Source of the DNA: Planctomycetia bacterium
Lineage (GTDB): Bacteria > Planctomycetota > Planctomycetia > Pirellulales > UBA1268
Assembly: GCA_021414115.1 (NCBI GenBank)
Contig: JAIOPD010000061.1
Span: forward strand, 1-45,730
Direction of reading: 5' to 3'
DNA: 45,730 nucleotides
The first letter of the stretch is position 1; the number at the start of each line of letters is the position of its first letter. Below, piece by piece: positions 1 through 45,730 of this stretch. Made by a program: the position numbers and the translations under genes. The notes under the pieces were generated by a model, which had not been told where the DNA came from, made no database searches, and saw only the letters and a program-made list of their open reading frames with translations.

Positions 1-39
1 GGCCGACATGGCCATCCCTCAAACAACGCCACGGGCTCC

Positions 40-921
40 TCAGCCCACGCCGAGAAAATTCGGGCGCAGACGGTAGCTGCCCGAATCGAGCCGCTTGAGG
101 ATTCCAACGAGCAGGCCTGTGGCATCGAGGGCGACGATGGCGGGGCACTCGCTGTCGGGGAACTGCAAGAGTCCGCCGCGGACGGCGGTTGCCAGCGCGT
201 CTTCAGCAAGCAAGGTGCTCGGCAGGTGGGCGACCGCGGCCGCCGCAGGCAACAGGACCGCCCGGGCCGTCTCGGGCGTGATCGCATCGAGCGCGATGCT
301 CGCCACGTGCGAAAACGGTCCCACTGCCGTCCGCACGAGCGACTCCATCACCGCCTTCGTGCCGAGGCTCTCGGCGAGATCGCGGCCAAGCGCCCGCACG
401 AACGTGCCCGACGAGCACTCGATCTCCACGGCCAGCCGCGGCCACTCGTAGCCCGTGATCGCGAGCCTCTCAATCCGCACGGGCTTCGATTCGAGCACGA
501 CCGGCCGGCCCTTCCGCGCCAGCCGGTAGGCCCGCTTCCCATCCACGTGCACGGCGGAATAGTCGCAGGGCCGCTGCAGGATGTCGCCACGGAAGGCACC
601 GGCCGCAGCTTCGATCTCCGCGGCCGACGGGCGGACGGGATCCTCTTCGACGTCGATCGACGTCTCAAAATCGTCCGAAGGGCTCGACCGTCCGAGGAGA
701 AACGTCGCGGCGTAGTGCTTCGGCAGTTCATGAAGATAGTCGACGAGCTTCGTCGCGTGCCCCACGCAGACGACGACCACGCCGCTGGCGAGCGGATCGA
801 GCGTGCCGGCATGGCCGACCGACTTCATGCCCAAAGCCCGCGCGACCACATCGACGACGTGACGAGACGACACGCCGACAGGCTTGTCAACCGGGATCAC
901 ACCCGTGAATGGGAAACGCAT
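40..921 (-). CDS. truB: tRNA pseudouridine(55) synthase TruB
   Basis: Isomerises U55 in the T-loop of tRNAs to pseudouridine in the cytoplasm. The N-terminus reads VIPVDKPVGVSS and is followed by the TruB catalytic motif GHAGTLDPLASG, with catalytic Asp at residue 42. Later RPCDYSAVHVDGKRAY and CSSGTFVRALGRDL match the conserved substrate-binding segments. The ATG at 921 gives 293 residues and starts at the usual MRFPFTG position; an upstream in-frame start would add 12 residues unlike the family. The preceding MmgE/PrpD gene ends 35 bp inside truB, so the two are probably co-transcribed and translationally linked. Confidence 0.96.
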   Translation of the reverse strand: MRFPFTGVIPVDKPVGVSSRHVVDVVARALGMKSVGHAGTLDPLASGVVVVCVGHATKLVDYLHELPKHYAATFLLGRSSPSDDFETSIDVEEDPVRPSAAEIEAAAGAFRGDILQRPCDYSAVHVDGKRAYRLARKGRPVVLESKPVRIERLAITGYEWPRLAVEIECSSGTFVRALGRDLAESLGTKAVMESLVRTAVGPFSHVASIALDAITPETARAVLLPAAAAVAHLPSTLLAEDALATAVRGGLLQFPDSECPAIVALDATGLLVGILKRLDSGSYRLRPNFLGVG

Positions 922-2437
922 ACAACTCCGCGATCTCGGCCGGGGACTTGCCGGCAACTTTCATCCGCTCACGCAGCTGGCGTGGATCGTCCACGACGCC
1001 GGCGACCAGCCGGTCAAACTTGAGATCCACCACCTCCGCCGTCCGTGCGGCGTCGGCCCGCGCATGGCCGAGGGGATAGGTCACGAGCCCGCCGCCGAGG
1101 CGTCCGAGTGACTCGTGCTCGATGGTCACGCTCGTCGGGATGCCTGCGGGATAGCGGGCGTCGTAGTCGGGGCCGCCATGCACGATCGTCATGTTCGCGA
1201 TCAGCCGCGCCACCGCCGGATCGCGGATCGCGTCGTCGGAATAGTCGTCGGGCAGGAGCATGAGCGACTCCCAGCCGATGGCCACGCCTGCCTGGGCGGC
1301 GATCCTCGCTTTGAGAAGCGTCCGCGCGAGGATGTAGGGGAGCGAATGATCGGCCGACTGTCGCGTCGTGGGCGTCCGCTTGGCAGGGTCGGCGATGATG
1401 GAATACGCCGGCTCGTAGATCCGGACGGCAAGCGAGCGGATGCCGTCGAGATCGTCGGCCAGCGAGGGCTGGGCCGTAAACACGTCCACGAGCGACTGCA
1501 GGGCTCCCGCCGACTGGTGCTCGTAGAGGCCGAGCTTGAAGTGCATCGAGTGGATGGCGAAAGCGTCGCCGCCGACACCGAGCTCCAGGTCGAACGGACT
1601 CGTGCCGTCGGGGCACGGCTCGTTTTTCCGGTAGAGGGCGAGTGGGTTGCGAAACACGTCCCGCGGCCCGAGGAAACCGGCGAGGGCCCGCCGCGCGCTC
1701 ATCACGGCCACCTCGGAGGAGAGCGCGGCCGACGCCCCCTTGCTGTCGGAGAGCTGGTGCCCGGCACGAATCGCCCGGTAGGGCACATAGTGCGCGACCA
1801 CGATCCCGATCGCCGACTCGATCTGCTCGGCCGTGCCGCCGAGGGCCGCCGCGTAGGCGGCCGCACAGGCGACGGCCCCGTGATGCACATGATCGATCGC
1901 ATAGTTCCGTAGCGCAAAGACCTCGGCGAGTCGGCCGCGGATCTCGTCGATGAGGAGCATGAGCCGCAGCGTCTGGTGGCCGTCGAGCCCCGCCTCACCG
2001 GCCGCCGCGACCGCGACCGGGTAATAGTCGTTGTGTCCAAACTCTCCGGCGGTTCGCCCCTTCGCCGCGTCATAGCCGAAGTTGGTGCCGTTGGAATCCC
2101 ATTCGCGGACGGCCGACGCGTTGGCGGCCACCGCCCGCTCGACGAGGCAGCGGCGTGTCGACCCGAAACAAATGCCGCCCCGGCTGCCCGCCATCGGCGG
2201 CGTGGCGAGGGCCTCGCGGCGAAGCACCGTGGGCGCATTGGCTGCAAGTCCCAGGGCCGACACGCCGCAGCCCACGCTGTCGAGGTGAAATCGTTCCAGC
2301 AGCCCAAGCGTCGCGGGCCCCACCGGCCGCGGGTCGCGAAACAGGAAGTCGATCGCGTGCTCGGCGAGGCCTCGGGCCTGATTGGTGTCGGCTGGCAGGA
2401 GTCGCGTCTCACCGGCTGGCTGTCGTGGAGTCGTCAT
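887..2437 (-). CDS. MmgE/PrpD family protein (2-methylcitrate dehydratase-like)
   Basis: A 516-residue member of the MmgE/PrpD fold, whose characterised members include 2-methylcitrate dehydratase of propionate catabolism. The all-helical N-terminal part contains REWDSNGTNFGYD, GHNDYYPVAVAAA and DHVHHGAVACAAAYAAALGG, and the lid-type C-terminal part contains DPAKRTPTTRQSADHSLPY, as in PrpD. The ATG at 2437 follows a GGCGAGGT ribosome-binding site and begins MTTPRQPAGETR; a further 56 in-frame residues upstream have atypical composition. No prpB or prpC is adjacent, so the substrate is unassigned. It precedes truB and overlaps it by 35 bp. Confidence 0.85.
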   Translation of the reverse strand: MTTPRQPAGETRLLPADTNQARGLAEHAIDFLFRDPRPVGPATLGLLERFHLDSVGCGVSALGLAANAPTVLRREALATPPMAGSRGGICFGSTRRCLVERAVAANASAVREWDSNGTNFGYDAAKGRTAGEFGHNDYYPVAVAAAGEAGLDGHQTLRLMLLIDEIRGRLAEVFALRNYAIDHVHHGAVACAAAYAAALGGTAEQIESAIGIVVAHYVPYRAIRAGHQLSDSKGASAALSSEVAVMSARRALAGFLGPRDVFRNPLALYRKNEPCPDGTSPFDLELGVGGDAFAIHSMHFKLGLYEHQSAGALQSLVDVFTAQPSLADDLDGIRSLAVRIYEPAYSIIADPAKRTPTTRQSADHSLPYILARTLLKARIAAQAGVAIGWESLMLLPDDYSDDAIRDPAVARLIANMTIVHGGPDYDARYPAGIPTSVTIEHESLGRLGGGLVTYPLGHARADAARTAEVVDLKFDRLVAGVVDDPRQLRERMKVAGKSPAEIAELYAFPIHGCDPG

Positions 2438-2546
2438 GGTGACCTCGCCTGTCGCCCGAACCGCCGAGCGTGGCGACTGTTGTACCTGACCGCCGGCAAA
2501 ACGGGTCGATGCCGCTACGGGGCGACAGCGACTACACTCAAGCGTC
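2438..2546. promoter_or_regulatory. Divergent intergenic region between the PrpD-like and kinase genes
   Basis: This 109-bp gap separates two divergent start codons and must hold both promoters. On the plus strand a TACACT hexamer at 2533-2538, 8 bp before the kinase ATG, is a plausible -10 element; no convincing -35 element is visible at 16-18 bp. The minus-strand gene has its GGCGAGGT ribosome-binding site here. No operator-like palindrome is seen. Confidence 0.3.
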
Positions 2547-4412
2547 ATGCAGCCTGCGCACCTGGGACCGTACACGATCACCGCGTCACTCGGCCGTGGC
2601 GGCATGGGCGCGGTGTACGAGGCCGTCGATCAGGCGACCGGTCGCGACGTGGCCGTGAAGACGCTCGCAGCCCACCTGGGCGACGACCCCGGCCTGCGGA
2701 AACGATTCGCGGCCGAGATCGAAACGCTCAAGGCCCTGCGACATCCGTGCATCGTGCAACTCCTCGCGTTCGGCGAGGACGACGGCCAGCCCTTTTTCGC
2801 GATGGAGCTTGTCCGCGGCCGGAGTCTCGAGCAACTGCTGCGGTCGGGAAGGCGGTTCACCTGGCGTGAGACCGTCGACATGGCCCTCGACATCACCAGA
2901 GCACTCAAGTCGGCCCACGACCACGGCGTGGTGCATCGTGACCTCAAGCCCGCCAACCTGATCATCCCGGATCAGCCCGCGCCCGACGCCGGCGTGAAGC
3001 TCGCCGACTTCGGCATCGCGCGTCTGTTCGGCGGAGCCGGACAGACGATGGCGGGGATGATCGTGGGCACCGTCGAATACATGGCTCCGGAACAGGCCGC
3101 GGGAGGACCGGTCGATCATCGCGTCGACCTCTACGCGCTCGGGCTCGTGATGTTCGCGATGCTCACCGGGCGACCGCCGTTCCAGGGCGGCCAGCCGACC
3201 GAGGTGATCCAGCGACAGAAGACGGAGATTCCACCGCGGGTGTCGACACGAGGTGTCGCTCTGCCCGCCAGCCTCGACGACCTCATCGAGCGGCTGCTCG
3301 CGAAAGACCCGGCGAAGCGGCCCGCCAGCGCCCTCGCCGTGGGCCGTGCGCTTGCGGCGCTCGCCACCCAGACACCGCCGACACCGGCGGTCGCGGCGGA
3401 CCATACCGCTCCCGCCGCCGTGGATCTCCTCGCACAGACCGAGCACTTTCCGCGGGCCGGATCTCCGGGCGAGACGGCGGTCGCGCCGGCGGTCATCAGC
3501 GGTGGTGTCACCGACCGTGACGTTCCCGCCGATGCGCACACGATGCCGATGCCGACGAAGGGTGCCGCCCTGGCCCAACGGCTCACCGAGCCCGCGACCG
3601 ACGGCAGCGCCGCCACCGCTGCCAAGGCCAGCCGGTTCACCACCGTCGAGGATCTCCAGCGGGTGACGCAGGCTGACGCCGCCGCCCGACTACGGCGGGA
3701 GAACAGGTTCCGTGCATTTCTCGCGATCCTCCTCGCTGCCGTGGTAACGGGGGGCGGATACCTGCTCCTCCGGCCGCCGACGGCCGACGAACTGCACAAC
3801 CAAATCATGGCGGTCGCCTCCGGCCCCGACGCCGATCTTCGCGACGCGCGGCCCCTGATCGATCGTTTTCTCGCACGGCATCCCGATGACCCGCGGGCCG
3901 ATGCAGTCCGGGGTCTCGACCGCGGACTCGACCTCGACATGCTTGAACGGCGGGCTCGCCGCCGCCGGATGAGTGACGGCGACATGCCGTCGCTGGAACG
4001 GGAATACCGGGCCGCGATGGCCCGCGAGGACGAGAGTCCGGTCGCCTGCATCGCGGCGCTCGAGGCGATTCTCGTGCTCCATGCCGACGCCCGCACGGTG
4101 GCCACCCCGTCCGCGAATGCCACCGTCGAGGACGATCCTTCCCTCTGGCTCGCACTCGTGCGGAGGCAGATCGACAAACTCGGGCCCCGGGCCGATCTCG
4201 AGAGGGCGGAGGACATCTCGAAGGCGCGGGCAACGCTCGCCGAGGCCGAAACACTCGCGACTCAGGCATTGGCAACGGCCGAGCGAGCCACGCGCGACCG
4301 GCTGCTCGAGCGGCGCCGCAGCCTGCTCGAGGGCCTCGTTGAAATTTACGCCCAGCGGCCGCACGTCGCCGACGCCGTCGACAAGGCGAAGGCCTTGCTC
4401 GCCGCTCCCTGA
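2547..4412 (+). CDS. Membrane-anchored Ser/Thr protein kinase (PknB/Hanks type)
   Basis: A 621-residue bacterial Ser/Thr kinase. The kinase domain (about 7-270) has the glycine loop [13 protein letters not shown], the VAVK lysine at residue 38, HRDLKPAN with catalytic Asp132, DFG at 154-156 and APE at 180-182, so it looks active. A Pro/Ala-rich linker with many Thr and Ser residues follows, then one membrane span at about 389-407 and an Ala/Arg/Glu-rich helical C-terminal region of about 210 residues outside the cytoplasmic membrane. No PASTA, WD40 or sensor domain is recognisable in that tail. It lies 43 bp upstream of hemL in the same direction, so read-through is likely, though a functional link is not implied. 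Confidence 0.93.
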
Positions 4413-4455
4413 AAACCCGCCCTTTCCTCCTCCCGTGGTGTCCCGAGGCGATCCG

Positions 4456-5790
4456 ATGATCCCATCCTCCCAGCCCGCTCCGCACGACCGCACCGCCGCC
4501 CGCCGCAGCCACAGTCGCGAGGCGTTCGCACGCGCTCGCAGGCTCATCCCGGGCGGCGTCAACTCTCCGGCCCGAGCGTTCGGCGGCGTTGGCGGCGAGC
4601 CGATCTTCTTCGCTTCCGCCCAGGGGCAGCATCTCACCGACATCGACAGCAACACCTATCTCGACTACATCGGCTCGTGGGGGCCGATGATCCTCGGCCA
4701 TCGCCATCCGCGGGTCGTGGCGGCGATCGAACGGGCCCTCGCGACCGGCACGAGCTACGGCGCGCCCACCGAGGCGGAGAGCCATCTCGCCGAGCTGATC
4801 ATTTCCGCCGTGCCGTCGATCGAGAAGGTTCGGATGGTGAGCTCCGGCACCGAGGCGGCGATGAGTGCGGTGCGGCTGGCCCGTGGCTTCACCGGCCGCG
4901 ACGTGATCGTGAAGTTTGCGGGCAACTATCACGGGCACGTCGATAGCCTGCTCGTCTCGGCGGGCTCGGCGGCCGCCACCCTTGGTGTGCCCGATTCGCC
5001 GGGGGTCACGGCCGGCACGGCGAAAGACACCGTCGTCCTCGAATACAACGAGCCGGAGCAACTGGAGGCGCTCTTCCGCACCCGCGGCGACGAGATCGCC
5101 GCCGTGCTGATGGAGCCGGTCGTTGGCAACATGGGGCTCGTCGTGCCGTCGAGTGACTTTCTCACCGCCGTTCGCGAGACGACGCGGCGACACGGCAGCC
5201 TCTTCGTCTGCGACGAGGTGATGACGGGCTTCCGGCTGGCCCTGGGCGGCGCCCAGCAACTCCTCGGCATCGAACCCGACCTGACGACACTCGGCAAGAT
5301 CGTGGGCGGCGGCCTGCCACTGGGCGCCTACGGCGGCCGGGCCGACGTGATGAACCACATCCTCCCCGCAGGCAAGGTGTTCCAGGCTGGCACGCTCTCG
5401 GGAAACCCCCTGGCCGTGGCCGCCGGCACCGCCACCCTCGAGCAACTCCGCGATCATCCCCCCTATGCCATGCTCGATCGCCTCGGAGCACGACTGGAGG
5501 CCGGCTTTCGCGCTGCCGCAGCACGCGGCAATGTCACGGTCTGGGTCGCCCGCGTCGGCAGCATGATGACGATGTTTTTCCAGAAGGGGCCGGAGGCCGT
5601 GCCCGTGACGGGCTGGCAGACCGCGTCGCAGAGCGACACGTCGCGCTACGCGGAGTTCTTCTGGGGCATGATCGACCGCGGCGTCTACCTCCCGTGCAGC
5701 CAGTACGAGGCCCTTTTCTTCTCGACGGCCCACACCGACGCGGACATCGACCGCACGGTCGCCGCCGCCGTGGAGACTCTGTCGGTCTGA
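4456..5790 (+). CDS. hemL: Glutamate-1-semialdehyde 2,1-aminomutase
   Basis: PLP-dependent enzyme that converts glutamate-1-semialdehyde to 5-aminolevulinate in the C5 route to tetrapyrroles. The 444-residue product starts with the family segment [17 protein letters not shown] and has [20 protein letters not shown] (PLP phosphate binding), [19 protein letters not shown], and the Schiff-base Lys281 in [18 protein letters not shown]. The length matches the family. The ATG at 4456 is chosen because CGAGGCG lies 6-12 bp upstream and the region before it belongs to the end of the kinase gene. The open frame extends further 5' only as an overlap with that gene. Confidence 0.97.
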
Positions 5791-5807
5791 GCCGGCCGGG
5801 CCCGCCC

Positions 5808-6518
5808 TCACCGGAGGTGAAAGTCGATCACTACCGGAAGGTGGTCGCTCGCAGCCTTCGCGAGGCTCGTGCGGACAACGCGGGCGTGCCGCACGTCGAT
5901 CCTGCCGCGCGCAAACACCTTGTCGAGCGATCCCAGGGCCATCCAAGCGGGGAACGTCCGGAATCGCGAGATCGGCTGCGTGACCTGCGTAAACCCGCCG
6001 GCGGCAAGCACGTCGGCGGCGAGCGTGTTGCGCCAGTCGTTGAAGTCGCCGACGAGCAGCGTGGCGTGCGGATCGGCCGATCGAAAGAGCATGTGGCCGA
6101 GAATTCGGTCAGCCTGCCAGCGGCGTTCGCGTTCCGCGAGTCCGAGGTGCGCGTGCACCAGATGCAGCATGCCCTCCGGCGACTCGACGAGCAGCAGCTG
6201 CGCGCCGCGTGGCTTGCGGCCGCCCTGCCGGAGCGTGATGCGGTGGCGGCTCGCCACCGGCCAACGAGAGAGCACGAGGTTGCCATAGCTGCCGCCACCC
6301 ACGGCGACCGTCGGCTGATACACGCAGTGGCTGCGGAAGTAGCGGGCGAGCAGCCGTGGCTGATCGTCGCGTCGGCTGCGGCCGACATGACGGTCGACCT
6401 CCTGCAGGCAGATGAGGTCGGGATTTTCAGCTTCGATGCAGTTGATGATGCGGTCGAGCGCATAGCGGCGGTCGCGGCCACCGATACCCTTGTGGATGTT
6501 CCAGGTGAGGAGCCGCAT
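5808..6518 (-). CDS. Endonuclease/exonuclease/phosphatase (EEP) family hydrolase
   Basis: A 236-residue metal-dependent phosphodiesterase or phosphatase of the EEP superfamily. The catalytic set is complete and in order: TWNIHKG (Asn), LICLQEVD (Glu), HLVHAHLG (His), LVGDFNDW (Asp and Asn) and SDHLPVVIDF (Asp-His). There is no signal peptide or membrane segment, so it is probably cytoplasmic. Members act on nucleic acids, inositol phosphates or phospholipids; the substrate cannot be told here. It converges with hemL across 17 bp, in which a GC-rich inverted stretch could terminate both transcripts. The ATG at 6518 matches the family start MRLLTWNIHKG. Confidence 0.9.
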   Translation of the reverse strand: MRLLTWNIHKGIGGRDRRYALDRIINCIEAENPDLICLQEVDRHVGRSRRDDQPRLLARYFRSHCVYQPTVAVGGGSYGNLVLSRWPVASRHRITLRQGGRKPRGAQLLLVESPEGMLHLVHAHLGLAERERRWQADRILGHMLFRSADPHATLLVGDFNDWRNTLAADVLAAGGFTQVTQPISRFRTFPAWMALGSLDKVFARGRIDVRHARVVRTSLAKAASDHLPVVIDFHLR

Positions 6519-6615
6519 CAGCCGCCACGCTCCCTCTGCTGCGGTCGAGTCGTATGTGTTGCGAAAACCATGGTCACAACTGCAATCTTACCGAGCAACC
6601 CTGGCTGGTGCCCCA

Positions 6616-6676
6616 GTCGGGAAGCCCCAAGCGCCAGCGCGGGGTAGACGTCTTCCACCCCAAGCCGCGTCGGGTG
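6616..6676 (+). repeat. Partial copy of a dispersed palindromic repeat
   Basis: The sequence starting GTCGGGAAGCCCCAAGCG matches the left end of the full repeats at 44992 and 45126 through the motif GCGGGG..GACGTCTTCCACCCC. Only about 60 bp of the roughly 115-bp unit is present and the right arm is missing. It lies in the gap between the EEP gene and the isomerase gene. Confidence 0.6.
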
Positions 6677-6714
6677 TCCGCAAAACGGATGGCGGCCGGG
6701 TAGACTCGGCGGCC

Positions 6715-7620
6715 ATGTCAGCCCACGCAGATATCCGCATCGGCACCCTCGTGCCCGCCCACGACCGCACGGCCGAGGTCATCGGTCAGCTTCTGCCCCA
6801 CGGGTTCGAGACGTTTCAGATCAGTTTTGGCCGCACCGTCGGGGGCTTCGACATCGCAGCGCTCGCTGACGCCGTGCACCGCGTGCTCGACGCCCATCCC
6901 GTCGGCCCACACGATCTGCCACGGCGGGTGAGCGCGATCGGCGTCTACGGCAACCCGCTGACGAGCCCGGAGACCGTCGCCGACTGGGAACGCCTCATCG
7001 ATGCCGCGAGCCTGTTCGACTGCGACGTCGTCTCGGGATTCGCGGGGCGGATTCCCGGCCGACCGGTGCCGGAGTCATACGCCCCATTCGCGAAGGTGTT
7101 CGGCCCGCTCGCCCGTCGCGCGGAGGAGCGAGGCGTGCGACTCGCCTTCGAAAACTGCGAGAAGCGGGGCACGTGGGAGAGCGGCGACTGGAACATCGCC
7201 CACGCACCCGCCGCCTGGGATGCGATGTTTGCGGCGGTGGACAGCCCCGTGATCGGCCTGGAATGGGAGCCGTGCCACCAGCTCGTGAGTTTTGTCGAGC
7301 CGCTCCCGCAACTCCGCAAATACGCCTCCCGCATCTGGCACATCCACGGGAAGGATGCGACCGTGCTCTGGGACGTGATCCGTGAGCATGGCATCCGCGG
7401 CGGCGTGCCTTATGTCCACCACCGCACGCCGGGGTTCGGCGACACGAACTGGACCGACCTCATCAGCATCCTGCGGATCGCAGGCTGGCGTGGAAGCATC
7501 GATGTCGAGGGCTTTCACGATCCGGTGTATCGAGATTCCCTGGAGACGACCGGTCAGGTCGCAGCGCTCGAGCACCTGAAAAGGTGCCGGGGCGGGACGT
7601 TCACACCGAACCCGTGGTGA
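6715..7620 (+). CDS. Sugar phosphate isomerase/epimerase family protein (AP endonuclease 2-like TIM barrel)
   Basis: A 301-residue xylose-isomerase-like TIM barrel. Metal-site strands are recognisable: GVRLAFENCEKRG (Glu), SPVIGLEWEPCHQL (Glu and His), RIWHIHGKDA (His) and SIDVEGFHDP (Glu). These fit the divalent-metal site of sugar isomerases and epimerases. There is no signal peptide. The ATG at 6715 begins MSAHADIRIGTLVP, where the first barrel strand starts; the open frame upstream runs through the repeat at 6616-6676 and is not coding. The substrate is unknown. Many planctomycete paralogues of this family are annotated only to fold level. Confidence 0.85.
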   Translation: MSAHADIRIGTLVPAHDRTAEVIGQLLPHGFETFQISFGRTVGGFDIAALADAVHRVLDAHPVGPHDLPRRVSAIGVYGNPLTSPETVADWERLIDAASLFDCDVVSGFAGRIPGRPVPESYAPFAKVFGPLARRAEERGVRLAFENCEKRGTWESGDWNIAHAPAAWDAMFAAVDSPVIGLEWEPCHQLVSFVEPLPQLRKYASRIWHIHGKDATVLWDVIREHGIRGGVPYVHHRTPGFGDTNWTDLISILRIAGWRGSIDVEGFHDPVYRDSLETTGQVAALEHLKRCRGGTFTPNPW

Positions 7621-7628
7621 GCGGTTGC

Positions 7629-8144
7629 TCAGCCCACCATCAGGACGGCGATCGCGATCACCGCGGCCCCGATACTGACGGGCAACGCGGCCCACGATCG
7701 GCCCTGTGCCGCAAACCGGCGACGACGTTCCTCGATCGGCAGGTCGAGCAACTCCTCGAGGTCGGCCACCGTGATCGGCTTCGAGAGCACCACATCCACA
7801 CCCACCTCGAGCGCGGACTGCTCGGCGAGTTGACGATGACGGGAACCTTCCGACTCCACGTCAACCATGGCGATCTTGGCACCGGCCCGACGGGACTCGA
7901 GCAGACCGACGAAGTCTTGCCCGGACATGTCGTCAAGATCGGGTGCGATCAGCCAGGCGTCCACCGGGATTTTGCCGGCGAGTTTGATCGCTGCCCCGCC
8001 GCTGGAACGAAGATGAAGATCGAGACGGCCCATTCGAGCACTGGCGGCCAAGGCCCCGTAGGAGTCGAACGATGGATCGACGACCACCACGCTCGGCAGG
8101 CGGGCACGCTCGTCGCCATCGAGTTCAAATGCGTGGATCACCAT
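7629..8144 (-). CDS. Degenerate receiver-domain protein with C-terminal membrane anchor
   Basis: 171 residues. Residues about 15-140 follow the CheY-like pattern: a first strand SVVVVDPSFD, a third strand DAWLIAPDLDDMSG, a fourth strand KIAMVDVES, and VLSKPITVADLEELL with the conserved Lys-Pro. Counting back eight positions from the Gly of DMSG puts Ala where the phosphoacceptor Asp should be, and the usual Thr/Ser of strand four is Asp. It therefore looks like a pseudo-receiver that is not phosphorylated. A basic segment (EERRRRFAAQGR) is followed by a hydrophobic C-terminal span ending IAIAVLMVG, giving a tail anchor with the receiver on the cytoplasmic side. It is the last gene of a three-gene operon with the two genes upstream. 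Confidence 0.7.
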   Translation of the reverse strand: MVIHAFELDGDERARLPSVVVVDPSFDSYGALAASARMGRLDLHLRSSGGAAIKLAGKIPVDAWLIAPDLDDMSGQDFVGLLESRRAGAKIAMVDVESEGSRHRQLAEQSALEVGVDVVLSKPITVADLEELLDLPIEERRRRFAAQGRSWAALPVSIGAAVIAIAVLMVG

Positions 8145-8192
8145 GTGGAGTACTCCTTCGAAGAGACCGCGGACGTCAGCGACGGAAATGAA

Positions 8193-8300
8193 TCAGACAA
8201 GACTTACGATCGAGAGAAACAAGCAGATGGGCACGAGACACAGCACGACGTCTGTTCGCGTAAGCGTTCGTGCGGTGGTGTATCCGGGCAACCTACTCAT
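8193..8300 (-). CDS. 35-residue single-span membrane peptide, translationally coupled
   Basis: A very short gene beginning MSRLPGYTTARTLTRTD followed by a hydrophobic run (VVLCLVPICLFLSIVSLV) to the stop, so it should be a one-span membrane peptide with a basic cytoplasmic N-terminus. Its ATG overlaps the TGA of the upstream PEP-CTERM gene as ATGA, and GGAGG lies 8 bp before the ATG, inside the upstream gene, so translation is probably coupled. It ends 48 bp before the receiver-like gene. No family is recognised. The strong ribosome-binding site and exact overlap argue that it is a real gene. Confidence 0.6.
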   Translation of the reverse strand: MSRLPGYTTARTLTRTDVVLCLVPICLFLSIVSLV

Positions 8301-8665
8301 GAGCGATCCTCCTTATGGGCGGACGTCGGCGTCCGCTTCCTGAGCATCGAACGTCCGCAGAACACGCCGCCAATCGCCATTCCGGCGAGCACGATGGCCG
8401 GCGGCTCCGGCGCAGCCAGACCGGTGACAAGTTGGACGTTGACCTCCGAGTCTCCCTGGAACTGGTTGGAAGCCATCGACAGGTCGACGAACGTCTCGTT
8501 CTCGCCCGCCCATGCCAAGGAACCCGCCGAAGTCGCGGCAAAGGCTGTCGACAAGCCACCGAGGATGGACGTCGAATCGGCGTTCCACCCGAGTTCGGCT
8601 GCAAATGCGGGGTAACTGGCGAACATGACGGTCGCGGCGATGACGGAGGAGATGGTGCGGTTCAT
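8297..8665 (-). CDS. Small PEP-CTERM sorting-domain protein
   Basis: A 122-residue exported protein. It has an N-terminal signal peptide ending near YPAFAAE and a short Ser/Thr/Ala-rich body. The C-terminal PEP-CTERM signature is APEPPAIVLAGMAIGG, then a Cys-containing hydrophobic end and a basic tail (RSMLRKR). PEP-CTERM proteins are processed by exosortase and go to the cell surface. A TGAGGA ribosome-binding site precedes the ATG and lies in a small inverted repeat (CCTCA...TGAGG, 8676-8692) that could fold over it in the mRNA. First gene of a three-gene operon; its stop overlaps the next start. Confidence 0.8.
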   Translation of the reverse strand: MNRTISSVIAATVMFASYPAFAAELGWNADSTSILGGLSTAFAATSAGSLAWAGENETFVDLSMASNQFQGDSEVNVQLVTGLAAPEPPAIVLAGMAIGGVFCGRSMLRKRTPTSAHKEDRS

Positions 8666-8890
8666 GGTGTTTGATCCTCAAAACTGGTGAGGTAGGACGG
8701 CATCGTGCCGTGCCTTTGGAATCCCTGAGGACCCTAGGCTCCTTACTCACATGCAAGGTGCATGCCAAACCGGTCATGCTCAGCAAAATCCACCCTCGGA
8801 AAACCGCCGTTTTCGTGTTTTTCTCGTACGATCGATCATTTTTTTGTGATCCCTCAGCCCCGGGGTATGGCGATCCGGTCGATCCAGACT

Positions 8891-8974
8891 GGAGCGAATC
8901 GCCCCACCCGAGCAGCCCGGGTGGGGCGATTCGCTCCACCCCCCGGCCCTGGACCGGGGCGATTCGCTCCACCC
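8891..8974. repeat. 20-bp perfect inverted repeat with a third truncated copy
   Basis: 8891-8910 and 8918-8937 are perfect 20-bp inverted arms (GGAGCGAATCGCCCCACCCG and its complement) around a 7-base loop. A third copy of the right arm, GGGGCGATTCGCTCCACCC, follows at 8956-8974. The block sits in the 384-bp gap (8666-9049) between the divergent PEP-CTERM operon and the PLD gene. A T-run without a GC stem follows at 8838-8845. The hairpin has no adjacent U-tract, so it is not a standard terminator; it may be a repeat-family element or a protein-binding site. Confidence 0.7.
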
Positions 8975-9049
8975 AGGGGTATCGCGAAAGGGTTACTGGT
9001 ACACCGGGCCGATGAGGGCCGCGGGGAGGGCCGTGCTACCCTTGGGCCG

Positions 9050-10525
9050 ATGGAATCAACGCTGACAGTCGTGTGGCGGTGGTGGCTGGCGATGTGGCCC
9101 CACGTCGCGGCGGCGACCGTGCTGACGATCAACGTCGCGGCCTCCATCCACGCGATTCTCCTCAAACGCGACACCCGATCGACGATTGGCTGGGTCGGAC
9201 TGATCTGGTTTTCGCCGGTGTTTGGCGCGATCGCGTACGCCGTGCTGGGGGTCAACCGCATCCGATCCCGCGCGACGCAACTGCGGGCCGGCCAGGCCCG
9301 GGTGACCCATGCACTCGAGCCGGCGGTGGCACAGCCCAACCGGCTTCGCGAGGCGGTCGGCCCTGACGACTCGCCGCTGCGGTCGCTCGTCACGCTCGTG
9401 GGCAACGTCACGGGCCGGCCACTCGTCGACGGCAACACGATCATCCCGCTCGACGGCGGCAACGAAGCCTACCCTGAGATGCTCGAGTCCATCGACGCCG
9501 CCAGCCGCAGCGTCGCCATTGCTTCCTACATCTTCGACAACGACCCGACCGGAAAGGTCTTCGCGGAGGCGCTCGGGCGGGCCGTGGCGCGGGGCGTGGA
9601 GGTTCGCGTCCTCATCGACGGCATCGGCTCGACCTATACCTTCCCGCCTATTACCAGCGTGCTGGCCAACCGCGGCGTCCGCGTCGAGCGGTTTCTCCCG
9701 ACGAGCGTGCCCTTCTATTTCCCGTACGCCAACCTGCGAAATCACCGCAAGATCATGGTCGTCGACGGACGAATCGGCTTCACCGGTGGGCTCAACATTC
9801 GCGATGGCTGCTGGCTGGCCCACAACCCTGCGCACCCCGTCCGCGACACCCACTTCCGCCTCGAGGGCCCGGTGGTCACACAGTTGCTCGAGGTGTTCAT
9901 CGAAGACTGGGCGTTCGCCTCTGGCGAAACCCTCGGCGGCCCTGCCTGGCAGCCCGTTCTCACCCCAGCCGGCACGATGCTCGCCCGCGGAATCCGCTTC
10001 GGCCCCGACGATCCCGACATCGGCCGCATCAAGCTGGTGCTCGTCGGCGCGCTGGCCGCAGCGCAGAAGTCGGTGCGGATCATGACGCCCTACTTTCTTC
10101 CCGACGACGCCATCTTTCAGGCGCTCGACGTGGCCGCGATGCGAGGTGTGCAGGTCGACATCGTGCTGCCGGAGGAAAACAACCTGGCGCTCGTCGGCTG
10201 GGCCAGCGACGCCATGCTCTGGCAGGCGTTGGGCCGCGGCTGCAACGTCTGGATGTCGTCTCCTCCGTTCGAGCACACGAAGCTCATGGTGGTCGATTCA
10301 TCGTGGGCGATGTTCGGTAGCGGCAACTGGGACGAGCGGAGCATGCGGCTCAATTTCGAGTTCAACGTGGAGACCTACGACCGCAGCCTGGCCGCTCGAC
10401 TCGACGAGCGAATCGCCGCCGTGATGGGCCGCGCCCGCCGGCGGACGCTCGCAGACGTCGATGGCCGCAGTCTGCCGGTGCGACTGCGGGACGGCGTCGC
10501 CCGCCTCTTGAGCCCCTACCTCTGA
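9050..10525 (+). CDS. cls: Cardiolipin synthase-type phospholipase D protein
   Basis: 491 residues with the architecture of bacterial cardiolipin synthases: N-terminal hydrophobic segments (about 5-70, including GWVGLIWFSPVFGAIAYAVLG) and two phospholipase D HKD motifs. The first is NHRKIMVVDGRIGFTGGLN with His232; the second is EHTKLMVVDSSWAMFGSGN with His409. Cls condenses two phosphatidylglycerols into cardiolipin in the inner membrane. The ATG at 9050 is used because it precedes the first membrane segment; the longer open frame crosses the inverted repeat at 8891-8974 and is not coding. No related gene lies next to it. Confidence 0.92.
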   Translation: MESTLTVVWRWWLAMWPHVAAATVLTINVAASIHAILLKRDTRSTIGWVGLIWFSPVFGAIAYAVLGVNRIRSRATQLRAGQARVTHALEPAVAQPNRLREAVGPDDSPLRSLVTLVGNVTGRPLVDGNTIIPLDGGNEAYPEMLESIDAASRSVAIASYIFDNDPTGKVFAEALGRAVARGVEVRVLIDGIGSTYTFPPITSVLANRGVRVERFLPTSVPFYFPYANLRNHRKIMVVDGRIGFTGGLNIRDGCWLAHNPAHPVRDTHFRLEGPVVTQLLEVFIEDWAFASGETLGGPAWQPVLTPAGTMLARGIRFGPDDPDIGRIKLVLVGALAAAQKSVRIMTPYFLPDDAIFQALDVAAMRGVQVDIVLPEENNLALVGWASDAMLWQALGRGCNVWMSSPPFEHTKLMVVDSSWAMFGSGNWDERSMRLNFEFNVETYDRSLAARLDERIAAVMGRARRRTLADVDGRSLPVRLRDGVARLLSPYL

Positions 10526-10566
10526 TACGAGCCACTCGAGAACTTTTTCCCGGTGTGCCATCCCGG

Positions 10567-10680
10567 TCAGGAAGCCCGAAGCGCGAGCGACGGGTCGACG
10601 CGGAGTGTCAGTGAAGGCGCCGCGGAGCCGATCGGGACGGCCACCCGTATTCCCCGCGCTCGCGCCTGGGGCTTCCCGAA
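10567..10680 (-). repeat. Full dispersed palindromic repeat, inverted orientation
   Basis: A roughly 114-bp unit starting GTCAGGAAGCCCGAAGCGCG and ending GCGCCTGGGGCTTCCCGA. The ends are imperfect inverted repeats of each other (GGAAGCCC..AGCG). The internal motif CGTATTCCCCGCGC is the reverse complement of the GCGCGGGGAATACG motif in the units at 44992 and 45126, so this copy lies in the opposite orientation. It fills most of the gap between the PLD gene and the DUF1552 gene. Confidence 0.75.
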
Positions 10681-10800
10681 GGCCGATCAGTGAGGATTCG
10701 CGAGCCGCGATCTTGTAGCCATATTTACGACAGGCTCTCGCCGGTCCGAACGGGCCGTTATGACGATAAACTCTGGGTAGCTACACCCCGAGGGTTTGTC

Positions 10801-12153
10801 ATGTTTCGCCGCCCTCAGGTCTCCCGTCCGGCCACTGCTCGACAGGGTGTCCTCGCGCGGCGAACGGTCCTGCGGGCCGCCGGCGCGGGAGTCTGCCTGC
10901 CGCTTCTGAATGCGATGATTCCGGCCTTTCGTCCCACGGCGAGGGCGGCCGCGGTATCCGCGGACATGGCCCCCCGGAGAATCGTCGCCATCCATGCGTC
11001 GCTCGGCATGATGCCGCAGTTTTTCTTTCCCGAAAAACCAGCCGGCGATGCTCCAGCCGACCGCCCCGCGCCATCGAGCCCCTACCTCGATCTGCTCGCC
11101 GATCATCGCGGCCTGTTCACCGTGTTCTCGGGCATGTCTCACCCCGACGTGGATGGCAACCACCACGCGGGGCAGTGTTTTCTGACCGGTGCCCCGCACC
11201 CCGGCCAGCCGACCTTCCGCAATTCGCACTCACTCGATCAGGTCGCCGCCGAGCATGTCGGCCTGGAAACGCGGTTTCCGTTTCTCGCCCTCGCCGTCCA
11301 CAAAGGGGAGAACTATTCCAATACGCTCGCCGTGTCGCGTTCGGGAGTTCCCATTCCTTCGGAATCGAGCGCTCGGCGGCTCTATCGCAGCATGTTCGTC
11401 GCCGGCACGCCCGAGGAAAAAGCGGCAGCGCTGCGGCGGATCGAGGCAGGCGGCAGCGTGCTTGATCTCGTGCTCGACAAGGCGACGAGGCTCGAGCGGT
11501 CGGTCGGCCCGGAGGATCGCGGCCGGCTCGACCAGTATTTCTCGAGCGTCCGCGAACTCGAGCGCCGGCTCTCCAGCTCGATCGAGTGGGAACGCCGACC
11601 CAAGCCCGTGGTCGCCTATCCCGAGCCCGACGACATCGCTGACGCCAATCGGGTGATCGAGAAATCACAGCTCATGTTCGATATGACCCGACTCGCACTC
11701 GAGACCGATTCCACTCGCGTGATCACTCTCTCCCTGAGCACCTTCTCGGTCGTGCCCCACGTTCCCGGCGTGCAGAACGAAACGCACGGACTCACCCACC
11801 ACGGCAACGAGCCGGCGAAGATCGCCGAACTGAAGAGGATCGAGGAGGCCCAGATGCGGGCCTTCGGCGACCTGCTCCAGTCACTCCGCGATGTGCACGA
11901 GGCGAATGGCAACCTCCTCGACCACACGCAGGTGCTGTATGGCTCTTGCCTTGGAAATGCCAACTCCCATTCGAACCAGAACCTGCCCCTTGTCCTCGCC
12001 GGTGGCGGCTACCGACACCCCGGCCACCTGGCCTTCGACGAGAAGCGGAACGAACCCTTCGCCAATCTCTTCGTGACGATGCTGCAGCGGCTGGGCATCG
12101 AAACCGACCGCTTCGCGTCGAGCACCGGATCCCTTCGAGGACTGGAGTCATGA
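10801..12153 (+). CDS. DUF1552 domain-containing exported protein
   Basis: A 450-residue DUF1552 protein, a planctomycete family almost always paired with a DUF1592 cytochrome-like protein and of unknown activity. The N-terminus has a Tat-type signal (LARRTVLRAAGAGVCLPLL), indicating export of a folded protein. Conserved segments include GMSHPDVDGNHHAGQCFLTG, ESSARRLYRSMF, FDMTRLALETDSTRVITLSL and HGLTHHGNEPAK. The ATG at 10801 follows GAGGG by 7 bp; the earlier in-frame ATG at 10690 would put 37 residues before the Tat signal. The stop codon overlaps the start of the DUF1592 gene (ATGA), so the pair is one operon. Confidence 0.9.
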   Translation: MFRRPQVSRPATARQGVLARRTVLRAAGAGVCLPLLNAMIPAFRPTARAAAVSADMAPRRIVAIHASLGMMPQFFFPEKPAGDAPADRPAPSSPYLDLLADHRGLFTVFSGMSHPDVDGNHHAGQCFLTGAPHPGQPTFRNSHSLDQVAAEHVGLETRFPFLALAVHKGENYSNTLAVSRSGVPIPSESSARRLYRSMFVAGTPEEKAAALRRIEAGGSVLDLVLDKATRLERSVGPEDRGRLDQYFSSVRELERRLSSSIEWERRPKPVVAYPEPDDIADANRVIEKSQLMFDMTRLALETDSTRVITLSLSTFSVVPHVPGVQNETHGLTHHGNEPAKIAELKRIEEAQMRAFGDLLQSLRDVHEANGNLLDHTQVLYGSCLGNANSHSNQNLPLVLAGGGYRHPGHLAFDEKRNEPFANLFVTMLQRLGIETDRFASSTGSLRGLES

Positions 12154-14828
12154 CGGCAGGCACGAATGTTGCTCGCGGCATCGCGATCCTCTTCATCCTG
12201 CATGCCGTCGCCCGTGCCGACGCGCCGCTGGAGGCCTTCTTCGCCCAGCACTGTTATGCATGCCACTCGGGAAAGGAGCCCGAGGCCGGACTCGATCTCG
12301 CCGGGCTCTCGCGGGATTTTTCCGACCCGGCCATCCTCAAGCGGTTCGTACAGATCCACGACCGGATTGCCCGGGGTGAGATGCCTCCGGCCGAGGCGGA
12401 ACAGCCACGGACTCTAGACCTCGCAGCCGTCACCCGCTGGCTCGACAGCCAGCTCGTGGCGGCCGACTCCGCACGGATCTCGACGACCGGAAGGGCGCGG
12501 ATGCGGCGGCTAACGCGAACGGAGTTTGAATACACGCTGCAGGATCTGCTTGGGCTGCCCCGGCTCGACATCCAGCAGATGCTCCCGGCCGACGCTCGCG
12601 TGGCGGGCTACGACAAGATCGCCGACGGGCTCGACCTGTCGCCAGCCCATCTTGCGTCCTATGCGGCGGCGATCGAGAAAGCGCTCGACGCCGCAATCGC
12701 CACGAGCAGCACCCCTCCGGCGGTCTTCAAGCAGCGGATCCATCCGGCCGGGCTCTTCAAGTTTGGCGGCAATCTCACGCAGGGCAACTTCGTGCTCCTG
12801 AAAGACAGTCGGCCCGATCCCGCCCTTCCGCTTCGCGGCGGTTTCGAGGAGGTCGAGTGGTACATCAACGCACCGCATGCGGATGACGACATGGCCGACC
12901 GCAGCCGGCTCTTCCGCGACAACAAGGTTGCCGAAAGCACCAGTAGTGTCGGCCTGCTCGTCCCAAACCTTGCCGGCTACGAAGCCGCGATGAACGTGGC
13001 GCCGATCTACGCCGGCATGTATCGGCTCCGGCTTTCGCTCTGGGGATTTCAGTGGAACAAGGGGTCGGTCGATCCCGCTCCGGCGTCGCAGGCGGCCGTG
13101 CTTCGGGCCCACGAGGACGGCCATCAGCAGGAGGGCGGGCGATTGCTGGCCATGTTCACTGCCCCTTCGCTCTCGCCCCGCGAGCATGAGATCACGACCT
13201 GGCTCGATGCCCACGAGTCGATCGTCTTTGATCCCGTCTCGATCCCGTGGCGGGGCCTGCAGGTTCGCCAGATCGGCGGCCGCACGGCAAGGCACGTCGG
13301 CCCCGGCGTGGCCCTCGACTGGTTCGAAGTGGAGGGGCCGATCAACGAGTCGTGGCCGCCGGAGAGCCACCGGCGGCTGTTTGGCGATCTGCCGATCTCT
13401 CCGTGGCCGACCGACTCGAAGATGCTCCCGCCTGCGCGGGCGCGGATCCGGCAGACGCCTCTCTACCTGCCGGCACTCAACAGCCTCCCTCCCGCGGAGC
13501 GACATCCGCCGCTGCAGACCGTCCAGTCGAGCACCCCGCTCGACGATGCCCGTCGGCTCTTCGCAGCGTTTCTGCCGCGGGCGTTCCGTCGGCCCGTGGA
13601 CGGTGGCGAGATCGACCCCTATGTGACGCTCGTCGGGAAACGGCTCGCCGCCGGCGACTGTTTCGAAGACGCGATGCGTAGGGCGTACGTCGCGATCCTC
13701 ACTTCCCCAGAGTTTCTCTTCCTTCCGGCCGATGGGCCACAAGGTGGGGGCCATCTTGTCGCCCGCGCATCACGCCTCTCCTATTGGCTCTGGAACTCGC
13801 CGCCCGACGAGTCACTGCTCGCGGCCGCGGCGGATGGATCGCTCGCCACGCCGGCCGTGCTGCATGCCCAGATCGATCGCCTGCTCGACGATCGGCGGAG
13901 CGATCGCTTCATCGGCGATTTCGCGAACCAGTGGCTGGAACTCCGCCGGATCGACGAGACCTCGCCCGATCGGCAGCTCTATCCCGAGTATTCATTCCTC
14001 CTCCATGAAGGCATGGTGGCCGAGACGCGGGCGTTTCTCCGCGAACTGATCGTGCACGATCTTCCCGCGCGGACGATCATCGACCCCGACTTCACGATGC
14101 TCACGCAGCGATTGGCGGAGCATTATGGCATCGCCGGTGTGGATGGCGTAGAGGTCCGCCGCGTATCGCTCTCCCCGGACAGCCACCGCGGCGGCCTGCT
14201 CGCCCAGGCTGCGATCCATAAGCTCACCGCCAATGGCACGACCACGTCGCCCGTGAAACGGGGCGTCTGGATCATCGACCGGCTCCTCGATGATCCCGCC
14301 CCACCGCCGCCCCCCGGCATTGCCGGAGTCGACCCCGACACACGGGGCGCGACCACCATCCGTGAGCAACTGGCGAAGCATCGCTCCGACGCCAGTTGTG
14401 CGGCCTGCCATGCAAAGATCGATCCGCCGGGTTTTGCGCTCGAATGCTTCGATCCGATCGGAGGCTATCGAGATCGTTACCGCTCAACCGGTCAGGGCGA
14501 TCCAGCGCCGCTGCCGCCACAAGGACTCTGGTTTGCCCGCTACAGGCTCGGACCGAAGGTCGACGCATCGGGCGGCCTTACCGACGGGCGTGCGTTCGCC
14601 GGCGTGGACGATCTCAAGAGGCTCCTCACGGATGACGCGAGGCCGCTGGCCCGCGCTTTCACCGCGCACATGGTCCGCTATGCGAGCGGCGCCGACCTCT
14701 CCTACGCTGATCGCCGCTTGATCGAGCGGATCCTCGACACCGCGGCCCCGACGAACTACGGCCTCCGCTCGCTGATTCATGCGATCGCGGAAACTCCGCT
14801 GCTCAGCAGCGACTCGACGATGCTGTGA
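12150..14828 (+). CDS. DUF1592 domain-containing exported c-type cytochrome-like protein
   Basis: 892 residues. A signal peptide (to about residue 25) is followed by a haem c motif CYACH at 35-39 (PSCyt1-like), then the DUF1587 segment RRLTRTEFEYTLQDLLGLP. The DUF1592/DUF1595 part has PRAFRRPVDGGEIDPYV and SRLSYWLWNSPPDESL. The C-terminal DUF1588/DUF1585 region has a second CxxCH, CAACH at 750-754, in the segment running to DPPGFALECFDPIGGYRDR. The family is exported and presumed to be a periplasmic redox or polysaccharide-related protein, but its activity is unproven. Translation is coupled to the DUF1552 gene through an ATGA overlap. Confidence 0.9.
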   Translation: MTAGTNVARGIAILFILHAVARADAPLEAFFAQHCYACHSGKEPEAGLDLAGLSRDFSDPAILKRFVQIHDRIARGEMPPAEAEQPRTLDLAAVTRWLDSQLVAADSARISTTGRARMRRLTRTEFEYTLQDLLGLPRLDIQQMLPADARVAGYDKIADGLDLSPAHLASYAAAIEKALDAAIATSSTPPAVFKQRIHPAGLFKFGGNLTQGNFVLLKDSRPDPALPLRGGFEEVEWYINAPHADDDMADRSRLFRDNKVAESTSSVGLLVPNLAGYEAAMNVAPIYAGMYRLRLSLWGFQWNKGSVDPAPASQAAVLRAHEDGHQQEGGRLLAMFTAPSLSPREHEITTWLDAHESIVFDPVSIPWRGLQVRQIGGRTARHVGPGVALDWFEVEGPINESWPPESHRRLFGDLPISPWPTDSKMLPPARARIRQTPLYLPALNSLPPAERHPPLQTVQSSTPLDDARRLFAAFLPRAFRRPVDGGEIDPYVTLVGKRLAAGDCFEDAMRRAYVAILTSPEFLFLPADGPQGGGHLVARASRLSYWLWNSPPDESLLAAAADGSLATPAVLHAQIDRLLDDRRSDRFIGDFANQWLELRRIDETSPDRQLYPEYSFLLHEGMVAETRAFLRELIVHDLPARTIIDPDFTMLTQRLAEHYGIAGVDGVEVRRVSLSPDSHRGGLLAQAAIHKLTANGTTTSPVKRGVWIIDRLLDDPAPPPPPGIAGVDPDTRGATTIREQLAKHRSDASCAACHAKIDPPGFALECFDPIGGYRDRYRSTGQGDPAPLPPQGLWFARYRLGPKVDASGGLTDGRAFAGVDDLKRLLTDDARPLARAFTAHMVRYASGADLSYADRRLIERILDTAAPTNYGLRSLIHAIAETPLLSSDSTML

Positions 14829-14861
14829 TGAACGGTGCGGCTTGAGGGCGAGATCGTATTC

Positions 14862-14901
14862 TTGACGAGCACCCGCAGGAAACGTACTGCATCATGTACA
14901 T
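14862..14901 (+). promoter_or_regulatory. yefM-yoeB promoter and TGTACA operator
   Basis: TTGACG (14862-14867), a 17-bp spacer and TACTGC (14885-14890) form a plausible sigma70-type promoter. Four bases on is the 8-bp palindrome ATGTACAT (14894-14901), covering the expected transcription start. TGTACA is the known core of the operator bound by the YefM-YoeB complex in E. coli. It lies 15 bp before the antitoxin ATG, a fitting place for autorepression. Confidence 0.55.
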
Positions 14902-14916
14902 ATCGAGAAAAACTCC

Positions 14917-15166
14917 ATGGACGTCATCACCGACACGGCCGCCCTCGCAAACCTGGCCCACACGATGGACCGCGTGTGCGAGGACCATGAGCCGTTGATC
15001 ATCACCCGCAACGGGGAGCAGTCCGTGGTGATGATGTCGCTGGAGGACTTTAAAGCCCTCGAGGAAAGCGCGTATCTGCTGCGCTCCTAAGAATGCCAAG
15101 CGTCTCCTCGAAGCCATTTCTAGCCTGGAGGGCGGCCGCGGGAAGGAGCGGAGACTTGCGGAATGA
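14917..15166 (+). pseudogene. yefM: YefM-type antitoxin, frameshifted before its toxin-binding tail
   Basis: The first 57 codons (14917-15090) encode a clear Phd/YefM DNA-binding domain: MDVITDTAALANLAHTMDRV, LIITRNGEQSVVMMSLEDF and ESAYLLRS, then TAA. In the +1 frame the normal C-terminus continues at once: KNAKRLLEAISSLEGGRGK, then ERRLAE and TGA at 15164-15166, which overlaps the toxin ATG. Only the Pro codon of the usual AYLLRSPxNAxRL motif is damaged, as if a CCCC run had shrunk to CC. The shifted tail is the part of YefM that neutralises YoeB, so the truncated product should bind DNA but not the toxin unless ribosomes shift +1 at UCC-UAA. A sequencing error is possible. Confidence 0.75.
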
Positions 15167-15420
15167 AGTTGGTCTTCGCGGAGCAGGCGTGGGAGGGCTA
15201 CCTCCACTGGCAGCGAGCCGACCGAAAACTGCTCAAACGCATCTATGGGCTGATCAAGGAAACCGCTCGCAGCCCTTTCGAAGGCACCGGCAAGCCAGAA
15301 GCCTTGAAGCATGCGCTGGCTGGATATTGGTCGCGACGGATCACCGACGAGCACCGCTTCGTCTACAAGGTCGATGGTGATTCGCTGCTCATCGCGCAGT
15401 TGCGATATCGCTACCGGTGA
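15163..15420 (+). CDS. yoeB: YoeB/Txe family mRNA interferase toxin with His83 replaced by Arg
   Basis: 85 residues aligning without gaps to E. coli YoeB: MKLVFAEQAWEGYLHWQ, SPFEGTGKPEALKHALAGYW, SRRITDEHRFVYKV. YoeB cleaves mRNA in the ribosomal A site. The catalytic positions Glu46 and Arg65 are present, but position 83, His in the conserved C-terminal RYHY, is Arg here (RYRYR). The ATG overlaps the TGA of the +1 frame of the antitoxin gene, the usual coupled layout. With the antitoxin tail out of frame and a catalytic residue changed, the toxin may have been inactivated, which would explain why the cell tolerates the broken antitoxin. Confidence 0.88.
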   Translation: MKLVFAEQAWEGYLHWQRADRKLLKRIYGLIKETARSPFEGTGKPEALKHALAGYWSRRITDEHRFVYKVDGDSLLIAQLRYRYR

Positions 15421-15538
15421 ACAATGGATCGCGGCAATCTTGTGCGGCATAGCGGCTGCCAGCCGCGATGCTGCCGTTACCGACTGCTCATCACGAATGA
15501 TCGCCGCCCGTGGGGACTGATGAAGAAAGCCCTGGGCA

Positions 15539-17266
15539 TCACGCCAGCGGAGCGGTGATTTCCACGCGGGTGCCGCTGCCAGGGCGGCTCGTGAGCGTGA
15601 GCGTGCCGCCGATGTCGTCGGCGCGGCGGCGCATGTTGTCGAGGCCCGAATGGCGGCCGTCGTCGGCGGGCTCGTTTGGATCGAAGCCGCGGCCGTCGTC
15701 CTCGACGGTGATCGTCACGCGGCCACCAGCGAGCGGTCTGTCGAGTCGCACGCCGAGCCACACAAGCTTCGCCTGGGCGTGCTTCACGGCGTTGTTCACC
15801 GCCTCGCGGACGATCAGGAGGAGGTTGTGCCGCACGCGGCCGGGGAGTGGCGTCGCGGGCACCTCGTCGGGCACGTCGAGCCGGATGCCGAGGCCGGCCG
15901 CCCGCACGAACTGGTCGGCCGAGTGGGTGAGGTAGCCGACGAACCGGTCGAGCGTGTCGTTCTTGGGATTCACGGCCCACACGATCGCATCGACGGAGCG
16001 AATGAGTTCGACCGCCGACTGACAGACGCGATCGGCCCGGCCAGTGATCTCGGCGTCGTGCAGGTGTTCGACGTCGCGCCGCAGCCAGTCGGTCTGCACG
16101 GCGATCTCCGTGAGCCCAGCCCCGACGTCGTCATGCAGATCGCGGGCGATCCGGGCCCGCTCCTGCTCGAGCTGCCGCTCCCGCTCCATCTCGGCCAGCT
16201 GCCGCTTGATGCGCCGCACATTCGCAGCGCGGCCCGCGGTGACAACGCCGGCTAGCCCCACCGCGGCCGCCCCTGCCCACATGTCGCGCCGGAGATACCA
16301 CGGCACATAGACCTCGACGGCGAGCACGGTCTCGATCCCGGTCGGCTCGCCGTTGGGATAAAAGGCCCCGATCCGGAAGAAATAGGTTCCAGGCTTGAGG
16401 TCGCGGTATTCGGCCGTCGCTTCCCCCCCTACGCCGAGGCTCCAGGCCGCCGACCACGAGAGCGTCACGCGGTCACCGGGCTCGACCCTGTCTTTGGCGA
16501 TGTGCAGCCAGCCTCCGTAGCGGTCGGGCTCGTCATCCACGATCGTAAGGATCGCGTGCGGGGCTGGGCTGCCGCGCATGCGGATCTGGCTCATGGCCAG
16601 TTTCGTGCCCGACTTTGTCCAGTTTCTCGGGAGGCCGTCGAGGGAGGCGGGGTCGCTCAGTTCAACGTTTAGGTCGTACTGGTCGCGACCACCGTTCGCA
16701 TGCTCGACCACGAGCATCACGTCATCGACACCCATCACTCCGACCGCCGCGCCGACATAGTACGACAGCACGTTGACGAAGATCTGTTTCGTGAGGGGAG
16801 GCACGATTCCCGATGTCGTTCCCTTCACCCAGGGAGAGCCCGCGACGGCTCCCGTCCAGCCGGCAGACTCACCCAGCAGTTCTTCTTGGACACTGCCGAT
16901 GATGCCAGCTTCGGCATCCGCGAAGCCAAGCGATATGCGGCCGGCCGCTTCACCGTCGCGCCACGCGGAGTCGACGCCGTCCAGGCGATACCGCAATCTG
17001 GCTCCGGCTGGCCGTGGAGGCTCGGCCTCCGGGGCGTCGCTCTCGGGCGAGATCGGCTCGGCCGCTCCGCCAAACTCGAACAACACCCTGCCTGCTGCCG
17101 AAGGGATTCGCAGCGGTTCGGAACCGGCCGAGCCTGCCCTCGTGCCGGCAGGAAGCGAGATGGCCCTGCCATCGACCGTCACGGCGTTGATGGACAGGCC
17201 GGCCTGGGCGGCGGCCGTCATGAGGACGAGGGTCACCGCGGCTGCAAGTCCGAAAAGCCGTGTCAT
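15539..17266 (-). CDS. NarL/DesK-type sensor histidine kinase with periplasmic triple-Tyr-like domain
   Basis: About 575 residues. A signal-like N-terminus (MTRLFGLAAAVTLVLMTAAAQAG) is followed by a periplasmic region of some 310 residues. That region ends in a Y_Y_Y-like beta domain (AEYRDLKPGTYFFRIGAF), then a membrane span (WAGAAAVGLAGVV) and a coiled coil (RRIKRQLAEMERERQLEQER). The HisKA_3 box is IARDLHDDVGAGLTEIA, with His378 as phosphoacceptor. The HATPase domain has REAVNNAVKHA (N box), EDDGRGFD and SGLDNMRRRADDIGG. Starts at 17278 and 17305 are also possible; 17266 places the signal peptide at the N-terminus. No response regulator is adjacent; the only one in the window is at 44213-44920. 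Confidence 0.88.
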   Translation of the reverse strand: MTRLFGLAAAVTLVLMTAAAQAGLSINAVTVDGRAISLPAGTRAGSAGSEPLRIPSAAGRVLFEFGGAAEPISPESDAPEAEPPRPAGARLRYRLDGVDSAWRDGEAAGRISLGFADAEAGIIGSVQEELLGESAGWTGAVAGSPWVKGTTSGIVPPLTKQIFVNVLSYYVGAAVGVMGVDDVMLVVEHANGGRDQYDLNVELSDPASLDGLPRNWTKSGTKLAMSQIRMRGSPAPHAILTIVDDEPDRYGGWLHIAKDRVEPGDRVTLSWSAAWSLGVGGEATAEYRDLKPGTYFFRIGAFYPNGEPTGIETVLAVEVYVPWYLRRDMWAGAAAVGLAGVVTAGRAANVRRIKRQLAEMERERQLEQERARIARDLHDDVGAGLTEIAVQTDWLRRDVEHLHDAEITGRADRVCQSAVELIRSVDAIVWAVNPKNDTLDRFVGYLTHSADQFVRAAGLGIRLDVPDEVPATPLPGRVRHNLLLIVREAVNNAVKHAQAKLVWLGVRLDRPLAGGRVTITVEDDGRGFDPNEPADDGRHSGLDNMRRRADDIGGTLTLTSRPGSGTRVEITAPLA

Positions 17267-17501
17267 GGCCGCGCCCATACTCTTGAAAATTCTTCCCGAT
17301 GCCATCCTGATCGTATCAGTCGGTGGCGCGCGACTCGAATTCGCCGGTGGCCATACCCCCAATGCGAAGAAACGGATACCGGCTACCCCTCCAGGAGAAG
17401 CACGGCAACCAGCTCTCGCTGGCTTGCCCACATTCGGTGCCTGGCACCTTTTTCACCTACCATTACGGAACTGTACGCCCCGTGGGATTGCCTTGATCAG
17501 C

Positions 17502-17978
17502 CTAGTTTTCACCAGGCACGAGTGCCGCGCTCGGAGGGCTGGAAGAGCTCAGAGCAAAGCTGTGCGAGTTCATTCCAGGCGAGATGGTCACCGCCAACTC
17601 GCTCGTCGCCGGATTACGATACCGCTCCGGAAACACGACTGAAGGCTGGGGCGGACGAGGATAGGCGTTCGAATCAAGCGATACCCTATCCAAGGCCTCG
17701 TTTTTCGGAGGCGACTCAAACCACACCTGATGCCGTCCCGGGGACGCCCCTAGACCGTAACCAGCTGTTTTCATTACATACTTTCCTTCGATGTCGGCCT
17801 GAGCGCATGCAGCCGGACCCGCTTTCGGCACGAAATGCACGATGACACTGGAGAGCGGCTTGCCATCGAGCGTAACGTGTCCTGAGACGCCGTACAGCTC
17901 TTTTCTTCCACCGCAACCTCCCAGCCAGATGGCAGCGGCACTCAGGCTCACAACCGTGAGATGATTCACTGTTGCCAT
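17502..17978 (-). CDS. Lipoprotein with carboxypeptidase-regulatory-like/transthyretin-like fold
   Basis: 158 residues. The N-terminus MATVNHLTVVSLSAAAIWLGGC is a lipoprotein signal with a lipobox ending at Cys22. The mature part starts VSGHVTLDGKPLSSVIVHFVP, the pattern of small planctomycete lipoproteins placed downstream of DUF1559 genes, and continues through GLGASPGRHQVWF and VVFPERYRNPATSEL. It is probably a surface or outer-membrane beta-sandwich protein of unknown role. The ATG at 17978 overlaps the end of the DUF1559 gene by 13 bp, so the two are one transcript. The 235 bp downstream, to the kinase gene start, shows nothing recognisable. Confidence 0.8.
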   Translation of the reverse strand: MATVNHLTVVSLSAAAIWLGGCGGRKELYGVSGHVTLDGKPLSSVIVHFVPKAGPAACAQADIEGKYVMKTAGYGLGASPGRHQVWFESPPKNEALDRVSLDSNAYPRPPQPSVVFPERYRNPATSELAVTISPGMNSHSFALSSSSPPSAALVPGEN

Positions 17979-18964
17979 GATTTCGTTTGGCCGCTGTCCC
18001 GGATTGCCCATGTCTGCAGGATGTCGAGAGGAAGCGTGTCGGTGACGAACTGGACGGCGCCATCGCAAAACAGCAGCACCGCGCCGCCGGGATGCGCGGA
18101 CTGGATCGGCACGCTATTGTCGAAATTCATTCCCGCGACAGCCGTGGTGCCATACTGACCATAAGAACACACCTTTGTTCCCAGGGGCCTGGTATTGATC
18201 ACCGTCGTGTTGAATACTCGCGCATCAGCATTGGGGGTCTGCGGGGCGGCGCGTCTCGATCCCATTAACCAGCTATGCGGAAACATGCCTCGACAGTCGA
18301 ATTGGCCACCGGGAAAAGCCGGATTGTATCCCCAATCACTCGTCTCTCCGACACAGATGACGTTGGAGAGCCCGTCGCGGACATGGGCGGGGGTGACCTG
18401 GCTACAAGCATGAAGTACCCCGTTCCAGGCGTGGTTGTTGGACGCGGATGCCGACGTGTCGTATCTCCCTTTCACATCAATCGCTGACACGGCCCCCGCA
18501 ATTCCAACCATTGATCCGACCTGAACGGGTCCATTCGGGTTCCAGGCCTCCGTGCCTGCAAAACGAGGGCAGGGACTGGTCGGACAAGTAAACGTGGGAA
18601 TCTCGATATTGGCAATAGTTGCGGCGTTCGCCGAATTCCAAGAACTTGTGTTGGGGTTCAGCCGTGAAAACAGCCCGAGTTGCTCGATAAACGGTAAGAG
18701 CCTGTATGGCCATGCCACTCCATAGGACCACGTCGGGGGCGTACCTACGGCGGGCGTTGGAGTTGATCCTGACGGAAATGTTCCCTGTGAAGCGCAATGA
18801 GCCTGGAGCGCGAGGCCGATCTGCCTGAAGTTGTTCAGGCACTGTGCCCTCCGGGCGGCTTCGCGTGCCGACTGCAATCCCGGCAGCACCATCGACACGA
18901 GCAGGCCGATGATCGCGATCACCACGAGCAGTTCGACGAGCGTGAGTCCCCGACGCGGTTTCAT
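17966..18964 (-). CDS. DUF1559 domain-containing prepilin-like protein
   Basis: 332 residues. The N-terminus MKPRRGLTLVELLVVIAIIG is a type IV prepilin (N-methylation) signal with cleavage after Gly. AREAARRAQCLNNFRQIGLAL follows, and the DUF1559 C-terminal signature reads SAHPGGAVLLFCDGAVQFV. These pseudopilin-like proteins are massively expanded in planctomycetes and are exported to the cell surface; their function is unknown. The ATG at 18964 is preferred over a GTG at 18976. The gene lies 20 bp after the autotransporter-repeat PEP-CTERM gene and overlaps the lipoprotein gene, forming a three-gene surface-protein cluster. Confidence 0.9.
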   Translation of the reverse strand: MKPRRGLTLVELLVVIAIIGLLVSMVLPGLQSAREAARRAQCLNNFRQIGLALQAHCASQGTFPSGSTPTPAVGTPPTWSYGVAWPYRLLPFIEQLGLFSRLNPNTSSWNSANAATIANIEIPTFTCPTSPCPRFAGTEAWNPNGPVQVGSMVGIAGAVSAIDVKGRYDTSASASNNHAWNGVLHACSQVTPAHVRDGLSNVICVGETSDWGYNPAFPGGQFDCRGMFPHSWLMGSRRAAPQTPNADARVFNTTVINTRPLGTKVCSYGQYGTTAVAGMNFDNSVPIQSAHPGGAVLLFCDGAVQFVTDTLPLDILQTWAIRDSGQTKSWQQ

Positions 18965-18984
18965 GGTGCGGTTCACCGCAGACT

Positions 18985-21360
18985 TTAGGTGATCCGGCGG
19001 CGCGCCCAGAGGGACCAGCCGACGAGGCCGACTCCCAGGCCGGCGAGAGCGAGCGATCCAGGCTCTGGAACCACAATCACCTGGGCGTTGATCGTGAGGT
19101 CGCGGCGGCTTGAGGCACCGGAGAGATTTTGGTTGTCGTAGAACGAGAGCGTGAACGTCTTTGAGAAAGTGCCCTGGCCCGTGGGATTGAACGTGAACGT
19201 GAACAGGCTGCTCGTGCCGCCGCCGCCGAGATTGTTGAACGTGGTCAGCCCCGATGTGAAGCCGTCGCCATCGGCCGTGAAGGCCGTGAAATCGAGGCCG
19301 GCGGTCAGCCCGGCGCCATACGTCTGGCTGGCGAGATTGAGCAGGTTGTAGGTGAAGTTCTGAATGCCCGCCGCCTGGTCAATGGATCCAAAATCGATGT
19401 TCAAAACGTCCTGCGTGTAGGCATTCGTGATGCCACTCGCCAGAAAACCGGGAGTGGCGTGATCGAGCACGTCGACGGTCACAGAGCCATTCGCCGGCGA
19501 GCCGATTGCGTTCGCATCAGTGAGCGTAAACGAGCCGGTCTGGCTCGCGCCGACGGTCGTGCCGGTAAAGAAGAGGCCAGCGATATTCGTGCTCGTGGAA
19601 TTCGCACCGGCAGTACCGCCGCTCGAGCCGACCACATTCGAGCCATTGGAACTTGCAAAGGAGAGCGTGGACCCGCCCGTGGGCGTGATGTTGGAAACCG
19701 TGTAGCCGAACGCAGTCGAGCCGCCCGTTATGATCGATGTCGCCGCCGGCGTCGCCGTGATGGTGCCAAACTCGGCCTTTCGCTGGGCATCGACCTCGTT
19801 GGCATTCACCGTGTTGTAGCGGAGCAGGTAGTTGGAATTCAGCCCCGTGACGCTTCCAAAGGTGCCGGACACCGACGATCCGGCGACCAGCCTGTAGAGG
19901 CCCGCTCCGGTCGCCATGCTGGTGAGGTCGAGCGTGCTCGTGCCGGCAAGGTTCACTGCTCCGGTTGCCGAGAGCACCACCGTGGATGTCGCGCTTGACG
20001 TCGGTGCCATGGCGATCGTGCCACCCGAGCCCGAGAACGAGAGGCTTCCGATCTGGTTCGTGTAGGTTCCCATGGTGAGTCGGCCCGGCCCACCGTCGCC
20101 GCCCGCATCTGAGCCACCGATCGTCACCGCCGAGTTCGACGGGATAGCGTTATTGGTTGCGAGGGCGAGCGTGCCGCTCGAGTTGATGAAGGTCGGGCCG
20201 GTGTAGCTGTTGGCGGTCGAGAGGGTTGTGAAGCCGTTCTGAACGGCGAGGTCGGAGTTGAGGCTCGTGCCCGTGATGATTCCGGTGACGGTGATGCCCG
20301 CGGAACCGCCTCGCAGTCGCAGCACCGTGCCATTCTTCGTGAGCGTGCCGGAGAGGGCGAGCGAGCCAACGCCGGCATTCGTCACGGCGCCGATGCCGCT
20401 CGACACGGTGATATTCCGTGCGAACGTATCGGCGGCTCCGGTGTAGGTGAGCCCCGCCCCGTTGGCGATACTGATGCCGGAGGTCGCCGCAAGGGCGTTC
20501 TTGTTGGCGAAGCTCAGGACGCCGGCGCTGATCGTCGTCGCACCCGTGAAGCCGTTGGAACCCCCGAGCACGAGTGTGCCGGCCCCCAGCTTGACAAGGC
20601 CGCGTGCGCCACCATTCGCGCCGGTCGTGTCGGCGATCGCGTCATTGATCGTGAACGTGCCGCCAGACGCGTTGCTGGTGTCGAAGCCGAGCGCGGAGCC
20701 GGCATTCATGCCGTTTGCGGTGCTCGTGCTCGAGGCGAGGTTCGTGAGCAGCGTGGTGACGTTGCCCGTGGTAAACTCGCTGCCACCGCCGACGTTGAAG
20801 GCGAGTGTCGCGCCGCTGCCCGTCGAGATGTTCGCTGCGTTCCAGTTTGCCGTGCTTCCGCTGTAGAGCGACGCAGGCCGGCCGAACTGCAGAATGCCGC
20901 CGGTTATAGCCATCGCACCCGTAAAGGTGTTGGTGCCGGTGAGCGACAAGGCCCCCGCTCCCACCTTCGTGAACACGGTGCCTGCAGACCCGGTCGTGCC
21001 GATATTGCCACTGAAGGTCGAGTTCGACCCCGAGGTCGTCACCGTGATCGTGCCAAAGTACGGGATGGCGGCGCTCACGTTCACATCACGGCCATTCAGA
21101 GAGAGTTGGCGGATATATGCACCTCCCGTGCCCCAGCTCAGGCCAGTCGTGTTCGAAAGCGTGATAACGCCGGTACCAGAGGTGACGTTGAGCTGAGCGA
21201 GAGAATAATTGACTGCGTTGACACCAATTGCGACGTTCAGATCGACGTTGGCGTTGCCGGCGCTGGTGTCGATATTCAGGACGCCTGTGTCGCTAAAGGC
21301 CGTTCCCAGCATGCCCCGACAGGGACCCAGACCCGATGATGCCCGCGGTTGGGAATGCAA
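18985..21360 (-). CDS. C-terminal part of split autotransporter-repeat PEP-CTERM protein
   Basis: 791 codons of a beta-helical adhesin-like protein with no signal peptide. It is built of autotransporter-associated repeats (for example GTLVLGGSNGFTGATTISAG, LSLTGTNTFTGAMAITGG) and ends in a PEP-CTERM tail VPEPGSLALAGLGVG...WARRR. The first 16 residues are out-of-frame sequence; homology to the upstream fragment starts at MLGTAFSDTG (Met at 21312). The N-terminal half with the signal peptide lies directly upstream in another frame (21293-23176). The two together give a normal exported protein of about 1,390 residues, so this piece is probably not made, or not exported, by itself. Confidence 0.75.
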   Translation of the reverse strand: MHSQPRASSGLGPCRGMLGTAFSDTGVLNIDTSAGNANVDLNVAIGVNAVNYSLAQLNVTSGTGVITLSNTTGLSWGTGGAYIRQLSLNGRDVNVSAAIPYFGTITVTTSGSNSTFSGNIGTTGSAGTVFTKVGAGALSLTGTNTFTGAMAITGGILQFGRPASLYSGSTANWNAANISTGSGATLAFNVGGGSEFTTGNVTTLLTNLASSTSTANGMNAGSALGFDTSNASGGTFTINDAIADTTGANGGARGLVKLGAGTLVLGGSNGFTGATTISAGVLSFANKNALAATSGISIANGAGLTYTGAADTFARNITVSSGIGAVTNAGVGSLALSGTLTKNGTVLRLRGGSAGITVTGIITGTSLNSDLAVQNGFTTLSTANSYTGPTFINSSGTLALATNNAIPSNSAVTIGGSDAGGDGGPGRLTMGTYTNQIGSLSFSGSGGTIAMAPTSSATSTVVLSATGAVNLAGTSTLDLTSMATGAGLYRLVAGSSVSGTFGSVTGLNSNYLLRYNTVNANEVDAQRKAEFGTITATPAATSIITGGSTAFGYTVSNITPTGGSTLSFASSNGSNVVGSSGGTAGANSTSTNIAGLFFTGTTVGASQTGSFTLTDANAIGSPANGSVTVDVLDHATPGFLASGITNAYTQDVLNIDFGSIDQAAGIQNFTYNLLNLASQTYGAGLTAGLDFTAFTADGDGFTSGLTTFNNLGGGGTSSLFTFTFNPTGQGTFSKTFTLSFYDNQNLSGASSRRDLTINAQVIVVPEPGSLALAGLGVGLVGWSLWARRRIT
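21176..21316 (-). repeat. 141-bp block identical to 22362-22502
   Basis: These 141 bp match 22362-22502 at every base, although the flanking repeat sequence has diverged clearly. The block encodes the segment around NIDTSAGNANVDLNVAIGVN in both places. It ends exactly where the frameshift begins, which suggests recent gene conversion, a duplication, or an assembly problem at this edge. Confidence 0.85.
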
Positions 21361-23176
21361 CAGAGCCCGTCGAGCGGTTAAAGACGAGATTGCCGTTATT
21401 CACGATCGCGTTGGTGCCGAGGCTGCCGGTCGTTCCCCCGTTTCCAACCTGCAGTGTGCCGCTGCTGACAGTCGTAGTTCCTGAATAGGTGTTCGCGCCT
21501 GTGAGTATCAGGGATCCAGCGCCGCGCTGTTCCAGTGACCCGGCTCCCGAGATAGCGCTCGCGACCGTCACGCTGTCGGATCGATTGAAGACGAGTGCCC
21601 CGTTGTTCGTGATCGCGCCGGTGCCAATGCTGCCGATCGTGCCTCCGTTGCCTACTTGGAGCGTGCCGCTGCTCACGGTCGTGGTTCCCGAGTAGGTGTT
21701 CGTGCCTGTGAGGATCAGCGATCCAGAACCGCTCTGCGTCAGTGACCCGGCTCCCGAAATTGGATTGCCGACAGACACACTATTCGAGCGATTAAAAACC
21801 AGAGATGCATTGTTGACAACCGCGGCGGTTCCGAGGCTCCCAGTTGTCCCTCCGCTACCGACTTGGAGCGCACCGCTGCTGACGGTTGTGGTTCCCGAGT
21901 AGGTGTTTGCACCTGTGAGGATCAGCGATCCAGAACCGCTCTGCGTCAGTGACCCGGTTCCCGAGATACCGCTCGCGACCGTCACGCTGTCGGAGCGGCT
22001 GAACACAAGCGCCCCGCTATTCGCAATCGCACCCGACCCAAGACTGCCCGCCGTGCCGCCATTCCCAACCTGGAGCGTGCCGGCGTTGATGGCCGTATCG
22101 CCCGCATACGTGTTGTTGGCAGTAATGATCAGTAGGCCGTCACCTGCCTTTGTGAACACGGTGCCGGTGGACCCCGTCGTGCCGATGGTGCCGCTGAAGG
22201 TCGAGTTTGAACCTGAGTTCGTAACAGTGATCCTGCCGAAATACGGGATGTTGGCACTCACATTCACATCGCGGCCGCTGAGAGTGAGTTGGCGGATATA
22301 AGCGTTGCTGGTCACGCCCCAGCTCGCGCCAGTTGTATTGGAGATCGTGATGACGCCGGTGCCAGAGGTGACGTTGAGCTGAGCGAGAGAATAATTGACT
22401 GCGTTGACACCAATTGCGACGTTCAGATCGACGTTGGCGTTGCCGGCGCTGGTGTCGATATTCAGGACGCCTGTGTCGCTAAAGGCCGTTCCCAGCATGC
22501 CCGCGCTTGTCAGTGATAGTGACCCTGATCCGGTAATGCCGGCATTCGGGAGTGCAACGGAGCCCGTCGAGCGGTTGTAGACGAGATTGCCGTTGTTCAC
22601 GATTGCGCCCGTGCCAAGGCTGCCGCTGGTTCCTCCATCGCCAACCTGAAGAGTGCCAGCGTTGACGGTGGTGGTGCCGTTGTAGGTGTTGGCAGACGTG
22701 AGCACGAGCGTTCCGACGCCCGACTTGCGAAGCCCGACTGTTCCCGCCAAGACCGAGCTGATGGTTGTCGTGTCGCTTTGGATCGCGAGCGCCGATGTCG
22801 AGCCGCTCATCGTGATCGTGCCCCCGGTGAGCGTGTAGGTCCCAGCAGCGGTGAAGTCAGTCACCGTCCGCGTGCCCGCAACCGTGATCGAGCCGGTTCC
22901 AGAACTCGTCAGCACTGCCGCATTGTTATCTACCCACGCGATGTTGCCCGCGCCTGTCGTCCAGTTGGCCGACGTCACGTCCCACGTGCGATTGCTTGCA
23001 GCCGTCCAGGTGTACTGAGCAAAGCAGTTGGCCGACGGCCACGAGAGCATCGCGCAGAGAATCGCTGCCCGGGAGATCCACGATCGCTTCGCCGGCGCCC
23101 ACGGCTTGCCGCTGCTTGCAAACACGCGGCCAATGACAGCCACACCGATGAAGTTCAAGTTGCTGGAAAGCGTCAT
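21293..23176 (-). CDS. N-terminal part of split autotransporter-repeat PEP-CTERM protein
   Basis: 627 codons. A long N-terminal signal (RSWISRAAILCAMLSWPSANCFAQ) precedes beta-helix repeats of about 69 residues, each following the pattern GSLILTGANTYSGTTTVSSG, TLQVGNGG, GSLGT.AIVNNG.LVFNRS. The frame ends soon after GIIGSGSLS with unrelated residues, while the natural continuation GMLGTAFSDTG is in the next frame. Comparing this site with the first copy of the same motif at about 22500 shows a net loss of 11 bp here. It has no sorting tail, so the product would be secreted without a PEP-CTERM anchor. Confidence 0.75.
   Translation of the reverse strand: MTLSSNLNFIGVAVIGRVFASSGKPWAPAKRSWISRAAILCAMLSWPSANCFAQYTWTAASNRTWDVTSANWTTGAGNIAWVDNNAAVLTSSGTGSITVAGTRTVTDFTAAGTYTLTGGTITMSGSTSALAIQSDTTTISSVLAGTVGLRKSGVGTLVLTSANTYNGTTTVNAGTLQVGDGGTSGSLGTGAIVNNGNLVYNRSTGSVALPNAGITGSGSLSLTSAGMLGTAFSDTGVLNIDTSAGNANVDLNVAIGVNAVNYSLAQLNVTSGTGVITISNTTGASWGVTSNAYIRQLTLSGRDVNVSANIPYFGRITVTNSGSNSTFSGTIGTTGSTGTVFTKAGDGLLIITANNTYAGDTAINAGTLQVGNGGTAGSLGSGAIANSGALVFSRSDSVTVASGISGTGSLTQSGSGSLILTGANTYSGTTTVSSGALQVGSGGTTGSLGTAAVVNNASLVFNRSNSVSVGNPISGAGSLTQSGSGSLILTGTNTYSGTTTVSSGTLQVGNGGTIGSIGTGAITNNGALVFNRSDSVTVASAISGAGSLEQRGAGSLILTGANTYSGTTTVSSGTLQVGNGGTTGSLGTNAIVNNGNLVFNRSTGSVAFPTAGIIGSGSLSGHAGNGL
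21489..22109 (-). repeat. Three tandem 207-bp coding repeats
   Basis: Units at 21489-21695, 21696-21902 and 21903-22109 have a fixed 207-bp (69-codon) period with no length change. Each encodes one beta-helix repeat of the large PEP-CTERM protein. Identity between neighbours is high enough for slippage or recombination. Confidence 0.8.
22362..22502 (-). repeat. 141-bp block identical to 21176-21316
   Basis: Partner of the identical block described at 21176-21316. Here the reading frame continues normally across the right edge (ITGSGSLSLTSAGMLGTAF), so this copy shows what the broken one should look like. Confidence 0.85.
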
Positions 23177-23431
23177 GTTCGCAGCCCCCGGACCAAGCCG
23201 ACTTTTGTGGCTAACCTTCCAATTCGTTGAATCCTATGGCGAACAAAGGTCAGCCGCACGTCGTTCTTTTATCCACGCTGCCCGCGGGTCAATCCAGCTC
23301 TATTCCCAGCAAAAACGGAAAAACGCTCGTCCCGCTGCCGATCGCTCGATGACGTCCTCCCCGTTTCTTGATCCATCCGGGATGTTAGGTTGTTTTGACC
23401 TTGGCATCACCAGAAAGGGCGAGTTTTTCGG

Positions 23432-23590
23432 ATGGGAAAGAAGCATTCACAGAAGAGCAAATCGCGTTCGCGCTGAGGCAGACGGAATCGGGAACGCCGG
23501 TGGCCGAGATCATCCGCGGGCTGGGGATCAGCGAGCAGCCCCTCTGCCGATGGAAGAAGCGGTTCGCAGGACTCGGCATCGGCGACCGCG
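23432..23590 (+). pseudogene. IS3-family transposase OrfA remnant
   Basis: The plus strand encodes EAFTEEQIAFALRQTESGTP, then VAEIIRGLGISEQPLCRWKKRFAGLGIGD, the N-terminal helix-turn-helix of IS3/IS407-type OrfA. The natural ATG at 23432 (MGKK...) is one base out of frame with this segment, and similarity ends after about 50 residues, so it is a broken fragment. OrfB and terminal inverted repeats are not visible. It lies in the 514-bp gap (23177-23690) between the split adhesin gene and DUF1501 copy A; the rest of that gap holds the adhesin promoter region and nothing else recognisable. Confidence 0.65.
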
Positions 23591-23690
23591 CCCCGACGGC
23601 AATCAGCCGTAGCATTCTCGTCGCGTCGCGGCACTATCGGTGCGTCGTGGGCGAGCGGTTTGACCGACTCCATCACCCGCCGTTGTTCCG

Positions 23691-25202
23691 TCAGCTTGTC
23701 ATCCCCTGGTTGGCTTGCTTTGGCTGGGCCAGAATCTCCTTGATCACATGGCCGTGGACGTCGGTGAGCCGGCGGTCGAAGCCGTTGTGGCGGAATGAAA
23801 GGCGAGTGTTGTCGAGGCCGAGCAGGTGGAGGATCGTGGCGTTGAAATCGTAGAGCGAAAGCGTGTTCTCGACCGCCTTGACGCCCAAGTCGTCGGTCAC
23901 GCCATGGCTCACCCCCGGCTTGACGCCAGCGCCGGTCATCCAGCAGGTGAAGCCGTCAGGGTTGTGATCGCGACCCTTGACCCCCTTCTGGAAGAATGGC
24001 ATCCGGCCGAACTCCGTGCACCAGACGACGAGCGTGTCGGCGAGCAGGCCGCGCTGCTTGAGATCCTTGATGAGGGCCGCCGCCGGCTGATCGAGAATCG
24101 CCGCATGGACGTCGTATTGCTCCTTGAGCTTCGAGTGGCCGTCCCAGTTGAGGGCTCCACCGCTGGCATAGGCCCCGTTGAAGAGTTGCACGAACCGCAC
24201 ACCCTTTTCGATCAGCCGCCGGGCGAGGATGCAGTTGCGGGCGAACGCCGCCTTGAGCGGGTTCGACTCGTCGTCGGCCCCGTAGGCCTTCAGCGTGGCC
24301 GCCGACTCGGTCGAGAGGTCGTTGAGCGTCGGCATCGAGAGTTGCATCCGGGCGGCCAGTTCATAGCTGGCGATCCGGGCGGCCAGTGAATTGTCCTCGG
24401 GATGCTGCGCGAGGTGGTGCTCGTTCATGCGCACGAGCAGATCGCGGGCCGCGCGGTCGCCGGCAGCGGAAATGCCGCCCGCCGGCCGCAGGTGCCGCAC
24501 CGGATCCTTCGCGCTCAGCGTCGTGCCCTGGAACTCGGCGGGCAGGAAGCCCGGCCCCCAGTTGTTGCTGCTCGCCTGCGGCACGCCGCGCGGATCGAGG
24601 ATCGAGACGAACGCAGGCAGATCCTGGTTCTCACTGCCCAGGGCGTAGGTCACCCAGGCGCCGATGCTCGGAAACCCGTCGAAGATCGAGCCGGTCGAGA
24701 GAAAATTCTCCGCCGGGCCATGGGTGTTGGTCTTGCTCGTGAGCGAATGGACGAAGGCGATGTCGTCGGTGAGTTCGGCTAGGTGCGGAATCATCTCCGA
24801 CACCATCTTTCCCGTCTGGCCGCGGGGCTTGAACTCGTACTGCGGCCGGGCGAGGTTGCCGGCAGGTCCCTGAAACGTGACGGCGGGCCCACCGGGCAGC
24901 GGCTTGTCGTCCCACTTGATGAGTTCGGGCTTCCAGTCCCAGGTTTCAAGTTGGCTGACCGCCCCGGCGCAGAAGATCACGAGCACATTTTTTGCCTTGG
25001 GGGCGAAATGCGGCGGCCTCGGGGTATACGGATGAGCCGGGTCGATCGTGGGGCGAATCGGTTCGGTGGCGGCGAGCAGGTTGTCGCTCGCCAGCAGGCT
25101 CGACAGGGCGATCGAGGTCAGGGCCGAAGCCGAGTCGCCGAGGAAACCGCGGCGGTCAAGCAGCCGGCGGCCGCCGGTTGAAAGGCGTTCCGGAAATGTC
25201 AT
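23691..25202 (-). CDS. DUF1501 exported protein, operon copy A
   Basis: A 503-residue DUF1501 protein (alkaline-phosphatase/sulfatase-like fold, activity unproven). It has a Tat-type signal [20 protein letters not shown] and conserved segments [46 protein letters not shown]-like [30 protein letters not shown] and [15 protein letters not shown]. The ATG at 25202 follows AGGAG. It lies 35 bp after PSD1 copy A and is the last gene of the sigma-FecR-PSD1-DUF1501 operon. By eye it differs from copy B at only about 16 of 490 positions. It also carries an 11-residue C-terminal extension ([11 protein letters not shown]) absent from copy B, next to the IS remnant. Confidence 0.92.
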
Positions 25203-25237
25203 CGCTGCACTCCTGCGGAAAGGGGACGGCTCGGGCT

Positions 25238-28060
25238 TCAGGGAACGAACAAAAACTCGTTGCTGTTGAAGATCACACGGCACAGTGTGGCCAGGCCGTG
25301 TTCGCGGACGACGGCCTCGGCGGCACTCATCTCAAGGGCGTCGGGCGACCGCGTGAACGCGAACTGGAAGGCACGATCGATCTGCCTGCGGACCGGATCG
25401 CTGTGGGGCTTGGTCGCGGCAGGCTCCGCCGTGATGTCGGCCTCGATGCGAGCGGCCAGAGCCTGCGCCTCATGAAACGTAAATGGGCTGTTGAAGAGGT
25501 TCAGCGCCTGGATCGGCGTCGTGGACTGCCGGCGGCGGGCCATCGACTGGCCGGCATCGGGGCAGTCGAAGGCGCCGAAGACGTCGTCCCGCTCCATCCG
25601 CACCTTGTGGGCGTAGATCATCCGCCGCCGGCCGCCGGCATCGAACGATTCGATCGGCGGAAATCCGGAAAGGCCGCCGCGCGATCTGAAGAGATCGAAC
25701 CCGCGGCCGCCCATCTGGAGATTCAGCCGGCCGCTCACGGCGAGCATCGTGTCGCGGATCGTCTCCGCCTCGAGCCGCCGGGGCGGAAACCGCCACAGGA
25801 GCCTGGTGTCGGCGTCTTTCGCGAGGCCCGTGGTATTCGCTGCGCTCGCCTGGCGGAACGTGGCCGACCCCATGATCAGCCGATGCAGGTGTTTGACCGA
25901 CCAGCCGCTGTCCACGAACTCGGCAGCGAGCCAGTCGAGGAGCTCCGGATGCACGGGCTTCGAGCCGTTGCGGCCGAGGTCGTTCGGCGTGTCGACGATA
26001 CCGGTGCCAAAGTGCCACTGCCAGATCCGATTCACCATCACACGGGCCGGCAGCGGATGCTTCGGATCGGTGAGCCAGGTCGCGAGGCCGCGGCGGCGGT
26101 CGGGCTCCGGAGCGTCTTTCGCCAAGCTGACGGGCGCGACCAGTCCGGCAAAAGTTACAATCGACTCCGGAGCCAGCTCTTCCTTGCGCTGCTCGGCGTC
26201 GCCACGATTGAGGAGGTGCACGGGGTGCGGAGTCTTGAAGTTGCCAGCAAACACACGAGTGTCGCGAACGATTGTTTGAATCCGGGCCTGGAGCGAGGTC
26301 TTCTCCTTTTCCAAGGCCGCGACCGTTCGCTGCTCTTCGGGCGACAGCCCTGTCAGGTTCGTTTTTTCCTTTGTGCCGAAGGGCAGACGGTCGGTCGAAT
26401 CGGCCACGAGCGTCCAGGCGTCATCGCCGCCCGTGGCGGCTGAAACCTCGATCCGATACGACGTCGGGGTGCGATCCTTGAATTTCTCAGTTCGGTCCCG
26501 TCCCCACACGATCCGCTCGATCGTGACCGGTTCCTTGAACTCGAGCATCACCCAGCCGTTGTTTCGCGTGGCGGCCATCCAACTGCGGCCGTTGCCGTAT
26601 TGACCGTCGTTGATGTGCTCCAGTTCGTGCACGCCTGCCGTGACGAGGTTGCCGGATGACGACGCCTTCGTCCCCGCCGACGCCAGGGCGACGTTGCGGC
26701 CTTCACCGTCGAAAACCTCGAGTTCGTCGATGCAAGGCTCATATACATTCGTATCAAGGATCGTGAACCGCAGCCTCCGGGCCGACACGGCCGCGATACG
26801 CTCGGTATTCAGATGCGGCGTGACAGGCGGCCGCGTATAGCCGGCACGGGCGAGCGGCTGGTAGCGAGGGAGTTCGACGTCGATCGCGGTGATCCGTCTT
26901 CGGGCGTCGTCATGCTCCTTGCGGAGCGCGAAAGCCTCGGGCGTCTCAAGCATCCGCTCACCGTATTCGACGCCGGCGAAGAAGGCCTGCAGCGAGTAGT
27001 AGTCGCGGGCGGTTACGGGATCGAACTTGTGGTCGTGGCAACGGGCACAGCCGACCGTAAGACCCAGGACCGTGTCGGACACATTGACAATGATGTCGTT
27101 GAGGGCATCCTGGCGGGCCGCCCGCTTGGATACATCGTCGGCGCCGATCTGCCCGGGGAGCAGCACGGCCGCCGTCACGAGAAACCCGGTCGAGGCCTCC
27201 TTGCCCGGCTCGCCGCCGGCGATCTGCTCCCGCACGAACTGGTCGTAGGGCAGGTCGGCGTTGAACGCCGAAATGCAATAGTCGCGGTAGGGCCAGGCGT
27301 TCGGACGCTCGGTATTCACTTCATAGCCGTGCGTGTCGGCGTAGCGGATGACGTCGAGCCAGTGCTGGGCGTAGCGCTCGCCGTAGCGGGGCGACGCAAG
27401 CAGCCGTTCGATGACCCGCTCATGCGCGCCAGGCGAGGTGTCGGACGCGAACTGTTCGACTTCTTCGGGCGTGGGCGGAAGGCCTGTCAGGTCAAACGTT
27501 GCCCGCCGCAGCCACGCGCGGCGGTCTGCTTCAGGCGAGGGCTTCAGGCCTTCAGCCTCGAGGCGAGCGAGGATGAAGCGATCGATGTCGTTTTTCGGCC
27601 ATGCGCTGTCGTGGACCGCAGGCACGGCCGGCCGCTCGAACGGCTTGAAGGACCAGTGGTCTGTCTTGTCTACGACCTTCGCCGTATCGACACCATCGGG
27701 CCAGACGGCGCCGGCGTTTACCCATGCGACGAGCCGTTCAATGTCGGCTGCCGCAAGCGGCGGTACGTCGGACTCCTTCGGCGGCATCCGCAGATCGGGG
27801 TCGTCGCCTCGTGCGAACTGCACAAGCGGACTCTCGTCGGGCTTGCCGGGCACGATGGCAGGCCCCCAGCCATCGCCCCCCTTGAACGCCGCTTCCTTCA
27901 AGTCCAGTCGTAGTCCACTCTTGGCCTGCTCGCCCGCGTGGCAGGCGTAGCAGTGCTTTTCGATCAGCGGACGGATGTCGTGCACGAAATCGGGCGCGGC
28001 GGCGCGGGCGGCCCCACTGCACATGCATACGATCGCGACAAAGGGAAACACGTGACGCAT
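25238..28060 (-). CDS. PSD1 and planctomycete cytochrome C domain protein, copy A
   Basis: About 940 residues, exported. A signal peptide precedes the PSCyt1 haem motif CYACH (37-41), then DUF1549/PSCyt2 with [18 protein letters not shown] and a second haem-type motif [11 protein letters not shown] near residue 340. A discoidin-like insert follows ([17 protein letters not shown] to [15 protein letters not shown]). The C-terminal DUF1553/PSD1 domain has [20 protein letters not shown] and [20 protein letters not shown]. The ATG at 28060 is chosen because GAGGGC lies just upstream; a GTG at 28072 overlapping the FecR stop is also possible. The family pairs with DUF1501 proteins, probably as a periplasmic complex of unknown chemistry. 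Confidence 0.92.
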
Positions 28061-28068
28061 AACTGCCC

Positions 28069-29601
28069 TCACGGGGTGCGTGGGCGATACGGAACGCCGG
28101 CCTCGAAGAGACCGCGGATCTCATCTGCCGAAAGGGCACGGCCGACAAAGACGAGTTCGTCGATTCGTCCGCTCAGCTTTCGATCTTGCCGGTTCCAGTT
28201 CCCGATGCGGGCCGGCCCGAGCCGCGCCGGCGGGGCATCGACCAGCGGGGTTTCGCCATCGGGCCGTCCATCGACATAACACCGTGCCGTCTGCTCAGTC
28301 GAGTCGTACACGAATGCGAGGTGCATCCAACGGCCCTCGGTTCCGAGAACGGAGGTTCGCGACTCCGGGTGCCCGTGTTGCTCGACGGCACCGGGGCCGA
28401 GCTTCCATCCCGGCAGTGCAAGCCGCATCACGCCGGAATCCACGATCATCCAGTGCACCTGGCCGGGGTTCTGCTTCGTCCAGCCGTCGGTGTGGTAGAG
28501 CGACTGATAGGGCTCGCCGAGCCGATCGAGCCGCACCCAGGCGGCTACGGTCAGCTGCGGCCAGTCGGTGTCACCACCGACATCGAGCGGCAGGTGATCG
28601 CCCACGTTCGTGAAGTCCGCCGCCTGGGATCCCGGCCAGCGGCCTTGCACGACGCGGTATTGGCCTGGCGAAGCGGGCCGATCGACGCTGGCGGATTCGT
28701 CGCCCTCGAAGTCGATCACCGCGATCAAAGACTGATCGTCCCGCAGCCGTTGAATGGCCGCCCGTGACGAGCGATCCTGGCCGGCTGCGAACGCGGCAGC
28801 CAGTTCCGCCACCTCGCCCCCGCGAATGAAAGCGGCGGTCCGCAGTTCTCGGGCGGCATTCGTCGCCAGCGAAAACGCCTCGCCGTCGCGGAGGTTCGTT
28901 GTCGTGTGGGCACCGCCGCGGGCGATAACCTCGCCATCGAACACATGCACCTCGGCCGCGCCGGATGCGGGCACATCGACGGCGAAACGTGTGCCGAGGT
29001 CGATCGCTTCGCCGGTGGGCGTCACCACGGTAAACCCCTTCGCCCGCGCCGGCACGTCGGCGGCGATTCGTCCGTCGGTCAGCCGTAGCCGTTGCGGAGT
29101 CTCAAACTGGAACGCAGCGGGAGCCTCGATCACGATCTGCACGCCGCGGCGGGTCTCCAACTCGAGCACGCCCGCAGCCAAGTCGTGCATTTCATTGCGC
29201 ACATTCTGTCCAGTAGCCAGCCCGGTGGTGCCGATGCCCATCGTCACGGTCGCGTATGGTCGGCTCCAGATCTGCCAGCCCCCGAAGGCGACAGCGAGAC
29301 ATGCAGCCACGGCGAGCCAGGCGATGGACGTGCGCGAGCGCCGACGAGTAATCGCAGCATCTGCCTGTGCCCCCGCGATGGCCCAACTGGCGAGGCTACG
29401 GCGCCGCAACGAGTGCCTGAGCCCAGCGTGAAGCACAGCCCGCTCGACGAGGTAATCGCAAACCGTCGAATCCCGCTCCAGGCGGGCGAGCAGGTCGGCG
29501 GTGTCGAGGGGTGAACCCTCAATCGCGCTCTCCAGAGCGTCGTCGAGAAGGGCGTCAATCAGCTGGCGGTCGGCGTCGTACGGCCGAGGCGTGTTGCTCA
29601 T
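28069..29601 (-). CDS. FecR/LamG-domain membrane protein (putative anti-sigma regulator), copy A
   Basis: 510 residues. The N-terminal about 90 residues (LIDALLDDALE, LLARLERDS, RAVLHAGLRHSLRRR) form the cytoplasmic region expected to contact the sigma factor, followed by one membrane span (IAWLAVAACLAVAFGGWQIW). The FecR domain includes GVQIVIEAPAAFQFETPQRL and IDLGTRFAVDVPASGAAEVHVFDGEV. The LamG/concanavalin-like domain includes LTVAAWVRLDRLGEPYQSLY and GRIDELVFVGRALSADEI. It starts in ATGA overlap with the sigma gene behind a strong AAGGAGG site. The inferred role is envelope-signal control of the adjacent ECF sigma factor. Confidence 0.9.
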   Translation of the reverse strand: MSNTPRPYDADRQLIDALLDDALESAIEGSPLDTADLLARLERDSTVCDYLVERAVLHAGLRHSLRRRSLASWAIAGAQADAAITRRRSRTSIAWLAVAACLAVAFGGWQIWSRPYATVTMGIGTTGLATGQNVRNEMHDLAAGVLELETRRGVQIVIEAPAAFQFETPQRLRLTDGRIAADVPARAKGFTVVTPTGEAIDLGTRFAVDVPASGAAEVHVFDGEVIARGGAHTTTNLRDGEAFSLATNAARELRTAAFIRGGEVAELAAAFAAGQDRSSRAAIQRLRDDQSLIAVIDFEGDESASVDRPASPGQYRVVQGRWPGSQAADFTNVGDHLPLDVGGDTDWPQLTVAAWVRLDRLGEPYQSLYHTDGWTKQNPGQVHWMIVDSGVMRLALPGWKLGPGAVEQHGHPESRTSVLGTEGRWMHLAFVYDSTEQTARCYVDGRPDGETPLVDAPPARLGPARIGNWNRQDRKLSGRIDELVFVGRALSADEIRGLFEAGVPYRPRTP

Positions 29602-30131
29602 GTCGCCTCCTTGGCTAGTTCGGCCTTCACGCAGTCGGCGAGCAGATCGCGGACCCTAAACAGCATCACCCGCACACTGCCGGCGGTCGATTGGACCGTC
29701 CGGGCGATGGTCTCCATCGAAGCATCCTCGACGTATCGAAGATCGAGCAGCCGGCGCGACTTCGGAGGCAGTTTGTCGATGCACTTCTCGAGGGCGGCCG
29801 CTCCTGCCTGATTCGCCTCCTGACGCTCGACGAGCCGGGTGGCGGCGTGGTCGAGCAGTGCCTCGGAAAACACCAGCTTCTGCCGGCCCTGCACTCGGTA
29901 GTGATCAATGATCTTTGACTTGGCCAGCCAGAGGGCCCAGGCAACGAATGGCCGCGAGTCGTCGTATTCTTCGAACCGCCGCGCTGCCGTAAGGGCTACC
30001 TGTTGGACGACATCTTCCGCATCCTGAAACCGCTGTACCGCTGCGAACACATAGGCATTGACGGAAGGCTCGGCCTGCAGCCAAAGCCGGGAGAGCCGTT
30101 CGCGCGTATCGCTGGCTTGCCGATGATCCAT
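29598..30131 (-). CDS. ECF RNA polymerase sigma factor (Rhodopirellula/Verrucomicrobium family), copy A
   Basis: 177 residues with sigma region 2 (VQRFQDAEDVVQQVALTAARRFEE, RPFVAWALWLAKSKIIDHYR) and region 4 (LPPKSRRLLDLRYVEDASME, TAGSVRVMLFRVRDLLADCV). The ATG at 30131 is chosen because copy B has the same start and exactly the same length. It leads the operon for FecR/LamG, PSD1 and DUF1501, so it probably transcribes its own operon. By eye about 25 of 177 residues differ from copy B, several of them in the DNA-contacting C-terminal helices, so promoter specificities might differ. Confidence 0.92.
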   Translation of the reverse strand: MDHRQASDTRERLSRLWLQAEPSVNAYVFAAVQRFQDAEDVVQQVALTAARRFEEYDDSRPFVAWALWLAKSKIIDHYRVQGRQKLVFSEALLDHAATRLVERQEANQAGAAALEKCIDKLPPKSRRLLDLRYVEDASMETIARTVQSTAGSVRVMLFRVRDLLADCVKAELAKEAT

Positions 30132-30139
30132 GCCTGTAT

Positions 30140-30165
30140 GCCGACGCCGTGCCGAAAAAGTTAAC
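30140..30165 (-). promoter_or_regulatory. Conserved promoter-like block upstream of sigma copy A
   Basis: On the minus strand GTTAAC (30160-30165), then TTTTTCGGCACGG and CGTCGGCATA lead into the sigma gene. The same arrangement, GTTAAC-13 bp-CGTCGGCATA, stands upstream of copy B although the surrounding sequence differs. An AAC-type -35 with a CGTC -10 is typical of ECF promoters, but the 13-bp gap is shorter than the usual 15-17 bp. Read as a possible autoregulated sigma promoter. Confidence 0.4.
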
Positions 30166-30332
30166 GGCAAACGATTATCCGGAGCCGGCCTTGCCGGCGT
30201 GTCGCTTTTTTGCCGACGCGCCGCGGAGCGGCTCGGATCGTAGGCTGTACCCTAGCAGCCGACTCCCGCCTCGCGTTTTCCCCCTCAGGACCGGGCAGCT
30301 TCGACCGCTGGTTGCCTCTTTGGAGACAGTTC

Positions 30333-30986
30333 ATGATTCCTGTTCTGCCCACGATCGTCGTCGTGGTCCTCGGGCTCGGCATCCTCGGTCCCCTTACCGC
30401 GGCGGAGCCCGACTGGATCACGCTCTTCAACGGCACATCGCTCGACGGCTGGCACGTGAGCGCGAAGAGCGGGCACAGCGGCACAAGCAAGAACACCTCG
30501 GGCGGCCGCTGGGTAGTCGAGGACGGCGCGATCGTCGGCAGCCAGGACATCCCCGGCAACGGCGGCATCATCCTCACCGACCGCGAGTTCGGCGACTTCG
30601 AGGTCGCGGTCGAGATGAAGAACGACTTCGGCCCCGACAGCGGCCTCTTCCTCCGCAGCACCGAGGACGGTAAGGCCTATCAGGCGATGATCGACTACCA
30701 CTCCGGCGGCAACCTCACGGGCATCTATGGCGAAGGCCTCGGCGGTAAGCCGCACATCCGCAACTACAGCTTTAAGAACGCGGTGACCGAGATCGACGTG
30801 AAGCCGACAGGTGATCCGAAGGTGCCGTTTCACATCCTGTCCGACGCCTGGCCTTCGTTCCGGCGGCATGGCCAGTGAAACGAACTCCGCGGCCGGATCG
30901 CGCTGCAGGTGCATGGCGGCGGATCACCCGCCGACTACGACGGGAAATTCGTCCGCTACCGCGGCATCCGCGTCAGTGAATTGTAA
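30333..30986 (+). pseudogene. DUF1080 protein gene with premature stop and 99-bp deletion (array unit 1)
   Basis: DUF1080 (3-keto-disaccharide hydrolase-like, lectin fold, exported). The signal peptide MIPVLPTIVVVVLGLGILG leads into DWITLFNGTSLDGWHV, GRWVVEDGAIVGSQDIPG and DSGLFLRSTEDGKAYQAM, nearly identical to the intact gene at 33731. The Trp codon of RHGQWNEL has become TGA at 30876-30878. Just after it 99 bp are missing between two short direct repeats (CGCGCCCGGATCG and CGCGGCCGGATCG in the intact copy). The frame is otherwise open to TAA at 30984. It is divergent from sigma copy A across 201 bp. Confidence 0.85.
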
Positions 30987-31033
30987 CGCACTGGTTGGAA
31001 GCACAGCCGTTTTGCGGTAGTGAACAACAACGC

Positions 31034-31217
31034 TCACTCGCGGGCAGCCAGGACCTCGTCGAGCTTCGACTCGACACCGAGCGGGCCGGCCCAGCGACGC
31101 AGGTAGGCCTCGTCGAGTTCACCCTGCGTGAAGAAGATGTCCTGGATATCCAAGAGATCCCGGGGCCGGCTGGCAATGAGCTTGAACAGGATCAGATCCT
31201 CTGCCGAGACGAGGACC
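31034..31217 (-). pseudogene. C-terminal fragment of nucleotidyltransferase (array unit 1)
   Basis: About 180 bp matching the 3' end of the intact nucleotidyltransferase gene at 34568-35125, including the segments for DLLDIQDIFFTQGELDEAYL and RRWAGPLGV. The N-terminal two thirds with the catalytic motif is lost by a deletion equivalent to about 34748-35136. That deletion joins the fragment to the following small gene and shortens the small gene's C-terminus. Confidence 0.8.
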
Positions 31218-31430
31218 TCATCCGCGGGACTTCAGGCCTGCAAGTGCGGCGAGTATCCGGGAGTTGCGCGCGTCGTTTTCACGACGCAGCAGCTCGAACC
31301 GCCGGTCGACGACATCGGGATTGCCCGCGAGCAGATACGGCGTGTTTTCGCGGATCATCTCGAACGTGAGCGCGAGCCGCTCCCCGGGCGTCATCCGACG
31401 GTAGCGTTCGAGGGTCTCCTGGCTAAGCAT
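31218..31430 (-). CDS. Small partner protein of nucleotidyltransferase, orphan copy (array unit 1)
   Basis: 70 residues: MLSQETLERYRRMTPGERLA, LTFEMIRENTPYLLAGNPDV, VDRRFELLRRENDARNSRIL and AALAGLKSRG. It differs from the 74-residue copy at 35122-35346 at few positions and lacks the last four residues because the deletion that removed the toxin-like partner created an early stop. The frame is intact while the nucleotidyltransferase is destroyed, which would suit an antitoxin kept alone. A TATGAT hexamer lies 6 bp before the ATG, so the transcript may be leaderless. The family has no name I recognise. Confidence 0.6.
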   Translation of the reverse strand: MLSQETLERYRRMTPGERLALTFEMIRENTPYLLAGNPDVVDRRFELLRRENDARNSRILAALAGLKSRG

Positions 31431-31469
31431 GCCGACATCATACCAAGCCCCGGTTATCGGAGGGGAAGG

Positions 31470-31575
31470 CATCGCGAAGGCCGAGCCGAAAAAATGTCCA
31501 CAGCTCGCTCGCCAGCGGTGATTGTGTGACAATCCGGGACCTTCCCGTCCGACACCGTTTTCGAGGAGTTTTCCG
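31470..31575 (+). repeat. Conserved leader repeat, copy 1
   Basis: About 105 bp directly before a DUF1080 start, with GAAAAAATGTCCACAGCTCG, GTGACAATCCGGGACCTTCC and TTTTCGAGGAGTTTTCCG. It is repeated at 33626-33730 and, more divergently, at 35386-35480. It contains the GAGGAG ribosome-binding site of the DUF1080 gene and probably its promoter. Confidence 0.8.
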
Positions 31576-31881
31576 ATGCTTGGATCGCGTTGTGTGAAAT
31601 CGTCTTGCGGCATGACGCGCCGAGCCATCGCCGTGGTCGTATGTCTCGCAGCGTGTAGCGGGCGTTTGGTGGCCGGTGCCGAGGATGCCGGCTGGGTCAC
31701 GCTCTTCAACGGCACGTCGCTCGACGGCAACCCAATCACCGCGAGCACTGGAGCCAAAAAGCCAGAGGGATTTCACGCCTGCTTCACGGCAGGCGTGACG
31801 TGCTCGTTCGATATGGTCGCGAACGGGATCGGGGGTTTTTTGAAACCTCGTCGATCGTATCTCGTGGGCGCCCGGGACTGA
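31576..31881 (+). pseudogene. DUF1080 gene truncated after its signal peptide (array unit 2)
   Basis: It starts exactly like the intact gene at 33731 (MLGSRCVKSSCGMTRR) and continues through the signal peptide to GWVTLFNGTSLDG at about 31728. The similarity then stops. The remaining open frame to 31881 is the antisense of a nucleotidyltransferase fragment on the other strand. A perfect 9-bp inverted repeat at 31773-31798 (TCACGCCTG and complement) lies in this foreign part. Confidence 0.8.
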
Positions 31882-31890
31882 CAGGCTCAA
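31731..31890 (-). pseudogene. Truncated MNT-type nucleotidyltransferase start
   Basis: On the minus strand a TTG start at 31890 overlaps the TGA of the preceding wHTH gene (TTGA). The frame encodes ARHACREAGVKSLWLFGSSARGD, the first helix and the GSxxRGD motif of MNT (minimal nucleotidyltransferase) proteins; residues from the helix on are within the last 30 codons. The gene then runs straight into antisense DUF1080 sequence, before the catalytic DxD. It looks like the third gene of the operon starting at 33486, cut at the insertion boundary. Confidence 0.55.
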
Positions 31891-32906
31891 TAGTGTGGTC
31901 GGGCATGGATCGCCGAGATTCGATTCGCCAAAGGTACGCCAAGAATCTTCGAAAGCCCGCGCGCATGAGACAGCGATGAATGTGCCGCAAGGATGTCATC
32001 CCTCGCGGCCCGCATGACGTCATACACGAGTGATTCGGCCACGGTCACGTCCGCCCGGCCGGCATCGATGGCCCAAAGTCCAGAAACGATCGTGTTCAGG
32101 CCGCGGGCCAGTCGCCTCCAGTCGACCCACTCCGCGGCCGGCCCCATTTCGAGAAGCACGGGGCGCCAGGTTTCCCTGTCGATCGAGTATTGGCGGGTAC
32201 GCCCATTGGTGTGGGCCGTCGCGATGCCGGCCTGCTCCAGCGCGAGCAACACGGCACGGACCTGCATGTGGTTATAGCCGAGCGTGGAAGCGAAGCCCCG
32301 GGCATGAACTTTGTCGTTCGCGACAAGAAACGCCATCACGTCTGCCCGGATGGCAACGCCAAAGACGGCTCGGCTTGTGCACAGGAGCGCGCCCGGAGTC
32401 CGCAGCCGCACAGGCTGCGCCTGGCCCCGAAGCGCGAACGGGGCACGCGCGAGACCGTAGGTAGAAAATACGCCGTCTCGCTGTCGGTCGGCCGTAGCGC
32501 TCCCTGTTCCTCGAACGAAAAGCGGTGAGGGCTTGATGTCGCCCTCTAGCCTCAGTGTCGTGGCGAGTCTGCGCCATTTCATCGACCGGTAATGTGCGGC
32601 AAGCCAAGCGGCGACTGCCCCGAGCGCTGGACGATCGGCAAGCCCGTCGTCGGCGGCTATTCGGGCCAGTCGTTGAACGTTGATCCATTGGTCGTTGTGA
32701 GCGAGCCAGTCGACCATGCCGTCGAAAACTCGTGAGTCGTGCCTGCCGACGCTTGTGGTCAGCGCTATAAGCACTTCCGGATCGACGACGATCGGGGAAC
32801 CTTTCGTTGGCTGTGTGCCGCCCCCCAGGCACCGCCACTGATCCACGACGAAGTCGAGAACGGAATCGGTGATGTCAGTGCGGTATTTGCTGAGCGATGT
32901 CTGCAT
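31887..32906 (-). CDS. Winged-helix partner of nucleotidyltransferase (putative antitoxin)
   Basis: 339 residues with no signal peptide. A winged helix-turn-helix is visible at about 190-255 (RADVMAFLVANDKVHARGFA, TLGYNHMQVRAVLLALEQAG, GRTRQYSIDRETW). The flanking helical regions match proteins usually encoded beside DUF6036 or AbiEii-type nucleotidyltransferases, where a wHTH partner acts as antitoxin or repressor. The ATG at 32906 lies within the end of the upstream nucleotidyltransferase gene (32-bp overlap), with GAGG 9 bp before it. The toxin-antitoxin role is inferred from layout and fold, not from a recognised name. Confidence 0.6.
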   Translation of the reverse strand: MQTSLSKYRTDITDSVLDFVVDQWRCLGGGTQPTKGSPIVVDPEVLIALTTSVGRHDSRVFDGMVDWLAHNDQWINVQRLARIAADDGLADRPALGAVAAWLAAHYRSMKWRRLATTLRLEGDIKPSPLFVRGTGSATADRQRDGVFSTYGLARAPFALRGQAQPVRLRTPGALLCTSRAVFGVAIRADVMAFLVANDKVHARGFASTLGYNHMQVRAVLLALEQAGIATAHTNGRTRQYSIDRETWRPVLLEMGPAAEWVDWRRLARGLNTIVSGLWAIDAGRADVTVAESLVYDVMRAARDDILAAHSSLSHARGLSKILGVPLANRISAIHARPHY

Positions 32907-33486
32907 AATCAAGTGCCTCGACGACCTGTCGCACGTTCGCTCGAAACCATGAACTCGTCGGACGAGCGATCAGCCATGCCACGGCTGCCGCAGCCTCCTC
33001 CGCTGTCGGTTGAAGACGGTTCCGAAGGTCTTCCATGTGCCGTTCAGGCGCCTTCGGATCTGCGGCTGCGAGCATCTTGAAATGAATCTGGTCGAACCGG
33101 GAAAGATAGCCGGCTTGAAGCAGCGGCCCGTAGTCGCGAATGACAAGCCGCTGCACGAATCCAGCGGGCGGGCCATAGACGTCGAGCACTTCCCCCGCGG
33201 CTGCGTTCAGCCAACCCGGACTGAGCCCAAGATCATGCGCAACCGCCTCCACGGCGGTCATGAACACGGCAGGCAGCTGTGAACCACGACCCGGCAAAAA
33301 CGGTGGACCGAGGGAAGGTGCCAGCGCACAGACGTCAATGTCACGCGTCGTGCGCGTGGACAGTCCCAGCATGTGCAAAGCGCTTCCGCCGCAAATCACG
33401 ATGCTGATTGGCGGCGCGTCGGCGTAAACCAATCGCCTCCCGAGCCGCTGCAAAGCTTCTTCGATTTGGGCAGCAGTGCGAAACAT
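32875..33486 (-). CDS. DUF6036-type nucleotidyltransferase (putative AbiEii-like toxin)
   Basis: 203 residues with the Pol-beta nucleotidyltransferase motif ICGGSALHMLGLSTRTTRDIDV: GGS, then the DxD metal ligands Asp-Ile-Asp. A helical domain follows with RLVIRDYGPLLQAGYLSRFD and HFKMLAAADPKAPERHMEDL, typical of the DUF6036/AbiEii group. Members of this superfamily act as toxins in type IV or related toxin-antitoxin and phage-defence loci by modifying tRNA or other acceptors. It is the first gene of an operon with the wHTH gene and an MNT fragment. The ATG at 33486 is 6 bp from the -10 element, so no leader or ribosome-binding site is present. Confidence 0.7.
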   Translation of the reverse strand: MFRTAAQIEEALQRLGRRLVYADAPPISIVICGGSALHMLGLSTRTTRDIDVCALAPSLGPPFLPGRGSQLPAVFMTAVEAVAHDLGLSPGWLNAAAGEVLDVYGPPAGFVQRLVIRDYGPLLQAGYLSRFDQIHFKMLAAADPKAPERHMEDLRNRLQPTAEEAAAAVAWLIARPTSSWFRANVRQVVEALDYADIAQQIPH

Positions 33487-33521
33487 GTCTTATTTATACC
33501 ATCCGTATCGGATGGTGTAAA
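33487..33521 (-). promoter_or_regulatory. Sigma70 promoter with palindromic operator spacer and leaderless start
   Basis: On the minus strand TTTACA (33516-33521), a 17-bp spacer (33499-33515) and TATAAA (33493-33498) form a near-consensus promoter. The spacer is itself a perfect palindrome, CCATCCG-ATA-CGGATGG. Only six bases (TAAGAC) separate the -10 from the ATG at 33486, so transcription should start at or next to the ATG. This fits autorepression of a toxin-antitoxin operon by a dimeric DNA-binding partner. Confidence 0.7.
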
Positions 33522-33625
33522 ACACTGGTCTAGGGCGGGGCAAAACGCCGTCTTCGCGAAGGCGCTGGCCACAATGCCCACCGCCCGGGTTGAAGTGACA
33601 GCTGCCGAGTTTTCGGACGGTAACA

Positions 33626-33730
33626 CGTCGCGAAGACCGGGCGGAAAAATGTCCACAGCTCGGCCGCCGGCGGCGGTTATGTGACAATCCGGGACCTTCC
33701 CGTTCGACACCGTTTTCGAGGAGTTTTCCG
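33626..33730 (+). repeat. Conserved leader repeat, copy 2 (intact DUF1080 gene)
   Basis: Same leader as at 31470-31575, here preceding the intact DUF1080 gene. Similarity starts at CGTCGCGAAG (33626); upstream of about 33616 the sequence belongs to the inserted nucleotidyltransferase operon. GAGGAG lies 8 bp before the ATG. Confidence 0.8.
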
Positions 33731-34519
33731 ATGCTTGGATCGCGTTGTGTGAAATCGTCTTGCGGCATGACGCGCCGAGTCGCAGCCGTGATCGTTTGCA
33801 TGGCGGTGAGTGGCGGGGGTTCGCTGGCCGGTGCCGACGATGCCAGCTGGATTCCGCTCTTCAACGGCACATCCCTCGATGGCTGGCACGTGAGCACGAA
33901 ATCGGGCCACAGCGGCAAAAGCAAAAACACCTCGGGCGGCCGGTGGGTGGTCGAAGACGGCGCGATCGTCGGTAGCCAGGACATCCCCGGCAACGGCGGC
34001 ATCATCCTCACCGATCGCGAGTTCGGCGACTTCGAGGTCATCGTCGAGATGAAGAACGACTTCGGCCCCGACAGCGGCCTATTCCTCCGCAGCACCGACG
34101 ACGGCAAGGCCTATCAGGCGATGATCGACTACCACTCCGGTGGCAACCTGATGGGCATCTACGGCGAGGGCCTCGGTGGCAAGCCGCACATCCGCAACTA
34201 CAGCTTCAAGAACGCGGTGACGGAGATCGACGTGAAGCCCACGGGTGATCCGAAGGTGCCGTTTCCGATCCTGCCCGATGCCTGGCCGTCGTTCTGGCGG
34301 CACGGCCAGTGGAACGAGCTACGCGCCCGGATCGTCGGCGGCCAGACGCCCACGATCACCACCTGGATCAACGGCGTGAAGATCTCGGAGTGGACGGAAA
34401 CCGAGCCGCGGCATCCCGCCCGCGGCCGGATCGCGCTGCAGGTGCACGGCGGCGGCTCACCGGCCGACTACGACGGCAAGTTCGTCCGCTACCGCGGCGT
34501 GCGCGTGCGAGAGCTGTGA
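33731..34519 (+). CDS. DUF1080 exported protein (3-keto-disaccharide hydrolase-like), intact copy
   Basis: 262 residues. A signal peptide (MTRRVAAVIVCMAVSGGGSLAGA) is followed by one DUF1080 domain (PF06439): WIPLFNGTSLDGWHV, GRWVVEDGAIVGSQ, LTDREFGDFEVIVEMKND, DSGLFLRSTDDGKAYQAMID, HGQWNELRARIVGG, and the end GRIALQVHGGGSPADYDGKF. Characterised relatives cleave 3-keto-glycosides; many planctomycete members accompany polysaccharide-use genes. It is the only complete copy of four in the window. It converges on the nucleotidyltransferase-small protein pair across 48 bp. Confidence 0.92.
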   Translation: MLGSRCVKSSCGMTRRVAAVIVCMAVSGGGSLAGADDASWIPLFNGTSLDGWHVSTKSGHSGKSKNTSGGRWVVEDGAIVGSQDIPGNGGIILTDREFGDFEVIVEMKNDFGPDSGLFLRSTDDGKAYQAMIDYHSGGNLMGIYGEGLGGKPHIRNYSFKNAVTEIDVKPTGDPKVPFPILPDAWPSFWRHGQWNELRARIVGGQTPTITTWINGVKISEWTETEPRHPARGRIALQVHGGGSPADYDGKFVRYRGVRVREL

Positions 34520-34567
34520 GGCACTGCCGTGGAGCCGCACTCGTCTTGTGGCGTTGAATCGCGACGC

Positions 34568-35125
34568 TCACTCGCGGGAGGCCAAGACCTCGTCGAGCCT
34601 CGAATCGACACCGAGCGGGCCGGCCCAGCGACGCAGGTAGGCTTCGTCGAGTTCACCCTGCGTGAAGAAGATGTCCTGGATATCCAGGAGATCCCGCGGG
34701 CGGCTGGCAACAAGCTTGAAGAGGATCAGGTCCTCTGCCGAGACGAGCTTCACGCTGCGGCCTTCAACTTCGGCGGACACCAGCCGTCCGATCACCTCCT
34801 GCTGAAACGGTGTCTCCACGATGAAGATGTCAGCGTCGATGGAGCGGCCGTCGAGATAGAGGCGCACCTTGATGAGCGGCATGCCGCCCACCGTATCCAC
34901 CCAGCCTTTCACGTACTGCTCCGGCACCGTGTAGCCGCGTGATGCAATCACCGCAAAGAGATCGCTGAGCCGTTCCCGGGGCACCGCAAGCGTGAAATCG
35001 ACGTCATACGTCGGCCGCGGAATTCCATGAGCCCTCACCGCGATACCGCCCATGATGGCATACGGCAAACCAAGTCCATCGAAGACGTCGACCAGGTCGT
35101 GGATGACGGCCGTCAGATCAGTCAT
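34568..35125 (-). CDS. Nucleotidyltransferase family protein (putative toxin), intact copy
   Basis: 185 residues with an N-terminal nucleotidyltransferase motif: AIMGGIAVRAHGIPRPTYDVDF (GG, then Asp-Val-Asp). VKLVSAEDLILFKLVASRPR and DLLDIQDIFFTQGELDEAYL follow, as in AbiEii/DUF6036-like proteins. There is no signal peptide. Its ATG overlaps the TGA of the upstream 74-residue gene (ATGA), so translation is coupled. The small-protein-first, nucleotidyltransferase-second order is that of a toxin-antitoxin pair, but activity is unproven. It belongs to a different subgroup from the 32875-33486 protein. Confidence 0.75.
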   Translation of the reverse strand: MTDLTAVIHDLVDVFDGLGLPYAIMGGIAVRAHGIPRPTYDVDFTLAVPRERLSDLFAVIASRGYTVPEQYVKGWVDTVGGMPLIKVRLYLDGRSIDADIFIVETPFQQEVIGRLVSAEVEGRSVKLVSAEDLILFKLVASRPRDLLDIQDIFFTQGELDEAYLRRWAGPLGVDSRLDEVLASRE

Positions 35126-35346
35126 GAGACGCTGGCACCGCGGGACTTCAGGCCCGCAAGTGCGGCAAGTATTCGGGAGTTCCGCGCCTCGTTTTCACGA
35201 CGCAGCAGCTCAAACCGCCGGTCGACGACATCGGGTTTGCCCGCGAGCAGATAAGGCGTGTTTTCGCGGATCATCTCGAACGTGAGCGCGAGCCGTTCCC
35301 CGGGCGTCATCCGGCGGTAGCGTTCGAGGGTCTCTTGGCTGAGCAT
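35122..35346 (-). CDS. 74-residue partner of nucleotidyltransferase (putative antitoxin)
   Basis: A small charged helical protein: MLSQETLERYRRMTPGERLA, LTFEMIRENTPYLLAGKPDV, VDRRFELLRRENEARNSRIL, AALAGLKSRGASVS. No DNA-binding motif is obvious. It is first in a two-gene operon and its stop overlaps the nucleotidyltransferase start. A near-identical orphan copy survives at 31218-31430, where the nucleotidyltransferase is destroyed. The antitoxin role is an inference from this pattern and from gene order. I do not recognise a named family. Confidence 0.65.
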   Translation of the reverse strand: MLSQETLERYRRMTPGERLALTFEMIRENTPYLLAGKPDVVDRRFELLRRENEARNSRILAALAGLKSRGASVS

Positions 35347-35358
35347 GACGTCATCATA
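35347..35358 (-). promoter_or_regulatory. TATGAT element 6 bp before the small partner gene
   Basis: On the minus strand TATGAT (35353-35358) is followed by six bases (GACGTC) and the ATG. The orphan copy has the same arrangement (TATGAT at 31437-31442, six bases, ATG). No clear -35 lies at 16-18 bp; TTGACC sits 20 bp upstream. The spacing again predicts a leaderless message. Confidence 0.4.
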
Positions 35359-35385
35359 CCCAGATCCCGTTTACGGAGGGTCAAG

Positions 35386-35480
35386 CGTCGCGAAGGCCGG
35401 GCGGAAAAATGTTCACAGCTCGGCCGCCGGCGGCGATTGAGTGACAATCCGCGGCCCTGGTCCGTCCGACACCCTTTTCG
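35386..35480 (+). repeat. Conserved leader repeat, copy 3
   Basis: It starts CGTCGCGAAGGCCGGGCGG and keeps GAAAAATGTTCACAGCTCGG and TTTTCGAGGAG, but the DUF1080 start that should follow is gone; only a short C-terminal remnant remains 47 bp further on. Confidence 0.7.
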
Positions 35481-35527
35481 AGGAGTCGACGGTATCGCGT
35501 GCGACGCCCCACGAGTTTGCCGATGGA

Positions 35528-35563
35528 ATCGCCCTGCAGGTGCACGGTGGCGGCTCTCCGGCC
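35528..35563 (+). pseudogene. DUF1080 C-terminal remnant (array unit 4)
   Basis: About 36 bp encoding IALQVHGGGSPA, matching 34429-34463 of the intact gene with a few silent changes. Everything between the leader and this piece is deleted and the sequence after it is unrelated. Confidence 0.6.
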
Positions 35564-35582
35564 GGCGGTTCGTTCGAAATGG

Positions 35583-36117
35583 TCACCTGTCGCTGGCAAA
35601 GGTCTCGATTCCGATCACTGTGACGCCCGGGGCGAGCGAGGCGTGCACCGCTCCGGGACTGATTACAAGGAGCTCATCGAGCCGCAGGTCTTCCATCGCC
35701 ACACGCATGGAGCGAGTGAACTGGGGCCGTTCTGCATACTTGAACTCGTAGCCCAGCCGGCGGCCTTCTTTGAAGACGAGCAAATCGAGTTCGGCCCCAC
35801 CCTGCGTGGCCCAGAAATACGCCTGCTTCGGTCGTGTCTGTCGGAGCACCTGTTCGAGTGCAAACCCTTCCCACGAACTGCCCACCTTCGAATGCGCCTG
35901 GAGTTGGGCTTCGGTCTCCAAGCCGATGAGATGATGGAGGATTCCTGAGTCGCGGAGGTAGATCTTCGGCGATTTCACCTGCCTGTCAGCCAGCACCCGC
36001 GGCGACACTGCGGGCGAGCGTGGACTTACCCGACTGGCGCGGCCCCATCAGACCGCAGACCGGCGACCTGCTAAGGGCTTTTTCAACGGCTTTTTTGTAA
36101 AATACCCGATCCATCAT
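35583..36117 (-). pseudogene. DUF4143-type ATPase with large internal deletion
   Basis: The start (36117) encodes MMDRVFYKKAVEKALSRSPV, then GLMGPRQSGKSTLARSV with a Walker A motif. The frame hits TGA at 35986, and a second frame continues with KSPKIYLRDSGILHHLIGLE, SSWEGFALEQVLRQ, AELDLLVFKEGRRLGYEFKY, the DUF4143 nuclease-like C-terminus. About 250 codons (the rest of the AAA domain) are missing at about 36000, where the two pieces join out of frame. Such ATPases of unknown function are frequently mobile and frequently broken. Confidence 0.8.
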
Positions 36118-36277
36118 ACTTGTATTTTCGTAACGACACTCCGGGAATGCAAGCACGAGGGGAGGTTGCATTTGCCTGCAGAAAACTGTGCCGCAGCGCA
36201 GGAGAGCCGCGGTATTCGGTGACATTCGTCGCTCGCGAGCGAACCGCACCCACTGGATGCGACTGCCGCCCCGGGCA

Positions 36278-37315
36278 ATGATGCCGGACATGCAGGGCCC
36301 CACATCCGATCCATCGCTCATCTACCGCACCCGCGACGCCATCGCCGCGGCCGACGCCCTCGCGGTGGCGATCGTGCATCTCGACCTGTTCACGGCACTC
36401 GCCCGAACGCCTGCGGATGTGGCGGACGTGTGTCGCCGCCACGGTCTCCACCCGCGGCCCGCCGATGTGCTCTGCACGCTGCTCTCCGCCCAGGGCCTGC
36501 TCGCCCGCGATGCGGCCGGGCGGCTCGAGCCGACCGCCACGGCCCGCGAGTTCCTCGTGGACGGTTCGCCCTTCGACGCCCGCAGCTATTACGCCGCCAT
36601 GGCCGACAAGCCGGGCGTGTCCGATTTCCTCCAGGTGCTGCGGACGGGCCGGCCGGCGAACTGGCCGGGCGCGGAGGGGGAGGCCGATTGGCACGCCTCG
36701 ATGCGGACGGAGGCCTTCGCGGAAGCATTCACGTCCGCGATGGATTGCCGCGGCCGAGTGCTGGCGCCGGCGCTCGCGGCCGCCGTGGATTGCGGTGCCG
36801 GGCGACGGCTGCTCGACGTGGGGGGCGGCTCAGGCGTTTATTCGATCGCGATCGCCGAGCGGTTCCCGATGCTCGCGGCAACGGTGCTCGAAGCGGCGCC
36901 GGTCGATGCGATCGCGCGGCGAACGATCCGGGCGGCGGGCCTCGAAGGCCGGGTGGCCGTGGTCGAGGCCGACATGTTTACGGCGGCATGGCCCGCGGGG
37001 CACGACGTGCATCTCTTTTCGAACGTGCTCCACGACTGGGACGAGGCCGACTGTCGCAGGCTCTTGGCCATGAGCGCAGCCGCACTACCAGCCACGGGCC
37101 GCATGCTCATCCATGACATGCTGCTCGACGACGACAAGGCGGGGCCGCTCTGGGCCGCGGAATACTCCGTGCTGCTCTCCACCGTCACGCAGGGCCGGCT
37201 CTACTCTGCGGCCGAGATCGGCGGCTGGCTGGCCGAACTTGGTTTCGAGGTCGTCGCGCGTGCGCCCACCGCCCTCGGCCGAGGCGTTCTCACCGGATCA
37301 CGGCGGCGGTGTTGA
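36278..37315 (+). CDS. SAM-dependent O-methyltransferase (plant OMT/acetylserotonin-type)
   Basis: About 345 residues. An N-terminal dimerisation winged-helix domain (IVHLDLFTALARTPADVADV, PADVLCTLLSAQGLLARD) is followed by a methyltransferase 2 domain with the SAM-binding glycine motif LLDVGGGSGVYSIAIAERFP, then LEAAPVD, VVEADMF, SNVLHDWDEADCRRLL (with the HDW motif) and LLSTVTQGRLYSAAEIGGWL. It methylates a small hydroxylated substrate; which one is unknown. Starts at 36281 and 36290 are equally possible. It stands alone, upstream of an inverted-repeat element and convergent with DUF1501 copy B. Confidence 0.85.
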   Translation: MMPDMQGPTSDPSLIYRTRDAIAAADALAVAIVHLDLFTALARTPADVADVCRRHGLHPRPADVLCTLLSAQGLLARDAAGRLEPTATAREFLVDGSPFDARSYYAAMADKPGVSDFLQVLRTGRPANWPGAEGEADWHASMRTEAFAEAFTSAMDCRGRVLAPALAAAVDCGAGRRLLDVGGGSGVYSIAIAERFPMLAATVLEAAPVDAIARRTIRAAGLEGRVAVVEADMFTAAWPAGHDVHLFSNVLHDWDEADCRRLLAMSAAALPATGRMLIHDMLLDDDKAGPLWAAEYSVLLSTVTQGRLYSAAEIGGWLAELGFEVVARAPTALGRGVLTGSRRRC

Positions 37316-37423
37316 GCGGGGCGCATCCAGCGCAATCATGTGCCCCGGGTTTCCACTCGGAGCGTCGTTTTGGCACATCAGGCAGGGGAACGCCCTGCAG
37401 CGAACACCATCGAGAACCAGCGA

Positions 37424-37555
37424 GGGGCTGCCCGTGCTCCGAGAGCCGGCGTTGCTGGCCAGCGCAGGCAGGATGCCGAAGCGCAGGCAGCATCGAGTGA
37501 GCGAAGCCCAGGATGGGCGGAGCGATCGTCAGGCTCTCGGGGCACGGGCAGCCCC
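37424..37555. repeat. Intergenic element with 24-bp terminal inverted repeats
   Basis: Arms 37424-37447 (GGGGCTGCCCGTGC.CCGAGAGCC) and 37532-37555 are inverted repeats with one mismatch, enclosing 84 bp of GC-rich sequence with AGCGCAGGCAG-like subrepeats. The element fills the middle of the 290-bp gap between the convergent methyltransferase and DUF1501 copy B genes. It is small and encodes nothing, so it resembles a MITE or REP-type element; long-stem bidirectional termination is also possible. Confidence 0.7.
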
Positions 37556-37605
37556 GACCTACCACTCGGGCACCCGTCAGGCGAGGCACCAAAGTCGGAA
37601 GCGTA

Positions 37606-39084
37606 TTAGGCGAGGATTTCCTTGATCACGTGGCCGTGGACGTCGGTGAGCCGGCGGTCGAAGCCGTTGTGGCGAAATGAAAGACGGGTGTTGTCGAGGC
37701 CAAGAAGGTGGAGAATCGTGGCGTTGAAGTCGTAGAGCGAGAGCGTGTTCTCGACGGCCTTCACACCGAGGTCGTCGGTCACGCCATGGCTGACGCCCGG
37801 TTTCACGCCCGCGCCGGTCATCCAGCAGGTGAAGCCGTCGGGATTGTGATCGCGGCCTTTGACACCCTTCTGGAAGAACGGCATCCGGCCGAACTCCGTG
37901 CACCAGACGACGAGCGTGTCGGCGAGCAGGCCGCGCTGCTTGAGATCCTTGATGAGTGCCGCCGCCGGCTGATCGAGAATCGCCGCATGGACGTCGTACT
38001 GCTCCTTGAGCTTCGAGTGGCCGTCCCAGTTGAGGGCTCCGCCGCTGGCATAGGCCCCGTTGAAGAGCTGGACGAATCGCACGCCCTTCTCGATCAGCCG
38101 CCGGGCCAGGATGCAGTTGCGGGCGAACGCCGCCTTGAGCGGGTTCGACTCGTCGTCAGCCCCGTAGGCCTTCAGCGTGGCCGCCGACTCGGTCGAAAGG
38201 TCGTTGAGCGCCGGCATCGAAAGCTGCATCCGGGCGGCCAGTTCGTAACTGGCGATCCGCGCGGCGAGCGAGTTGTCTTCCGTGTGCTGCGCGAGATGGT
38301 GCTCGTTCATGCGCACGAGCAGGTCGCGGGCCGCGCGGTCGGTGGCAGCGGAAATCCCGCCTGCCGCCTGCAGATGCCTCACCGGATCCTTCGCGCTTAA
38401 AGTGGTGCCCTGAAACTCGGCCGGCAGGAAGCCCGGCCCCCAGTTGTTGCTGCTGGCCTGCGGCACACCGCGTGGGTCGAGAATCGAGACGAAAGCGGGC
38501 AGATCCTGGTTCTCGCTGCCCAGCGCGTAGGTCACCCACGAGCCGATGCTCGGGAAGCCGTCGAAGATCGAGCCCGTCGAGAGAAAGTTTTCCGCGGGGC
38601 CGTGGGTGTTGGACTTGCTCGTGAGCGAGTGGACGAAGGCGATGTCGTCGGTGAGTTCGGCGAGATGCGGAATCATCTCCGACACCATCTTGCCCGTCTG
38701 GCCGCGAGGCTTGAACTCATATTGAGGCCGGGCAAGGTTGCCGGCCGGCCCCTGAAAGGTCACCGCCGGCCCACCCGGGAGCGGCTTGTCGTCCCACTTC
38801 ACAAGTTCCGGCTTCCAGTCCCAGGTTTCCAGCTGGCTGACCGCTCCGGCGCAGAAGATCACGAGCACGTTCTTGGCCTTCGGCGGAAAGTGCGGAGACC
38901 GCGGGGCATACGGATGCGCCGGATCGATCATGGGGCGAATCGGATCGGCGGCAGCGAGCAGGTTGTCGCCGGCCAAGAGGCTCGACAGGGCAATCGAACT
39001 TAGCGCCGAAGCCGAGTCGCCAAGGAAGCCGCGGCGGTCAAGCAGCCGGCGGCCACCGGCCGAAAGGCGTTCCGGAAATGTCAT
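37606..39084 (-). CDS. DUF1501 exported protein, operon copy B
   Basis: 492 residues, almost identical to copy A. It has the same Tat signal [20 protein letters not shown] and conserved segments [35 protein letters not shown] and [16 protein letters not shown]. Most of the roughly 16 differences are in the signal peptide and the next 50 residues. It ends at ...HVIKEILA without the 11-residue extension of copy A. It lies 35 bp after PSD1 copy B with the same AGGAG ribosome-binding site. Confidence 0.92.
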
Positions 39085-39119
39085 CGCTGCACTCCTGCAA
39101 AAAGCGGGCGGCTCGGGCT

Positions 39120-41942
39120 TCAGGGAACGAACAGAAACTCGTTGCTGTTGAAGATCACACGGCAGAGCGTGGACAGGCCGTGCTCGCGGACGACGGCCTC
39201 GGCGGCGCTCATCTCGAGGGCGTCGGGCGCCCGCGTGAACGCGAGTTGGAAGACACGATCGATCTGCCGGCGGACCAGATCGCCGTCAGCAGTGGCCGTG
39301 GCAGGCTCCGTCGGGACGTCGGCCTCGATACGGGCGGCCAAAGCCTGCGACTCATGAAACGTGAACGGGCTATTGAAGAGGTTCAGCGCCTGGATAGGCG
39401 TCGTGGACTGCCGGCGACGGGCCATCGACTGGCCGGCGTCGGGGCAGTCGAAGGCCCCGAACACATCGTCGCGTTCCATCCGCACCTTGTGGGCATAGAT
39501 CATCCGCCGCCGGCCGGCCGCATCGAACGATTCGATGGGCGGGAAACCCGAGAGACCACCGCGAGAATTGAAGAGGTTGAATCCCCGGCCGCCCATCTCG
39601 AGGTTGAGCCGGCCGCTCACGGCGAGCATCGTGTCACGGATGGTTTCGGCCTCGAGCCTGCGCGGTGGAAACCGCCACAGCAGCCGAGCGTCGGCATCCT
39701 TCGCAAGGCCCGCGGGATTCGCGGTGCTCGCCTGCCGAAACGTGGCGGAGCCCATGATCAGCCGATGCATGTGCTTGATCGACCAGCCGCTCGCCACGAA
39801 CTCATCGGCCAGCCAGTCGAGGAGCTCCGGATGCGTGGCCTTCGAACCATTGCGGCCGAAGTCGTTGGGCGTGTCGACGAGGCCCGTGCCGAAGTGCCAC
39901 TGCCAGATCCGATTCGCCATCACACGGGCCGGCAGCGGATGCTTCGGATCGGTGAGCCACGTCGCGAGGGCCTGGCGACGGTCGGAGTCCGGGGCGTCTT
40001 TCGCCAGACTGACGGGCGTGACCAGGCCTGCGAAGGTGGCAATCGACCCTGGAGCCAGTTCTTCCTTTCGCTGCTCGGCGTCACCGCGGTTGAGCAGATG
40101 AACTGGGTGCGGATTCTTGAAGCTGCCGGCAAACACGCGGGTGTCACGAACGATCGTTTGGATCCGGGCCTGCAACGCGGCCTTTTCCCTCTCCAGGGCC
40201 GACACCGTTTTCTGCTCCTCCGGCGACAGCCCCGCCAGCGGCGGTTTTTCCTTGGTGCCAAAGGCCAGCCGGTCAGTCGAATCGGCCACGAGCGTCCAGG
40301 CGTCGTCGTCGCCCGTGCCTACCGACACCTCGATCCGGTACGCCGTCGCGGTACGGTCTTTGAATTTCTCCGTGCGGTCGCGGCCCCACACGATCCGCTC
40401 GATCGTGACAGGCTCCTTGAACTCGAGCATGACCCAGCCGTTGTTTCGCGTGGCGGCCATCCAGCTGCGGCCGTTGCCGTATTGGCCGTCGTTGACATGC
40501 TCGAGCTCGTGGACGCCCGCCGTGACGAGGTTGCCGGATGACATCGGCTTCGTGCCCGCGGTCGCGAGGGCGACGTTGCGGCCTTCACTGTCGAAGACTT
40601 CGAGCTCGTCGATACACGGCTCGTACTGATTCGTGTCGAGGATCGTGAACCGCAGCCGCTGGGCCGAGACGGCCGCGATTCGGTCGGTATTGAAATGCGG
40701 CGTGACAGGCGGCCGCGTGTGGCCGGCGCGGGCCAACGGCTGATACCGCGGCAACTCCCGGTCGATCTCGGTGATCCGTTCCCGGGCATTGTCGTGCTCC
40801 TTGCGCAGGAGCGCCGCCTCGGGCGTCTCGAGCATCCGCTCGCCGTATTCGACGCCGGCGAAGAAGGCCTGCAGCGAGTAGTAGTCGCGGGCGGTGATCG
40901 GATCGAACTTGTGGTCGTGGCAGCGGGCACAGCCGACCGTGAGGCCCAGGACCGTGTCGGAGGTATTGACGATGATGTCGTTGAGGGCGTCCTGCCTGGC
41001 AGCCCGCTTGGACACGTCGTCGGCACCGATCTGTCCCGGCAGCAACACGGCCGCTGCCACGAGAAACCCGGTCGCGGCCTCCTTGCCCGGCTCGCCGCCG
41101 GCGATCTGCTCACGCACGAACTGATCGTAGGGCAGGTCGGCATTGAACGCCGAAATGCAGTAGTCGCGGTAGGGCCAGGCGTTCGGCCGCTCGGTATTCA
41201 CTTCATAGCCGTGCGTGTCGGCGTAACGGACGACGTCGAGCCAGTGCTGGGCGTAGCGTTCGCCGTAGCGTGGCGATGCGAGCAGCCGTTCGATGACCCG
41301 CCCATGCGCCCCAGGTGAGGTGTCGGCCGCGAACTGTTCGACTTCTTCAGGCGTGGTCGGCAGGCCTGTCAGATCGAACGTGACTCGACGGAGCCATGTG
41401 CGGCGATCCGCCTCGGCCGCGGGCGTGAGGCCTTCCGCTTCGAGGCGGGCCAGAATGAAGCGATCGATGTCGTTCTTCGGCCATGCGGTGTCGTGCACGA
41501 CGGGCACGGCCGGCCGCCGGACGGGCTTGAAGGCCCAGTGGTCCGTCTTGTCCACGACCGTCGCCGTATCGACGCCGTCAGGCCAGTCGGCGCCGGCGTT
41601 CACCCACGCGACAAGCCGTTCAATGTCGGAGGCCGCAAGCGGCGGCACATCGGACTCCTTCGGCGGCATCCGCAGATCGGGGTCGTCGCCCCGGGCAAAC
41701 TGCACGAGCGGACTGTCGTCGGGCTTGCCGGGCACGATCGCCGCCCCCCAGCCATCGCCCCCGTTGAACGCCGCCTCCTTCAGGTCCAGTCGCAGCCCGC
41801 TCTTCGCCTGCTCGCCCGCGTGGCAGGCGTAGCAGTGCTTTTCGAGAAGCGGACGGATGTCGTGCACGAAATCGGGGGTGGCGGCGCGGACGCCTGCGCC
41901 GCCCAGGCAGACGATCGCGGCGGTGGCCAGCAGGCGGCGCAT
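39120..41942 (-). CDS. PSD1 and planctomycete cytochrome C domain protein, copy B
   Basis: About 940 residues with the same domain order and exactly the same length as copy A: signal peptide ([20 protein letters not shown]), haem motif [17 protein letters not shown]1549, [11 protein letters not shown], discoidin-like insert, and PSD1 ([20 protein letters not shown]). Substitutions are spread out, many in the insert and the linker before DUF1553. The ATG at 41942 sits behind GAGGA; a GTG at 41954 overlapping the FecR stop is the alternative, as in copy A. There are no frameshifts, so both copies appear to be under selection. Confidence 0.92.
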
Positions 41943-41950
41943 GACTGTCC

Positions 41951-43474
41951 TCACAGGCTGCTTGAGCGGTAGGGCACGCCGGCCTCGAAAAGATCACGCA
42001 TCTCGTCTGCCGACAGGGCACGGCCGACAAAGACCAACTCGTCGATTCGCCCGCTCAGCTTCCGATCGTTGTGGTTCCAGTTGCCCACGCGGGCCGGCCC
42101 GAGTCGCGCCAGGGGGGCATCGACGAGCGGGGTCACACCGTCGGGGCGGCCATCGACATAAAACCGCGCCGTCCGCGCGCTGGAGTCGTACACGAACGCA
42201 AGGTGCATCCAGCGGCCGACGGCGCCGAGCACGGAGGTGCGCGACTCGGGATGTCCGTGCCGCTCGATCGCGCCGGCACCGAGCTTCCAGCCCGGCAGCG
42301 CCAGCCGCATCACGCCCGAGTCGACGATCATCCAATGAACCTGGCCGGGGTTCTGCATCGCCCAGCCGTCGGTGTGGTAGAGCGACTGATAGGGCTCGCC
42401 GAGCCGGTCGAGCCGCACCCAGGCCGCGACGGTCAGCTGCGGCCAATCGGCATCACCGCCGACATCGAGCGGGAGGTGATCGCCGATGTTCGTGAAGTCG
42501 GCCGCCTGCGAGCCGGGCCAGCGACCTTGCACGAGGCGGTTTTGGCCCGCCGCAGGGGACGTGCCTCCGCCGCCGACCGAGTCGCCCTCGAAGTCGATCA
42601 CGGCAATCAGCGCCGGATCGTCGCGGAGCCGCTGGATCGCCTCCGCCGACATGCGCTCCTGGCCTGCCGAAATGGCGGCGGCCAGTTCCGCCACCTCGCC
42701 GCCGCGAATGAATGCCGCTGTCCGCAGTTCGCGGGCGGTATTCGTGGCCAGCGAAAATGCCTCGCCATTGCGGAGACTCGTGGACGCGTGGGCACCGGTG
42801 CGGGCGACGACCTCGCCGTCGAACACGTGCACCTCGGCATCGCCGGAGGCCGGCACGTCGACGGCGAACCGTGTGCCGAGGTCGATCGCCTCACCGGAGG
42901 GCGTCACGATCGTAAAGCCCTTGGCCTGGGTCGGCACGTCGGCAGCGATCCGGCCTTTCGCCAGCCGAAGTCGCTGTGGCGACTCAAACTGAAAGGCGGC
43001 GGGCGCCTCGATCACGACCTGCGCACCGCGGCGAGTCTTCAGCTCGAGGACACCGCTTGCAAGTTCGTGCCTTTCACCGCGCACCGTTCGGCCGGTCGCC
43101 AGCCCGGCGGTGCCAATACCCATCGTCACGGTCGCGTAGGGACGGCTCCAGGCAACGGCGGCGAGGAAGGCCCCCGCCAGACAGGCCGCCACGGTGAACC
43201 GGGCGAGCACGTGCCACCGCGGGCGGCGGCCGCCCCGCGGTGGATCCTCTTGCGCTCGCGACACCGCCCAGTCGGTGAGGTGGCGACGGCGGAGCGACTG
43301 GCGGAGGCCTGCGTGGAGAGCGGCACGCTCGAGAAGATACTCCCGCGTCACCGGATCCCGCTCCAGCCTGGCAAGCAGGTCATCCGCAGCGGATGGCTCG
43401 CTGGCGAGTCGACCGTCGAGCAGTTCATCGATCAGCCGTCGGTCGTCGTCGTGAAGGCGCGGCGCGTCGCTCAT
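41951..43474 (-). CDS. FecR/LamG-domain membrane protein (putative anti-sigma regulator), copy B
   Basis: 507 residues, same architecture as copy A: N-terminal helical region, span (FTVAACLAGAFLAAVAW), FecR domain (GAQVVIEAPAAFQFESPQRL, IDLGTRFAVDVPASGDAEVH) and LamG domain (LTVAAWVRLDRLGEPYQSLY, GRIDELVFVGRALSADEM). The N-terminal, cytoplasmic part, which would contact the sigma factor, is the most diverged part relative to copy A (LIDELLDGRLASEPSAADDL here), as expected if each anti-sigma tracks its own sigma factor. The start overlaps the sigma gene (ATGA). Confidence 0.9.
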   Translation of the reverse strand: MSDAPRLHDDDRRLIDELLDGRLASEPSAADDLLARLERDPVTREYLLERAALHAGLRQSLRRRHLTDWAVSRAQEDPPRGGRRPRWHVLARFTVAACLAGAFLAAVAWSRPYATVTMGIGTAGLATGRTVRGERHELASGVLELKTRRGAQVVIEAPAAFQFESPQRLRLAKGRIAADVPTQAKGFTIVTPSGEAIDLGTRFAVDVPASGDAEVHVFDGEVVARTGAHASTSLRNGEAFSLATNTARELRTAAFIRGGEVAELAAAISAGQERMSAEAIQRLRDDPALIAVIDFEGDSVGGGGTSPAAGQNRLVQGRWPGSQAADFTNIGDHLPLDVGGDADWPQLTVAAWVRLDRLGEPYQSLYHTDGWAMQNPGQVHWMIVDSGVMRLALPGWKLGAGAIERHGHPESRTSVLGAVGRWMHLAFVYDSSARTARFYVDGRPDGVTPLVDAPLARLGPARVGNWNHNDRKLSGRIDELVFVGRALSADEMRDLFEAGVPYRSSSL

Positions 43475-44004
43475 GTCGCCTCCTTGGCCAGCGCGGCCTT
43501 CACGCACTCGGCGAGCAGGTCGCGAACGCGAAACAGCATCACCCGCACGCTGCCGGCCGTCGAATTGATCGCCTGCGCGATCGCCTCCATCGAGGCGTCT
43601 TCCACGTAGCGGAGATCGAGGAGCTTTCGCGACTTAGGCGGCAGCTTCTCGATGCACTGTTCGAGCGCCGCTGCACCGGCATGGCTGGCCGCCTGCCGCT
43701 CGACGAGCCGGGCCGCGGTCTGGTCGAGGAGCGTCTCCGAAAACACGAGCTTCTGCCGGCCCTGCACGCGGTAGTGATCGATAATCTTCGACTTTGCGAG
43801 CCAGAGCACCCAGGCCACGAACGGCCGCGTGCCGTCGTACTCCTCAAACCGCCGGGCAGCCGCGAGAGCCACCTGCTGCACGACGTCTTCCGCATCCTGG
43901 AACCGCTGCACGGCGGCGAATACATAGGCATTCACCGCCGGCTCCGCCTGCATCCAGAGCCGGGAAAGCCGCTCGCGCACGTCACTGGCCTGCTGAGAGT
44001 CCAT
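43471..44004 (-). CDS. ECF RNA polymerase sigma factor (Rhodopirellula/Verrucomicrobium family), copy B
   Basis: 177 residues: region 2 VQRFQDAEDVVQQVALAAAR and RPFVAWVLWLAKSKIIDHYR, region 4 LPPKSRKLLDLRYVEDASME and STAGSVRVMLFRVRDLLAEC. It leads operon copy B and is divergent from the LuxR-type regulator across 208 bp, so the regulator could act on this promoter. Differences from copy A include the region before the last helix (AIAQAINSTAG here, TIARTVQSTAG in A). Confidence 0.92.
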   Translation of the reverse strand: MDSQQASDVRERLSRLWMQAEPAVNAYVFAAVQRFQDAEDVVQQVALAAARRFEEYDGTRPFVAWVLWLAKSKIIDHYRVQGRQKLVFSETLLDQTAARLVERQAASHAGAAALEQCIEKLPPKSRKLLDLRYVEDASMEAIAQAINSTAGSVRVMLFRVRDLLAECVKAALAKEAT

Positions 44005-44010
44005 GTTCTT

Positions 44011-44038
44011 ATGCCGACGCCCCTGCGAAAACGTTAAC
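44011..44038 (-). promoter_or_regulatory. Conserved promoter-like block upstream of sigma copy B
   Basis: Minus-strand GTTAAC (44033-44038), GTTTTCGCAGGGG and CGTCGGCAT. The two hexamer-like ends and the 13-bp gap are shared with copy A (30140-30165), while the middle and flanks differ. Conservation after duplication suggests a binding site, plausibly the sigma factor's own promoter. Confidence 0.4.
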
Positions 44039-44212
44039 TCCAGAGTACGCGATTGGCGGCGGCACGCTCGCGAGTCAGGCATCCACAGGTGCCTCGCTCA
44101 AAGGGCGGTAGACTGTCGTTGTTTTGTCTACAGCGGGCTGGGCATGCCGAAACCGGGTAAAGAAGGGCCGTCGCAACCTCGAGCCAGGCGTCGTTCCACG
44201 CCCTCATCCGGC

Positions 44213-44920
44213 ATGAGCACTCCGATCATCCGCGTCGCCGTGGTCGAGGACGACTCTCGTCTCCGCCGGACGTTCAGCGACATTCTGGACGACGCCGACG
44301 ACTGCGAATGCGTGGGCGTGTTTGCCACCGGCAAGCAGGCCGTTCAGGGCATCCCGCCGCTCGCGCCTGACGTGCTGATCATGGACGTGAACCTGCCGGA
44401 TTCCAGCGGGGTCGAATGCGTGGCCGCCCTGTCTCCTCACCTGCCCGACACGCAGATCCTGATGGTGACCGTTTACCAGGATCCCGAGACCACATTCGAG
44501 GCACTCGCCGCTGGAGCCCACGGCTATCTGGTGAAGCCGGTCATGCGAGACCAGTTGCTCGCGGCGATCCGCGAGGTCCGCAGCGGCGGCGTGCCCATGA
44601 GCCCGACGATCGCGCGGAAGGTGATCCAGACCTTTCGCCAGCACGAACCGAACCGCGGCCCGAGGAGCGGCACAGCCTCGACGAGCCGACTGACCTTCTC
44701 GTCGGAAAAGCATCGGGCCGAGCTCGAAGCGGAAACGCTCGCTCCGCGTGAGCAGCAGGTGCTGGAACTTCTCGTGAAGGGCTACAGCTACAAGGATGCA
44801 TCCAAGGAACTGGGCATCTCCACCAGCACCGTCGGCACCTACGTGCAGCGGATCTACGAGAAGCTCCATGTCTCCAGCCGTCGAGAGATCGTTGACAGGC
44901 TGAACAATCCGCTGACGTAA
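44213..44920 (+). CDS. NarL/LuxR-family response regulator
   Basis: About 235 residues. The receiver domain has RVAVVEDDSRLRR (acidic pair), phosphoacceptor Asp58 in VLIMDVNLPDSSG, MVTVYQD (Thr) and GYLVKPV (Lys). The LuxR-type helix-turn-helix at the C-terminus is LAPREQQVLELLVKGYSYKD, ASKELGISTSTVGTYVQRIY, EKLHVSSRREIV. All phosphorylation residues are present. The start at 44213 (MSTPIIRVAV) is at the first strand; 44144 would add 23 basic residues. No kinase is next to it. The NarL-type kinase at 15539-17266, itself without a regulator, is a possible but distant partner. Confidence 0.93.
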   Translation: MSTPIIRVAVVEDDSRLRRTFSDILDDADDCECVGVFATGKQAVQGIPPLAPDVLIMDVNLPDSSGVECVAALSPHLPDTQILMVTVYQDPETTFEALAAGAHGYLVKPVMRDQLLAAIREVRSGGVPMSPTIARKVIQTFRQHEPNRGPRSGTASTSRLTFSSEKHRAELEAETLAPREQQVLELLVKGYSYKDASKELGISTSTVGTYVQRIYEKLHVSSRREIVDRLNNPLT

Positions 44921-44991
44921 GCGATACCGCATCGCACGTTCGATCCAGCGGGCGACCTCGTGGGTTCGAGATTGCACGTGGCGTGCCTCTC

Positions 44992-45105
44992 GTCAGGAAG
45001 CCCCAAGCGGAAGCGCGGGGAATACGTCCTCCACCCCAACCCGCTCCGCACCACGCCCACGGTCGCCACCCGCTTACCCGTCGCTCGCGCTCCGGGCTTC
45101 CCGAG
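44992..45105 (+). repeat. Dispersed palindromic repeat, unit 1 of a direct pair
   Basis: It starts GTCAGGAAGCCCCAAGCGGA and ends GCGCTCCGGGCTTCCCGAG. The two ends are imperfect inverted repeats. The second unit begins 134 bp later in the same orientation. Together they fill the non-coding 389 bp between the response regulator and the next gene. Confidence 0.8.
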
Positions 45106-45125
45106 CCCTTGAGACCACGCCTCCC

Positions 45126-45240
45126 GTCAGGAAGCCCCAAGCGGAAGCGCGGGGAATACGTCCTCCACCCCAACCCGCCCGGCACCACGCCCACGGTCGC
45201 CACCCATCTCCCCGTCGTTCCCGCTCCGGGTTTCCCGAGC
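45126..45240 (+). repeat. Dispersed palindromic repeat, unit 2 of a direct pair
   Basis: The first 60 bp are identical to unit 1 (GCGGGGAATACGTCCTCCAC and neighbours); the right half has several changes (CATCTCCCCGTCGTTCCCGC). Related copies are at 10567-10680 (inverted) and 6616-6676 (partial). Confidence 0.8.
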
Positions 45241-45309
45241 ACACCCGATGCCTGTGGCTGAGGTACGCTGTGATGACACGCGACGACTCCCTCCCCACAT
45301 CGACACCCT

Positions 45310-45730
45310 ATGAAGCAAATCTTTCTGGCCGCGCTGGTCGCGGTGGCTGGGCTCGCGCCGTCATCGAGCTTTGCCGACGGCCCCGGAGACAACTTGCCGG
45401 GGAGCGTGCGGCCGATCCCGCCCGTCGGCCTGGAGCTCGACGACGCGACGAAGCGCCGGCTGCTCGACGCCGCAGAGACGCTCGCGCGTGAGGCAGCAGA
45501 TGTTACGGACGCGGCCGACGCCGACCACGCGGAGGTGGCCGTCTTTCCACGGGCCGTGCAACTGGCCGTCGAAGACCGGTTTCTCTATGCAGCGAAGGAG
45601 GTGGAGCAGGCGGAACGGCTCCTCGCGCTCGGCCGCGAGCGACTGGCGGCCCTTCGGGCAGGAGCGAGGGGAGCGCGGCTCGTGGTGGCAGGGGAGGCGC
45701 GGGCCACCGAGCCACGCCTCGCCGTGGGTG
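45310..45730 (+). CDS. Secreted protein, N-terminal part, runs off the window
   Basis: An open frame of 140 codons with no stop before the window end. The signal peptide MKQIFLAALVAVAGLAPSSS ends near FADG, and the mature part continues DNLPGSVRPIPPVGLELDDA, TKRRLLDAAETLAREAADV, then an Ala/Glu/Arg-rich helical stretch. The start resembles planctomycete exported alpha/beta hydrolases that begin with a short helical pre-domain, but the catalytic part would lie beyond the window, so that is only a suggestion. No strong ribosome-binding site is visible before the ATG. Confidence 0.6.
   Translation, partial: MKQIFLAALVAVAGLAPSSSFADGPGDNLPGSVRPIPPVGLELDDATKRRLLDAAETLAREAADVTDAADADHAEVAVFPRAVQLAVEDRFLYAAKEVEQAERLLALGRERLAALRAGARGARLVVAGEARATEPRLAVG

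Follow-up and report, generated by a model that had tools for sequence, protein, structure and literature searches.

The window analysed here is a 45,730-nucleotide stretch of DNA that forms one contig (C50) among the 144 of a draft genome of 4.35 Mb, henceforth referred to as the source genome (G000). Three successive frames lie on its minus strand: a gene for a 122-aa PEP-CTERM-like protein (8665-8297), a gene for a 35-aa one-span membrane peptide, designated P1 (8300-8193), and a gene for a 171-aa pseudo-receiver ending in a C-terminal membrane helix, or tail anchor, designated RR1 (8144-7629). The P1 start ATG overlaps the TGA stop of the PEP-CTERM-like gene in an ATGA (8300-8297) and is preceded by a GGAGGA Shine-Dalgarno sequence (8307-8312, minus strand), as described in the initial annotation, which had noted the common direction, the overlap and the internal ribosome-binding site. 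Upstream of the trio lie three helically phased copies of the palindrome TGGRGCGAWTCGCYCCA, between about 8890 and 8971, which are the only matches to this putative operator in the window. Copy 1 occupies 8955-8971, with an exact core at 8956-8970, copy 2 (8922-8938) is about three helical turns from its neighbours, and copy 3 (8890-8906) repeats the same palindrome. A sigma-54 (-24/-12) promoter signature, TGGCATGCACCTTGCA, is located on the minus strand at 8767-8752, 123 bp downstream of the array and ~87 bases before the ATG. An Rfam scan of the window returned no match. A second PEP-CTERM protein end is found elsewhere in the window (18994-19071, minus strand), in an open frame of 804 aa.

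The 122-aa protein has a signal-like hydrophobic N-terminus and a C-terminal APEPP followed by a helix and an RKR end. Two motifs recur in ten aligned members of its family, SLAWAGENE in slightly varying form and APEPPA(I/L)VLAGMA...GRS with a basic end; all ten display the PEP motif, hydrophobic helix and basic C-terminal end of an exosortase substrate, APEPPA.VLAGMA is invariant, and the N-termini are hydrophobic as judged by eye in the alignment. The window member gave no match to PF07589 at E ≤ 1 and 13.5 bits against TIGR04200 (cut-off 40), and it scored below the cut-off of every PEP-CTERM model. Among the ten members, PF07589 was matched by two (best E 0.084), TIGR04200 by five (best E 0.0047), NF033554 by three (best E 0.0027) and TIGR03118 by one (E 0.00039). 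Used as a query against 60 genomes, the protein gave matches better than E 1e-10 in 11, all of the same genus. It resembles an exosortase substrate, and its sorting is considered likely rather than certain because its scores fall under the Pfam and NCBIfam cut-offs. The earlier description of this gene as encoding a PEP-CTERM protein therefore stands as regards motif, helix, basic end and association with PEP-CTERM proteins, but not as regards the curated cut-offs. A single exosortase was identified in the source genome (contig C92; PF09721, E 2.3e-47; TIGR02602, 107.8 bits with a cut-off of 105.55), accompanied by an EpsI-like gene under its own cut-off in a cluster resembling polysaccharide synthesis. 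The same genome contains 37 PEP-CTERM matches and two copies of P1. PEP-CTERM ends in all locus counts below were called with a pattern of our own; a pattern match near contig C65 of the source genome has no hydrophobic helix and was left uncounted.

P1 was matched in 35 of 60 genomes, the source genome included, at a lax threshold of E ≤ 10. When a P1 profile was searched against 396 genomes of the order, every match with E < 1e-9 fell within its own GTDB family, and the matches outside that family were weak, the best (E 7.5e-4) being of a size expected by chance. Pfam and NCBIfam scans of P1 returned nothing, as did NCBIfam scans of two divergent P1 sequences. T14, D17, C21, P24 and F28 are common to 32 aligned P1 sequences and, together with I31 and V35, form a heptad a/d stripe (p 0.00075 by column shuffling). 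Codon divergence at positions 1, 2 and 3 was 0.36, 0.15 and 0.52, and the median dN/dS was 0.19 over at most 253 pairs. These two measures indicate that P1 is under purifying selection and that the peptide itself is the selected product. The pattern used for the selection, stripe and PEP-CTERM-end counts requires T, D, C and P, so that those columns are invariant by construction; the same four residues are also invariant in the 32-sequence alignment, which was built without the pattern, and two of 53 loci failed it. The stated p-values are too small since the relatives compared are not independent of one another.

A Shine-Dalgarno-like sequence precedes the P1 start in 49 of 53 loci against 18.3 expected, the count of 49 being inflated by a choice of start that favoured such a sequence. 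The N-terminal parts of the 53 peptides contain 114 Lys or Arg residues versus 34 Asp or Glu, and this net positive charge makes an N-in/C-out orientation of P1 likely. P1 and RR1 both terminate with their membrane helices. A pilin-like identity, suggested by GFTVRD and GFTFRD in two g11 members, was rejected, since Gly is absent from most members and the peptide has no globular domain. Upstream of P1, four g11 loci (L196, L199, L202 and L209) encode a third one-span peptide, which ends in ...FVP.V(V/L)PIAIL..S(V/I)..V.

PEP-CTERM ends were found on the sense strand in the surroundings of P1 at 30 of 53 loci (41 ends, a few of the surroundings overlapping) and on the opposite strand at none. 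The passengers beside P1 vary from the tiny WAGEN protein to a subtilase and to long proteins in g7 and g11. On the whole, P1 appears to track the sorting tail rather than a given passenger domain, and its recurrence beside PEP-CTERM proteins with unlike passengers agrees with the link to sorting made in the initial annotation. Of 12 P1-like peptides from g7 and g11, part of the divergent loci recovered with the 396-genome profile, ten have a PEP-CTERM end no more than 1 kb upstream or 4.5 kb downstream; for the remaining two the contig end is only 382 and 748 bases away, and two pairs among the 12 share a contig. No PEP-CTERM end was found near a P1-like peptide with operator sites from the source genome's own genus (L204). 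A toxic or holin-like function of P1, or the status of a simple leader frame, would suit its short, hydrophobic sequence and its leading position in the operon of the second locus type described below, but is improbable given the sequence-specific conservation of P1, including the charged D17 as well as C21 and P24, its low dN/dS of 0.19 and the company of PEP-CTERM genes that it keeps.

RR1 of the window scored 22.1 bits against the receiver domain PF00072, under the gathering score of 30.2; at E ≤ 1 this domain was matched by all 22 RR1 members and by all 18 members of RR2, a second pseudo-receiver that is degenerate as well and has no membrane helix. The AlphaFold model of RR1 (mean pLDDT 78.6; residues 138-157 below 50) displays a CheY-like fold with a C-terminal helix at 158-170, and its best Foldseek match in the PDB is 3crn (E 1.6e-7), both consistent with a receiver fold. 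A67 aligns with the phospho-accepting Asp of PrrA, and in the RR1 alignment this position is a nearly invariant Ala, replaced by Ser or Asn in some members, with no phospho-accepting Asp. The second acidic residue is Pro in nearly all members (P24 of RR1 in the window), and the Lys is not conserved. The pseudo-receiver with a tail anchor proposed from the sequence is hence supported by the Ala, the predicted fold and the hydrophobic C-terminal helix. An RR1 query matched 34 of 60 genomes (source genome included) at E ≤ 1e-3, the weak matches in other families probably being ordinary receivers. Relatives of RR1 are encoded at 36 loci in a collection of named genomes, almost all of them Planctomycetota bins; two are labelled Pirellulales, some bear the genus labels Kuenenia or Planctomicrobium, which are labels only, and one is given just as 'bacterium'. 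Such labels suggest Pirellulales as the order and fresh water as the habitat. A free one-span peptide, designated P2, resembles the RR1 tail by eye only, and membrane helices resemble each other easily.

Synteny was compared at 14 loci around RR1 or P1 matches plus the window. The order PEP-CTERM-like gene, P1, RR1 in one direction was found at 10 of these 15 loci (the window, L068-L075 and L080), with contig ends cutting RR1 in L075 and the PEP-CTERM-like gene in L080, and the trio is present in 10 of 22 genomes of the genus, several of which are incomplete. The initial annotation had let its proposal depend on conservation of the trio and of the 35-residue frame; both are conserved, the trio at 10 loci and P1 under purifying selection. 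Of the remaining loci, L078 begins at P1 and two (L079 and L081) belong to a second locus type. The three genes are separable, since L076 has the PEP-CTERM-like gene and RR1 without P1 and L077 has P1 and RR1 without the PEP-CTERM-like gene.

The second locus type adjoins aroB (PF01761, PF24621) in many genomes of the family, and the copy in the source genome (contig C108) is a paralogous operon. This aroB-side locus carries P1, a secreted-looking protein, RR2, a QNDWQFPDPYFG protein and a PEP-CTERM-tailed subtilase, and in many genomes also P2 and RR1. The subtilase of the source genome scores above cut-off with both PF00082 and PF07589. In this protein (L082, 7379-9262) the catalytic Asp motif typical of such enzymes apparently reads NIEAG, and the His and Ser motifs are kept; it is possibly an altered protease. 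On another contig of the source genome (C19, L083, about 6700-9940), an RR2-like pseudo-receiver precedes a repetitive PEP-CTERM protein of 905 aa, and the operator search gave no match on this contig.

The 17-bp operator consensus TGGRGCGAWTCGCYCCA was derived from 97 exact core sites, with a flanking T in 88 and a flanking A in 89 of the 97. In 534,215 bases, mostly from P1 loci, the motif occurs 95 times and the reversed-pattern control not once. One to four copies lie upstream of the operon across P1 loci, with site spacings clustering at 21-24, 31-33, 41-45, 54-55 and 66 bp. The 69 spacings follow a 10.7-bp period (R 0.85), a degree of phasing that none of 5000 random sets reached. Outside g7 and g11, one or more sites (at most one mismatch) lie within 1 kb upstream of 34 of the 35 P1 operons that could be evaluated, and 31 have at least two; four further operons were not evaluable on account of contig ends. 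In L085, the one exception, P1 follows RR1, with the array at -1871. Among 14 P1-like loci of g7 and g11, one has an operator within 1 kb, and three more g11 loci have one at about 1.25 kb upstream. Of the 37 genomes of the family, 26 contain exact sites; of 23 others, 5 do, with one to three sites each. The source genome contains 13 sites at no more than one mismatch, nine of them exact, against none for the reversed control; an array of weaker sites alone could be missed because this search used one palindrome form and at most one mismatch.

TGGCATGCACCTTGCA agrees with the sigma-54 consensus at 10 of 11 positions, a score reached by none of 200 shuffles, with 5 as the best score on the opposite strand. 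TGGCAC-N5-TTGCA or a close variant, scoring 9-11 of 11 on the sense strand, was found at every one of the 39 P1 loci that have an operator site. The distance from sites to signature is 96-186 bp, and 119-124 bp in 18 of the 39; a P1-proximal site was set aside in placing the array end at L099, L101, L207 and L208. The opposite strand scored at least 9 in two of the 39 loci, and 3.1% of 2080 random 220-bp windows, scored on one side, did so. For sites away from P1, the sense-strand test was run on 11 hand-picked arrays or sites, and a repeat took all 28 groups; with either side allowed, 14 of the 16 arrays had a signature of at least 9, as did 3 of the 12 single sites. The palindromic, multi-copy character of the elements is also what a dispersed repeat or terminator would display, yet such an identity is very hard to reconcile with only nine exact sites in 4.35 Mb, with spacings in steps of 10.7 bp and with a sigma-54 signature that lies 96-186 bp downstream on the sense strand.

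Arrays of the same kind also precede PEP-CTERM genes without P1. In the source genome, all four arrays found precede PEP-CTERM or PEP-CTERM-like genes: the trio of the window, the aroB-side operon on C108, a run with three PEP-CTERM ends on C54 and a single one on C39. The single sites on C12, C14, C65, C86 and C87 precede no PEP-CTERM gene; that on C86 has a promoter-like score of 10. In G013, a PEP-CTERM end lies behind the sites at eight of nine non-P1 loci, and the exception (L228) has a promoter signature and no PEP-CTERM end by our pattern. One array of G002 precedes an RR2-like gene and another ends near a contig edge, while of its single sites one precedes a PEP-CTERM end and two precede nothing of the kind. 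In G035, an array of four copies, promoter included, sits about 290 bases away from the end of its contig; two further sites have no PEP-CTERM end. Proteins that end in VPELDP or VPEVDP...ERRR, perhaps a variant sorting tail, lie behind two of the three sites of G031 (g11 loci L238, 1958-2881, and L240, 4130-5290). An array and sigma-54 signature precede nearly every evaluable P1 operon, across five genera. Because the same array and promoter precede P1 operons and, in the two best-studied genomes, other PEP-CTERM genes, the trio very probably belongs to an RpoN-dependent PEP-CTERM regulon, which covers a subset of the 37 PEP-CTERM matches in the source genome. The initial annotation mentions neither the phased operators and their sigma-54 promoter nor the paralogous operon or the larger regulon; these are new here.

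Enhancer-binding proteins that might act at these sites were sought in 14 genomes, which encode 6-13 each. Clustering of 100 such proteins yielded a group of 10 that is represented in all seven broadly sampled operator-positive genomes and was not found in operator-negative G001, G007 and G029 (complete) or G022, G025 and G027 (partial sampling). Half of this group forms a subfamily typified by a protein of G017 (contig C52), which was matched in all 26 operator-positive family genomes among the 60 searched, the match being partial in the source genome (contig edge) and in G015. The same subfamily is present in 3 of 11 operator-negative family genomes (G027, G034 and G036), absent from G001, G007, G022, G025 and G029, and it extends to other families that lack the operator. 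Within about 1.5 kb of 15 genes of this type (L351-L365), neither a PEP-CTERM end nor an operator was found. Several of the 15 adjoin an ftsH-type gene (PF01434 in L351), and copies 64-69% identical occur in other families of the order. A second subfamily, typified by proteins on contigs C10 and C87 of the source genome, was matched only in the own family, as far as subfamilies are separable, and was not found in several operator-positive genomes; its C87 gene adjoins a PEP-CTERM gene. Two near-identical (97%) pairs of enhancer-binding genes on different contigs of the source genome (C96/C128 and C55/C27) perhaps reflect strain redundancy of the draft.

The two receiver-less subfamilies are candidate activators; in the three proteins scanned, sigma-54 and Fis-type domains were matched and a receiver was not. 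A split regulator can be imagined on this basis, in which degenerate receivers from the regulon itself would supply in trans the receiver module missing from the activator. RR1, beside P1 and the substrate, would report the sorting state to transcription by contact and without phosphotransfer, tethering the activator until a substrate engages P1, as a form of regulon feedback. The absence of a receiver match, the orphan degenerate receivers RR1 and RR2 encoded by the regulon, and the joint lack of P1, RR1, operator and these activators in G001 and G007, both of the source genome's genus, fit such an arrangement. It is nevertheless unlikely, as the G017-type subfamily is also met in families lacking RR2 or the operator.

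The operator arrays, sigma-54 signatures, synteny, purifying selection on P1, predicted receiver fold and loss of the phospho-acceptor, all established at the level of sequence, are probably best explained by a sigma-54-dependent trio unit within a PEP-CTERM regulon of one GTDB family of Planctomycetota, probably in Pirellulales, coupled to a membrane adaptor. An enhancer-binding protein would recognise the phased palindromes and switch on the -24/-12 promoter, and the small substrate of exosortase type would thereby be produced along with P1 and RR1. P1 and the RR1 tail, or the free P2 that resembles this tail, would be N-in/C-out helices that pack against one another and against either the exosortase or the PEP-CTERM tail, thereby presenting or retaining the substrate. 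The pseudo-receiver would serve as a docking module that recruits a cytoplasmic partner without phosphotransfer. The individual assignments are more tentative: P1 may act at the PEP-CTERM sorting tail, RR1 may be a cytoplasmic adaptor, and P1 and the RR1 tail may form an inner-membrane adaptor at the sorting tail, each of these being possible though somewhat doubtful. The trans-envelope unit of the initial annotation, linking sorting or surface state to the cytoplasm, is supported in part, through the conserved trio in one direction, the pseudo-receiver and the tie to PEP-CTERM proteins; a single complex of the three products, and signalling of surface state by it, are proposals. Co-regulation alone, with P1 and RR1 performing unrelated jobs behind a shared promoter and forming no physical unit, would account for the loci in which the PEP-CTERM-like gene or P1 is missing singly (L077 and L076) and for the presence of just two P1 among 37 PEP-CTERM matches in the source genome. 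It seems rather unlikely, however, since P1 and RR1 share an operon in each of the two locus types and across several genera, and since P1 retains an invariant helix face. The trio-unit reading would make P1, P2 and the tail-anchored pseudo-receiver candidate accessory parts of exosortase sorting, and the precise operator, promoter signature and gene set offer a testable handle on cell-surface control in Planctomycetota.

Several elements of this system have known counterparts. The exosortase/PEP-CTERM system (EpsH family) shares the PEP motif, hydrophobic helix and basic end, and one exosortase is present in the source genome; the tiny WAGEN protein differs in falling under curated cut-offs. 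RR1 has the predicted CheY-like fold of the receiver domain PF00072 and differs from it in the loss of the phospho-accepting Asp and in its membrane-helix end. Phased palindromic sites upstream of a sigma-54 promoter are the usual layout for NtrC-type enhancer-binding proteins, and the layout here is alike, whereas the candidate activators differ in having no receiver match (three scanned). A literature search returned no description of P1, P2 or RR1 as exosortase partners and no paper joining PEP-CTERM with a pseudo-receiver. In the portions of the sources available, RpoN PEP-CTERM regulons were described only in Proteobacteria; a 2004 Pirellula study by Studholme and Dixon, reportedly on the enhancer-binding proteins of Pirellula strain 1, might already name PEP-CTERM promoters.

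The closest parallel is the proteobacterial PEP-CTERM regulon, which depends on RpoN with PrsK/PrsR (PMC1569441, PMC9850573), pepA transcription being RpoN1-dependent (Xia 2023, PMC9850573). Haft 2006 (PMC1569441) describes a 17-nt motif 1 ending in TTTACA and a sigma-54 motif before 99 of 167 genes, found only in Proteobacteria, with motif 1 a mean of 63 nt before motif 2 and the enhancer sometimes repeated; more PEP-CTERM regulators and DNA motifs were expected there, within and outside Proteobacteria. The loci described here likewise have a sigma-54 -24/-12 signature and an upstream 17-nt element before PEP-CTERM genes. Unlike motif 1, the conserved upstream element at P1 loci is a different palindrome, TGGRGCGAWTCGCYCCA, located 96-186 bp upstream and mostly in phased arrays. 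The putative circuit is of the same kind as the proteobacterial RpoN regulon, with another enhancer and in another phylum, and its new parts are P1, P2, RR1 and RR2, encoded together with substrates.
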